From Crenarchaeota archaeon 13_1_40CM_3_52_17 (GTDB taxonomy: Archaea; Thermoproteota; Bathyarchaeia; 40CM-2-53-6), in assembly GCA_001918745.1 (NCBI GenBank), contig MNGN01000036.1:1-47726 (forward strand): DNA of 47,726 nt. Direction: 5' to 3'. A model generated the notes under the pieces. The model worked only from the letters and a program-made list of their open reading frames with translations. It had not been told where the DNA came from and searched no databases. Each line of letters begins with the position of its first letter. The stretch's first letter is position 1. Positions 1 through 47,726 of the stretch are shown here, piece after piece. The position numbers and the translations under genes are program-made.

Positions 1-112
1 CGGCCCCGCGTCGTCAACCGAATCATCTCCTTATAATGGGTTGAGACAACGGACATTTCGCTCGACGTACAGAGTGCAACAGTTAATAGCCGATTTACCT
101 CGCTCTTAGGCT

Positions 113-259
113 ATGCCCGATCAGACGAATGCTTGGAAGATCAGAGTAAGGAAGGGGAATTACGAAGTGGAAGTTGCGGGTCCATCTCCAGAAATCGTGC
201 AGAAAATGTTCGAGGATCTTGTAAAGAAGTACATGACCAAGCTCGCCTCATCTCGGTGA
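113..259 (+). CDS. Small conserved-looking protein, 48 aa, unknown function
   Basis: An ATG at 113 opens a 48-codon frame ending in TGA at 257-259. The peptide runs from MPDQTNAWKIRVRKG to a basic end (KYMTKLASSR). It alternates beta-like (WKIRVRKGNYEVEVAG) and helical (PEIVQKMFEDLVKKYM) stretches, which looks like a folded mini-protein rather than random translation. No signal peptide or membrane segment is visible. It lies about 70 bp upstream of a membrane-protein gene on the same strand and may be co-transcribed with it. I do not recognise a family. Support comes only from composition and the ordered pattern. Confidence 0.5.
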   Translation: MPDQTNAWKIRVRKGNYEVEVAGPSPEIVQKMFEDLVKKYMTKLASSR

Positions 260-331
260 TGTCTCACCAAAACAGATTCGATGGCCCCGTCCGAGCCGGA
301 TTGTCGGACGAATATTATCCGATGATAATCG

Positions 332-1027
332 ATGCGAAGGAACATTCTCGCTGCTGGAGCCGCCCTGCTCGTCTTAGGCCTGGTCACCGGAGCCTCGTCT
401 CCGGTTACTCTCATAGCTACCGTGCCGGTTGCGGTTGTTAACATCATCTTAGGCTTAGGGACGAGTGCTTCTCCAGGGCTGGAGACTCAGCCTGAGTCAG
501 GTAGGATCAGATTAGCGATGGATAGGGGAGTTGTACGCGCGACCATTTACCAAGTTGTGTTCCTGGACTCGAAACTCGTACTCAAACGTCTAAGCTCTGC
601 AAGAGTAACTATCATCCTTCCTCTAATGCTTGCGATTCTTGGATTTGAGATTCTCTTCATCGTTGGAGCCCTGATGGGAGGAATCACCGGATTTTCTTTG
701 CAGGAGTTTTTGACTCAACGAAAGCGAAACAAGATTGAAAGCGAAATGCAGCTGTCCTCCGTTGGAAAGGGCGACATTGAAATCTCATATGGTGATTTGT
801 TGGAGGTTAAGCTCGCCAAAAGCCGCCTCTATCTAGTAAAAGACACCTACTTGCTATCCGTCGGCTTTCCAGGACGCTACTCGCAGGAGATGAGACCCAT
901 ACTGGCGAACATTTTCAAGTCGAAATTCAAAACGACGGAATCAGTCAGAACGACCGAGGCTTCGGAGAAAGAGAATGAAGAGAGCCAGCATACCCGTAGC
1001 GACCGTGGCAAGTTCCCCTGCCGCTAG
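332..1027 (+). CDS. Membrane protein with cytoplasmic C-terminal domain, unknown
   Basis: 231 aa. The ATG at 332 is fixed by in-frame TGA and TAA codons just upstream. A hydrophobic N-terminus (about residues 4-45) behaves as one or two membrane segments. A second strong hydrophobic block lies at about 93-120. The rest is a charged, mixed alpha/beta domain (about 125-200) and a polar Ser/Thr/Glu-rich tail. The last 87 bases overlap the 3' end of the convergent gene at 941-1174, so the low-complexity tail may be functionally unimportant. I do not recognise a family. The domain layout suggests a small membrane-anchored PH-like or regulatory domain, but that is a guess. Confidence 0.6.
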   Translation: MRRNILAAGAALLVLGLVTGASSPVTLIATVPVAVVNIILGLGTSASPGLETQPESGRIRLAMDRGVVRATIYQVVFLDSKLVLKRLSSARVTIILPLMLAILGFEILFIVGALMGGITGFSLQEFLTQRKRNKIESEMQLSSVGKGDIEISYGDLLEVKLAKSRLYLVKDTYLLSVGFPGRYSQEMRPILANIFKSKFKTTESVRTTEASEKENEESQHTRSDRGKFPCR

Positions 1028-1174
1028 TACTCTGTTTGGTTCTATGAATAACGCTCCTCGCCCGGTTGTTTCAACGTAGAATGCCCAGGCCATGAAGATC
1101 ATGCTCGCCAGACCAGTGGCCAAGGAATAGATCCATAAGCCACTCCAGAAGATCTTTTCACGGGACGAGTCCAA
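941..1174 (-). CDS. Small two-TM membrane protein, unknown
   Basis: 77 aa starting at TTG (1172-1174); an in-frame TGA lies just upstream, so no longer start is possible. Two hydrophobic segments are visible at about residues 8-34 and 54-70, joined by a short loop, with a basic C-terminus (RSLGRSD). It converges on and overlaps the 3' end of the 231-aa gene by 87 bases, in a different frame. The hydrophobic pattern is typical of real small archaeal membrane proteins, but no family is recognised and antisense chance coding cannot be excluded. Confidence 0.45.
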   Translation of the reverse strand: MDSSREKIFWSGLWIYSLATGLASMIFMAWAFYVETTGRGALFIEPNRVLAAGELATVATGMLALFILFLRSLGRSD

Positions 1175-1260
1175 GGGTAGGACTCATAATGCTCGTCTGC
1201 ATAATTAACATCGCGATGTGGGGAAACTCCACACCAAACTCAACTCGACTCTAAGCAGTC

Positions 1261-1917
1261 TTACTTTCGTCGTTGAAATGCTCTCACAAGATTTTTGGTA
1301 CCTTTGACGCGCCAGAGTTGCAATCCGGCAATGATTAGCGCGCCTAGAGCCGCAATCATCTGCGAAATGATGAACCTAGTTGCGCCGTCAATCTGCGAGA
1401 CATTGAATGCCCAGTTGTAAAATGATTCCGTTGTTGGCTTGAACGCTTGGATCGATGCTACCGCATTCACGAACCAATCCGCCTCGACTATGTACGGCGC
1501 GAACAAGATAATCGTAAAGGGAGCAAGCACTAGGGCCGCTGTTCTAATCATCCTGAGAGGGTACAGGATTCTCCGAACTTGCTTGTCCGGTCCAGCCTTG
1601 ACGTAGGCGGTGCTTTCAAACACGTTCATCCAAAGGGTGACTACCACTAGAGCGTTTCCAAGAGTGAGAAACAGTGCGATAGAAATCGGCAGTGTCCATT
1701 TGCCTATGGGGATAGACACGGTCTTGTCAACGAAGCCAGTGTTCAACGTGTTGTAGAAGAAGAGAAGTTCTAAGCTTACGCAGATCGCGGCGAAAATGAT
1801 TGCTGGAATCCAGCCGCGGAGAACTTCCCAGCGCAAGAAGAGCCTATGGTATTGTTCGGACAATTCCCTTTCTCCGCGTTTCCTTTTGAACCGCTCTTGG
1901 CCTTGTTTAAAAGCCAA
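1261..1917 (-). CDS. Four-TM membrane protein, unknown
   Basis: 218 aa with a TTG start at 1917. A highly basic N-terminus (about residues 1-20) is followed by four hydrophobic segments at about 36-56, 77-100, 126-145 and 182-203. The N-terminus is predicted cytoplasmic by the positive-inside rule, and the C-terminus is again basic (KGTKNLVRAFQRRK). No catalytic motif is visible. It is transcribed divergently from the membrane protein and AAA/Lon pair beginning at 2056, with about 140 bp between the starts. I do not recognise a family. Confidence 0.65.
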   Translation of the reverse strand: MAFKQGQERFKRKRGERELSEQYHRLFLRWEVLRGWIPAIIFAAICVSLELLFFYNTLNTGFVDKTVSIPIGKWTLPISIALFLTLGNALVVVTLWMNVFESTAYVKAGPDKQVRRILYPLRMIRTAALVLAPFTIILFAPYIVEADWFVNAVASIQAFKPTTESFYNWAFNVSQIDGATRFIISQMIAALGALIIAGLQLWRVKGTKNLVRAFQRRK

Positions 1918-2055
1918 TGGACCCTGTAACCAAATGGTTTCTCTCGGGGTTACGGGACCTTAGTCTATTCCTCGAACACCCCTCCTTCTTCGGAACGCGA
2001 TTCTATGGTCGCGCGCTAAGTGTTAGAGTCTAAACTCAAGAGATCGACGCTTTAG

Positions 2056-2913
2056 TTGAAAAAACGGATTGGTGTGCTAGCCGTCCTCATGATGACAGCA
2101 ATGGCCTTGCTAGTCTCCCCAGTCTACCCCGCCACAATGAATCCCCAAGAGAACGTGAACCTCTACACTGGTAACAAGCTCATAGTCCAGTCAAACCAGG
2201 CATCGATAAAATCGGTCGTCGTTCGAGGAAACCTTAGTGCAGCTACTCTCTCGAGTAACGCATATCCCTCCAAGAATTTCACGCTTACAACCAATTCAAC
2301 CCAGCTGTACACGGTCGACCTCTTGCTCTCATATCAATCCCCCTACACCTCAGAAATAGTCATCAGCGATCCCTATTCGGGATCAATGACCCAATACACG
2401 TCCTACTTTGTCTCCGGTGGAGACCTGAACGTCACAATATTCGCCTCGTTCCAAGCCGCTCCCTCAGCCGGGCCCACCGCACCTCTAGGTTGGTCATCTT
2501 TCTACGGTTGGGTGTCCCAGTTCGGAGGAGCGTTCCCCTTGTGGATCAAAATACTGTACACGGTTCTAGGGGCCCAGTTCGCCTTCGTTGGATACAGGTG
2601 GATAAAATTCGAAGATGAGCGCAGGAGGATAGAGGGACACCTGCCCCCGTTGGATCGGGGTAACAAGATCTATCTTTGGACCGAAGTTGTTTTCCGTACT
2701 CTTATCGCCGGTTTTGCCATCAGTCTAGCAATAATGATCGGCGAGGTCTTGGTACTCCTAATCGCTCAATACCTCCTCTTCGTCAACCTGAACCTAATAT
2801 CGCTCGTCGACTTCTTCTCCATATTCTTCGTGGCAGCCCTGGGAACGCTAGTCTATCTTACGAGAGAGGGCCTTGAGCGCATCTTCGATCTCAAACCAAT
2901 CATGGAGGACTAA
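2056..2913 (+). CDS. Secreted-domain membrane protein, partner of the AAA/Lon protein
   Basis: 285 aa from a TTG start. Residues 1-26 form a signal peptide (KKR, then a hydrophobic core ending near VYPA). They are followed by an extracytoplasmic, Ser/Thr/Asn-rich beta domain to about residue 140. Three hydrophobic segments follow at about 158-180, 212-240 and 250-272, and the end is charged and cytoplasmic. Only 3 bases separate its stop from the GTG of the next gene, so co-transcription is very likely. The layout suggests an outward sensor or substrate-capture domain tethered to the membrane, delivering to or anchoring the cytoplasmic protease. That role is inferred. No known family is recognised. 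Confidence 0.75.
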   Translation: MKKRIGVLAVLMMTAMALLVSPVYPATMNPQENVNLYTGNKLIVQSNQASIKSVVVRGNLSAATLSSNAYPSKNFTLTTNSTQLYTVDLLLSYQSPYTSEIVISDPYSGSMTQYTSYFVSGGDLNVTIFASFQAAPSAGPTAPLGWSSFYGWVSQFGGAFPLWIKILYTVLGAQFAFVGYRWIKFEDERRRIEGHLPPLDRGNKIYLWTEVVFRTLIAGFAISLAIMIGEVLVLLIAQYLLFVNLNLISLVDFFSIFFVAALGTLVYLTREGLERIFDLKPIMED

Positions 2914-2916
2914 TCT

Positions 2917-5718
2917 GTGGCATCCAAGATAAGAGTGGCATCAAACGATGATCAGCTGTCCGAATTCCTCTTCGGGTCCGTAAGACCATGGTGGGACAGA
3001 CAACCATGGTTTAGACGATTATTTGTTATTCCCCTCAAATCGGTCGACAAGTCCTACTCCAGATGGAGCAAAGCCAGAGTCTCCCCCAGAAGATTCCGGA
3101 AAATCCAAGAACGCTTAGACAGGGAATATCCACCGGATAAATTCTCGCCGGCAAACCTGATCGGCCGAGACAAAGAATTCAACACTCTGATGGATTCCTT
3201 CAGACTCCATGTGTTACGACACCCGATGCTCGCAAAATACTTCGGCCGAGACGAGCTTCCAAAAGCCATCTGTCTCGCCGGTGACAGCGGAACCGGGAAG
3301 ACGTTTCTGACCATGGTCACGTTGAGACAAATGCTCTTGGAAGGATACCGCGCGGGCGTGCTAGTCACACCTGTAATCCTGAAGGGATCGGATGTCTACT
3401 CCGAATTCTACGGAAAAAGCACCCGACAACTCGGCCGATTCCTAGACTACGCAAGCTCAGTCCCATCAGTCGTGTATATCGACGAGTTCCAGAGCTTCGG
3501 TAGAAAGGTCAGAGGAGAAACCGGTGCCGAGATCGAAGATACAAGACTCCAAGACGAGTTGAATCGCTGGCTCGACAAGATCGTTAGCGGAAAAACCCGG
3601 ACGCTCGTACTCGTCGCGACCAATGCTTACGAGAAGATCAGGGAGGACATACGACGACGGCTAACAAAGGTCAGCCTCAACGACGGAGTGACACGCGAAA
3701 TGCTTCTCGCTGTTGTGGAAGACTCGATAAAACGAGAGGCCTGGCTAGGCTTGAAGGCGGAAGATCTTCTCGATCTTATGGAGCGAGAGGTCACCATGAG
3801 ACGTAGAGCCTCCCTCACGCCCAGTGACATCCAAGAAATCTTCCGCGAAGTGAGAAAATCCAAAGAAGCTCCATTGCGAGAGAAATTCAGAGACAATCGC
3901 AACCTCTCCGCCAGCATCGAGAGACCCAAAATATCTGTCAAGATAGATGACTTTGTAATTGCTGCAAGGAACATCAAGCTCTACTCCGAACAAGAGAAAT
4001 CCCAAGAAGTGACAGACGCGGTCTACGTGAGTAAACCCAAAGTGAACAGAGAAGACGTTGGGGGCCTGCACGATGTTAAGAATAAGATTCTGAACCACAT
4101 CGCACTAGCCTTCAATCCGTCAATGGCCGAGCTAGGACACCAGTCCAACCCCAGGTTCTTCCTACTGGGCCCACCGGGCACCGGCAAGACACTCCTCGCC
4201 ATGGTAGCTGCAGCAGAGAACAACGTGGGATTCATCAAAGTCAGAGGTGGGGAACTCATGAGCGGAGCGAACTACATGGGTGACCCTGAGAAAAGAGTCA
4301 AAGACCTATTTTCGCTAGTGCGGCAGAAGAGCCCCTGCATATTGCTACTAGACGAGGCAGACGCGATCTTCTGGGGAGGAGACCCCTCGAGCAACAAGAT
4401 CCTTGCCCAAGTAAAGGCAGAACTGAGCGAGCTAAGACCGGAGGACAAGGTAGTTGTCATCGCTACTTCAAACAAAGAACAATTGATCGACCAAGCAACC
4501 CGGGACAGGTTCGAACCCAACATCTACTACGTCCACCCACCACAAAACGATAGCGAATGGAACGAGGTCGTCGGAATTCACATAAAGAAATTCAGCAGAT
4601 ACCTCCATCCAGAAGTGGATGCAGCTAAAATCACGAAGATGTTTCGGCGACAACGAATTCTCAGCCCAAGAGGCGTTGCGGAGACGGTATCGGAGGCTCA
4701 CCGTATGTGGGCATCGGAGGTCGCTGCGGCCCGCGAGGTCACGCAGGCCAAGGGCCAAGAGACGTCGCTCCAGGCTATCACTCTGAAGTATCAAGATGAT
4801 CTAGACCGTTTGGACCAGTTGCTGGCTATTTACAAGAACGAGGGAAGCTCACTCACCCCCGACCAAATCAACCAAGACAACTACAAGATACGACTCTTCC
4901 ACTTCCAACGGGCCATCTCAAGCCTCGAATCCTTAGAGGACAAAGAACACCGGGAAATCGCCGAGGCATTGATTCTGTCCCAAGAGATTCCAGGGGTAAC
5001 TTACGGTCTCTACACTAGCGATAGAGGCAGCGGTGGAATTCTGACCATACAATGCACCGTGAGGCCGATTAACCCTGGTGAGAGGCATGTGTCGGTTACT
5101 GGCCAAGCAAGTTCGATGATGATGGGACAGAGCTTCGTGCCGGATGATTCCGTCATTCAAAGTGCTACGAACGCTGTTGAGGCAGTAAGATCGTGGCTGT
5201 GGTTGAAGGCTCGGGCGAACCTATCCAGGTTCCATGTCGCGTTTCAGATCCGATCCATTCTTGAAGGCGCACCAGGCCAGGGAGTCTCGGGTCCAAGCGC
5301 GGGCTACGCGATGCTCAACGCACTAGTCTCCGAACTGTCAGGAATCCCGATTCCACAGTCCAGAGTGATGACCGGAACGATAGGACTGAAAATGGACATC
5401 GGACCTGTCGGCGGGCTAGGCGGAAGAGGAAGAGAAGCTGGGAAACTAGTTGGCATCCTGAAGGCCGAGAAGATCAAAGTCACGGACCTACTGGTGCCGG
5501 AGTCTAACTTCAAGAACGCTTCAGATGAGATGAAGATGATTCAGGATGAAGGAATCATCGTCCACCCCATTGCGAACGCTCCTGACGGATGGCCGATCCT
5601 ATTCTCGACGAACGCCGAAGACCTTGCGAAAAAGATTCGCGCATCTCTTATAGAGAGAGAGTCCGTAGTGGACATGGGACCCAGTTCGTCGCGACTCGTT
5701 GGAAGTACGAGTGCGTAA
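2917..5718 (+). CDS. Tandem AAA+ ATPase with C-terminal Lon-type protease domain
   Basis: 933 aa, GTG start. The first AAA+ module has Walker A GDSGTGKT (122-129) and Walker B VVYIDE (185-190). The second, of classical AAA type, has Walker A GPPGTGKT (418-425), Walker B ILLLDE (475-480) and an arginine-finger-like RDRFEP. After a helical linker (about 570-690), a Lon proteolytic domain carries the nucleophile Ser794 in GPSAG and a candidate catalytic Lys843 in REAGK. Together these form the Ser-Lys dyad of the Lon (S16) family. Usual archaeal LonB has one AAA+ module and its own membrane helices. This protein has two modules and no obvious TM segment, but sits 3 bp behind a gene for a TM protein. 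ATP-driven unfolding and proteolysis is well supported; substrates are unknown. Confidence 0.9.
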   Translation: MASKIRVASNDDQLSEFLFGSVRPWWDRQPWFRRLFVIPLKSVDKSYSRWSKARVSPRRFRKIQERLDREYPPDKFSPANLIGRDKEFNTLMDSFRLHVLRHPMLAKYFGRDELPKAICLAGDSGTGKTFLTMVTLRQMLLEGYRAGVLVTPVILKGSDVYSEFYGKSTRQLGRFLDYASSVPSVVYIDEFQSFGRKVRGETGAEIEDTRLQDELNRWLDKIVSGKTRTLVLVATNAYEKIREDIRRRLTKVSLNDGVTREMLLAVVEDSIKREAWLGLKAEDLLDLMEREVTMRRRASLTPSDIQEIFREVRKSKEAPLREKFRDNRNLSASIERPKISVKIDDFVIAARNIKLYSEQEKSQEVTDAVYVSKPKVNREDVGGLHDVKNKILNHIALAFNPSMAELGHQSNPRFFLLGPPGTGKTLLAMVAAAENNVGFIKVRGGELMSGANYMGDPEKRVKDLFSLVRQKSPCILLLDEADAIFWGGDPSSNKILAQVKAELSELRPEDKVVVIATSNKEQLIDQATRDRFEPNIYYVHPPQNDSEWNEVVGIHIKKFSRYLHPEVDAAKITKMFRRQRILSPRGVAETVSEAHRMWASEVAAAREVTQAKGQETSLQAITLKYQDDLDRLDQLLAIYKNEGSSLTPDQINQDNYKIRLFHFQRAISSLESLEDKEHREIAEALILSQEIPGVTYGLYTSDRGSGGILTIQCTVRPINPGERHVSVTGQASSMMMGQSFVPDDSVIQSATNAVEAVRSWLWLKARANLSRFHVAFQIRSILEGAPGQGVSGPSAGYAMLNALVSELSGIPIPQSRVMTGTIGLKMDIGPVGGLGGRGREAGKLVGILKAEKIKVTDLLVPESNFKNASDEMKMIQDEGIIVHPIANAPDGWPILFSTNAEDLAKKIRASLIERESVVDMGPSSSRLVGSTSA

Positions 5719-5852
5719 TCCTACGACAACCCTAGGGTCAGCGAGAAGGGTCTATTACGCCTACCATTGAACCCCTTGAGAAGCCAATCCTTCTGAGTCT
5801 AGACGGCCGAGGATTCCATGTATTACGATACTCAGCAGTTCCTGAGGAGACC

Positions 5853-6056
5853 ATGACTAGGCTGAGCTTCGAACTCGTGGACCCTAACAGCGGCGAAGGG
5901 GCGTCTGCAGAGGCTGTCGTCGATCAGAAGCTGATTGAGGACCTAAACTCTTACCGATCGCAAGGGTCAACCGGCAAGGCGTTCCTGATATGGATCGATA
6001 CTGTAAAGGGCGAAGTTAGTTGGCAGCTTAGAAAGATACCGGACCCCTTTGAATAA
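5853..6056 (+). CDS. Small acidic protein, 67 aa, unknown
   Basis: The ATG at 5853 is preceded at good distance by a Shine-Dalgarno-like CTGAGGAG, which supports this start. The protein is acidic and soluble, with beta-like stretches (RLSFELVD, KAFLIWIDTVKGEVSWQLRKI) around a short helix (QKLIEDLNSYRSQ). No signal, membrane or cysteine motif is present. It stands alone, 134 bp behind the AAA/Lon gene and convergent with the GMP synthase operon (about 25 bp between stops). No family recognised. Confidence 0.55.
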   Translation: MTRLSFELVDPNSGEGASAEAVVDQKLIEDLNSYRSQGSTGKAFLIWIDTVKGEVSWQLRKIPDPFE

Positions 6057-6081
6057 TCGTCCCCACGCAACGGGGCTAAGT

Positions 6082-6672
6082 TCACTTATTTTCCTCGACG
6101 ATACGTAGGAAGTTCTTGAACAAGTTCACGCCTTTCAGTGTGTGAGATACTTCGGGGTGGAACTGAACTCCAAATATGGGTCTATTGTCATGTCGCATGG
6201 CTTCAATTGCACAGTTGTTTGATTTAGCAAGAACGTGAAAACCGTCGGGTGCCTTTACCACTTCATCGTTGTGAGACTCCCACGCGGTGAAACTTGGCCC
6301 TAATCCCTCAAGAATTCGTCCTTCGTCGATGACCGAAATTTCCACCGGACCAAACTCTGGTTTCCGGGCCGCTTCGGTGACTCCACCAAACGCCGTGGCA
6401 AGTAGCTGGTGCGTGACACAAATGCAAAGCATGGGCAGTTTGACTTGTCTGATTAGTTGGGCTGCATCCGCCAACTCGCCAGTCAATTGGTCGGGAGATC
6501 TTACGCTTTGCGGACCTCCCCCCATTACCAGCGCGTCAGGGTTCATCGATTCGAGCCGTTCGAGGGGGACAGATGGTGAAAGTAGTTTGGATTCTACTCC
6601 CAGTTCCTTGAGGTTTCGGACGATCAGGTGATTGTACTGTCCTTTGACGTATACGACCGGTATTGTCGTCAT
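6082..6672 (-). CDS. guaAA: GMP synthase subunit A (glutamine amidotransferase)
   Basis: 196 aa, ATG start. This class I glutamine amidotransferase subunit supplies ammonia from glutamine to subunit B for the XMP to GMP step. The triad is visible: Cys85 in CICVTHQ, His173 and Glu175 in FHPEV. The length matches stand-alone archaeal GuaA-A subunits. The nucleophile elbow is unusual: the family normally reads GIC-x-GHQ, but here both glycines are replaced (Cys83 and Thr87). It lies 3 bp behind the ATP pyrophosphatase subunit gene, the reverse of a fused bacterial GuaA, so a two-gene operon with paired subunits is clear. Confidence 0.93.
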   Translation of the reverse strand: MTTIPVVYVKGQYNHLIVRNLKELGVESKLLSPSVPLERLESMNPDALVMGGGPQSVRSPDQLTGELADAAQLIRQVKLPMLCICVTHQLLATAFGGVTEAARKPEFGPVEISVIDEGRILEGLGPSFTAWESHNDEVVKAPDGFHVLAKSNNCAIEAMRHDNRPIFGVQFHPEVSHTLKGVNLFKNFLRIVEENK

Positions 6673-6675
6673 GTC

Positions 6676-7896
6676 TTATTCGAACTCGATGGTTCCAGGT
6701 GGTTTGGGCGTAATGTCGTAGTAGACCCGGCTCACGTTCTCTTCCCTCAGGACCTGTTGGCCGATGTCTTTGAGGATTTTCCAAGGGACAGAAGATACTG
6801 CGGCTGTCATAAAATCCCTGGTTGAAACCGCCCTAACGAGAATGGACATGTTGCCTCCGCCTCTTCTTTCCTTTACAAGCAATGCAACCCTGGTGACCTC
6901 CGGGAATTGTTCCACAATTCCGGTTTGTAGCTGGCGAAGCCTATCTTGGAGCCACCCGTAGGTCTCGCGGGATTCTTCGGAGAGCTTGACGCCGGCCAGC
7001 AGCCCATAGCATCTTTGGTCCCCTTTCACCCCCGTCACCCTGTCTTCAAAGACCTCCACCTGAACCTCGGACCTTGGAAGCCCAAGTGCTTCACGTGCAG
7101 TTTCCGAGATTGCCTTGAGCGAGGAGTCCTTAGCGAACCTGTTCTCTATTACGGCTGCGAAGTACTGTTCGTAGTTGAAAGGGGCAAGGCTTGTCTCGAC
7201 TATCTTCGTTGCCTCTTTGAGCACGCGGATCTTCTCTTTGGTCACCTTCCCGATGCATCGGACGAGAAGTCCTGGTCCCGGGAACGGTTGCCTTTCCGAC
7301 AGTTCGCTTGGGAGGTTGAGGTGGCGTCCGAGCGTTCGCACTTGGTCTTTGTAGAGGTCAGCTAGAGGCTCGATGATCTTGAAACCATAGGTTGTCGCGG
7401 GATCGATTCCTACCTGTTCTAGAATGTTGTGCTGGGTTTTGATTCCGCCCTGCGTCTCAATCCAGTCCGGTGCGATCGTCCCTTGGAGGATGTACTCGCA
7501 GCCTTCCTTCTCGGCTTCTTCTTTGAGGACTTGGTAGAAGGTCTCTCTGAACTTCTTCCGTTTTTCCTCCGCTGTTTCTTCTCCTTTGACCGAGGCGAGG
7601 AATCGACCGCTGGCATGGACTAGACGTACCTTGAGTGAGGTTGGAGATATGGCTAGTCTTTCTTTGACCCGTTCAGGTTCGCCAGCTCGGAGAAAACCTG
7701 TATCTATCATTATTGGGAGTAGTTTGTCGCCGAGGGCTTCTCTGGCGACTAGAGTCGCGACGGTGCTATCGACGCCGCCGGATACAGCTGAGATGACTTT
7801 TTTGTCTTGGGCGAGTTCGCGGAGTCTTGCGGTCTCTTCGGACAAGAAGCTTGAAGGGTGGAACCCCTGAACCGCCACCGACAACCGTTTGCCCAT
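6676..7896 (-). CDS. guaAB: GMP synthase subunit B (ATP pyrophosphatase)
   Basis: 406 aa, ATG start. The N-terminal ATP-pyrophosphatase P-loop SGGVDS is at 39-44 and activates XMP by adenylation. The C-terminal dimerisation domain ends in KPPGTIEFE, the typical GuaA terminus. The usual archaeal B subunit is about 310 aa. This one is longer, mainly in the C-terminal domain after about residue 250, where extra segments separate the conserved blocks. It is first in the operon with the amidotransferase subunit and is transcribed away from the eL22-like gene. The function is firm; the meaning of the insertion is not. Confidence 0.93.
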   Translation of the reverse strand: MGKRLSVAVQGFHPSSFLSEETARLRELAQDKKVISAVSGGVDSTVATLVAREALGDKLLPIMIDTGFLRAGEPERVKERLAISPTSLKVRLVHASGRFLASVKGEETAEEKRKKFRETFYQVLKEEAEKEGCEYILQGTIAPDWIETQGGIKTQHNILEQVGIDPATTYGFKIIEPLADLYKDQVRTLGRHLNLPSELSERQPFPGPGLLVRCIGKVTKEKIRVLKEATKIVETSLAPFNYEQYFAAVIENRFAKDSSLKAISETAREALGLPRSEVQVEVFEDRVTGVKGDQRCYGLLAGVKLSEESRETYGWLQDRLRQLQTGIVEQFPEVTRVALLVKERRGGGNMSILVRAVSTRDFMTAAVSSVPWKILKDIGQQVLREENVSRVYYDITPKPPGTIEFE

Positions 7897-8022
7897 CTAA
7901 GCAAGACCCGGCCCCGACAATTTATTCCTTTTTTTCGTCGTCTTCCCCGTTAACGACCTAATCTCCTATCTTGAACAGGCTAAAATGCGACCACAGAACC
8001 ATGACTTGGTCCGGGAATTCAG

Positions 8023-8276
8023 ATGGTAATTGTGGAGGTGAGGATGTTGCCGGGAGAAGCAGGAGCCGCAACCAAGTTTCTGCAGTCCAAGATTCCAAGT
8101 GGGATCAAGGTCGATGGCAGCAAGATTGAGATCGAGGATGAGAAGGCCGAGATGTCAAGCTGCTTCTTCACAAGTTCCTACATCATGAAGGTCTCGACGG
8201 TTACAGGGTTCTCAGCGAGACCGGGACCACGCTCAGGGTCGTTCCGTATGACGATTCCTCTCCGGGGGCGTCTTAG
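8023..8276 (+). CDS. Ribosomal protein eL22-like, broken by a one-base frameshift
   Basis: From the ATG at 8023 the first frame reads MVIVEVRMLPGE, then KFLQSKIPSGIKVDG and KIEIEDEKAE to about 8151. The sense then continues in the -1 frame, from 8151 (DVKLLLHKFLHHEGL, then DGYRVLSETGTTLRVV) to TAG at 8274-8276. Joined, this gives about 84 residues. The FLQ-x-x-I block, the KI-x-I stretch, the LL-x-KFL-x-x-x-GL helix and the YRVL strand align with eukaryotic eL22 from memory. The unshifted frame runs to 8322 but becomes Ser/Arg-rich noise. A single lost base near 8149-8151 explains it, by mutation, assembly error or recoding; no classical slippery site is present. The eL22 identity is moderately supported; the frameshift is directly visible. 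Confidence 0.55.
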
Positions 8277-8284
8277 CGATCGCG

Positions 8285-8303
8285 TCTCGCGACGCGGGAG
8301 TGG
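8285..8303. repeat. Copy 1 of a palindromic 19-bp motif
   Basis: TCTCGCGACGCGGGAGTGG. It matches the copy at 13097-13115 at 18 of 19 positions. The 5' part forms a near-perfect hairpin with 7-base arms around a single A. This copy lies just past the stop of the eL22-like reading frame. Confidence 0.45.
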
Positions 8304-8476
8304 GTTAGGGAGAATCTTCTGATGCCCGAAATCATCTTCTAACCCTTGTGAAGTTCTGGTTCGACAAGCCTTGAGAGGTGAACTCGCGCGTCCTAACCAC
8401 TATCTAGCGTTCCTAGAACCTCTTGGCTTCCTATTTCCAGAGGATTCTCTCGATATAGTGAGAAAAATCAGATTCA

Positions 8477-11400
8477 ATGGAGCAAGGCTTAACTCTTGAC
8501 CATAATAAGGACTGCTCGATAGAAGTGAGTTTGAGAATTCTCGAAAAACCAGGCATACTTGCATCCACATTCACTGTGCTGGCTGTTCTTGCAGTGTTCC
8601 AGTCTTTCCCACCTCGCGTGGAAGCTGCCTCAACAGGGATTGTCTGCACAGCACAGCCAGTGGACCTGTACTGCCGGCCTACAGCCCCTATTTTCAATGG
8701 GCCTCTCACTACGCCCGAAACCTTGCTTAGAGTGCCGATAGTTGTCAACAACACGGACGTCATAAACGGCTTCGACATCACGCTCAAGGTCAGTGATGTT
8801 ACGAAGCTCAAGCCGTTTGATGCGGACTTGACCGGAACCGTGATGCCTACTAGTGTTGTACTAGGAAAGTGCATCGGAGGGGTCCTGTTACAAGGATCCA
8901 CCTGTGTCTCAGCCACAGACACGCCGGACACCCTTCATCTCTCTCTTCTTGATACCGGGAATCCTCTGCCCGCGGGAACTACTGGTCTCTTGTTCACAGC
9001 AGTCTTCAGCATCACCGGAACAACTCTGGTTGGTGGCATAACCATCGGGTATCAAACTGGTTGTTTGAATTCGAGCGTCTCAGGCACAACCACATGCGTC
9101 TCCATGCCAAATGGGACTACTCAGCCGACTGCGGAAAGTGTGCAGAGCGGAGGCTTCGATAATAGCAATCTTGCTATCCTCCCGTACGTAACTATGAGTC
9201 CTGCAAAAAACAGCCTGGGCCAGTTTCTCCAGGGTCTTTCATCGTCTACAACCGATGTTCTCACTCTTACCTCGGTGAACCAGTTTAACACTACAACTAC
9301 TCCCACAGTATCCCTGGTCTCGACAGTTACTGGGAAATCCGCGTTACCGGTAGCCTCTCTATCACGGCCGCAGGTCGACTTTTCAAATCCGCCTGTCACG
9401 AGAACAACCTCGACCTTGACCGTCAATGTTTCCCGTACGACTGCAAGGGGGAATGACACTGTTACGGTCGGGGGGATCTTTACAACCCAGGACCCTAAAA
9501 CTTTCATCACATCCTCACTAGAAACAGTTGTCGCACTCCCTATGGGAGTTATCGATTTCGCGATGACCGCAAACCCCAATTCGTTGTCGATTAACGTATT
9601 GACAAACAACAGTGCTCAAGCAGTCATTACTGTTTCACCTGTCACCTTTGCCGGGCAAGTAGCTCTCGGCGTCCAGAAGGCTACTCTCCCGAGCGGGGTC
9701 ACCGCGGCATACAGCGCAGCGGCGATAACATTTCCAGGGACATCTACTCTGACAATAACAGCATCAACGAGCACGCCCCAAGGTACCTACCCGATCTCGC
9801 TTACTGCTAACAGCACCCTCAACGGCGTCACGAGAACTCACTTTACGGCGCTTATGTTGACAATCGGATCCTCGGAGTTCCAACTTACGGCCAACCCATC
9901 GAGTCTAATACTGACGACGGGCAGCACTGGATTCTCAATTGTCACTGTTACGGCCCTAAACGGCTTTGCTGGAATAGTCACTCTGTCAGCTACGACGGCG
10001 CCCTCGTCAGGATTGAAGTGTAATCTTGGCCCGATGACGATAGCGCTAAGCTTCACGGCGTCAGGAACAAGTACCGTGTCCTGCGCGGGGTCCACTGGAA
10101 CCTATGCTGTCGCCATAACAGGTAGTGGCGGTGGACAATCTCATCTTATCACACTCGAAGTAACGGTTCAGAGCAACAGTCAGGGGGCCGTAATCTCCGT
10201 CGACCCATACGCTACAATCGATCTTCCCAGAACATCAAAGACGATAACAATCACGGTTAACCTAACGAACGCTCCGGCAATCAATGGGTTTGCTGTCATT
10301 CTAGCTTACGATTACAAGGTTCTTCACGCGTCGAGTCTTAACTATTCGACAAACATCTTCGCACAGCTCCCCTATGCCCTATTCATCACACGGAACTGCT
10401 TAGATGGGATCCCGTTCGGCGGCTCCTCAAATTGTCAGGGAGAAGATGGTCCGGGAGTTACGTCGTTCGCCATGACTATCCTCGGACCTTACGAATTCAA
10501 TGGAACAGCAGGGCCATTATTCAGGCTAACTTTCGACGTCGCCAACACCACGGCACCCAATTTTAGTCAGATCCAGGTAATGCAAGCCCAAGTATTCAAC
10601 GGAACCCCAACACAGCTATCTACCACGGCCATCGATGGTTACTACACTAGCCTAGCCTGTAACGGAATACCATGTACTCCACCCAAGGTTGACTTCAAAT
10701 GGTCACCGGTGACACCTGAGCTCAATCGATTAGTGACATTCAGGGCCAACGCCTCCATCAACGGTTCGAGTGCAACGATAACAGATTATCTCTGGACTTG
10801 GGACGATGGCTTCAGCATTGAGACTGATAGCGGAACCACTAGCACCTCTACACACATTTTCTCTACTTTCGGCAATCACGAGGTCACCTTGAAGATTACC
10901 GAGAGCAACGGAGTGAAGTGGTCCAAGACAATCCCCGTTGTTGTCGCCACTCCGATCAACTTCGATGTATCTGCTCCTCAAGAAATCGTAATTAACTCTG
11001 GCCAACATCTCACCATCCCCAATTCCGTGATTGTCCAGAGCTTCAACGTGAGCGGCACTATCTCCCTCTTCGCTTCGACTCCACAGGGTCTGACGGTGTC
11101 ATTCAATCCTACCGTTTTGACCCTTACGCAATCATCAGTGGCATACTCGTCATTAGTGATTTTTGCATTATCTGCTATCCTTCCTGGTACCTATGTTTTC
11201 ACAATAACAGCATTTTCCGCAGCGGCAGGGGCTCGTAGCGTAATTGTCACAGTAATGGTACCCCCGGGGGACTTCTCCTTGACCATTGGGTCAGGTGGGA
11301 TCACAATGAATCCAGGGTCAAACGCAACTGTCTTTGTTAGCCTCTTCACCACCAACATCAATGCAACCGTCAACCTCTCCCTCCAATTTTCGAATCCGGC

Positions 11401-12631
11401 CTTCAGCGTTCTGTTCTCACCCTCCAGCCTAGCAATTTTCCCGAACAGATCATTCTCATCACTCATGCTCATAAGGGCGAACCCAGGGATTCAACCCGGC
11501 AATTACGTTCTGAACGTTCTCGCTACCACGAGCTCGATCACTCGCGTCGCCTTTGTGTTTGTAACAATTACGAGTCCTCCAGATTTCACTATTCAGACTT
11601 TCCCGCTCACAATTCAGATACTCGACGGCTCCCCGGGATTCCTCGAAGCCAATGCACAGCGATCCCTCTGTTGTCCTTTCCCGCAACCCCCTCTCAACGT
11701 CACTCTTAGCGTTGCGATCTTCCCATTAGCTCCCAACGGTCCAATAGTTTCTCTTCAAGACAATTTTCTGATCGTTTACGGGAGCAGTTATACCACAGTG
11801 CGGGTTCTGACGAGACCGAATACTCAGACCGGCAATTACACCCTTACCGTGACCGGTAGAACGGACTCGTTCGTCCATTCATCGACCTCGACTGTTATGG
11901 TCCTACCTCCCCCTGTACTAAAGACAACTCCATCCAGCGGCTCGGTTGGAACAAAAGTCGACGTCAGGGGTTTAGGGTTTGTCTTCTTTTCCCCTCCTGG
12001 ATATTACCCTCAAACTCATACTTTCTGGGTGACCTTCGACGACCAGTTCCTAGGCGAGGCGTTCACGTCAAACCGCTCGTTCGTTTTCACATTCAATGTC
12101 CCGGACGCGGAGCCAGGACCACATCTCATCAAAGCCCTCGACATCCTTACAGGAGTTAATGCGACAGCTCCGTTCCAGGTCCTCGCCGAGCCCGCACCGC
12201 TAACTGTCTCGATCGACACTGGCACGATATACTTCCCCGGAGACACCGCAACAGTTTATGTTCTCATCTCCCAGAACGGATTAGCTGTCCAGGCTCCCGG
12301 CGTTCAGCTGCATTTGACACTGATCAAGCCTGACGGATCAAACGTCTCACTCAATGCCAAGGGACTCCCCGGAGGCCTCTTGATGGCCGTCTACGCTGTT
12401 CCGACAACTGGTCCGATCGGCACCTACGCGCTCTTGGCAACCGCACAAGGTCCCAACTCCGCGCACGGCACCGCGCTGCATACTTTTGAGGTAAAACCAT
12501 CGTGGTTATCCTCGAAGAGTCAAGCCTTGGTCTCGGCTACTGGGGCGATCGGCGCAGTAGGGCTCGTCGCCTTTGCCTGGAAGAAGGGATATCTCAGGCG
12601 TAAACAAGGCGACCAGGAGATATTCGCCTAG
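8477..12631 (+). CDS. Large modular surface protein (cohesin-like, Ig-like, PKD, IPT/TIG) with C-terminal anchor
   Basis: 1384 aa. A hydrophobic export signal at about residues 27-41 ends near EAAS (50-52), so a shorter start inside the first 20 codons is possible. Two cohesin-like beta-sandwiches at about 55-200 and 565-735 share N-terminal patterns (VNN or LTN, then INGF). Several Ig-like Thr/Ser-rich repeats follow. A PKD-like domain at about 735-825 has the WTWDDG and HIFSTFGNHEVTL signatures. An IPT/TIG-like block starts near 1147 (TPSSGSVGTKVDVRG), and an MG2-like domain precedes the end. A C-terminal membrane helix (about 1348-1368) with a basic tail anchors it. Probable cell-surface adhesion or glycan-binding protein; ligand unknown. 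It is isolated, with gaps on both sides. Confidence 0.85.
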   Translation: MEQGLTLDHNKDCSIEVSLRILEKPGILASTFTVLAVLAVFQSFPPRVEAASTGIVCTAQPVDLYCRPTAPIFNGPLTTPETLLRVPIVVNNTDVINGFDITLKVSDVTKLKPFDADLTGTVMPTSVVLGKCIGGVLLQGSTCVSATDTPDTLHLSLLDTGNPLPAGTTGLLFTAVFSITGTTLVGGITIGYQTGCLNSSVSGTTTCVSMPNGTTQPTAESVQSGGFDNSNLAILPYVTMSPAKNSLGQFLQGLSSSTTDVLTLTSVNQFNTTTTPTVSLVSTVTGKSALPVASLSRPQVDFSNPPVTRTTSTLTVNVSRTTARGNDTVTVGGIFTTQDPKTFITSSLETVVALPMGVIDFAMTANPNSLSINVLTNNSAQAVITVSPVTFAGQVALGVQKATLPSGVTAAYSAAAITFPGTSTLTITASTSTPQGTYPISLTANSTLNGVTRTHFTALMLTIGSSEFQLTANPSSLILTTGSTGFSIVTVTALNGFAGIVTLSATTAPSSGLKCNLGPMTIALSFTASGTSTVSCAGSTGTYAVAITGSGGGQSHLITLEVTVQSNSQGAVISVDPYATIDLPRTSKTITITVNLTNAPAINGFAVILAYDYKVLHASSLNYSTNIFAQLPYALFITRNCLDGIPFGGSSNCQGEDGPGVTSFAMTILGPYEFNGTAGPLFRLTFDVANTTAPNFSQIQVMQAQVFNGTPTQLSTTAIDGYYTSLACNGIPCTPPKVDFKWSPVTPELNRLVTFRANASINGSSATITDYLWTWDDGFSIETDSGTTSTSTHIFSTFGNHEVTLKITESNGVKWSKTIPVVVATPINFDVSAPQEIVINSGQHLTIPNSVIVQSFNVSGTISLFASTPQGLTVSFNPTVLTLTQSSVAYSSLVIFALSAILPGTYVFTITAFSAAAGARSVIVTVMVPPGDFSLTIGSGGITMNPGSNATVFVSLFTTNINATVNLSLQFSNPAFSVLFSPSSLAIFPNRSFSSLMLIRANPGIQPGNYVLNVLATTSSITRVAFVFVTITSPPDFTIQTFPLTIQILDGSPGFLEANAQRSLCCPFPQPPLNVTLSVAIFPLAPNGPIVSLQDNFLIVYGSSYTTVRVLTRPNTQTGNYTLTVTGRTDSFVHSSTSTVMVLPPPVLKTTPSSGSVGTKVDVRGLGFVFFSPPGYYPQTHTFWVTFDDQFLGEAFTSNRSFVFTFNVPDAEPGPHLIKALDILTGVNATAPFQVLAEPAPLTVSIDTGTIYFPGDTATVYVLISQNGLAVQAPGVQLHLTLIKPDGSNVSLNAKGLPGGLLMAVYAVPTTGPIGTYALLATAQGPNSAHGTALHTFEVKPSWLSSKSQALVSATGAIGAVGLVAFAWKKGYLRRKQGDQEIFA

Positions 12632-12762
12632 CAGTCCCCGGTTCCCAACCCATTTCCAGCATCCAGAGGCACAATCGGCACCAAGTGACGACGAAAGCCA
12701 GTAGCAAGGAACACGGGACCGATACCACTTGACCTCACCATCAGACCGCTCTCCACTAACTA

Positions 12763-12769
12763 TTTTTTT
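12763..12769 (+). terminator. T-run, likely terminator of the surface-protein gene
   Basis: Seven consecutive T about 130 bp downstream of the stop at 12631. Archaeal transcription commonly ends at T-runs without a required hairpin. No strong stem precedes it. Confidence 0.35.
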
Positions 12770-13096
12770 CTGTTAACTAAATCATGACCCCCCGGTGAGG
12801 GCCTGTTTTTCCCGCCCCGCGCCCTTCGTGGACCCTTGAGAATGCCACGTTCACCCGATCCCTGCTTGATCCGGCTTCCTTCATGGCCCGAGATTCCCAA
12901 CAGTAAATCGCCTATTATCAGCCCTGTTTTCGATTCCAGGACCCGGTCGCTAGAATTCCTAGCAAACCCCTCTTGATGGGTGCTAAAATGCGAGATCAAC
13001 AAACCCGGATCAAGCCCTGAATCACGAGACTCGCCCAGAATCCCCGCCAGACAGCGAGAAACCCTCGATGGGAGACGGGGGATAAGAGCCAGAACA

Positions 13097-13115
13097 TCTC
13101 GCGACGCGAGAGTGG
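13097..13115. repeat. Copy 2 of a palindromic 19-bp motif
   Basis: TCTCGCGACGCGAGAGTGG. The first 15 bases are a perfect inverted repeat with 7-base arms and a central A. It differs from the copy at 8285-8303 at one position. It sits 42 bp from the stop of the minus-strand B12-binding-like gene. Confidence 0.45.
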
Positions 13116-13156
13116 TCGAAACCAGCTCTTCTCTACAAATTGACCGCCAAGCACGC

Positions 13157-13813
13157 CTAAGCTTTCGAGATCAGAATCTCGGCGATCTTGCTGAACGCGC
13201 TTAATGAATCCGTTTCTACCGTTGTGAATTTCTGGCCCGAGAGACTTTGCGCGCCTCTACCGTACGCGATGATAGTTATCTTGCCGCCCGTGTCCTCGAT
13301 TAGAGTGTTCGCGTTCACGAGTTTTCTCGCGGCCGTTTCTGTTATCAGGGGTACGGCTAGGATGTCGGGTTTGTGCTGCTTTACCTTGCCGGCTACCTGT
13401 TCCGGTGAGAGATCCGTCCCGCCATCGATGGCTGTGAATCCCCCGATCTCGAGCATCGTTAGGAGGAGAGTTCTATCAAAGCTGTGAGGATCCTCGGCGA
13501 GGGAGGACACCATGACACGTCCCTTGATCTTTCTATGATCAATCTTGATCTTGGGCCTAACAGCGGCTAGTGATTTTTCGGCCGCATTCTCGCACCTGTC
13601 TACCTCCGCAACCGAGTATCGTTCCATCTCGTGAAGGTCAGATACGATATTCATCGCGTCTGAAATCGTGTCGACAACATCGTTCGCGCTTCCGCTCTTA
13701 GTAACTATCTCGACAGCAACTCGGGCAGCATTTTCATGATCACCTTTCAAGATGAAATCTGTGAGCTGCCTGGATCCGTCATCTGGGATCTGTGCTTGTT
13801 CTTCAGTAGTCAT
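13157..13813 (-). CDS. B12-binding-like (corrinoid/methionine synthase type) protein
   Basis: 218 aa, ATG start. A helical N-terminal cap (about 10-95) resembles the B12-binding-2 domain, and a Rossmann-like C-terminal domain follows (about 98-215). The family's cobalamin motif D-x-H-x-x-G appears as DPHSFD, so Asp and the lower-axial His are kept but Gly is Asp. Downstream, TDLSPEQVAGKVKQHKPDIL matches the typical fold order. The start overlaps the end of the 3-hydroxyacyl-CoA dehydrogenase gene by 11 bp, so the two are translationally coupled. It may be a corrinoid carrier, or a relative that senses or no longer binds B12. The fold is likely; cofactor binding is uncertain. Confidence 0.7.
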   Translation of the reverse strand: MTTEEQAQIPDDGSRQLTDFILKGDHENAARVAVEIVTKSGSANDVVDTISDAMNIVSDLHEMERYSVAEVDRCENAAEKSLAAVRPKIKIDHRKIKGRVMVSSLAEDPHSFDRTLLLTMLEIGGFTAIDGGTDLSPEQVAGKVKQHKPDILAVPLITETAARKLVNANTLIEDTGGKITIIAYGRGAQSLSGQKFTTVETDSLSAFSKIAEILISKA

Positions 13814-14642
13814 AGAAGCCCCTCTTGGTCTTTCTCCCTAGTTTTCCTTCCTTGACCATTTGCTCGAACAAAGGTGTAGGGGCAAACGTCTGGCCGAGTT
13901 CTGCTTCGAGAACCTTCAATGTCGAGAGCACCACGTCTATTCCGATAAAGTCGGCAAGCTGCAAAGGACCCATGGGATGGTTTGTTCCGAGAAGGAATGC
14001 TTTGTCGATGTCATCGCGCGTGGCGACGTTCTCTTCGAGAAGCTTAACGCTTTCGTTGATGAAAGGCATCAGGGCTCGGTTCACTATGAAGCCTGTCCTG
14101 TCAGCGGATTGGACAACGGTCTTTCCTAGGGTTTCCACAAATGATGTCGCGGCTTTGACGGCATCCGGGGACGTGTGTTCTCCTTTGATGAGCTCGACGA
14201 GTTTCATGGTAGGGACGGGATTGAAGAAATGCAATCCTAGAACCTTTTCGGGTCGTTTTGTCGCGGATGCGATCTTGCTGATGCTTATTGATGAGGTGTT
14301 TGAGGCTAGTATCGTGTTTTTGGGACAGACCTTGTCAAGGGTGGCGAAGACTTGCTCCTTTATCCGGGGATCTTCGAATACAGCCTCTACGACCAGGTCA
14401 GCGTTGTGGCAGGCTTTTGCGAAGTCAACGCTTCCTCTCACATTAGAGTGGATCTTGGACGCCTGCTCTTTAGTTATGTGTCCGCGACTTAGGTTCCTTT
14501 GAACGTAGTCGTCGACTCGATGCATTCCCTGGTCGAGAAGCTTTTGATCCTGCTCGACAATCGTTACTGCGTGTCCGGAAGCTGCGGAAGAGTAGGCGAT
14601 GCCTGAGCCCATTGTGCCTGCTCCGATGACGACTACGTTCAT
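13803..14642 (-). CDS. 3-hydroxyacyl-CoA (3-hydroxybutyryl-CoA) dehydrogenase
   Basis: 279 aa, ATG start, the standard length for the single-function enzyme. The NAD-binding Rossmann motif GAGTMGSGIA is at 7-16. The conserved SNTSS block, HFFNPVPTMKLVE with its catalytic His, and the helical C-terminal domain with NHPMGPLQLADFIG are all intact. It oxidises (S)-3-hydroxyacyl-CoA with NAD or NADP. It is encoded with a B12-binding-like protein (11-bp overlap) downstream and a nuclease gene 18 bp upstream. No thiolase or enoyl-CoA hydratase is seen in the window, so the pathway (beta-oxidation, butyrate or carbon fixation) is open. Confidence 0.93.
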   Translation of the reverse strand: MNVVVIGAGTMGSGIAYSSAASGHAVTIVEQDQKLLDQGMHRVDDYVQRNLSRGHITKEQASKIHSNVRGSVDFAKACHNADLVVEAVFEDPRIKEQVFATLDKVCPKNTILASNTSSISISKIASATKRPEKVLGLHFFNPVPTMKLVELIKGEHTSPDAVKAATSFVETLGKTVVQSADRTGFIVNRALMPFINESVKLLEENVATRDDIDKAFLLGTNHPMGPLQLADFIGIDVVLSTLKVLEAELGQTFAPTPLFEQMVKEGKLGRKTKRGFYDY

Positions 14643-14660
14643 GTGGTCTCTTGTCCGAGA

Positions 14661-15371
14661 CTAGTTGGATTGGCTCATAGGGTTTTCCACAACGGAAAAG
14701 GGCAAAGTCAGGAACGGAAGATCTTCGTCATAAGGGGTTACGCTGCTTAGAAAGTTTGGAAGTTTCTCAACCGAAACGAGTGCAGCGCCTTCAACGAATT
14801 GAGCGGGAGGCTCCGATAGTGTCAGAATCATGGGGAGTGCTTGCCGTTCGCTCTCTCTTCCAAGTCTCCTTTCCCGCAGCATAGCTAGGAGATGCAAAGT
14901 CGCAGTTCGTTGATGATCAGCAGCCGGCTTGAACCTTGAGATACTCCCGGGGGTATTCCAATGCTTGCAATCAATCGCGAGGACTAATTGGCCCCGAGTC
15001 CCGACGACGTCGATCTGCCACCGTCGATCGTCTCCCTTGACCTGGACGTTCTTCTCAGTTCGAAATGCGGCGTCTTGGAGGCATCTCTCCGCAAACTCCT
15101 CGAATTCCTGCCATGTGAGAGCTCGAGCCGCGTCTCTCAGCTGTCCAGCACGAGCGATTTCCAGGGCAAGATGGATCCGAGACGCTTGACCGATAGAAAT
15201 CCAACCGTTTCTAATCTCCACATTGATACTTGTCAGAACCTCTCGTGCGACGGATTCCGTGGCCCTTGCTCGGCGTGCGATATCACCTAGCTCCACTTTG
15301 TCTCCGTCCTTGACTAGTCTAAGTGTTTCGAGCAAAACTCTCACGGCGCCCTCTCTGAACGGAGGATACAT
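14661..15371 (-). CDS. Mrr-like PD-(D/E)XK nuclease with N-terminal helical domain
   Basis: 236 aa, ATG start. An N-terminal helix-rich winged-helix-like part (about 5-60) is followed by a restriction-endonuclease-like fold. WQEFEEFAERCL forms the first helix with acidic residues, RTEKNVQVKG leads to D121 (QIDVVG), and the strand LVLAIDCKHW provides D134-x-K136. This gives the D...(D/E)xK metal site. The end is Pro/Leu-rich. It lies between the M50 protease and dehydrogenase genes with gaps of 10 and 18 bp, so it is operonic with housekeeping rather than defence genes. No methyltransferase is nearby, so it is more likely a repair nuclease than a restriction enzyme. Confidence 0.72.
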   Translation of the reverse strand: MYPPFREGAVRVLLETLRLVKDGDKVELGDIARRARATESVAREVLTSINVEIRNGWISIGQASRIHLALEIARAGQLRDAARALTWQEFEEFAERCLQDAAFRTEKNVQVKGDDRRWQIDVVGTRGQLVLAIDCKHWNTPGSISRFKPAADHQRTATLHLLAMLRERRLGRESERQALPMILTLSEPPAQFVEGAALVSVEKLPNFLSSVTPYDEDLPFLTLPFSVVENPMSQSN

Positions 15372-15381
15372 TGCGGCTCTT

Positions 15382-16602
15382 CTAGAACGGAGAGTAGGCG
15401 AAGGTAAGTACCAGCATAACCAGAGCGAGGATGTAGAGCAGTTTTCTTGAGTTGCTCACTGGACTGATATCATCCAGTGGCTCAACACCCGCGAATCCTC
15501 GGCGTGAAAAGAACATGAAGGCCAGAACGAGAAGGGCGAATGGATAGTATCCGGCAAGGAAGAGCAGGGCCAATCCGATCACGCTGGCAACTTTGTGTCC
15601 GCCGGGCCCGAAGACTGCTCTGGAAATGTGCCCGCCGTCGAGTTGCCATGCTGGAACTATGTTGAGGAAGGTCAGCAAGGCACCTATTTGTGCCGCGAAG
15701 AAAAGCTGGCTGTCAAGCAAGACACCCGGTCGTATCATACTGGTGAGCTGGGATATAATTATCAGAATAAGGGGTTGTCTCCCGATCAAACCGAAGTCAA
15801 TGTTAGAGAAACAACTTGAGACTCCGAGCTGTGCGGCGCATGTAGTATTCCACATATCTAGCTGGGTCACTTGGCTGGGGGTTGGGAGGAGTCCTATGAA
15901 CACACTTAGAGCGGCAACAGCGATTGTTACAATGAAGCCGATTACGGGCCCGCTTAGGCCAAGGTCGAAGAGCTGATCTCTGTTGGCTGGGGGCGATTTG
16001 AGAGATATGAGCGCTCCGAACGTTCCTATCGGGGGTGGTCCCGGAACGAAGTAGGGAAGGGTTGCGTCCATTTTGTGATGTCGAGCCGCTGCTTTGTGCC
16101 CGAATTCGTGAAGCCCTATTATTGAGAGAAGACCTCCAGTGAACAGCCCGGCTTTAAGATACGGGTTTGCCGTAGGGTCAATAATCGCGATAAGTTGCTG
16201 TTGGAGGACTTGGGTTCCAAATAGGCCCATTGTCCAAAGGTAGTATCCCGCAATGAAGACCGTGGTGACTGTCGCCAGGAAGAGCCCGAGGTTGATGGTC
16301 TTGAGAGATGGCTTGACTTGGGGTTTCTGGAAGACTTTGATAGTCAAACCGTCCGTTGTACCCCGGATGGCTGCTATCAGCCCTTGCTGACGCAGTTGGT
16401 CCAGCAACCTCTGGAATTTCTCTTTTGCTGGTTCTGGGGTCACTTGAATGGTGGGGATTCCATACGGATCTAGGAATGCGTCTTTGACTTGGAACTCTGA
16501 TGCAACCATCGTCTTGATGGAATCCAGCGGGGGCCCAACATAAGTTGGAACGTTAGTTTGGCTCGCCGGTAACGGAGTCGGCGCTGGGGGCGCATCACTC
16601 AC
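15382..16602 (-). CDS. Site-2 protease family (M50) membrane metalloprotease
   Basis: 406 aa, GTG start. The cytoplasmic N-terminal part (about 1-100) is Pro-rich, then mixed alpha/beta. Multiple membrane segments follow from about 103. The zinc motif HEFGH (165-169) lies in a TM helix, and the distal motif LDGGH (family LDG/NPDG, zinc-binding Asp) is near 320. This class cleaves membrane-embedded substrates, often anti-sigma or transcription-factor anchors. It is the first gene of the minus-strand cluster with the nuclease and dehydrogenase genes. Targets cannot be inferred from sequence. Confidence 0.9.
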   Translation of the reverse strand: MSDAPPAPTPLPASQTNVPTYVGPPLDSIKTMVASEFQVKDAFLDPYGIPTIQVTPEPAKEKFQRLLDQLRQQGLIAAIRGTTDGLTIKVFQKPQVKPSLKTINLGLFLATVTTVFIAGYYLWTMGLFGTQVLQQQLIAIIDPTANPYLKAGLFTGGLLSIIGLHEFGHKAAARHHKMDATLPYFVPGPPPIGTFGALISLKSPPANRDQLFDLGLSGPVIGFIVTIAVAALSVFIGLLPTPSQVTQLDMWNTTCAAQLGVSSCFSNIDFGLIGRQPLILIIISQLTSMIRPGVLLDSQLFFAAQIGALLTFLNIVPAWQLDGGHISRAVFGPGGHKVASVIGLALLFLAGYYPFALLVLAFMFFSRRGFAGVEPLDDISPVSNSRKLLYILALVMLVLTFAYSPF

Positions 16603-16733
16603 TCAAGAGTCGCCTGTCTTTCGCGGCTCGCTCCGTTCTGAGCAATTTAAACGTGTTGTCAAACTCATAGAAATTATCGAATTCGACGACAAGATATTAT
16701 ACATCAAGATTCCCAACTATCTTAGAAAGAGAG

Positions 16734-17234
16734 TTGCTCGAAGCACCGTACCTGTTGCGTCCGTTCCACCCGGACGATCTCTCATCGGTTATCGAGATCA
16801 ACAGGGTCTGCCTTCCCGAGAATTATAGCCCGTATTTTTTCTTGGAGGTGTACAAGAGCTGTCCCGAGGCGTTCATCATCGCGGAGAAAGAGCGAAAGGT
16901 TGCAGGGTACATTATGTGCAGGCTTGAGTTCGGTTTTTCAGATGTTCGCAGGTTCAGAATGGTTCGAAAGGGACACGTCGTTTCAGTCGCGGTCTTGCCG
17001 GATTATAGGCGACAAGGAATTGGAAAGGAACTGGTTCTGGCTGCGATGAAGGCCTTGGAGCTACATGGGGCCGAGGAGTGCTTCTTGGAGGTCAGGACTG
17101 CCAACGAGGACGCGGTCAGACTCTACAAGAATATGGGTTTTGTGACTGCCAGGGTTGCGACGCACTATTATCATGATGGCGCTGATGCTTACGTTATGAG
17201 CATCAAGTTACCGCATAATCCGCCGATGAACTAG
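16734..17234 (+). CDS. rimI: GNAT N-acetyltransferase, RimI/ArdA-type
   Basis: 166 aa from a TTG start. The N-terminal YLLRPFHPDDLSSVIEINR is typical of RimI/Ard1-type enzymes. The acetyl-CoA loop VSVAVLPDYRRQGIGKELV holds the R/Q-x-x-G-x-G/A motif. Then come FLEVRTANEDAVRLYKNMGF and a Tyr-rich end. Archaeal homologues acetylate protein N-termini. It is divergent from the M50 gene. Its stop overlaps, by 4 bp, the end of a small membrane-protein frame on the other strand. Confidence 0.9.
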   Translation: MLEAPYLLRPFHPDDLSSVIEINRVCLPENYSPYFFLEVYKSCPEAFIIAEKERKVAGYIMCRLEFGFSDVRRFRMVRKGHVVSVAVLPDYRRQGIGKELVLAAMKALELHGAEECFLEVRTANEDAVRLYKNMGFVTARVATHYYHDGADAYVMSIKLPHNPPMN

Positions 17235-17389
17235 ACGGACTCTCGGCTCTTTCTTCTGGCTCTCGCTATTAATGGGCCTAGAATCAAGACCGCCGTGGGC
17301 AAATAAACGAATGAGAGATTGAAACTAAGCGCGAAAGGGTTCACATTCAAGGCATAAGCAAGGCTCGCAACCACAGACAACACAACCAT
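17231..17389 (-). CDS. Small membrane protein downstream of rpoK
   Basis: 52 aa from the ATG at 17389, with two hydrophobic segments (MVVLSVVASLAYAL, then SFVYLPTAVLILGPLIA) and a basic C-terminal tail (RARRKSRESV). The same frame is open further upstream as far as the rpoK stop near 17476 and looks coding (LLTGVNAADERFSWRAAL). No ATG, GTG or TTG occurs there, only ATA, ATT and GTA codons. The true start is therefore uncertain. The hydrophobic pattern is convincing for a membrane peptide. No family recognised. Confidence 0.5.
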   Translation of the reverse strand: MVVLSVVASLAYALNVNPFALSFNLSFVYLPTAVLILGPLIARARRKSRESV

Positions 17390-17475
17390 AGACGCGAGAG
17401 CGGCTCTCCAGGAGAATCGCTCGTCCGCGGCGTTTACCCCAGTGAGGAGGACTGGTTCTTGAGACGGCTGAATAG

Positions 17476-17796
17476 CTATTCGTCTTCCCTCTTTGATCTA
17501 GGCTTCTTCTCTTCGTCCGCGGGATGGAGGAGCCATTTCAATGGGATGTTCTGGCTGGTTCCATCGGGCAATGCTCGACGGATGCTGATCGGGAGGACGC
17601 CTTCTTCCAATTCCAGCAGAGCTACATCAATCGGCGACAGCAACCCTTGCTTCAAGTCGAGGAGAACCGGGGCTCCCATTGATATCTGAAGTGCCCTAGC
17701 CCCTACTACTCTCGCTTTCTCGAAGCGTGTGAGTTTTGGGGGTCCGATCTCGATGCTGTCGGGCTCTCTAGTAATCGCTGCTTCCCTCGTCGTCAC
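17476..17796 (-). CDS. rpoK: DNA-directed RNA polymerase subunit K (Rpb6/omega homologue)
   Basis: About 106 aa from a GTG at 17796. A longer frame from a GTG at 17829 would overlap thermosome by 62 bp. The core [20 protein letters not shown], then [20 protein letters not shown], is the Rpb6/omega signature that latches the large subunit during assembly. It has a non-conserved N-terminal extension and an acidic/basic C-terminal tail. It overlaps the thermosome 3' end, and a small membrane protein follows. Function is secure. Confidence 0.92.
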
Positions 17797-19420
17797 CCTC
17801 GTCCTTTCCCTTCGGTCCACCTTGGCCACCGGGGCTGGACTTTGCAGCGGCGATCACGTCATCGATCTTCAGTATCATTCCTGCGGCCTCGGATGCCGAT
17901 TTTATTACTTGTATTTTCACCCCTATTGGTTCGAGAATGCCTCTCTCTTTGAGGTCCGCCACCTTGGCTTCGTTCACGTCGACCCCGGCCCAGAGCTGTC
18001 CTTTCTCGTGGGCAACTCGAAGCTGGACGAGGATGTCGATCGGGTCGAGCCCCGCGTTTTCCGCTAGGGCGGTGGGCAGCGTTTCGAGGGCTTCGCCAAA
18101 GGCTATGACTGCTAGTTGCTCCTTCCCGGATAGTTTCTGGGCATGTTCTCTGAGGCGCCTTGCGACTTCTGCTTCAGGCGCTCCTCCACCTCCAACGACT
18201 CTTGGGTCCAGTACAACATCACGCACAACGCAAAGTGCGTCGTGGATGGCTCTTTCGGCTTCGTCAACGAGTCTCTCGCTTCCGCCGCGCACAAGGATTG
18301 TGACCGCCTTGGGGTTCTTGCTTCCTTCTACGAAGGTCATCTTGTCGTCTGCGACCTTGCGTTCTTCAACTAGCTTGGCAAAACCCAGATCTTCTGGCCT
18401 TAGATCGTTTACGTTGCTGACGACCTTTCCACCAGTCGCCTTGACAAGTTTCTCCATGTCGGACTGTTTTACTCGTCTGACTGCAAGTATTCCCTTCTTC
18501 GCGAGATAGTGTTGGGCGACATCATCTATTCCTTTCTCACAAAGGAGGACGTTTGCTCCGGAGTTCGAGATCTTGTCTGTCATTTCTTTGAGCATTTTTT
18601 CCTCCTCGTCGAGGAATGCTTTCATTTGTTCCGGATTCTCAATGTTGATCTTTGCATCGAACTCGGTCTTCTCCACCTCTAGCGGCGCATCAACTAGTGC
18701 GATCTTCGCATCTTCTACTCTTTTGGGCATGCCGGGATGAACTATTTCCTTGTCAAGGACTATCCCCTTGATGAGGGATGTGTCAGTCAAAGATTCGCCT
18801 GGTTTCTTCTCAACTTTCACGTCGTCGATATCGACCTTGTACCCGTCGGAGGTTTTTTCGGCAACTTGGAGAATCGCGTTCACGGCGAGTTCTGCCATGG
18901 CCTCCTTGTCTTCGGCGAGTATTTTGCTCGCTAAGGATACCTCGGCAACCTTTCGAAGTAACGCCTTGTCATTCGGTTCTATCTTGATCGCGATCTGGTT
19001 AAGAACCTCTAGAGCTTTGTTGGAGGCTTCTCGGTACCCGTCAACTATTACTGTCGGGTGGATTCCTTGGTCGAGGAGTTCTTCCGCCTTTTTTAGTAGC
19101 TCGCCGGCCACTACGACCGAAGTAGTTGTTCCGTCTCCAACTTCATCGTCCTGGGTCTTGGCAACCTCTACCATCATCTTGGCAGCGGGATGTTGTACTT
19201 CCATCTCATCGAGTATCGTCGCCCCATCGTTGGTGATGGTCACGTCTCCGAATCCGTCCACGAGCATCTTGTCCATCCCCTTAGGTCCTAATGAGGATCG
19301 AACAGATTCAGCGATTATTTTTGCGGCCATGATATTCGCCTTAAGCGCATCCTGGCCTCTGCTTCTGGAAGTTCCTTCTCTTAGAATAATTACTTGTTGA
19401 CCTGCTAATTCTGATGACAT
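17768..19420 (-). CDS. ths: Thermosome subunit (group II chaperonin)
   Basis: 550 aa from the ATG at 19420 ([19 protein letters not shown]). The frame is open upstream to 19513, but the TATA element at 19466-19479 would place the transcript start downstream of those codons. ATPase motifs include [22 protein letters not shown] and [15 protein letters not shown], with a C-terminal [20 protein letters not shown]. The C-terminal Gly/Asp/Glu-rich tail is shorter than in many thermosomes. It folds cytosolic proteins in a double-ring complex. rpoK follows with overlap. A second subunit gene is not in this window. Confidence 0.97.
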
Positions 19421-19734
19421 TTTTTTCTTATCCCTAAGTCTCGACGGGCGAGACATTTCGCGTGCAATATAAAATTTATCAAGCACTAGGGCTCCGAAAC
19501 CGGAAGCAAACATGCCCTTGGCGGGTTATGCGGCTCTAATTCCTTGTTATTGGCTCATTTTCGACGATTTGCGCCTTTCGACCGCGCAAAATCTACGCGA
19601 GAGATCAAACTGCGGGACGTTCGCGATTCCATCTATTCAAGTGAAATTGTTTTTCTAATTTTGCAATTTGAGCTTGAGGAAAACTCAGTCTGAAATCTGT
19701 TTTGGGCCAACTCTTTTAGGCACCAGAGCAGAGA
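19421..19734. other. Divergent promoter region between thermosome and DegT gene
   Basis: Holds the thermosome TATA element and an imperfect inverted repeat (19637-19649 with 19664-19677, about 13 bases per arm, T-rich loop) ahead of the aminotransferase gene. No convincing RNA or small gene was found. Confidence 0.45.
19466..19479 (-). promoter_or_regulatory. TATA box of thermosome gene
   Basis: On the minus strand it reads TAAATTTTATATT, an archaeal-type TATA element with an A-rich flank. The expected start about 25 bp downstream falls near 19445, leaving about a 25-nt leader to the ATG at 19420. This supports the shorter start. Confidence 0.5.
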
Positions 19735-20886
19735 TTGTTGAAAACCTGGGGCCAATCTGAACAATTGCGAGAACTGATCAGGATCAATCAACCGTTTCTT
19801 GGAAAGGAAGAGATCGATGCAGCGGTCGAAGTCCTGCGTAGCGGAATCCTGACCGATAAGAGCGGGATGGGGCCTCGTGTTCTTGAGTTTGAAAGGAGTT
19901 TTGCCAAGTTTGTTGGCGCAAAACATGCCGTCGCTGTGGTGAATGGGACAGCAGCGTTACACGCCTCGTTACTCGCAGCGGATGTTGGCCCCGGTGACGA
20001 AGTAATTCTTCCCTCTTTCACGTTCGTCGGCGCCGCCAACGCCGTCGTACTGACTGGTGCAACCCCTGTTTTTGCTGATATCGATAAGGACACGTATTGT
20101 CTCAAGATTGAGAGTGTCGAGGAGTGTGTGTCACGTAAGACGAAAGCCATCATTCCTACGGATCTCTACGGCCTGCCCTCCGATGTTTCCGGGGTAGCGA
20201 ATTTGGCCCGTGGAAAAGACATTGTTGTAATTGAAGACGCGGCTCAGGCTCACGGTGCCCAGCTCGATGGGAAAAAAATTGGCTCGATCGCCGACATGAC
20301 TTGTTTCAGTTTCTACGCTGGCAAGAATATGACAACCGGCGAAGGAGGGATGATTACGACAAACGATGACGGATACGCTCAGGCCCTGAGAATGGTCCGT
20401 TCTCACGGAGAACAACGTCCGTACTGGACTGTTAGGCCGGGTCACAATTATCACATGACTGAGATTGCTGCGGCGATCGGTTACGCGCAGCTGAGGAAGC
20501 TACCTTCTTTCCTTGAAAAGAGGCGGAAGAATGCTGAATTGACTACTGAGAAGTTGAACATGACTGGAAAACTGTTCTTACCTAAAGAGCCTAATGGTAG
20601 AAGACACAGCTGGTACTTGTATACGGTTCGCTTGAGAGGTGTGAACGCGGCCAAAAGAAATAAGATTGTGGACAAGTTGTGGAACAAGAACATCGAAGCT
20701 GGCGTCTACTATTCCTCCCCCGTACACTCTACACCGCTTTATCGGGATTCGAACATCGCTCGGAGGGGGCGATTGCCTGAGACTGAGAAGGCGTCGAGGC
20801 AGGTTTTTTCGCTCCCTGTTCATCCAAGGTTGGGAGAGACCGAGATAGAGTACGTGGCTGAGACGCTGCGGAAGACGATTGCTTAG
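19735..20886 (+). CDS. DegT/DnrJ/EryC1 family sugar aminotransferase
   Basis: 383 aa from TTG TTG. It is a PLP-dependent aminotransferase acting on nucleotide-linked keto sugars. VVNGTAALHASLLAADVGPGDEV, LPSFTFVGAANAV and VIEDAAQAHGA are family blocks. The Schiff-base lysine is K197 in FSFYAGKNMTTGEGG, and GHNYHMTEIAAAIG follows. Length is normal. It probably makes an amino sugar for surface polysaccharide or glycosylation. The window shows no partner dehydratase. Upstream is a T-rich region with an imperfect inverted repeat. Confidence 0.93.
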   Translation: MLKTWGQSEQLRELIRINQPFLGKEEIDAAVEVLRSGILTDKSGMGPRVLEFERSFAKFVGAKHAVAVVNGTAALHASLLAADVGPGDEVILPSFTFVGAANAVVLTGATPVFADIDKDTYCLKIESVEECVSRKTKAIIPTDLYGLPSDVSGVANLARGKDIVVIEDAAQAHGAQLDGKKIGSIADMTCFSFYAGKNMTTGEGGMITTNDDGYAQALRMVRSHGEQRPYWTVRPGHNYHMTEIAAAIGYAQLRKLPSFLEKRRKNAELTTEKLNMTGKLFLPKEPNGRRHSWYLYTVRLRGVNAAKRNKIVDKLWNKNIEAGVYYSSPVHSTPLYRDSNIARRGRLPETEKASRQVFSLPVHPRLGETEIEYVAETLRKTIA

Positions 20887-20900
20887 CTACTAGCTAAGTC

Positions 20901-22214
20901 CTAGATTATCCCCTTGGAGTGCAGAACTTCTTTGATTCCTGGCTTAGTTTGTTCTTTCAGTTCGTAGCCTACTCTAACGGTGGGCTTGGGGAACTTGATT
21001 ATCCGCCTGATGTCCGCGGGTGTCGCTATCATGATGGTATCGCAATCCGCGTTGGCTATTGTCGCTTCCATGTCCCGTATCTGCTTGTTCCCATACCCGA
21101 CTGTTGGAAGAACCTCGGTGACGTGAGTGTATTTCTTGAAAATGTCCTTCACGATTCCGACGGCATACTTGCGGGGATCCACGATTTCCTTGGCGTGGAA
21201 GGATTTCGCGGCAACGTACCCAACTCCATAGGCCATGTCGCCGTGGGTGACCGTCGGGCCATCTTCTATGATCAGGACTCGCTTTCCGCTAACTAGCTCA
21301 GGCTTGTCTACTGTGACTTCTGACGCCGCCTTGATGACGATAGCCGTTGGATTCAATGCTTTCAAATTTGATTCCACCAGCTGTACTTTTTGCGGTTCTG
21401 CAACATTGACCTTATTTATGATTCCGACATTGGCAAGCCTGACGTTGACTTCACTCGGATAGTGCGTCAGCTCGTCTCCAGCGCGTAATGGATCTAGGAC
21501 TGCAAAGTGGACGTTTGGCTGAATGAAGGGTATGTCGTTGTTTCCACCGTCCCAGAGTATTATGTCAGCTTCCTTCTCTGCAGATCGTAGAATCTGTTCG
21601 TAATCTATGCCCGCGTAGACTACGAACCCGTGTTCAATATGAGGCTCGTATTCTTCCCTCTCTTCGATAGAGCAATCCGCCTTGTCCAGGTCTTCGAATG
21701 AAGCGAACCTCTGAACTCCTTCCTTAGTGAGGTCGCCGTAGGGCATAGGGTGTCGAATTACCACAACTCTCTTGCCAGCATCTCGAAGAGTTAGAGAAAT
21801 CTTTCTCGATACGGTACTCTTGCCAGCTCCGGTCCGCACTGCCCCAACCGAGACCACTGGCAATCTTGAGCGAAGCATGGTGGTCCTTGGGCCGAGCAAC
21901 TGGAAATCCGCTCCTGCGGCCAGTGCAGAGGATCCAATGTGCATCACATCTCCGTAGGACAGGTCGCTATAGGATAGTATCGCTAGGTCGGCTTTCAGTT
22001 CTTTGATTAGACGGGGAAGTTCTTTCTCCGCGAATATGGGAATTCCTTTCGGGTATCTCGGCCCAGCAAGTTCGGGCGGGTAGGTTCTCCCTTCTATTCC
22101 CGGGATCTGGGCTGCTGTGAATGCGATTACTTCATGATCGGCCGAGTTCCGAAAGACCATGTTGAAGTTATGGAAATCCCTGCCCGCTGCTCCAACTATG
22201 ATCACTCGTTTCAT
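20901..22214 (-). CDS. cpgS: Cyclic 2,3-diphosphoglycerate synthetase-like GTPase
   Basis: 437 aa, ATG start. An N-terminal nucleotide-binding domain (VIIVGAAGRDFHNFN) precedes a Walker A GAVRTGAGKST near 127-137 and the conserved WDGGNNDIPFIQPN. The family includes the archaeal enzyme that makes cyclic 2,3-diphosphoglycerate, but many members have no proven substrate. The apgM gene elsewhere in this window shows 3-phosphoglycerate metabolism but does not settle the assignment. Transcribed from a shared bidirectional promoter with the cyclophilin-like gene. Confidence 0.85.
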   Translation of the reverse strand: MKRVIIVGAAGRDFHNFNMVFRNSADHEVIAFTAAQIPGIEGRTYPPELAGPRYPKGIPIFAEKELPRLIKELKADLAILSYSDLSYGDVMHIGSSALAAGADFQLLGPRTTMLRSRLPVVSVGAVRTGAGKSTVSRKISLTLRDAGKRVVVIRHPMPYGDLTKEGVQRFASFEDLDKADCSIEEREEYEPHIEHGFVVYAGIDYEQILRSAEKEADIILWDGGNNDIPFIQPNVHFAVLDPLRAGDELTHYPSEVNVRLANVGIINKVNVAEPQKVQLVESNLKALNPTAIVIKAASEVTVDKPELVSGKRVLIIEDGPTVTHGDMAYGVGYVAAKSFHAKEIVDPRKYAVGIVKDIFKKYTHVTEVLPTVGYGNKQIRDMEATIANADCDTIMIATPADIRRIIKFPKPTVRVGYELKEQTKPGIKEVLHSKGII

Positions 22215-22251
22215 GTGAACCCGCTTCGTCGGCGGTCCGCCTTGGGCGAGC

Positions 22252-22258
22252 TATATAA
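22252..22258. promoter_or_regulatory. Bidirectional TATA element between cpgS and cyclophilin-like gene
   Basis: TATATAA lies about 33 bp upstream of the plus-strand TTG (22285) and 38 bp upstream of the minus-strand ATG (22214). Its near-symmetry could serve both genes. The plus-strand transcript would be nearly leaderless. Confidence 0.5.
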
Positions 22259-22284
22259 CTTGGTTCACCACGGAGTTTAGAGTC

Positions 22285-22671
22285 TTGTCTCACGGACCTG
22301 CATCTGACGTTTCCCGTCCCAAAGTCTCGTTCTCGATAGAGGGACTAGGGGAGGCTCAAGGAGAGTTCTTTAGGTTCGCCGCCCCTAGAACATCTGACGC
22401 TCTCTTACGCAATCTTCCCGTAAATGGCAGGGCCGTAAGATATGGGGAAGAGATCTATTTCCAAGTCACAGTGAAAGCTCCAGGCGAGAAGCCACGCAGC
22501 AATATGGAAGTGGGATCAATAGGTTACTGGCCGCAGGGCGACGCAATTTGCGTCTTCTACGGTCCAACTAGGCCTTACAGTCCGGTGAATCTCTTAGGCC
22601 GAATAACCCGTGGGCTTGAGCTGTTCAAGCAGGTGAAGGAAGGTACGGTAATAACAATAAGAAAAAGTTAG
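22285..22671 (+). CDS. Cyclophilin-like fold protein
   Basis: 128 aa, TTG start. VSFSIEGLGEAQGEFFRFAA, APRTSDALLRNLPVNGRAVRYGEEIYF and GSIGYWPQGDAICVFYGPTRP match the cyclophilin-like family of short archaeal and bacterial proteins (COG2164 type, named from memory). The fold resembles peptidyl-prolyl isomerases, but activity is unproven in this family. Its stop overlaps the eS25 stop by 4 bp on the opposite strand. Confidence 0.8.
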   Translation: MSHGPASDVSRPKVSFSIEGLGEAQGEFFRFAAPRTSDALLRNLPVNGRAVRYGEEIYFQVTVKAPGEKPRSNMEVGSIGYWPQGDAICVFYGPTRPYSPVNLLGRITRGLELFKQVKEGTVITIRKS

Positions 22672-23000
22672 GCGGCGGCAGGCTGGTAGATTCTGATTCT
22701 AGCGTTCCCGCCAACCAGCCTTACAAGCCTCTTCTTCTCGAGGTCTTCCAGCAGATCCTTGGCAATGCTAAGCCTGAGGTTAAACTGCGACGCTATAGAG
22801 AATGGTGTGATCGCTCCCATTCTCTGGACCTCAGCAAGAAATTTGGGGTCAGAGATGTCGGGGCTCTGCAATCCTCTCGGCCTCTTCTCAACAACTGTCT
22901 TCGCCTTTCCCTTTTTCGAACCAGAGGGTTCATCTTTCTTGTCCGTCTGATCTTGGGTCCTTTCCATCTGTGCCATGCTTTTCTTCTTGGCGCCGCCCAT
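22668..23000 (-). CDS. rps25e: 30S ribosomal protein eS25
   Basis: 110 aa, ATG start. The N-terminal Lys-rich disordered part (MGGAKKKSMAQ...) precedes the winged-helix core FSIASQFNLRLSIAKDLLEDLEKKRLVRLVGG. eS25 is limited to Thermoproteota-type archaea (TACK) and eukaryotes, so it is informative on phylogeny. A TATA-like CTATTTATCC lies about 35 bp upstream. The gene is divergent from the RHH regulator, with 85 bp between starts. Confidence 0.92.
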   Translation of the reverse strand: MGGAKKKSMAQMERTQDQTDKKDEPSGSKKGKAKTVVEKRPRGLQSPDISDPKFLAEVQRMGAITPFSIASQFNLRLSIAKDLLEDLEKKRLVRLVGGNARIRIYQPAAA

Positions 23001-23085
23001 GATTCGTCAACGCTTCCCTTATGGTTTGCTGGATAAATAGGTTACCGAAAACTGGGGAAACCCTTATTCGCTTTCTGGCCCTGCG

Positions 23086-23253
23086 ATGCCTTGCGTTGCT
23101 TTGAGGCTTGTAACCGTTAAGCTTCCTGAGAAGCTCATTGACGATGTTGACCAGTTGGTAAAGGCTGGAATCTATCACAGCAGAAGCGATGCCATTAGGG
23201 CGGCGGTCCGTGATCTCTTGCGACGTGAGTTATGGCAACCAGGTCAGGCCTAA
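23086..23253 (+). CDS. Ribbon-helix-helix transcriptional regulator, 55 aa
   Basis: ATG at 23086, stop TAA at 23251-23253. The N-terminal strand LRLVTVKLPEKLIDDVDQLV, the SRSDA turn and helix IRAAVRDLLRREL are the CopG/MetJ-type RHH fold, which binds DNA as a dimer through the strand. Too short for many gene callers, but the domain is complete. It converges with pyrF, overlapping by 4 bp. It sits 85 bp from the divergent eS25 start and may regulate itself or eS25; targets unknown. Confidence 0.82.
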   Translation: MPCVALRLVTVKLPEKLIDDVDQLVKAGIYHSRSDAIRAAVRDLLRRELWQPGQA

Positions 23254-24032
23254 TCGTCTAGGATGACAGACGCTTTTGCTAGTTCGTCTGCTGCTTTTCG
23301 GGGGTTTTGAGCTTTTGTGATTGATCTTCCAATTATGAAGTAGTCTGTCCCTGCCTTCAGAGACCAGGCTATTTCTCCTCCTTGGGTTCCAATTCCGGGT
23401 GAGAAGATCGGCACGCTCGTGCCTAGTATTTTTTTGACGCTTCGAATTATGCTGGGCCTGGTTGCGCCTACTACTGCGCCATCAGCTTTCCATTTGACTG
23501 CCTTCTCCGCGAAGATCTCGAACTCGTTTCTGGCCTTTCTGGATCTAGGATTTGACAAGACTTGTTGTCCATATCCTTCAGAGGCTCCCGGGTGGCTCAT
23601 GTAAACGAGCGCTAAGAGCCCCATTCCATGTTCGTGAGCCAGCTTGAACGTGGTTTCGAGGCCGCCCTTCCATCCGGCGAACGGATTTACTGTGATGGCG
23701 TCGAATCCAAGATTGAGATAAGCTCGGGTGATTGCCGCGTTTGTCTCGTCGATATCATTGAGTTTATCGTCTATTATCGTCGTAAACCCGTGACCATGTA
23801 TTTTCTTCAGCAGTTGGCTGATTCTCTCGGGGCCAATTCTCAGAATTGTTTGGCGCCCGAGCTTCACCGCACAAATTGAGTGGCGGGTTTGTTCGAAGAG
23901 ATCGATTGCTTGGTGAGTCAGTTCCCTGGGTCCGCCATCGTTGACATCGATGGCGAGAATTATTCGGCTCTTGTTGGATCGTGAAGAGCGGAGAATTCGT
24001 TCTTTGAAGGGTTTCCTGCGGTTCTGCCTCAA
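23250..24032 (-). CDS. pyrF: Orotidine 5'-phosphate decarboxylase
   Basis: 260 aa, TTG start overlapping the inositol-phosphate synthase stop (TTGA). It catalyses OMP to UMP. ILAIDVNDGG carries the first substrate Asp. The catalytic motif D-x-K-x-x-D-I is DDKLNDI (88-94). Downstream, SPGIGTQGGE and DYFIIGRSIT form the phosphate-binding loops. It has an N-terminal extension of about 20 basic residues, perhaps a wrong start, since IILAIDV is where the family usually begins. Closely coupled to ino1. Confidence 0.92.
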   Translation of the reverse strand: MRQNRRKPFKERILRSSRSNKSRIILAIDVNDGGPRELTHQAIDLFEQTRHSICAVKLGRQTILRIGPERISQLLKKIHGHGFTTIIDDKLNDIDETNAAITRAYLNLGFDAITVNPFAGWKGGLETTFKLAHEHGMGLLALVYMSHPGASEGYGQQVLSNPRSRKARNEFEIFAEKAVKWKADGAVVGATRPSIIRSVKKILGTSVPIFSPGIGTQGGEIAWSLKAGTDYFIIGRSITKAQNPRKAADELAKASVILDD

Positions 24033-25093
24033 TTCGGCTTTGGACCCTTCGGCATCCAGCCTAGCTCTTGGTTAAGGTTTTCCAGTGGTACTCGTTTTGG
24101 TGGCGCTTTGAATCCGTAAGATGACACGGCATTCAGTGCTCCGCTTTGGTCTTTTTCAGCTGCGAGCTTTACCATTCGTATTACATCTGTTAGGATGCCT
24201 GCGCATGCAGGTCCATCTTCGAGGGAGATGCGCATATCGAGGGTGAAGTCTGTTCCTGCAAAGTATTCCCCTTTGATCCAAAAGTAGCTTGTCCGGCGGT
24301 TCTCCATGAAATCCACGAAATCGGACGACCCTGCGACTATTGGAAACTTGTAAGGTACGGCGGCGGCGACAGCCGCGGTCTTTATCCCCCGCTTGATCTC
24401 GTACCTCTTCTTGTCGAGGGCCAGTTGAGATTCGGTTCCACCTCCGATGTCGAGTTGGTAGGTTTCTCCAATCTGGGTGCCCCTGTCGACGAGCAAGGAT
24501 AGGAGGTTCTTGTGGAGGATGGTTGAGCCAATTTGGTCCATAATGTCATCGCCGACAACTAGGGTCCCTTTTTTCTTGTACTTGGCTGGCCACACCTTGC
24601 TCGAAGCTATCTTTGCGGGCGTAGCATTGATGAAAGCGCTGCCCGATTGCAAAGCCGCTTGGGCATACATCTCGCTGGCCTTTGACGCGCCTGTCGGAGT
24701 GAGGTTGACCAACACATCGGTCTTGGCGTTCTCTAGAACCTTGGTAATGTTGGAAGGTTTCGCATTGCTTGTCTGTATCTTGTCCCCTGCGATAGGCGAT
24801 ATCCCGTCCAATGGCTGGGCCATCTCGACCTTGACCCCTAGGGGACGGACTTGGACAATTTTTCTCGTGTTGTTCGGTTCTGCGTAGACTGCTTCCGACA
24901 GGTCTTTCCCCACTTTTCTCTCGTCAATGTCAAAGGCAGCGACGAACTTGATATCGGATACCTTGAAAGGTCCAACTTTCTCGTTCATCAATCCGACTTC
25001 CTTTTGGGCAGTGCGGTAGAATTCTGTTCCTTGGACAAGGCTTGAGGCGCAGTTTCCGATTCCGGCGATGGCGACCCTGATTTCTCTTGGCAA
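24029..25093 (-). CDS. ino1: Myo-inositol-1-phosphate synthase
   Basis: 354 aa, TTG start. The N-terminal Rossmann region VAIAGIGNCASSLVQGTEFY and VNLTPTGASKASEMYAQAAL carry NAD and substrate motifs. DDIMDQIGSTILHKNLLSLL and FTLDMRISLEDGPACAGIL are typical of the archaeal and actinobacterial type. It makes inositol-1-phosphate from glucose-6-phosphate, for archaeal inositol lipids or solutes. It is upstream of pyrF with a 4-bp overlap. Confidence 0.93.
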   Translation of the reverse strand: MPREIRVAIAGIGNCASSLVQGTEFYRTAQKEVGLMNEKVGPFKVSDIKFVAAFDIDERKVGKDLSEAVYAEPNNTRKIVQVRPLGVKVEMAQPLDGISPIAGDKIQTSNAKPSNITKVLENAKTDVLVNLTPTGASKASEMYAQAALQSGSAFINATPAKIASSKVWPAKYKKKGTLVVGDDIMDQIGSTILHKNLLSLLVDRGTQIGETYQLDIGGGTESQLALDKKRYEIKRGIKTAAVAAAVPYKFPIVAGSSDFVDFMENRRTSYFWIKGEYFAGTDFTLDMRISLEDGPACAGILTDVIRMVKLAAEKDQSGALNAVSSYGFKAPPKRVPLENLNQELGWMPKGPKPN

Positions 25094-25151
25094 GATGATT
25101 ACCAGTGGTGCTGGAGAGAATGCTTACTGCTGAAAAGTCTTTGGCCCAAGT

Positions 25152-25859
25152 CTATTTTGGAAAGAGTGGAAAGTCGATGACATCAATGACCTTTGTGTAG
25201 AAGTACTTGGCATCGGTGGCGGCGTTCGTGAATTCCAATCTCTCTCCGTGTGGCTTTGCTGCCAGATATTTGAGAAACGGTCCTGGAGGTGGAGTCGTGG
25301 TCGCAGTGTAGAAGAAGACTGGAAGGGCGTCCGAGTCATAATAGTGTTCGAATGGTATACAATTGCCCAGTATGTGCTTGTCTCCTCTAAGGAAGTGCCA
25401 GAGAGGAAATACGTTGCCGTCTCGCATCGAGAGAGTGAGCAGAACCCTTGCCAAAGACTTCGTATCTTGAAGCTCGGTTAGAATAGGATCGGGGGCATCT
25501 GGAAAATCGCCCTCTATGCTCTTTACGAAAGCATCCGGGATGCTTTTCACATCGATTACTGAGGCGTACTTGAACCGAGTATCGTCGGCTTCATCCGAGA
25601 ACTGCCATTCCTCTCCTTTGGGGGAGTCGCTCTTGTATGCGAGGAATGGTTTGCTCCTGTCAAAGTCAGCCTCAGTGTATGCTAGGATTGGAATGTCTCC
25701 ATCCCAGTACATGTAGGCTGTAAATAATGCCAGAATGTTGCTTGACTTGTGTTTGAAGCTCCAAATCATTTGGGATCCTTCGGTTAGGCCCAATGCGAGC
25801 CGGGCGAAATTCTGAATATCCCGCACGTGGACGGGCATTGGGGGCTTGATGGTCTCCAT
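25152..25859 (-). CDS. Unknown protein with internal domain duplication
   Basis: 235 aa from ATG at 25859 (a TTG two codons earlier is also possible). Two copies of a pattern are visible. Copy 1 has IPILAYTEADFD, then KPFLAYKS, then FKYASVIDV (about residues 53-105). Copy 2 has LPVFFYTATTT, then GPFLKYLA, then KYFYTKVIDV (about 180-230). The order of motifs is the same in both, so the protein is a tandem duplication. It is cytosolic, with no membrane segment. It lies 59 bp downstream of ino1's start region, between ino1 and cofE. No family recognised. Confidence 0.65.
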   Translation of the reverse strand: METIKPPMPVHVRDIQNFARLALGLTEGSQMIWSFKHKSSNILALFTAYMYWDGDIPILAYTEADFDRSKPFLAYKSDSPKGEEWQFSDEADDTRFKYASVIDVKSIPDAFVKSIEGDFPDAPDPILTELQDTKSLARVLLTLSMRDGNVFPLWHFLRGDKHILGNCIPFEHYYDSDALPVFFYTATTTPPPGPFLKYLAAKPHGERLEFTNAATDAKYFYTKVIDVIDFPLFPK

Positions 25860-25935
25860 TGTCAACTCTGAAAACGTCTTCCTATGCAGCTTTTTGGCAT
25901 CATTAAGACTTAGGGGCGTGAGGCCTCTTCTGCTT

Positions 25936-26685
25936 CTACCTGAAGAGATCCATTTCTTCAGGTCTGAGAAGGTCCTTGCCCGTGCCTTTGCCTCGTCTTG
26001 TATTGTATCCCCTTACTAGAGCGGCCGGGACTTTGTCGGCTTTGTTCATTACTAGTTCTCCGGCGGACGCCAGTTCATCTGCGACCGCGATCTCGGTCAC
26101 ATGGAGAGTGTGCCTGTACATGTCCCTGGTTCCTTTGTAGTCGTGGATTGGCTTCATTCCTGAGACCCCTATGGCAAAGTTGACCTGGCCCATTCTCCAC
26201 GCTCGGCCGAAAGTGTCTGTGATGATTACCGGTATTGCTTTTCCCGTGAGTTTTCGGATTGTCTTGCCGATGCGGTTTGCGGAAGCGTCAGGATCTAGCG
26301 GTAAGAGTGTAACTGTATCTTTCCCTTTTGCTACGTTCGACGCGTCAACACCAGCGTTCGCACAGATGAACCCGTGCCTCGTTTCGGTGATCAGGTGTCC
26401 AGCCTTCATCCTAATGATCTTCCGGGTTTCTCGAAGGATTACTTCGACTTGACGCGGGTCCTTGCCTGCTTCCTTAGCAACGAAAGATGCAAAACGTGAG
26501 GGGGTTACCTTGGAGAGGTTCACGATTCGGCCTTCTGCTTTCGAGACAACTTTCTGGGAAACGACTGTAACATCACCTTCTTGAAATTCCTCTCCTTGGT
26601 CTTTCAGCCTGGCGACAATGATCTCGCCTAGATTGTCGCCATACTCGATATCTGGAATCCCTTTCACGGGAATTATGCTGAGCAA
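25936..26685 (-). CDS. cofE: Coenzyme F420-0:L-glutamate ligase
   Basis: 249 aa, TTG start. Family blocks: LSIIPVKGIPDIEYGDNLG, VVSQKVVSKAEGRIV, TRHGFICANAGVDASN and ITDTFGRAWRMGQVNFAIG. It adds glutamate residues to F420-0, so the organism makes or modifies F420. It starts 7 bp behind polB, so it is in the same transcription unit. Length is normal (about 250). Confidence 0.93.
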   Translation of the reverse strand: MLSIIPVKGIPDIEYGDNLGEIIVARLKDQGEEFQEGDVTVVSQKVVSKAEGRIVNLSKVTPSRFASFVAKEAGKDPRQVEVILRETRKIIRMKAGHLITETRHGFICANAGVDASNVAKGKDTVTLLPLDPDASANRIGKTIRKLTGKAIPVIITDTFGRAWRMGQVNFAIGVSGMKPIHDYKGTRDMYRHTLHVTEIAVADELASAGELVMNKADKVPAALVRGYNTRRGKGTGKDLLRPEEMDLFR

Positions 26686-26692
26686 AACGCTG

Positions 26693-29275
26693 CTAAGCTC
26701 CGAAGAAAGACGTCAGCTTCTTCGCACCCGTGAGTTCTTCGTAGTCTAGGCCCACTGCGTCTAGAACCTGTTCGAATGTTGATCGGATGTATTCGTTATA
26801 TTTTTCCACGTCAATCTCCCTAATGCTCGCCAGTTGAACGGGCTTGACCCCCTTCCCGGTTGTGACCTTGACGAAGCTGACCAGGTCGCCAGCTCTGACG
26901 TCGCCTCCCTTGTTGCTCAATTGTTGCGCGGCCTTGACGTGTTGCGGTGTCGTTTTCGTGTAGCCGGAGACGGATTTTCCGATCATCATGTTGAACGCCA
27001 AGTCATCTAGGGAATATTTTCGGTTTCGCAGCTTGCTGTACGAATCTTGCACAAGATCCTTGATCTTGACTCTCGCAACGTCGAAATCGGTTGGCGTTTT
27101 GACCTGACCAAGAATATCCACCAGCTGGTTGAAAGTGTTCTTGAGGAACTCGGGAATGTGTCTCTTCTTACCAGTAAGTCCCCTGATGTCGACTTTGTTG
27201 TCCGGGTGAACTCCGAGGTAGTTTTTCTTTCTAATGCTGAGAGCAACGTATCGATAGTTCTTGTCAACTTCGAGCTCCATTCCGAGTTCCTTTTTGGACC
27301 ATCGAATTAGCTCGTCGAGTTTCTCCCTAGCTGGGGTGCCGAGGAAAAGTGAGTCAGTGTCCCCGTAGAACACTTCAATTCCCAGCCGCTTTGCTTCCTG
27401 AATCGTGTTGGTTATCGCATATCTTCCAACGGCCGCCGTTGACTCCGCGAGGGGAGGACAGTAGAGCGAGAATCTGTCTGAGCCGAAGACTCCGTAGCTC
27501 GCGTTCAGCACTACTTTGAGCGCGTTCTGTACGACCTGGTACCAAGTGAGCTTCTCCGGCGAGAGTCCTTTGTCCTTTGCTCGGGGTTTGTACCAGTGTA
27601 TTCTGAGATCCCGGAGAGACCCTACTAGTTGGCTTTCCATTGCCTTTCTGTGTCGACAGACCCAATGATCCGTGTCAGGGATCTTGTTAGTTCGACAGTC
27701 AGCATGCCCGCAAAGAATCGTCTCGTAGCCCAAGTTCCACGTCTTGATTATGGAGGGGTATAGAGATGCGAAGTCAAGCACGGCAACATCGAAGTGGACC
27801 CCTGGGACAGGATCAACAACCATTCCGCCTTTGTACTTTTTTCCCTTGATGATCGCGGTCGTGCTAGTTGATCCTTTCTTTGCAGTGATCTCTTCCGACC
27901 GGGGAATGAGGAAACCTCGAGAACGATGTTCGCGGAACATCATACTTCTGATCCAGCCTGAGACGCCCTGGCGGGTCATGTCTTCCATGGGGAGGAAGCT
28001 TATTCGAGAGAGTGCAGTGATCAGTTTCATTACCACCTCCCCATCGAATGTTGTCAGGTTCATTGTCAGTTCTGCGTCTTGGTAACAATATGCCGCGAGT
28101 TCTGTTGGGCTTAGTCTTGATACTGACTCAGAAATATCCAGCTTGCCAGTTTCGAGAAGCGCTTCGGAAACCGCGTCTAAGGTAACCTCTCTGTATTTGT
28201 TGCTAAAAGCGTAGACTTGGATGGATCTGTTGAAGAAGAACTTGTAGAGATCGAGGTGTATTCCGTATTTGACCGTGGCCGATTCTCTTCCTAGCTCTAT
28301 AGGTATCTGGTCTCTGTAGAAGCCGAGGTGGTTTAGCGCTCGATGGAACAAGTATCGGAGGTCGAAGTCGTCTCCGTTGAAGGTTAGGACGAACGGGTAG
28401 TCGTTCAGAGTGGTGAATATTGCTGACACGAGTTCCGGTTCAGAATCGTACACCTCGACTTCTATGCCGGGAAGCTCGACTGTTTCTGTGCCGGGCTGCT
28501 TGAGGAGGAGCACCCTTTTTGTGTCGTCTGACCCGCATAGGCTTGCGCAGGTGACCTTGTACTCTGCAGCAGTTGGGTCGGGGACTCTTGTTTCTATCGG
28601 GGAATAGACTTCGATGTCGAGTGCCACGCGTCTGTAGTTTGGAACTGGGTATTCGAGAAGGCGTAGCCATCTTTCCATTAGTTTACGGTACTCTTCGTCC
28701 TTCTCTTCGATTGCTTCTTTGACGGCGGGAACTTGGGCTGAGGTCCCTGGTTTTAGGTCGCCTTGTTGGATGGTGTAAGACATTCCGGGCTCAAGATGTC
28801 TGTCGTAGATGTAGTTCTCGACGTATCGGATGTCAGCTTCCCAAGCGGTAATTATGTCTCTGATGCATCCGCTGGGTCGTCCACCTATGGAAAGCGGATC
28901 TCTCGCCAGCACGATAGTCACAGGGATATCCTTGCCCTCGAGAGCGTCGAAACGTCTTGCAGGCTCGAGTCCTAACAGTCCTGGATGATTCATCAGTTCC
29001 TTGTTTTTCCTGAGATTTTCGGGAGAGTCTTTGGACAGGCAGTAGGGCGTATGGCCTGTGTTGTCGTACCAGAATTGTATCCTCTCCGTTTGAGGATCAT
29101 AGAGTTTGAGGTATACTGCTCTTCTCTCGCCATCGTATCCAGCTCCAGCAAAATAAGACTGAGCCATCTCCCTTGGTGTCTCATGCTTGAACCCGAGTTG
29201 CGGCTTCGCCAGAGCCTTGGGTTTAGGGGTCTCCGGCTGAGACTTTGTTAGGTAGTGGTCAAGGCTGGACATCAT
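26693..29275 (-). CDS. polB: Family B DNA polymerase
   Basis: 860 aa, ATG start (29275; a second ATG follows). The exonuclease shows DIE at 220-222 (ExoI), FNGDDFDLRYL (ExoII) and YCYQDAEL (ExoIII), so proofreading is intact. Palm motif A is DFASLYPSI, motif B is KVVLNASYGVFG and motif C is YGDTDS, so the catalytic carboxylates are complete. The N-terminal basic lead (MMSSLDHYLTKSQ) may carry a PIP-like or disordered region. It is upstream of cofE and divergent from the RNA methyltransferase gene, with overlap of the 5' ends. Length is in the range of archaeal PolB. Confidence 0.96.
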   Translation of the reverse strand: MMSSLDHYLTKSQPETPKPKALAKPQLGFKHETPREMAQSYFAGAGYDGERRAVYLKLYDPQTERIQFWYDNTGHTPYCLSKDSPENLRKNKELMNHPGLLGLEPARRFDALEGKDIPVTIVLARDPLSIGGRPSGCIRDIITAWEADIRYVENYIYDRHLEPGMSYTIQQGDLKPGTSAQVPAVKEAIEEKDEEYRKLMERWLRLLEYPVPNYRRVALDIEVYSPIETRVPDPTAAEYKVTCASLCGSDDTKRVLLLKQPGTETVELPGIEVEVYDSEPELVSAIFTTLNDYPFVLTFNGDDFDLRYLFHRALNHLGFYRDQIPIELGRESATVKYGIHLDLYKFFFNRSIQVYAFSNKYREVTLDAVSEALLETGKLDISESVSRLSPTELAAYCYQDAELTMNLTTFDGEVVMKLITALSRISFLPMEDMTRQGVSGWIRSMMFREHRSRGFLIPRSEEITAKKGSTSTTAIIKGKKYKGGMVVDPVPGVHFDVAVLDFASLYPSIIKTWNLGYETILCGHADCRTNKIPDTDHWVCRHRKAMESQLVGSLRDLRIHWYKPRAKDKGLSPEKLTWYQVVQNALKVVLNASYGVFGSDRFSLYCPPLAESTAAVGRYAITNTIQEAKRLGIEVFYGDTDSLFLGTPAREKLDELIRWSKKELGMELEVDKNYRYVALSIRKKNYLGVHPDNKVDIRGLTGKKRHIPEFLKNTFNQLVDILGQVKTPTDFDVARVKIKDLVQDSYSKLRNRKYSLDDLAFNMMIGKSVSGYTKTTPQHVKAAQQLSNKGGDVRAGDLVSFVKVTTGKGVKPVQLASIREIDVEKYNEYIRSTFEQVLDAVGLDYEELTGAKKLTSFFGA

Positions 29276-29334
29276 ATGGGGCCAAGAGCGGGAAGAGCTT
29301 ATCGGTAAAAAGGTTCCTTGTTAGGAGACAAGAA

Positions 29335-30651
29335 ATGTTCGACTCGAAACTCGTAGACAGGTTGCGACTGGCTCGCGAGGCCCTGCTTCTTGTGTCAAAG
29401 GGATGGAGTGAGAGATCTGCGGTCTCAAGAATCGCGTTATCTGATCCTCAATTACAAAGCGAGAAATCTTCAGCCCGTGCACTAGTCATTGAGGTAGTTT
29501 CGAGACTCGACTTGCTGGACAGAGCCATCCAGACAACATTTCCAGACTCCAAAATAGACAGAAAGAGCCTCGCTCTCTTTCACCTCGCGGCCCAACTAGT
29601 GCTCTCAGAGAATACTTACGCAAAAGCCGATCTTGTTCGGGCCTTGAGAAGAATATCACCTGAATTCGAAAGGCCGAGACTCGAACAGCTACTTGGATCC
29701 CTGATAGCAAACACGGCTGCCGACACTTCGAAAAACATGAACGAGACGGAGCGCGAAGGCATTCGCACACATAATCCGCCATGGTGGGTATCGTATTGCT
29801 TCTACCATTTTGGGAGAGAAACAGGTCTCAAGATCCTCTCCTCACAGACGCGTCCTCGATACATTCGCGTCAATCCTTTGAGAAATCGTGGACGAACTAG
29901 CCTTCCCGTCGAATTGAGAAGATACTCAGGTCAACTCATCGAGGCTGATTCCGGCACTTACCTACTAACCGGGTCACCCTCAGTCCTTGCGAAGTATTTC
30001 GAATTGGGTCTGTTCCAAGTACAAGACTTAGCCTCCTACCTAGCCATCAAGGCCGCATCCCCAACTCCTGGGGAGAACGTCCTGGATCTCTGCGCGGCGC
30101 CCGGTGGCAAGACAGCGACTCTGGCCCAGTTGATGAAGAATCAGGGAAGAATCATTTCGATCGACTATTCCAAGAATAGGATGGTGTCGTGGAGTAGTGA
30201 AACGGAAAGGCTCGGAGTAAAGATCGCCTCTTCTCTAATCGGAGACGCTTCGAATCTAGGCCTCAACGCGCAATTTGACCTCGTGATCGTCGACCCACCT
30301 TGCACGGGAACAGGGATTCTAGATCGAAACCCACGGATGAAATGGCACCTTTCTCCAAAACTCGTTCAAAAGTTCGCACTCCTTCAATCTAGCATGCTCC
30401 AAGAGTCCTCAAGGTACACACGTCCAGGAGGCCGCATTCTGTACTGCACTTGCAGTCTGACGCTCGAAGAGAATGAACTCGTGCTCTCAAGATTTCTGAC
30501 AGAGCACCCTGACTTCGAGACTCGTCCAATTTTGGAGGATCATGGTTCGGTGGGCCTTCGAGGCCAAACCAATTGTCGACGGTTCTATCCCCACAGAGAC
30601 AGGACCGCGGGCTATTTCATTGCAAGACTCGAACGTAGCACTCAAGTGTAA
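29335..30651 (+). CDS. RsmB/NOL1/NOP2/Sun family RNA m5C methyltransferase
   Basis: 438 aa from ATG 29335. The same frame opens at a TTG at 29245 inside polB's 5' end, but the ATG fits better. An N-terminal NusB/RsmB-like helical domain (about 5-135) is followed by a SAM-binding domain. LDLCAAPGGKTATL is motif I, VDPPCTGTG holds one conserved Cys, and YCTCSLT holds the second (catalytic). It methylates cytosine in rRNA or tRNA. It converges on apgM with a 58-bp gap. Confidence 0.92.
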   Translation: MFDSKLVDRLRLAREALLLVSKGWSERSAVSRIALSDPQLQSEKSSARALVIEVVSRLDLLDRAIQTTFPDSKIDRKSLALFHLAAQLVLSENTYAKADLVRALRRISPEFERPRLEQLLGSLIANTAADTSKNMNETEREGIRTHNPPWWVSYCFYHFGRETGLKILSSQTRPRYIRVNPLRNRGRTSLPVELRRYSGQLIEADSGTYLLTGSPSVLAKYFELGLFQVQDLASYLAIKAASPTPGENVLDLCAAPGGKTATLAQLMKNQGRIISIDYSKNRMVSWSSETERLGVKIASSLIGDASNLGLNAQFDLVIVDPPCTGTGILDRNPRMKWHLSPKLVQKFALLQSSMLQESSRYTRPGGRILYCTCSLTLEENELVLSRFLTEHPDFETRPILEDHGSVGLRGQTNCRRFYPHRDRTAGYFIARLERSTQV

Positions 30652-30709
30652 GAATGAGGGGACGATTAGTCTCCCGATCGAATCGAGTAGAGTTTATCGA
30701 GACTACGCT

Positions 30710-31957
30710 CTAGGATCCGTAGAGCCGGCTTCGGCCGACGAGGTCTGTAATTATCGGCATCAGGTCAAGTCCGCGAATTCTTCCTAGGTTTCCGCGGGCG
30801 GCTGAGGCCTCGCTTAGCTTGAGAACTCGGCTTGCAGGGACGTCTGGACCACCTATTATCACCGGGACCGGGTCGCCAGTGTGAGCTCCATATCCCACAG
30901 GTGTAGCGTGGTCAGCTGTGAGCGCCACATAGTTGAGCCCAATATCGACTTCGTCAATTATGTGACCTACGAGTGTATCCACTTCCTCTAACGTTCTGAC
31001 TTTGCCTTTGAAATCGCCATCATGGCCGGAGATGTCTGGCGCCTTTACATGCACGAGGACGAAGTTCTTGTCCCTGCTTCCTTCGATGACCGCCTTTGCT
31101 TTTGCTTCGTAGTCCGTCTTGATTCCGCCAGTTGCACCCTTGACATCCATGACTTCCATGCCTGCGGCCATCGCTATGCCTTGTACCATTGGGGTTCCTG
31201 AAATGCAGCATCCTCGGAGGTCGAACATCGATTTGAAACTTGGAAGATTCGGAACTATTCCCGCTCCCCTTGTAAGGACAATATTGGCTGCTTTTTCACC
31301 ATCATTCGCTCGTTCCTGGTTCAGGGGATGTTCCCGCAATACTTCGTGTGATCTTTTGACGAATTCATTAACTGCTGCAGATGTTCGCTTCGCTTCCTCG
31401 CTTCCATCAAGTGCTTTTGAAATCGCGATCTTCGCACCTTCCTCTTTCGGGTCTACGTCTGAGACCATTCTCGACAGCCTTTCACCGCGTAATACCAAGA
31501 CCGCTCTGTGATCAACTGTGGCCTTGAAAATCGTCTTGATGCCGGGTACGCCATCAATCTTGATCGCATCAACCACCTTGGCAAGTTTTGAGGTTCCCTT
31601 CCTGATTCGTCCGGCGCGCCTGTCTTCGACGCGGAAATCATCATCAACGGTGGCGAAGTTGCATCGAAATGCGACATCTCCTGGGCGGAGCTCAATTCCA
31701 GCGCCCATCGCCTCTAGGGCGCCTCTTCCTGTGTAGTACTTGGCTGGGTCGTATCCAAGGAGGGCTAGATTTGCAACGTCGCTTCCCGCGCGTATACCCG
31801 GAGATATGGGGTCAAGTTGACCGACAAGACCTCCCTTGGCCAGTCGGTCCATGTTCGGAGTGTTAGCGAATTCTAGAGGTGTCTTGTAATCATGATCGAT
31901 CAGGGGTCTGTCGGCCATTCCGTCGACGATTAGCAATACTGCTCTTTTGTCTGCCAA
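30710..31957 (-). CDS. apgM: 2,3-bisphosphoglycerate-independent phosphoglycerate mutase (archaeal ApgM)
   Basis: 415 aa, TTG start. The N-terminal LLIVDGMADRP contains the metal Asp, and TPNMDRLAKGGLVG and GIRAGSDVANLALLGYDP are typical of the archaeal class. LTADHATPVGYGAHTGDPVPV carries the second metal-binding group. Interconverts 2- and 3-phosphoglycerate. A perfect 13-bp palindrome lies 27 bp upstream of the start. Confidence 0.95.
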   Translation of the reverse strand: MADKRAVLLIVDGMADRPLIDHDYKTPLEFANTPNMDRLAKGGLVGQLDPISPGIRAGSDVANLALLGYDPAKYYTGRGALEAMGAGIELRPGDVAFRCNFATVDDDFRVEDRRAGRIRKGTSKLAKVVDAIKIDGVPGIKTIFKATVDHRAVLVLRGERLSRMVSDVDPKEEGAKIAISKALDGSEEAKRTSAAVNEFVKRSHEVLREHPLNQERANDGEKAANIVLTRGAGIVPNLPSFKSMFDLRGCCISGTPMVQGIAMAAGMEVMDVKGATGGIKTDYEAKAKAVIEGSRDKNFVLVHVKAPDISGHDGDFKGKVRTLEEVDTLVGHIIDEVDIGLNYVALTADHATPVGYGAHTGDPVPVIIGGPDVPASRVLKLSEASAARGNLGRIRGLDLMPIITDLVGRSRLYGS

Positions 31958-31983
31958 CGATGGGACTTCCTGCGGACCATTTT

Positions 31984-31996
31984 ACTGTAATACAGT
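31984..31996. promoter_or_regulatory. 13-bp palindrome upstream of apgM
   Basis: ACTGTAATACAGT is a perfect inverted repeat with a central A. A further ACAGTT half-site follows at 32001-32006. The position, 27 bp from the apgM start, suits an operator. A small stem (GATGTG-GACT-CACATC) lies at 32035-32050. Confidence 0.4.
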
Positions 31997-32153
31997 TAAA
32001 ACAGTTTGCCTTAGGTGCGATTGCTAGCAAGTTTGATGTGGACTCACATCTATAGGCAGATGTTGCCGAATCCAGCGCGAATCCATAGTAATGCCAGGTT
32101 CGGTATCATGAAAATGGAGAGGTAAGATCCTGGAGCAGTGCATTGTCTGCGGA

Positions 32154-32363
32154 ATGAAAATTGTAGATACTATTACAGGGCTTTGTGCCAACCACGCGGA
32201 GGTTTACCGCAGGGTCAAAGATACATATTCGTTGTGGTTCGCCGCCTATGGCAACCTGACGACCAGAGATTTCCTCAAGCGACTAATTGCACTGCCTGAA
32301 ACTGGCCAGCTGGCTAGAGAGATGGCCGAGTTCCTGGTCCGCAACCCGGAGAGGTGGAAATAG
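32154..32363 (+). CDS. Zinc-finger small protein preceding topA
   Basis: 69 aa from the only ATG in frame, but coding sense begins earlier. Upstream codons read ILEQCIVCG, so with LCANH they form C-x2-C-x9-C-x2-H, a metal site. The upstream frame is open to a TGA at 32109 but has no ATG, GTG or TTG there; the only candidates are ATC (32127) and CTG (32130). An ATG at 32108 reads MKMER then stops at TAA. Skipping one T (32123) would give MKMERKILEQCIVCG. The C-terminal half (FLKRLIALPE) is helical. The stop is directly adjacent to topA, so the two are coupled. Confidence 0.6.
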   Translation: MKIVDTITGLCANHAEVYRRVKDTYSLWFAAYGNLTTRDFLKRLIALPETGQLAREMAEFLVRNPERWK

Positions 32364-35300
32364 ATCAAGACCCTCATCGTTTGTGAGAAGCCCGACGCGG
32401 CTCAACGAGTCGCAAGCGCCCTTGACGAAGAGAATCTCCCACGGAAACTATGGTCTCAGGGCGTTCCCTATTTCGAGTGCCACACGAAAAAAGGACCTGT
32501 CATCGTCTGCTCAGCCCTTGGCCATCTATATGGAGTCGACTCCAAAGGACGATCAAGTAGACGGTCCTACCCTATCTGGGACTACCATTGGGCACCAAAA
32601 CATCTAGTTGACCGCGCGTCCGCGAGATTAGCTCGATGGGTCCGTGTCATCGGATCCATCGCAAAAGGCACAGATCGCTACATCAACGCATGCGTATCAC
32701 CCGACACTGGAATCCTAACGAACGAGGGCAATGTCCCAATTGCTGAACTAGAGGGGACATGGTCCGAACGAAGAGTTGTAACTCTCTCCGAAGCGTCAGC
32801 AACGACTACTGAACACCAAGTAGTTCGGTATCACCGGCTTGAACCGAGACTCCACGGAATTTCATGCTTCGAACTGAAGACTCTCTCTGGGAGGAGGATC
32901 AGGGCGACGGCGGACCACAAATTTTGGTCACGATGGGGGTGGTTAAGACTTGAAAACCTGAGACCGGGTGATCAGGTTGCTGTGTATTCAGCGCCACGAT
33001 TGGACTCGCTGCATGCCAAGCACGAGGCTCTCGTTACAATTGAGGAATTGTGGTCGACACTCAATTCCTTCAGGTCCAAGCAAAGTAGGCATCCTCATAG
33101 CAAGTATCGCTACGATCCTGGTGAATACCAGGAGGTTTGCAATCTCAGAAGAGAGAAGCTAACTTATCCGGAGATAGCCACTCGAACGGGGCTGTCTCTT
33201 AGAACAGTGAGACGCTGGCTTGGAGAAGGCAAGCAACCTTTTACGGTCACTAACCCTGCGATCGAGAAACTCCGAGATATAGGACTCGCCCCTTTGTTCA
33301 TGGACGACGAAAGGATACTGCCTCTCGCGCGGTTGCTTGGAGCAACTTTTGCGGACGGCTGTCTTTCGCAGTCCTCGGATCGGTGGTATTCGGTATGTTT
33401 CATTGTTTCGTGCGAGAGATCAGGGGGTGCAGATGAAGTCGCTAGAGATCTTGAGAAACTTGGTTTCCGTTGTTCGCGACATACGGTTACAAGAACAGGT
33501 CGAATTAACGGAAGGTCATTCGTACAGGAGACTGAACAAGTAAGATGTTCATCCCTCGCACTGTGGTTGCTACTCAAGACTCTCGGTGCTCCATCTGGCT
33601 CAAAAACCGACATGGCATTTCAGATCCCAGCATGGATAATACAAGCTCCGAAAAGAGTACAGTACGAGTTTCTCTCTACCTACCTCGGAGGAGATATGTC
33701 TGTGACGAGAAGTAGTCGAGCGCACCCGAGGTCCTTCAATGCCTGCGAGGTGAGTTTCAACAAAAGGGAGGATTTGGCAGACAATGGGAGGACACTGGCG
33801 GTTCAGATAGCGTTGATTCTGACAGGGTTTGGAGTACGAACTACTCGTATCCAGGTATCCCCCTCAAGAGTGCAAAGGCTGGATGGTCGGAAGAGCGTCA
33901 CCGTAAGAATCGCTTTTTCGAACAGCAATGCGAGCATGGAGAACCTACTCCGTAAGGTGCCGGTCCAATATTGTCCGAGGAAGAGGATTCGAGGGGACCT
34001 AGTTGCCCAGTACACGGCGCTGAAGATGCGATTGGGCTCCAGGCGAACTATCCCATTTCATGATTGGGCAGATTCGGCGAAGGAAGGACTCGATAATACT
34101 CTGCTCCAATGGGATCGTGTCGAAAGATTAGTTTCTGTAGACTGCGATGATGTTCGCGATCTAACAGTTGATTCTGCCCACACGTATGTTGCCAATGAAT
34201 TCTTGACACATAATTGCGATTATGACATTGAAGGGTCTGTCATCGGCAACACGATTCTGCAATACGCCTGTAACCGTGCCCACACCAAGGCGCTTAGAAT
34301 GAAATTCAGTACGATGACCGAGAAAGAACTCCGATTCGGTTTCCAAAAGCTAGATTCGAAGCCAGAAATTCCCTTAGTAGATGCTGGAAAGTGTCGACAT
34401 GAGCTTGATTGGCTTTACGGCATTAATCTCTCGCGGTTGCTAACCGAATCCGCATTAAGACAGGGGAGAGGTTATGCGACTCTCAGTACCGGGAGAGTGC
34501 AAGGCCCAACTCTCGGTTTCGTCGTAGAACGAGAGGAGGAGATATCGTATTTTGTTCCGTCTCCATTTTGGACAATAGATGCGACAATCGCTCACAACGG
34601 CAAAACCCACAGTTTGGAATACGAAATAGACAAGATCGCTTCTCAAGCTGAAGCCAAGGGCATTTGCGACGAGTGTAGAGGTGCTCTACTCGATGTAAAA
34701 GCGGTAGAATCTCGCGAGATTCATCAGTATTCTCCTCACCCGTTTGACTTGTCAAGCCTTCAGTCCGAGGCCTATCGACACTTTGGCTACTCTCCCGCGA
34801 GAACCCTTGCCTTCGCTGAGAGATTGTACCTCGACGCGCTCATCTCATACCCAAGGACGTCTAGCCAGAAACTCCCCCCCGATATTGGGTACCGAGAAAT
34901 CTTGAGTGGAATCGCATCCTACGCAGAATATCGACCTTTGGTCGCCACCCTCATGACTCGCGGTGATCTTCGTCCGAACAATGGTCCCAAAGATGATCCC
35001 GCTCATCCTGCAATCTTCCCCACAGGCGAATCTCCCAAACGACCCTTGTCGGGCGGAGAAGCCAAATTATACGATCTCATTTCGCGACGCTTCATGGCGA
35101 CGTTTGCTGACGCCAGCCTCAAGACGAGTTCCCGAATAATTCTCAACCACAACAATCACAGATTCCTTCTCTCAGGTTCCAACTTCGTTACACTGGGTTG
35201 GTTCGAGTTCTACCGTCCGTACGCATTCGATGATTCAAGACCGCTACCTGACTTGAGAGTTGGCGACAAAGCAACGGTTCAGGACATCAAATCTGTCGAG

Positions 35301-36020
35301 AGGTTCACACAACCGCCTCACCGTTACAACCCTAGTAGTCTGCTAAAGAAAATGGAAGATGCCAACATCGGTACAAAGGCTACCAGGGCAGGCATAATCG
35401 ACCTTCTCTATGCGCGAGGATATGTTAGGGAAGAACGGATGAGGGCGAGCGAACTCGCTGACAAAGTGACTGATACACTTTCAACGTACTGCCCCTTGAT
35501 TATCGACCCGTCCTTCACGGCGAATCTGGAGAACTTAATGGAAGAAATCCAGAATGGAACCGCGTCCAGACGTGGCGTCTTAGTGGAAGGGCTGGAGCAT
35601 CTTCGACCAATAATGCTCTCGCTGGCAGAAAACGAACAGGAGATCGGTTCACAACTCTCAGATGTCATAGTCGCACAGAAAGTAGCGGACGTTACCTTTG
35701 ACACTCCCTGCCCGAAATGCGGGCTGAAACTTGCTGTCGTTCGCAATCGTGGAACTGGCAAGCGATTCATCGGGTGCAACGGCAAATGGCAAGTTGGATG
35801 CAATTTTACTCTCCCATTGCCTCAATTCGGCAATCTCACCCTCCTGACCCGCCATTGCAATGGCTGTGGATTTCAAATGGTCCAAGCCCGATCAAGAGGG
35901 CGCCGGCCGCTAGTGTCTTGTCCACGTTGCTATGCGACGAAAGCCGGAGGAACGAAACTAGGCTTTAGCATGAATAGAATTCCGTCAGAGACATTGAGGG
36001 AATTTCCGTCGGCTACTTGA
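32364..36020 (+). CDS. topA: DNA topoisomerase I (type IA) with intein
   Basis: The precursor is 1218 aa. The mature enzyme is about 710 aa after removing a 508-aa intein. The N-terminal toprim strand IKTLIVCEKPDAAQRVASAL starts at 32364, directly after the in-frame TAG of the zinc-finger gene. The start codon would be ATC, 6 bases after a strong GGAGAGGTGG; no ATG, GTG or TTG is available. The rejoined ACDYDIEG (toprim metal site) and ISYPRTSS (catalytic Tyr codon 34848-34850) are intact. The C-terminus has zinc-binding CPKCG and CNGCG, then CPRC. It relaxes negative supercoils. It converges with a membrane-protein gene, overlapping by 8 bp. Confidence 0.93.
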   Translation: MKTLIVCEKPDAAQRVASALDEENLPRKLWSQGVPYFECHTKKGPVIVCSALGHLYGVDSKGRSSRRSYPIWDYHWAPKHLVDRASARLARWVRVIGSIAKGTDRYINACVSPDTGILTNEGNVPIAELEGTWSERRVVTLSEASATTTEHQVVRYHRLEPRLHGISCFELKTLSGRRIRATADHKFWSRWGWLRLENLRPGDQVAVYSAPRLDSLHAKHEALVTIEELWSTLNSFRSKQSRHPHSKYRYDPGEYQEVCNLRREKLTYPEIATRTGLSLRTVRRWLGEGKQPFTVTNPAIEKLRDIGLAPLFMDDERILPLARLLGATFADGCLSQSSDRWYSVCFIVSCERSGGADEVARDLEKLGFRCSRHTVTRTGRINGRSFVQETEQVRCSSLALWLLLKTLGAPSGSKTDMAFQIPAWIIQAPKRVQYEFLSTYLGGDMSVTRSSRAHPRSFNACEVSFNKREDLADNGRTLAVQIALILTGFGVRTTRIQVSPSRVQRLDGRKSVTVRIAFSNSNASMENLLRKVPVQYCPRKRIRGDLVAQYTALKMRLGSRRTIPFHDWADSAKEGLDNTLLQWDRVERLVSVDCDDVRDLTVDSAHTYVANEFLTHNCDYDIEGSVIGNTILQYACNRAHTKALRMKFSTMTEKELRFGFQKLDSKPEIPLVDAGKCRHELDWLYGINLSRLLTESALRQGRGYATLSTGRVQGPTLGFVVEREEEISYFVPSPFWTIDATIAHNGKTHSLEYEIDKIASQAEAKGICDECRGALLDVKAVESREIHQYSPHPFDLSSLQSEAYRHFGYSPARTLAFAERLYLDALISYPRTSSQKLPPDIGYREILSGIASYAEYRPLVATLMTRGDLRPNNGPKDDPAHPAIFPTGESPKRPLSGGEAKLYDLISRRFMATFADASLKTSSRIILNHNNHRFLLSGSNFVTLGWFEFYRPYAFDDSRPLPDLRVGDKATVQDIKSVERFTQPPHRYNPSSLLKKMEDANIGTKATRAGIIDLLYARGYVREERMRASELADKVTDTLSTYCPLIIDPSFTANLENLMEEIQNGTASRRGVLVEGLEHLRPIMLSLAENEQEIGSQLSDVIVAQKVADVTFDTPCPKCGLKLAVVRNRGTGKRFIGCNGKWQVGCNFTLPLPQFGNLTLLTRHCNGCGFQMVQARSRGRRPLVSCPRCYATKAGGTKLGFSMNRIPSETLREFPSAT
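32691..34214 (+). other. Intein with LAGLIDADG homing endonuclease in TopA toprim domain
   Basis: 508 aa inserted before the +1 Cys of DYDIEG. The N-terminal splice block is CVSPDTGILTNEG (Cys1). The C-terminal block is HTYVANEFLTHN, with the +1 Cys. Between them, after a polar domain, are LARLLGATFADGC and FLSTYLGGDMS, two LAGLIDADG-like motifs with their acidic residues. A helix-turn-helix-like EIATRTGLSLRTVRRWL lies between the splicing and endonuclease domains. All splicing residues (Cys1, penultimate His, terminal Asn, Cys+1) are present, so it is probably active. The insertion splits the catalytic metal site. Confidence 0.93.
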
Positions 36021-36429
36021 AGCTCCGCCTCTTGTCTAGAACGAGAAGGAAGGTCAATGATGCGAAGAACATCAAAATCACAAGCGACACGATGTAGGCA
36101 AGCGCGGCGCTGCTTGAGGCTACGCCTGGGTATTGGAGGGCGGTCATCAAAGCGAATGCAGGGGCTACTATCTGAAGAGGAAAGAGAGCGAGCCCGACCC
36201 ATAGACCCCATCTCGTCACACGCATTATTCCTAAAGAGCCGATAATCGACAATGCTCCGATAATATACAATGGGTAAAGTGTCGTGTCCTGTACTACTAG
36301 GGGATAGATGAGATAGTACGCGCCAGAGGCGGCGTAGAAGAACGACGAGAAAGAGAGACCAACCGGGCGTACAGTTCCAGCGGAAATCGCCTCGTCCTTT
36401 GACTCTTGCTTGGCTTCTTGCTTAGGCAT
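36013..36429 (-). CDS. Four-TM membrane protein, unknown
   Basis: 138 aa from the ATG at 36429 (MPKQEAKQESKDEA). Longer starts (ATG 36456, TTG 36465) are open but would crowd the divergent agmatinase promoter. A polar N-terminus precedes four hydrophobic segments, among them FSSFFYAASGAYYLIYPLVV and LYIIGALSIIGSLGIM. It ends in LLVLDKRRSFK. No family recognised. It overlaps the topA end by 8 bp convergently. Confidence 0.65.
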   Translation of the reverse strand: MPKQEAKQESKDEAISAGTVRPVGLSFSSFFYAASGAYYLIYPLVVQDTTLYPLYIIGALSIIGSLGIMRVTRWGLWVGLALFPLQIVAPAFALMTALQYPGVASSSAALAYIVSLVILMFFASLTFLLVLDKRRSFK

Positions 36430-36504
36430 CGTAGTGTTCGAACGCCGGGTCAGCATCTTCCCCAATAAGCTTTACAACAGCTGCTCCTAGCGCTGTCGAG
36501 AGAT

Positions 36505-37398
36505 TTGAGCCGAGCGAAGCTATACCTGTCAACCAGGGTCCCATTCACCGGGATATCGTCGACCTATGACAAGTCCCACTTCGTTTTTTTCGGTGTTCCC
36601 TATGACAAGACTAGCACCTACAAGGCTGGATCAAGGTTTGCGCCCGGAGCTATCCGAGATGTCTCCGCTAACATGGAACTCTACAGTGTTCGGTCAGAAG
36701 TGGATCTAGAGAAAGTCGCAGTTCATGACTGGGGAGATGTTGATGTCGTGGAGGACCTTGTCGAAACTCTCGCTAGAGTCAAGACTGTCTGTTCTGAGCT
36801 GTTGGAAGCAAAGAAGATTCCTGTCATGGCTGGAGGAGAGCACTCCATAACAAAGGCAGCGGCGGATGCTCTGCCCAAAGACACAGGGCTATTGAGCTTT
36901 GATGCTCATCTTGACCTTCGGGACGAGTTTCTGGGAGAGAAACTGTCTCACGCTACGTTCATGCGGAGAGTGTCCGAGCTGCTTGGCCCGGATCACATCA
37001 TGGAAATCGGAATACGCGCTTTCTCCAAGCCCGAGTTGGATTTCACAAGAAAATCCGGAGTTACGATGATTACTCCACAAGACTTGAGGAAGACAGGAAT
37101 TCCGAAAACAGTTCAGAGAATCAGAGGATTCCTGTCCCAATTTTCGCACAGCTATGTGACGGTGGATATCGACGTTCTGGATCCGGCGTTTGCTCCGGGC
37201 GTTGGAAATCCTGAGCCGGATGGGCTTTCGACAGACGAGCTTCTTACACTCGTTGATGCTTCAATGAGTAGGAACACTGTTGGGTTGGATCTTGTCGAAG
37301 TGTCTCCACAGTTGGATTCGGGCCAAACGGCCGCGGTCGGTGTAAAGGTCATATTCGAGGCTATCGCTGCCCTGTCACGGCGGAGCAATAAGACGTGA
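36505..37398 (+). CDS. speB: Agmatinase / ureohydrolase family
   Basis: 297 aa, TTG start. The dimanganese signatures are complete: GGEHS (110-114), SFDAHLDLRD (131-140), DIDVLDPAFAPG near 217 and GLDLVEVSP near 255. The family usually reads DAHTD and SHGT; here they are DAHLD and SHAT. It hydrolyses agmatine or a related guanidino compound, giving putrescine for polyamines. The 4-bp overlap (GTGA) with the HPr-kinase-like gene shows coupling. Confidence 0.9.
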   Translation: MSRAKLYLSTRVPFTGISSTYDKSHFVFFGVPYDKTSTYKAGSRFAPGAIRDVSANMELYSVRSEVDLEKVAVHDWGDVDVVEDLVETLARVKTVCSELLEAKKIPVMAGGEHSITKAAADALPKDTGLLSFDAHLDLRDEFLGEKLSHATFMRRVSELLGPDHIMEIGIRAFSKPELDFTRKSGVTMITPQDLRKTGIPKTVQRIRGFLSQFSHSYVTVDIDVLDPAFAPGVGNPEPDGLSTDELLTLVDASMSRNTVGLDLVEVSPQLDSGQTAAVGVKVIFEAIAALSRRSNKT

Positions 37399-38570
37399 AA
37401 CTGGACAACTACATCACAGCGGCCACCGCTCGAGTCAAAAGCGACAAGAACGTACCAAGAGCCAAGTTTGAAAAGCTCAAGGCCGTCGCCGAGAAAAAAC
37501 TCTTAGACACAAAAGCGGCAAGTTCAAAGGCCGACCTCAACGGCGTTACAGTCGAGTTCCACGGAAACAGCAAACATCAGATTGACTTTTGGAAACTAAA
37601 CTGGAAGAAAGCTCCTGATTCCTCCCACGCCGACGCGAAGATCTATTCAGCATACGGGGTTGAGGGACACGAGCCTGCCGCCTACTACTGCCCGGACACG
37701 CACGAATCAGTCTTCTTCAACACGGAATACTACGGACAGTGCAAGAGCTGGGCCCTGGGTATGGCTGCCGCGATCATGGAGGAGAAACGGAATACCCACT
37801 CGATACACGGGGCTTGCGTCGACGTCTCGGGCAGAGGAGTCATAATCGTTGCTCCAACAGGTACTGGCAAGACGACTCAAGCCTTCAAACTGATGGAGCT
37901 TCCAGGAGGAAGAATCGTTGGAGACGACTGGGTCTACATAGACCACAATGAAGGAGAACAACTCAGCCACCTGATTGGGAGGCAACCTGAGAAGAGTCTC
38001 TACATGAGAACAGAGACTCAGATGAGCAAGACGTGGCTTCGAAAGATCTTCGACGAGAGCAAATGCGAGAACGTCACCGCAAAGAAAGAGAATTGCGAGT
38101 TCACACAGGGTCCAACAGGTTGCAAACTAACAAACGGCAAATGCGTGTTCGATGAAGGGCTGCATTGGTGCTACTACGCTTTCGGAAACAGCAGAGCTTT
38201 GGTCCCTCGAGAAAAAGTGTTCGGGGCGGGGAAGGTTACCGATCAGGCGAAAATCAGGCTCTTGGTTCTATTACGAAGAGACGATAAGAGTCCTCCAGAA
38301 GTCCATTTGGACGCTGACGAGGCGATAAAGATACTCATGAAGGGAGAGTACATGGTACGCCCTGGTGCCGGGCCGAAAGAGATGTGGGGGAAACTTGCCA
38401 GCGAACCTTGGTACAACCCCTACTTGCTTCTCTTAGACCATGCTCGCCAAGAACAATTCTTCCGGCGAATGATTTCCAAGTTCCACGTCAAATGTTTGCT
38501 CCTAAACACAGGCGTCGACAACATAGAAGGAACTCACAAACGAATTATTTCTATGCTCGAGAGCACCTAG
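37395..38570 (+). CDS. HPr kinase / PEPCK-like P-loop protein with Cys cluster
   Basis: 391 aa, GTG start overlapping the agmatinase stop. The N-terminal 100 residues are a mixed domain. A P-loop GVIIVAPTGTGKTTQ lies at about 148-162, and GRIVGDDWVYI (172-182) fits the Walker B-like strand of HPr kinase. The signature HPr kinase loop is not clear. An insertion holds five cysteines (224, 234, 243, 250, 259), spaced as a possible metal site. It probably phosphorylates an unknown protein or small molecule; the coupling to agmatinase suggests control of polyamine or nitrogen metabolism. The fold is fairly clear; the substrate is not. Confidence 0.75.
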   Translation: MKLDNYITAATARVKSDKNVPRAKFEKLKAVAEKKLLDTKAASSKADLNGVTVEFHGNSKHQIDFWKLNWKKAPDSSHADAKIYSAYGVEGHEPAAYYCPDTHESVFFNTEYYGQCKSWALGMAAAIMEEKRNTHSIHGACVDVSGRGVIIVAPTGTGKTTQAFKLMELPGGRIVGDDWVYIDHNEGEQLSHLIGRQPEKSLYMRTETQMSKTWLRKIFDESKCENVTAKKENCEFTQGPTGCKLTNGKCVFDEGLHWCYYAFGNSRALVPREKVFGAGKVTDQAKIRLLVLLRRDDKSPPEVHLDADEAIKILMKGEYMVRPGAGPKEMWGKLASEPWYNPYLLLLDHARQEQFFRRMISKFHVKCLLLNTGVDNIEGTHKRIISMLEST

Positions 38571-38622
38571 GATCGAATTCGTACTCAAAAACGTTAAGAC
38601 ACCCTCGGGGAAGTCGTAGCAT

Positions 38623-38775
38623 ATGCTTCCGAAACGTTCAGGTGCAATCGCAAAGAAACGAAAAAGGTACTACTACTATGCTGGAAAAGAGGCCAAAGCA
38701 AAGAAAGTTGTAAAGAAAAAGCCAAAGCCAAAGAAGCCTGCGAAAAAGTTAGCGCGAAAACCAAGAAAGCAATAG
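38623..38775 (+). CDS. Lys-rich basic mini-protein (histone H1-tail-like)
   Basis: 50 aa, ATG start, not long enough for many callers. It has 18 Lys and 5 Arg with one Glu. Segments KKRKRYYYYAGKEAKAKK and KKKPKPKKPAKKLARKPRK resemble the AKKP repeats of H1-like chromatin proteins. A tetra-tyrosine lies at 16-19. Probably binds nucleic acid or ribosomal RNA; whether it is a chromatin protein is inference. It is the last plus-strand gene before the convergent priS. Confidence 0.65.
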   Translation: MLPKRSGAIAKKRKRYYYYAGKEAKAKKVVKKKPKPKKPAKKLARKPRKQ

Positions 38776-38780
38776 CCCCT

Positions 38781-39590
38781 TCAGCTCAAGGCGAAACCTG
38801 GAAGAAAGCGAGAGTCAGTCACAAGGTCCATAGAACGGACGCCGAACCTATCCAACGGTGCAACAAGGCGATTTACTAACCCGTTGAGGGAATGCGGCAG
38901 TCTAATCAGTCTCATGGCTCCGCCCGCGACCCACTCGTCCATCAAGAAGCCTCTACGAACTAGACAGCGGATCAACTTGAGCCGTTGCCTTTGTGTCCAG
39001 AAGAACGTGTCTTCATCCAGAACATGAATGTGGAACCCTCTCCCAGAATAGACCAGCCGAAGTTCTCCGAAAGAACCAGACAGTTCATCCATCAATTCGA
39101 GGGCCTGTTCTTGTGCCAATTGGAGTTCTAATCTGCAAAAGGACAGTCCTTGCCGTTTGCTCAGTTTCTTCTCAAGGTTGCCGTGTATTGGACAATCGAA
39201 ATTCTCGGGATCAATATCAAAAGCTAGTTGTTGACCAAACGATTTGCCTAGTTCTTCGATTTTGCCTGGGCCACGTCTGGCTTCTTCCCAGTTTCCGTAT
39301 ACGTTCCTGTCGTAATATACTGATTCAGGCCGGAATTCTACACAATATCGTCGGAGATCCTCTAACCCCTTGTATTCATCAATGAGAATTGTTCGGGATC
39401 TATCCTTTCGATATTCAGCCGGGAAGATTTTTGTGTGCCGTCCGATAACAACCGCGAAGACTACTGGTCCTGACCAGCCTCGAAACCATTTTTGCACGAG
39501 ATCTGTCTTGAACTCTCGCCGGTAAAATTCGTATCTCTCTTGAACCGTTGCGGGGCGCATTTGGCCCGGGAATCGGTACCGCGACCTCAT
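38781..39590 (-). CDS. priS: DNA primase small (catalytic) subunit
   Basis: 269 aa, ATG start. The catalytic pair is in LAFDIDPE. RLVYSGRGFHIHV carries the nucleotide-binding Ser/Arg/His group. A C-x-H...C zinc-binding region is seen (FDCPIHGNLEKK, then SFCRLEL). Length is below the usual 330-400 aa; the family's extra helical subdomain seems reduced. It makes RNA or DNA primers with PriL, which is not in this window. It is 3 bp behind the ligase gene, thus co-transcribed. A LigD-type polymerase reading is possible but fits less well. Confidence 0.85.
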   Translation of the reverse strand: MRSRYRFPGQMRPATVQERYEFYRREFKTDLVQKWFRGWSGPVVFAVVIGRHTKIFPAEYRKDRSRTILIDEYKGLEDLRRYCVEFRPESVYYDRNVYGNWEEARRGPGKIEELGKSFGQQLAFDIDPENFDCPIHGNLEKKLSKRQGLSFCRLELQLAQEQALELMDELSGSFGELRLVYSGRGFHIHVLDEDTFFWTQRQRLKLIRCLVRRGFLMDEWVAGGAMRLIRLPHSLNGLVNRLVAPLDRFGVRSMDLVTDSRFLPGFALS

Positions 39591-39593
39591 CGT

Positions 39594-41378
39594 CTACGCT
39601 GCTTCGACCGTAGTATTTTCGGTAACCTTCTTCAGTTGAGCCCGATACATCTCTACTATTTCATCCGTTGTGGTGCTGTCTTCAGCTGATTTGTCCTCAC
39701 GATATTTTCCAGTAAACCGTGGAAACCTCACGGCCAAACCTGCCCCCGGCCTGATACTATTCATTCCACAGGTGTGTATTGGGCTCAGCGTGATTTCTGC
39801 GCCAACTATTTCGAGGACGAGTCCTGCGACGAACCATACGTCTGCCTCGATCTTGGAATCTAACCTCGAGTGCCGATGATCCACACTATATTTCTCAAGA
39901 AGTTTGGGCAATTTGTCTAGGTCTTCATCGGTAAATCCGGAACCACATTTGCACACTGTTCTGAATAAGTCGTTGCGCTTGTCATAGGCTGCAAGCAGCA
40001 GGGCGCCGTAAGTTCCACCTCGCCGTCCTTTGCCTGCGAACGCTCCTACTACGGCGAGGTCGACGCTGTCTTGCATTTCCGATTTGTAGTCGCGCTTATA
40101 CTTGATCCAGGTCCATCCCCTTGCTCCGGCCTTGTAAGTAGAGTCACGGCCAATTGATTTGATCATCAAGCCTTCACAACCGTCGGCGACTGCCTCCTGC
40201 ATGAAATCATCTAACTGTTCGGGGTCATTGCAAATTTTCTGTTGAGAAAGGTCGAGTCTTTCATTCTTTGGGATCAGCTTTCGAAGCCGTTCGCGTCTTT
40301 CGAGATAAGGCCGGTCAGTATAGTCAATTGTGTCAGCGTACAGTAGATCAAAAGGAAAGAAAGCAACCGGTATGTCCTGAATCGTTTTTTCAAGGTCGTA
40401 TTTTCTGCCTCTACGTTGCGAGATTAACTGGAATGGTAGAAGCTCACCTGTTGCCGGGTCAACTGGAACTGCTTCTCCTTCAAGGATAATCGCGATTCCT
40501 TCTAGATTCTCCTTGAGTAATTGTTGCACATCTGGAAATTGGTCGGTAATGTTTTCAAGGCGTCTGGAGAAGAGCGTTGTCCCGTTAGAGGAGACGTGCG
40601 CTTGAATCCTTAGGCCGTCGTACTTGTACTCGGCTGCACATTCCCCGTTCATCTTCTCGAGAATTGCTTTCGCTTCGGAGAGTCGTTCCGCGAGCATCGG
40701 TCGAATAGGCCTACCAACAGTAACCTTGAGGGATTCAATTGCTTTCATTCCTCCAGTAGCGAGAGTTCTAGCAACGTAGCCAAGGTCCGATGAGCGATTG
40801 TAGGCGCGCTCTAGAGTGAGCCTTGACTCTTTTCCACCTCCGAGGGAAATCGCGAGAGCGTCAAGGAGGGTCATGTCGGCGACTCCAAGCCGGAGACGAC
40901 CTAGAGCCATTCTAGTGATGTATTTCGCCTCGGTAGGAGAAGCCTTTCCCAAGAGGGTTGTCAAATGTCTGACTTTAGAGTCAATGGAGCCTTGGCCTAC
41001 CTCATGTGCTATCGTGTCGAAAACATTGTAGACCTCCTCGACAGTGGGGGCCTTTCTCTGAAAGGACACCTGGGTCCTGTCTTTGAGGAGTTGCTCAGCA
41101 ACTGTTCCTAGATCGCCCAACTTCTTGTAGAGGGTTGCAGCCTTCGACTCCGCTTGTCCGGTAACTCTCGTCAGCGCGCGAAAGAGGAGCTTCTCTGCTA
41201 CTCCTAGCTCAATGCCGAGAAAATCTGGATAGAGCTTTCCCTGAGTTAGGTAAACCACTTTATCGATAATTGAGCGCGGTGTAGCATCTATGAGTTCGAC
41301 AAGAAGGCGGGTTATCTCCAGCCGTTTCGTGGTCGCTTCGATCTTAGTGTACGTTTCGACTATCCGCGAATAGAGCAA
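39594..41378 (-). CDS. lig: ATP-dependent DNA ligase
   Basis: 594 aa, TTG start. The N-terminal DNA-binding domain (about 1-210) is helical. The nucleotidyl lysine lies in EYKYDGLRIQ (motif I). Motif III-like VAFFPFDLLYAD, motif IV EGLMIKS and motif V WIKYKRDY are visible. It seals nicks on lagging-strand fragments. It is the first gene of the pair with priS. Length matches archaeal ligases (about 560-610). Confidence 0.96.
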   Translation of the reverse strand: MLYSRIVETYTKIEATTKRLEITRLLVELIDATPRSIIDKVVYLTQGKLYPDFLGIELGVAEKLLFRALTRVTGQAESKAATLYKKLGDLGTVAEQLLKDRTQVSFQRKAPTVEEVYNVFDTIAHEVGQGSIDSKVRHLTTLLGKASPTEAKYITRMALGRLRLGVADMTLLDALAISLGGGKESRLTLERAYNRSSDLGYVARTLATGGMKAIESLKVTVGRPIRPMLAERLSEAKAILEKMNGECAAEYKYDGLRIQAHVSSNGTTLFSRRLENITDQFPDVQQLLKENLEGIAIILEGEAVPVDPATGELLPFQLISQRRGRKYDLEKTIQDIPVAFFPFDLLYADTIDYTDRPYLERRERLRKLIPKNERLDLSQQKICNDPEQLDDFMQEAVADGCEGLMIKSIGRDSTYKAGARGWTWIKYKRDYKSEMQDSVDLAVVGAFAGKGRRGGTYGALLLAAYDKRNDLFRTVCKCGSGFTDEDLDKLPKLLEKYSVDHRHSRLDSKIEADVWFVAGLVLEIVGAEITLSPIHTCGMNSIRPGAGLAVRFPRFTGKYREDKSAEDSTTTDEIVEMYRAQLKKVTENTTVEAA

Positions 41379-41419
41379 GATGTAGAAGCAGCTCGGTAGA
41401 AGATGATTGCCAGATGCTC

Positions 41420-42370
41420 TTAATTGGTTACTTGTGTTCCGGTAGAACCTTTGATTGCTCTTTCCAGATCGCCGAGGCTAGCTATCACCGATCTTTTTCC
41501 GCCGTTCCGGAGGAACCTAATCGCCGCTTCCACTTTTGGCCCCATGCTTCCCGCTGCGAAGGACCCCTTTTTAGCGTACATCTCAAGTTCATGGCGACTG
41601 ATCTTTGACAGTAATTGCTGGTCTTTCTTACCGTAATTGACGTAGACGCCTTGAACATCAGTAAGAATGACCAAGTTTTCCGCGTGAATCGAGGTGGCCA
41701 ATCTCTCCGCGGCTAGGTCCTTGTCGATTACGGCCTCTACTCCCTTCAGCTGGTTGCCTTGTCTTATGACCGGTACTCCTCCCCCTCCGCACGCAATTAC
41801 CACTGACTCCTCGTCGACCAGAACCCGGATTGCTTCATCTTCTATGACGGCTTTAGGGTCCGGTGACGGTACGAATCTTCTGTATCCTCGGCCTGAGTCC
41901 TCTTCGATAACGAGGTCCCTCCTTTCTTGCAGTAAGGCATCTCTCTGCTCTCTTGTGTAGAATGGCCCAATAGGCTTTGAAGGGTGCTGAAACGCGGGGT
42001 CGTTCTGCTCAACTAGGACCTGTGTGACAACCGTTGCAACTGCTTTGCTCGTTCGACGCTTGGATAGTTCGTCTTGAAGAGATTGTTGAATGATGTAACC
42101 GAGGAATCCTTGGGTTTCTGCTCCACAAGCGTGGAGGGGCAAAGGAGGTACTTTCGTTCGACCCATCTCATGTCTTATGACGGTTGCACCTATCTGGGGG
42201 CCGTTTCCGTGGACAATGACAATTCTAAGACCTTGTTCTACGAGGGTCGCTATCTGAGTCGCTGTGAATCTCACGTTTTCATATTGTTCTTCGAATGTCC
42301 CCTCTTGATTGCGTTGAAGAATGGCGTTCCCGCCAAGGGCGAGGACTGTTATTGGAGTCTGATGTGGCAA
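41420..42370 (-). CDS. arcC: Carbamate kinase
   Basis: 316 aa from TTG 42370 (family-like start, PHQTPITVLALGGNAIL). A longer frame to 42484 adds a poorly conserved 38-residue lead. Key regions: IVIVHGNGPQIG, VIACGGGGVPV, AVIDKDLAAERLA and GSMGPKVEAAIRFL. It forms carbamoyl phosphate from ATP and carbamate, or ATP in the reverse. No arginine deiminase or ornithine carbamoyltransferase gene is near. It lies 42 bp upstream of the ligase gene. Confidence 0.93.
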   Translation of the reverse strand: MPHQTPITVLALGGNAILQRNQEGTFEEQYENVRFTATQIATLVEQGLRIVIVHGNGPQIGATVIRHEMGRTKVPPLPLHACGAETQGFLGYIIQQSLQDELSKRRTSKAVATVVTQVLVEQNDPAFQHPSKPIGPFYTREQRDALLQERRDLVIEEDSGRGYRRFVPSPDPKAVIEDEAIRVLVDEESVVIACGGGGVPVIRQGNQLKGVEAVIDKDLAAERLATSIHAENLVILTDVQGVYVNYGKKDQQLLSKISRHELEMYAKKGSFAAGSMGPKVEAAIRFLRNGGKRSVIASLGDLERAIKGSTGTQVTN

Positions 42371-42608
42371 GCTCGTTTTCTCTCTTCGAGGGACCGTGCG
42401 GGAAGGCGAGGTCCCTTTTGTCTCTAACGTCTCCGCTCCGAAGCAAGACTCGGAATGCGCTAGTGCCCTCCAAGTGACAAACAACCCCTATTCTTTGCCG
42501 AGAGATTTGGCGCCCTTAAAGGCGAGCTGTGATTGCCTTCTGCGCTTGCTGAGGCATTTGGATTTGGTCGGGTATGCCATATGATTGCGATTATTCAATT
42601 GACAGATC

Positions 42609-43271
42609 GTGACTGCTGACATGGAGGCGTCCCCACAAAACCACGCTCGAAGCGTAAAGCGGTACTATGTCGTGGGTGAATTCTACGACTGGGTAACCGA
42701 TCCTAAGGCTCTGGAACGAATATTCCATTGGGGAAGATCCACCGTTGCTAAGAGGTTGATTCGAAGGCTAGGCAGATCACAGTTCGCGCTGGATATCGGC
42801 TGCGGGACCGGTTTGATTACGAGGTACATTCGGTCTTCGCGAATCGTTGGCGTTGATATCAATCGATGGAACCTTCTCAGGGCAAAGAGACGGATTCCGG
42901 ACGCCGATTTTGTCCAATGCGATGTCGAGCACATGCCGCTCCGAAATGGTCTAGCTGATTTTGCGGTCTGCACAGAAGTGGTCGAGCATCTCTATCTCCC
43001 TGCCCGTGGTCTCGGGGAAATCGCAAGAGTAATGCGACCTAACGGTACTTTCATCGGTTCGGTTCCGAGCAGCAATCCCTTGTGGAGATTCCGTAATATT
43101 CTAAGTGTGACTCATCCGCAATCCGAACCCTTTCACAATAATTTCTCGAAGCCTCAACTGAAAGCATTGCTGTCTAGGTTCTTTGCTCATACGAATTTGT
43201 TCTACGAGAATCTGCTGATGAACCTCTTCTTCATGGCGCGGGGACCTGAATCCAACCTTAGCGAGGCCTAA
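42609..43271 (+). CDS. Class I SAM-dependent methyltransferase
   Basis: 220 aa, GTG start (ATG at 42621 also possible). The SAM motif LDIGCGTGLITRYI is followed by VGVDINRWNLL and the CDVEHMPL stretch, then AVCTEVVEHLYLPARGLGEI, a methyltransferase 11/12-type core. Substrate unknown. It is transcribed away from the carbamate kinase gene, with no clear partner. Confidence 0.85.
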   Translation: MTADMEASPQNHARSVKRYYVVGEFYDWVTDPKALERIFHWGRSTVAKRLIRRLGRSQFALDIGCGTGLITRYIRSSRIVGVDINRWNLLRAKRRIPDADFVQCDVEHMPLRNGLADFAVCTEVVEHLYLPARGLGEIARVMRPNGTFIGSVPSSNPLWRFRNILSVTHPQSEPFHNNFSKPQLKALLSRFFAHTNLFYENLLMNLFFMARGPESNLSEA

Positions 43272-43291
43272 ACCCCAAAGCCTGCTGGTTG

Positions 43292-43298
43292 TTAAATA
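43292..43298 (+). promoter_or_regulatory. TATA-like element of the DUF4382-like gene
   Basis: TTAAATA lies 32 bp upstream of the ATG at 43330, giving a start about 10 bases from the ATG, so a short-leader transcript. Confidence 0.35.
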
Positions 43299-43329
43299 GC
43301 AGTGTTTTCTCCCAAGCGCCACAATACCA

Positions 43330-43854
43330 ATGTACCCTTACCCTGGATGGCGGCGAGTGATCTTCGTCGCAGTGCTCGTCGTCGTGCTCGTCATTGCCTT
43401 GGCCCCCTCGATCACCCAGGGCACCATCAAGGTCCACATCTACGGATTAACTAACCGCGGGGTCGTTGACCATCTGTATGTCAAATTCTCGAACTTACAA
43501 CTCCACACTTACGGTTTCGGATCCAATGTAGGATGGGTCAACGTTACTGAGACTACCCCGATCATCGATCTTATCCCTGTTACCGCTCAGTTTTTGCCAC
43601 AGATCGTGGCTTCTGCCCAGATAACTTCAGGCAAATACGATGCAATCAAATTATTCATGACAAATTCGACCGCGCTAATAGGCTCCACTCACGTGTCCCT
43701 GTCAAATACGCCGACACTGAGTGCAAATTTCGCGCTACCTATCACTCCGAACGGCTTTGGAGACGTTCTGTTGCTGGTAAGCTTCGATGAGTCCCTTGTC
43801 TTGGCAAATCCGGCTGCCCTATCGGTCCAAGTTGTACAGACATCAGTCGTGTGA
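43330..43854 (+). CDS. Anchored extracytoplasmic DUF4382-like protein
   Basis: 174 aa, ATG start. A signal anchor is at about 9-27 (VIFVAVLVVVLVIALAP). The rest is a beta domain with VKFSNLQLHTYG, WVNVTE and ITSGKYDAIKLFM, in the order seen in DUF4382 lipoprotein or surface families. Likely on the outer face of the membrane. Function unknown. It is followed by dCTP deaminase-like gene 47 bp downstream. Confidence 0.72.
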   Translation: MYPYPGWRRVIFVAVLVVVLVIALAPSITQGTIKVHIYGLTNRGVVDHLYVKFSNLQLHTYGFGSNVGWVNVTETTPIIDLIPVTAQFLPQIVASAQITSGKYDAIKLFMTNSTALIGSTHVSLSNTPTLSANFALPITPNGFGDVLLLVSFDESLVLANPAALSVQVVQTSVV

Positions 43855-43901
43855 AACGGCTACCGAAACCATCAAATTCGACCCTCGAATAAGCGATTTG
43901 C

Positions 43902-44438
43902 ATGTGCGTGATTGGCAAGAACCAACTGGTTAGCCTGATCAAGGCTCACAAGTGCATTCATCCATTTGACTATGGGCTTCTTGACGGAGACGGTTATGTT
44001 CTCACGGTGAAGGAGGAGAGGACTCTCCATTATCTGGAACACCAGAACCTTGTCTCCAACGAGATTGTGTTTACTCCTCCGGAGTTTGTTGCGCATCTCA
44101 CCGCCAAGAGTAAGTATGGCAGAATGGGGCTTTCGTTTCTGAACGCCGCAAAAGTCCACAGCGGCTTCATAGGTCGTCTCGCCCTCGAACTGGTCAACCT
44201 CAGCAACGAGCGACAACCAATAACAATCAAGAGGGGTGATCCTCTAATGCACATCGAGTTCATGAAGCGCGAAGGAGAAGCCTCCCCATACAACGGAGGC
44301 TACATGTTCCAATTCATGAGCGAAGACGAGATTGGGGAATACATGTCGATCCTTGCGAGAGATTTCAAGACCTTGTTCCCCAAAGAGTACCTTACAAAGG
44401 CGGCTCAAGCGCGGGTTGCGCTAGTTACTCATATCTAG
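43902..44438 (+). CDS. dcd: dCTP deaminase / dUTPase-like protein
   Basis: 178 aa, ATG start. AKSKYGRMGLSFLNAAKVHSG, then FIGRLALELVNLS with the catalytic Glu, matches dCTP deaminases. It makes dUMP or dUTP precursors of dTTP. The N-terminal CVIGKNQLVSLI and the C-terminal Gly/Phe stretch are family-like. It may be mono- or bifunctional; this cannot be decided here. It shares a pyrimidine theme with the nearby HD nucleotidase-like gene. Confidence 0.85.
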   Translation: MCVIGKNQLVSLIKAHKCIHPFDYGLLDGDGYVLTVKEERTLHYLEHQNLVSNEIVFTPPEFVAHLTAKSKYGRMGLSFLNAAKVHSGFIGRLALELVNLSNERQPITIKRGDPLMHIEFMKREGEASPYNGGYMFQFMSEDEIGEYMSILARDFKTLFPKEYLTKAAQARVALVTHI

Positions 44439-44505
44439 CCGGCTCCATTGTCGAATAAACTGGAGCTATTGTCCACGGCCAGCTGGGATCCGCATAGGCC
44501 GGATC

Positions 44506-45066
44506 TCAGGACTTGGAGGAAATTTCGTCCAAGAGCCGCTTTAGCTTGGGATCTTTGATTGCTGCCATAGAGGACTCGTAGAATTCCTTCAGCTTCGCTG
44601 CTTCGATCCCTCCCCTGGCATATTCGTTCGCCTGGAGTGCCATCTCCAGCTTATCGAGTTCGTGAACCAGCTGGGCTTCCTTACTCCTTTCGTTCTCCAG
44701 CTCCGACCACAGTTCTCGGTAAGCTCGCTGATTCTCCCGTGGAAAGTGCGAAAGGAGTTGTTCTCGGGCCGAGATTTTCTGAGTTCTAACGATATTTTCT
44801 CCCCTCAACTCTTTATCCTGAGGAGTGAGATCCCCTGTAATTGCTTCTTCCAGGTCGTGCAATAGCGCAAGCTTTAGCAATCTTTCTACGTTGTATCCTC
44901 GTCGTTCACCTTCGAATAAACATAGAAGCGACAGTGCAAAAGAATGATCGGCGACCGACTCATTTCTTTGAAGACGAAGCTTCTTGAGCCACCCTCTGCG
45001 CGGTTCAGATTTCAATCTTGCAGCGAATTCCCAAAACTGGACAAGCGGGTCCAAGCCTATTTCCAC
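44506..45066 (-). CDS. HD-domain hydrolase, YfbR/nucleotidase-like
   Basis: 186 aa from GTG 45066; TTG 45054 or an ATG at 45114 are other starts, the last overlapping the next gene. The HD core is complete: ESVADHSFAL (His), LALLHDLEEAITGDLTP (HD) and VHELDKLEMALQANEY (Asp). These hydrolases remove phosphate from deoxynucleoside monophosphates. Adjacent to the dcd-like gene, 67 bp away convergently. Substrate inferred. Confidence 0.82.
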   Translation of the reverse strand: MEIGLDPLVQFWEFAARLKSEPRRGWLKKLRLQRNESVADHSFALSLLCLFEGERRGYNVERLLKLALLHDLEEAITGDLTPQDKELRGENIVRTQKISAREQLLSHFPRENQRAYRELWSELENERSKEAQLVHELDKLEMALQANEYARGGIEAAKLKEFYESSMAAIKDPKLKRLLDEISSKS

Positions 45067-45105
45067 TCGAGTGGTGGATGTCACCACAATGCCTAAAAAC
45101 CCTTC

Positions 45106-45390
45106 ATGATGCAAATACGTCGACTATTCGACCCGTCAAGGCCTAGTGAATTGGTTAAGAAAATCCTAACTAGATTCGCTGTTGCAAAGAAGCCCGCTCG
45201 ATCTGAGGGTACGCAATATAGGTCTCCTCGAATTTATCTGCCTACAAAGTTGACTGATGATTCTAGCTTTCCATTCAGAGAGGGAGATATTCTCAGCATC
45301 CGGGTTGACGGGCGCAGGTTGATCGTTCAGAGGGCTCAGAAAAGCATTCAACGGTCGTTTGAGGGTGGAGATACTCGGCAGAAACCATAA
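45106..45390 (+). CDS. Small AbrB/SpoVT-like-domain protein
   Basis: 94 aa, ATG start. The C-terminal half RIYLPTKLTDDSSFPF, then EGDILSIRVDGRRLIVQRAQ, resembles the swapped-hairpin AbrB fold, which binds DNA as a dimer. The basic N-terminus (LVKKILTRFAVAKKPAR) is extra. It may be a transcription regulator. Its end overlaps the start region of the next gene's frame. Confidence 0.6.
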   Translation: MMQIRRLFDPSRPSELVKKILTRFAVAKKPARSEGTQYRSPRIYLPTKLTDDSSFPFREGDILSIRVDGRRLIVQRAQKSIQRSFEGGDTRQKP

Positions 45391-45430
45391 TATCCGCGCA
45401 AAGCTGTTCTGCCCGTGCGTTGCAAGTCGA

Positions 45431-45874
45431 ATGTTAAGAGTGACCGTACAGATTACGAATCTAGCAGGCGAACGTTTCTGGGGTCAGGAGTCCCAATTAC
45501 CGCCTCAAGTCCAGGTTGCGGTTAACATCAATGTCGTCGGATTGGACTCGAAGAACGAGTCCACGGCCGACGCTCCCTTTGTTTTCACAGTGAATTACAA
45601 TCCATCGATCGCACAGCTTAGCGTTAAAGGTCGGGCCCAAGTGTCCGGGGAAAAAGAAGAGATCTCTAAGATGATGGATGAGCATAAACAGAACAGGCCG
45701 CCTCCTGTAGCGATAATTCAGGCTGTATCGAGCATTGCAATGGCTGAGGCAATTCTATTGTCGAAGAGTCTGGGGATTCCGCCACCGCTTCCCCCTATAG
45801 GCCTGCCGCCAGAACAAATGCACGCGCAGCAACAGCAAGGCCCGAGAAAATCTGAGCCACGCTACACTACGTAA
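45431..45874 (+). CDS. SecB-like or chaperone-like small protein, uncertain
   Basis: 147 aa from ATG 45431 (MLRVTVQITNLAGERFWGQ). The open frame starts at 45359 but that part overlaps the previous gene. VNINVVGL, VFTVNYNPSIAQLSVKGRAQ and PPPVAIIQAVSSIAMAEAIL give an order reminiscent of SecB-type beta-rich chaperones. The C-terminal PPPLPPIGLPPEQ and Gln-rich end are disordered. The link to SecB is a weak structural analogy. Confidence 0.5.
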   Translation: MLRVTVQITNLAGERFWGQESQLPPQVQVAVNINVVGLDSKNESTADAPFVFTVNYNPSIAQLSVKGRAQVSGEKEEISKMMDEHKQNRPPPVAIIQAVSSIAMAEAILLSKSLGIPPPLPPIGLPPEQMHAQQQQGPRKSEPRYTT

Positions 45875-45883
45875 TTATTTGAA

Positions 45884-45930
45884 CCATCCAAAATTTTGGA
45901 GGTGTGTGATATCTCCAAAAAATTGGATGG
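45884..45930. repeat. Large inverted repeat beside the integrase gene
   Basis: Two 18-base arms (45884-45901 and 45913-45930) pair at 16 of 18 positions around an 11-base loop (GTGTGTGATAT). Arm 1 contains the perfect 12-base palindrome CCAAAATTTTGG. It lies between the stops of the upstream gene (45874) and the integrase (45942). It could be a bidirectional terminator or the element's attachment or excision site. Confidence 0.55.
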
Positions 45931-45941
45931 GCAGTCCTGTC

Positions 45942-46822
45942 TCATAGAAGCGGAATACCTTCTTCGGCTAGCACAGTCTGCACTATAGCTCGCCTCCTAT
46001 CCAATGCCGTTGCGGGCACGTATCTCGCGATAACACCCAGCGGTGTCCGGTCATGCCTCTCAATATCGTAGAACTCGAACTGGTTCAAGGGCTGTCCAGA
46101 TATCGGAACGCCAAGCCTCTTCGCCATTATTCCATGAAACCAGTGTCGTATGCGATGCGGATGGGCGCAAGCCCAATCTTCGATTCCAATCATTCTCGCG
46201 TACTTGTGCATCAGATTGTTGGGGGTCTGATGACTGATCTGAAACACCTTTCCACTTCTTCGTGGTCCGACGAACTCCTTTAGTCGACTCAACAAGACGG
46301 GCGATATTGGGATCGATTCCCACGCTTTCCTCCATGGCTTATCAGAGGTTGGCGCGTATCCCTTTCCGGTTATCCAGACATATCCATCATTCCACTTGAT
46401 GTCCTCAATCATGATACCTGGCAGGTGGTTTCCTTTCTGATCTCCCCCTATCGCCTCTGCTCTTCTAAGCCCGTAATCAATGTAGAAGCCAAAGAGACAG
46501 AAGTGCTCTAGGTTCTCCTTCTCGGTAATCGTGAGGATTTGGGCGAGGTTACGGCTCGTAAGATCGATCTCATGCTTAATCTCGTTTTTTTTCAATTTTT
46601 TCCAAGCGTTTGCATGGCAAGCCTTCGAGTATGATGTGAGATCAGGTTCGACAACGCTTTGGATTTTAGGTATTTCGCGGGAAAGTATTTCCACCTGTCA
46701 GACTCGGCGACCTCAACGTAGTATTGATAGTTGAAAGGTGGCTTGAGCGAGCGGATGTGTTTGATTTCCTCGAGGTCCAGCTCTCCTGGCCAGCATGGGT
46801 CGCTTTTGATCGAGTTTACCAT
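45942..46822 (-). CDS. Tyrosine recombinase (integrase) in two frames
   Basis: The N-terminal part (frame A, 46822-46592) reads MVNSIKSDPCWPGELDLEE and KPPFNYQYYVEVAESDRW to LAMQTLGKN, then stops. The C-terminal part (frame B, 46694-45942) has its own GTG at 46694 and reads YGLRRAEAIG (Arg), ITGKGY (Lys), HPHRIRHWFH (His-x-x-Arg), the IERHDRTP His and ARYVPATA (Tyr). All core recombinase residues are present. Joining the two at A AAA AAT (46595-46601) by -1 shift gives one continuous protein of about 290 aa. It is either programmed frameshifting, a lost A in the A6 run, or two real ORFs. An archaeal integrase of a mobile element. Confidence 0.8.
46595..46601 (-). other. Candidate -1 frameshift heptamer A AAA AAT
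   Basis: In frame A codons GGA AAA AAT, the heptamer fits X XXY YYZ. Slipping -1 on it continues in frame B as AAA AAA TTG. The frame A stop TGA follows immediately at 46592-46594. A run of eight A lies just downstream, so sequence error is also possible. Confidence 0.4.
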
Positions 46823-46831
46823 ATCGTAGCA

Positions 46832-47146
46832 TCAATCGATTGCCTGTTTGGACTCTATTATCGCTAAAGGCCATGCTATGATGCGAGAAATCCTGTCAAA
46901 TGAAGCGACGTCTTTGCGCTGGGCCGCTTTCCTAATACGGATGTTCAGACGCTCAAAGTGTTTGTCGAAGAAGGATATCCATGAGCGAACGACATCGTGA
47001 TCGGCTTCATGTTTCGCGAGTCGAGCTCGAAGATTATTGGCTTTGCCAATGTAAGGTACGAGTCCCTGCTTGTTGTAGAGGAAGTAAATTCCCGGTTCGG
47101 CTCGAAACTCACCATGATGCTTCATTTTCACGTCAAATGGCACCAT
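46832..47146 (-). CDS. GIY-YIG endonuclease
   Basis: 104 aa, ATG start. GIYFLYNKQGLVPYIGKANN holds the GIY and YIG motifs, with catalytic Tyr and Arg (NLRARL) and a Glu-containing helix. It is a small stand-alone domain, typical of mobile elements or repair. It sits 9 bp upstream of the integrase frame A start, so it may form an element cassette with it. Confidence 0.85.
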   Translation of the reverse strand: MVPFDVKMKHHGEFRAEPGIYFLYNKQGLVPYIGKANNLRARLAKHEADHDVVRSWISFFDKHFERLNIRIRKAAQRKDVASFDRISRIIAWPLAIIESKQAID

Positions 47147-47233
47147 TGTGTGCTGGAGAGCGAATTTAGTCTTTCTGTAATGGAAAGACTAATGATTCGT
47201 GGTCAATCCCAGACGAAACAGCATGTTTGTTGA

Positions 47234-47443
47234 TACACCTGCACTTCAACCAATACGTGTCAGAGATGCCGCATGGTCTCTCTCTACAGCCCTAGGAAGG
47301 GCCCGGTTTCAGAGGGCTGGGACCCCTACATGCTTGTCCATCATATCGACAAGAATCGTGGCAATAATTCTCTTGAGAACCTCAAGCTCGTTAACCCAAC
47401 GTGTCATGTCAAAGAACATGGCAAAGAATGGGGAAATAAGTAG
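47234..47443 (+). pseudogene. HNH endonuclease, start not resolved (possible fragment)
   Basis: The reading frame from 47234 gives NTCQRCRMVSLY, then MLVHHIDKNRGNNSLENLK, then CHVKEHGKEW. This is a CxxC zinc knuckle followed by an HNH core (His-His-Ile-Asp, Asn, Cys-x-x-x-x-H-type end). The only ATG is at 47273, after the CxxC, and an in-frame TGA lies at 47231-47233. No ATG, GTG or TTG precedes the CxxC. It is therefore a fragment, a gene with an internal stop, or one using an unusual start. Part of the mobile-element remnant. Confidence 0.55.
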
Positions 47444-47726
47444 AGATGGACGGGGAGAGACCTGGCTGACTAACGCACAGAAGAACCGTATTCTCGGGTT
47501 AGCCAGGATGGTTCCTAGGGACGAGCTACTTTTGGGGCTTCAACTCGAACGTGGATGGCGTATCGGTAGCATCGTGGGTTGCCATAACAGAGTAGCATAT
47601 ACGAGAAAGAGGACGGGTGAAAAGGTTGTGTGCATCGTTGATCTTCCAGGAATAAGAAAGGAGGACGTGGGGCCGGAGACCATAGTGGTCCGATTCAAGG
47701 GCGGAAGGACAGAGGCGGACTACCCT
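47418..47726 (+). CDS. Unknown protein, cut by the window end
   Basis: 103 codons from the ATG at 47418 are open to the last base. It starts 26 bp inside the HNH gene's end. The sequence reads MAKNGEISRDGRGETWLTNA, then LARMVPRDELLLGLQ, then VVCIVDLPGIRKEDV. It is basic in the middle (VAYTRKRTGEKV) and mixed in order, with the feel of a real coding region. Unknown, probably part of the element. No family recognised. Confidence 0.5.
   Translation, partial: MAKNGEISRDGRGETWLTNAQKNRILGLARMVPRDELLLGLQLERGWRIGSIVGCHNRVAYTRKRTGEKVVCIVDLPGIRKEDVGPETIVVRFKGGRTEADYP

Follow-up and report, generated by a model that had tools for sequence, protein, structure and literature searches.

A tandem-AAA+ protein fused to a Lon peptidase domain and its adjoining membrane partner: a putative two-chain protease in Bathyarchaeia

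We describe two adjoining genes in a 47,726-nucleotide stretch of a Bathyarchaeia genome (contig MNGN01000036.1, hereafter the window) that quite probably encode one ATP-dependent membrane protease of two chains, working like FtsH or LonB but built otherwise. Judged by its sequence, the larger ORF fuses two tandem AAA+ modules of the classic (Cdc48-like) type, D1 and D2, to a Lon peptidase domain; the smaller ORF, which ends 3 bp ahead of it, encodes a membrane partner (Table 1). A promoter and terminator scan performed no better than on shuffled sequences, the scan being built for bacterial sites.

Table 1 Features of the gene pair (positions in the window)
Feature	Position	Strand	Details and basis
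Membrane partner gene	2056..2913	+	285 aa, TTG start; next to protease gene in 66/66 testable genomes
Partner signal peptide / first hydrophobic helix (approximate)	2056..2133	+	Sequence; helix 2-19 in low-confidence model
Partner beta-rich extracytoplasmic domain (approximate)	2134..2529	+	Strands in low-confidence model; sequon excess
Partner TM1, basic cytosolic loop, TM2, TM3 (approximate)	2539..2865	+	Relatives' hydropathy; K/R enrichment in TM1-TM2 loop
Partner conserved C-terminal tail, ...DLKPIMED, predicted cytosolic	2866..2910	+	Alignments
Tandem-AAA Lon protease gene	2917..5718	+	933 aa, GTG start; ORF and domain searches
Protease N-terminal region, conserved W25-W26 and W50; proposed docking element	2917..3153	+	Alignments; docking role inferred
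First AAA+ module (D1): Walker A, pore Tyr165-Gly166, DE189-190, RRR246-248	3154..3852	+	Residues kept 56/56
Second AAA+ module (D2), Cdc48-D2-like: Walker A, pore loop, DE479-480, N519, R531	4030..4752	+	Pfam, PDB kin, alignment, tree
Lon (S16) peptidase domain	4972..5556	+	PF05362; PDB Lon domains
Ser794, expected nucleophile	5296..5298	+	56/56 rows
Arg837, invariant; occupies the canonical Lys place, 42 residues past Ser	5425..5427	+	Alignment; spacing rule from an excerpt of PMC9569914
Lys843, invariant, profile-aligned Lys	5443..5445	+	Alignment and profile against PDB Lon

Domains and putative active site of the large chain

Pfam searches of the window protein detected two stretches of the AAA family PF00004 (152 bits) and a Lon_C domain (PF05362) spanning residues 688-877, and both families were recovered in 25/25 aligned family members (Lon_C at E <= 0.001). 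The Lon_C score of 46.5 bits lies above the curated cut-off of 21.1, which assigns the domain to the Lon peptidase family (S16). The two Walker A/B sets that the earlier note had read in one 933-aa chain, G122-K128 with D189-E190 and G418-T425 with D479-E480, were borne out, and in all 56 full-length rows, which represent 54 different genomes, each module keeps the Lys of its Walker A and the Asp-Glu of its Walker B motif. Across the same rows RRR246-248 and the pore Tyr-Gly of D1 are also invariant, as are Asn519 and Arg531 of D2; the D1 sensor-1 Asn is found in 44 rows, with Thr in 9 and Ser in 3. Since identity to the window protein ranges from 29 to 98% in the aligned sets, the invariance of these motifs argues that the fused architecture is not a product of chance.

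Profile searches identified Cdc48/VCP, AFG2, NVL and Rix7 as the closest PDB kin of the motors, and a tree grouped D2 with the D2 of Cdc48. Together with the double PF00004 match, this suggests that the modules are not of the HCLR type, PF00004 being the one source for the clade of D1. Four known identities were tried and rejected: LonA (TIGR00763 lon, 61.7 bits against a cut-off of 608, with the best stretch being the peptidase domain, 686-876), LonB (TIGR00764 lon_rel, 28.3 against 516.6), Cdc48 (TIGR01243, 148 against 802.65) and FtsH, whose M41 zinc peptidase was not found in the window protein at E <= 0.001. CDC48_N was absent from the best 25 of 28 Pfam families and from the 10 families at E <= 0.001. 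The large chains of the window's family (L107-L109) had zero hydropathy segments and six others (L091, L092, L098, L100, L105 and L090) had one each, which in L091 and L092 is the peptidase helix bearing the Ser (791-810), whereas the LonB-like proteins L110-L113 carry two strong segments ahead of the peptidase domain. The fused protein is thus predicted to lack membrane helices of the LonB type inserted in an AAA+ module. An AlphaFold model of the large chain, built from 16 rows sharing 77-98% identity with the first, reached a pLDDT of 46, too low for the model to be of use.

The candidate nucleophile, S794 in the motif VSGPSAG, is invariant in 56/56 rows and is preceded in every one by Pro793, where LonB has Asp. 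An excerpt of PMC9569914 places the catalytic Ser and Lys of LonA and LonB exactly 42 residues apart. In the fused protein, an ungapped count of 42 residues past the Ser arrives at R837, and both R837 and K843 are invariant by alignment columns (56/56). By motif search, K843 comes 46 or 48 residues past the Ser, with Arg at position 42, in 55 of the 56 rows, L097 being the one row that the Ser-Lys search did not read. Profile alignment sets K843 on the Lys opening the 'Kieaa' helix of the A. fulgidus Lon structure 1z0e, which requires a 4-residue insertion, or 6 in the window's family. The large chain therefore appears to break the 42-residue rule. Of the Lon Ser-Lys dyad claimed in the earlier note, an invariant Ser and an invariant Lys aligned by profile with Lon stand; their spacing differs from the canonical one.

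That Arg is invariant at the place where Lons have Lys could mean that the domain has lost its peptidase activity, leaving a membrane-tethered segregase or chaperone of the Cdc48 kind. We consider this improbable, as S794 and K843 are kept in all 56 rows, where a pseudo-enzyme would be expected to lose both, and as K843 matches the helix Lys of 1z0e in the profile alignment.

The membrane partner and its linkage to the protease

The fused protein was detected in 40/256 genomes of the window's class (Bathyarchaeia) and in 43/398 genomes sampled from the phylum, together 67 different genomes, which establishes the fused architecture as a real family. The phylum search gave 56 matches, of which 13 were dropped because they covered the D2 region only (model positions 294-634; Cdc48-like ORFs of 692-762 aa). 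The protease and the partner are genetically coupled. A TM partner gene adjoins the protease gene in 66/66 genomes with a readable 5' side; G007 had no such side, and L047, whose ORF represents the 3' part of a gene split in two, failed the rule, its genome being counted via L139. The longest ORFs of the pair often overlap, by 8-97 nt. In eight genomes, all of one family, the partner lies head-to-head on the opposite strand; the TM gene thus does not precede the protease without exception, but adjacency was kept despite the inversion. Within the class, partner profiles matched 39/40 genomes with the fused protein, the remaining one being cut by the contig end, and 1/216 other genomes, marginally (E=1.5e-5). 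In a rough control, the same TM count was found in 3/51 nearest downstream ORFs and 71/402 other ORFs. The idea that the genes are neighbours through chance or shared regulation only has next to no probability given the complete adjacency, its survival of inversion and the near-exclusive co-occurrence, and we rejected chance neighbourhood on these grounds.

The signal peptide, ectodomain and three TM helices proposed for the partner 3 bp upstream were confirmed, with the first TM borderline by hydropathy. The hydropathy of close relatives and a low-confidence AlphaFold model (pLDDT 52; 10 rows, 50-92% identity) give a layout of a signal helix, about nine strands and three long helices. Across 56 partners, N-x-S/T sequons numbered 201 against 93 expected, and K/R made up 19% of the loop between TM1 and TM2, compared with 6.5% of the ectodomain. 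This set left out L108 and L109, second loci of the same genomes that were also omitted from the protease tree, as well as the cut, shortened or over-long partners L096, L126, L103, L104 and L082. The sequons and the positive-inside bias predict a topology with the ectodomain outside and the basic loop inside.

Pfam returned no family above cut-off for the window partner and three other partners, and PDB profile searches with both of the existing partner types found nothing significant (best E 0.14 and 0.19). The two types match each other weakly by profile (probability 52%), so that a shared origin of all partners is unproven; when partners are typed by their C-terminal tail, the protease tree divides between the two types at a single branch (SH-aLRT 100). 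The window partner shares 12-20% identity with the three-TM partners of other families, while the matching proteases share 37-39%. Such fast divergence within a pair that stays linked, and the existence of two types, would suit a partner that is a dedicated substrate, sensor or inhibitor rather than an anchor, with a cytosolic motor degrading it or being gated by it under stress sensed outside. This is a possibility to be taken seriously, if an unlikely one: strict linkage is unusual for a mere substrate, and two genomes of family f5 retain only the TM part of the partner, which is compatible with an anchor role and fits it better than that of a sensor.

LonB, FtsH and other proteases in the same genomes

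With LonB-like and fused-protein genome calls both made at E <= 1e-60, LonB-like matches occurred in 78/256 class genomes and in none of those encoding the fused protein, neither among the 40 of the class (12.2 expected if independent) nor among the 43 of the phylum sample. The partner, in turn, was not matched in any LonB-like genome of the class. At these thresholds, neither a separate normal LonB beside the fused protein nor a normal LonB with the same partner in relatives was encountered, the latter being a finding that would have refuted the earlier note. The exclusion tracks family lines, so that few independent events underlie it. Neither protein was called in 327/398 sampled phylum genomes, indicating that a membrane Lon is not obligatory in the phylum. 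A search for the M41 domain of FtsH in the window's genome (80% complete) was negative. The same genome also encodes a LonC-like protein, which has no TM by hydropathy. Collectively, the family, the adjacency, the non-overlap with LonB and the lack of an M41 match in the window's genome support the hedged suggestion of a split membrane protease as an alternative to LonB or FtsH.

Proposed machine and comparison with known systems

In the two-chain protease that we favor, the large chain would form a hexamer with two stacked classic-AAA rings (D1 and D2), whose aromatic pore loops may pull substrate and feed it to a ring of Lon peptidase domains. The partner would span the membrane, exposing the beta domain on the outer side and the basic loop on the inner; it would tether the motor to the cytosolic face and perhaps relay outside signals or substrates. 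Such a machine could pull proteins out of the membrane and break them down, filling the role of LonB or FtsH in organisms that lack these proteases. We infer in this way the hexameric double-ring motor, the tethering by a partner that anchors or feeds it, the activity and the substrates.

We lean slightly toward regarding the pair as a class of membrane AAA+ protease that has not been described before: a double-ring motor of the Cdc48 type fused to a Lon peptidase and anchored in trans by a dedicated outside-facing partner. Its active site would be shifted, Arg occupying the canonical Lys place and Lys following 4 or 6 residues later, and it would act beside the proteasome and LonB and replace LonB in several lineages of the phylum. 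The architecture was not described in the titles and abstract openings of the literature covered, most subscription papers and all preprints being outside its scope. If the proposal is true, it would add a further archaeal ATP-dependent protease and a separate route to a membrane-bound one. Mechanistic studies would gain a natural protease with two motors in one chain, and lineages without LonB a candidate agent of membrane protein quality control.

Among known systems, ClpAP and ClpCP likewise have two AAA modules feeding a serine peptidase, but the Clp peptidase is a separate subunit, and we know of no membrane partner for them. The second module of ClpA/ClpC belongs to the HCLR clade (excerpt of PMC7226402). 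Cdc48/VAT, which works with the 20S proteasome, shares the tandem of classic AAA modules, and the D2 of the fused protein stands beside the D2 of Cdc48 in the tree; Cdc48, however, has an N domain and no peptidase, and the D1 of the fused protein is very divergent. FtsH, m-AAA and i-AAA proteases also fuse a classic-clade AAA to a peptidase and have an outside domain and TMs N-terminal of the motor (here in trans), but in FtsH a single polypeptide carries everything, with just one AAA module and a zinc M41 peptidase. LonC has the Lon peptidase domain with one AAA_32 module. Like the proposed protease, which would also work at the membrane, archaeal LonB (membrane Lon, MEROPS S16.005) fuses a cytosolic AAA+ motor to a Lon peptidase; it has a single AAA+ module with its own membrane anchor inserted (excerpt of PMC9569914), whereas the fused protein has two classic-AAA modules, its TMs in a separate protein, and Pro rather than Asp before the Ser. 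In a 2020 review (PMC7226402), the Lon family falls in the HCLR clade and classic AAA motors go with the proteasome, FtsH and Cdc48; the fused protein appears to cross this line, its single chain uniting a classic-AAA tandem with a Lon peptidase and leaving the membrane part to a separate protein.

Architecture and predicted catalytic residues of the fused protein

The two open reading frames of the partner and the fused protein were recovered as the earlier note had given them. Pfam assigned PF00004 to two stretches of the fused protein and Lon_C to its C-terminal end, and PF00004 and Lon_C were observed in 25/25 members of a diverse alignment of the family. The top-ranking NCBIfam model was CDC48 (148 bits), matched in a single colinear stretch (residues 99-575 on model positions 197-652), followed by LonA (61.7 bits) and LonB (28.3 bits), all three scores being far under cut-off. 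A PDB search with the family profile returned, among the 60 matches listed, Cdc48/VCP, AFG2, NVL, Rix7 and one "vesicle-fusing ATPase", while the peptidase-domain profile retrieved Lon structures, the best being A. fulgidus 1z0e (E 1.9e-19).

Invariance was counted over 56 full-length rows from 54 genomes. Lys128, Asp189, Glu190, Tyr165-Gly166 and Arg246-248 of the first AAA+ module (D1) and Lys424, Asp479, Glu480, Asn519 and Arg531 of the second (D2) were conserved in 56/56 rows. The sensor-1 Asn of D1 was present in 44/56, and an aromatic residue preceded Gly455 of the D2 pore loop by 1 or 2 positions in all rows. Judging from these conserved residues, both motors look active.

In the peptidase domain, Ser794, Arg837 (42 residues past the Ser) and Lys843 were invariant in 56/56 rows, as was a Pro ahead of the catalytic Ser. 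As to the Lon-type Ser-Lys dyad noted previously, Lys843 was aligned by profile with the Lys opening the 'Kieaa' helix of 1z0e and is the favoured candidate for the catalytic Lys; that of A. fulgidus Lon is K552. Relative to 1z0e, the fused protein carries a four-residue insertion containing an invariant Arg-Gly. The window's family, f1, has two further inserted residues compared with other members, and its Ser-to-Lys843 spacing is 48 versus 46 elsewhere (55/56 rows readable by motif search). An excerpt of PMC9569914 gives Asp ahead of the catalytic Ser as a rule for archaeal LonB; contrary to this, the LonB-like proteins L110-L113 have Pro (DGPSAG).

Features and their coordinates
Feature	Location	Strand	Description
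Hydrophobic protein	window 1261-1917	-	upstream of partner, opposite strand
Partner	window 2056-2913	+	285 aa
Fused protein	window 2917-5718	+	933 aa
GMP synthetase	window 6082-7896	-	two genes (amidotransferase, synthetase subunits), directly downstream
Large protein	window 8477-12631	+	1384 aa; PKD domain above cut-off, MG2 match under cut-off
Cdc48 of window genome	L102:6729-10040 (G000:C42)		1104 aa; intein inside D1 Walker A motif
Second partner copy	G190:C1:113852-114535		tandem with first
Second partner copy	G183:C1:32924-33631		different contig from first

Linkage and likely topology of the membrane partner

A TM gene adjoins the fused-protein gene in 66/66 genomes with a readable 5' side. 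The check proposed earlier, whether it always precedes the protease gene, thus held for adjacency but not for order: in 8 f32 genomes (L091-L093, L114-L118) the partner is inverted on the other strand, head-to-head with the protease gene and 29-105 bp apart. Outside these 8, both genes share a strand, with the partner upstream and in many cases overlapping the protease gene. In one genome (G002) the partner's 3' part alone is readable, at the contig start, and in another (G180) its frame is short (109 aa), with a stop within the profile match. As a rough control, at least two TM segments and fewer than 430 aa were found in 3/51 nearest downstream ORFs and 71/402 other ORFs, the partner search being somewhat more lenient (overlaps permitted, distance up to 450 nt). 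Neighbours other than the partner differ from family to family (15 loci listed). The first partner profile matched 21/256 class genomes, all with the fused protein, and the second 19/256, of which 18 have it; the exception, G166, matched at E 1.5e-5 over ~100 residues.

Partners were of two types, one with three TMs and an acidic C-terminal tail and the other with two TMs. Their ectodomains gave a weak profile match (probability 52%), and partner type, labelled by tail, splits the protease tree, which a quick method built from 54 rows, at one branch with SH-aLRT 100. Across 56 partners, ectodomains held 201 N-x-S/T sequons versus 93 in shuffles (0/500 shuffles reached 201), and K/R content was 19% in the TM1-TM2 loop versus 6.5% in the ectodomain. 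This sequon excess and K/R bias point to an ectodomain outside and a loop inside, which we regard as the likely topology. In two f5 genomes the partner is reduced to its TM part (124 and 134 aa). At f5 loci L103 and L104, where the partner lacks the ectodomain, the gene after next encodes a 6-TM protein in which visual inspection showed an HExxH motif; it may be a site-2 type protease.

In L107, L108 and L109, the place equivalent to that of the window's hydrophobic protein is taken by ORFs with four TM segments, the one in L107 having no Pfam match. That the large protein is a surface protein is suggested by a hydrophobic stretch close to its C-terminal end, noted by eye.

Distribution relative to LonB-like proteins

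A search profile built from eight members detected the fused protein in 40/256 genomes of the class; the 398 phylum genomes yielded 56 matches, comprising 43 to the fused protein and 13 partial, Cdc48-like ones. Together, the samples contain 67 different genomes with the fused protein, the out-of-class families being f30, f32, f41, f43, f47, f49, f54 and f56. Named relatives of the fused protein (<=98% identity) come from MAGs, with titles mostly Candidatus Bathyarchaeota; the class is therefore taken to be Bathyarchaeia, and the phylum Thermoproteota. The sole f9 genome with the fused protein (L097, G221) joins out-of-class members in the protease tree (support 89), which makes transfer or misbinning possible, and the very long branch of f1 (3.53; 54 rows, quick method) suggests that this family may be evolving fast. 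In a domain tree (44 rows), D2 of the fused protein clusters with the D2 domains of Cdc48 (support 82/98), its D1 forming a separate long branch; since long branches meet there (program warning), only the D2 placement can be stated, and loosely.

Matches to TIGR00764 at E <= 1e-60, all under the model's cut-off and hence LonB-like rather than certified LonB, were found in 78/256 class genomes. In line with the earlier proposal of an alternative to LonB, none of the 40 class genomes with the fused protein had such a match, against 12.2 expected if independent (Fisher 1.2e-7, families not being independent). The phylum sample gave 28 genomes with LonB-like proteins, 43 with the fused protein, 0 with both and 327 with neither, the last figure weakening a simple story of a needed replacement.

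The window genome (1.78 Mb, 66 contigs) is 80% complete, and within that content had three 20S proteasome-family matches and no match to an M41 (FtsH) domain. It encodes a LonC-like protein without TM segments, through which it matched TIGR00764 (168.7 bits) when the search was relaxed to E <= 1e-40. The intein in its Cdc48 matched Pfam Intein_splicing and LAGLIDADG_3, its insertion point being placed by eye.

A proposed membrane-tethered protease and its known counterparts

Literature searches for the tandem-AAA and Lon architecture gave no description of it among the papers listed. In the excerpt available of a 2008 survey (PMC2605481), the Lon architecture table includes LON-AAA-Lon_C, Sigma54_activat-AAA-Lon_C and others and no AAA-AAA-Lon_C, and that of a Cdc48 family paper (PMC5070193) has no instance of Lon as a whole word. 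Excerpts of PMC4343526, PMC7226402 and PMC9263693 provided further background. A soluble archaeal Lon-like protein, described in an excerpt of PMC4864567, means that the archaeal two-protease count was loose already.

On balance, we consider that the two proteins probably constitute a two-component membrane AAA+ protease, in which two classic-AAA motors and a Lon chamber are tethered by the partner, which would perhaps inform the motor too. Confidence in this is tempered slightly by the D1 sensor-1 residue, which varies, and by the TM reading of LonB-like proteins, which covered four of them. The analysis shows the architecture, its conservation, the coupling of the two genes, a likely topology and the absence of overlap with LonB-like proteins; from these we infer that the fused protein would be a hexamer, tethered in this way and active on substrates. 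It falls under the definition of neither LonB nor FtsH. In the four LonB-like proteins examined (L110-L113), two strong TM segments follow Walker A and precede the peptidase domain, an arrangement shared with LonB, and two of these proteins have a third, weak segment. Read as a membrane protease, the fused protein and its partner would work in a manner like that of FtsH or LonB.
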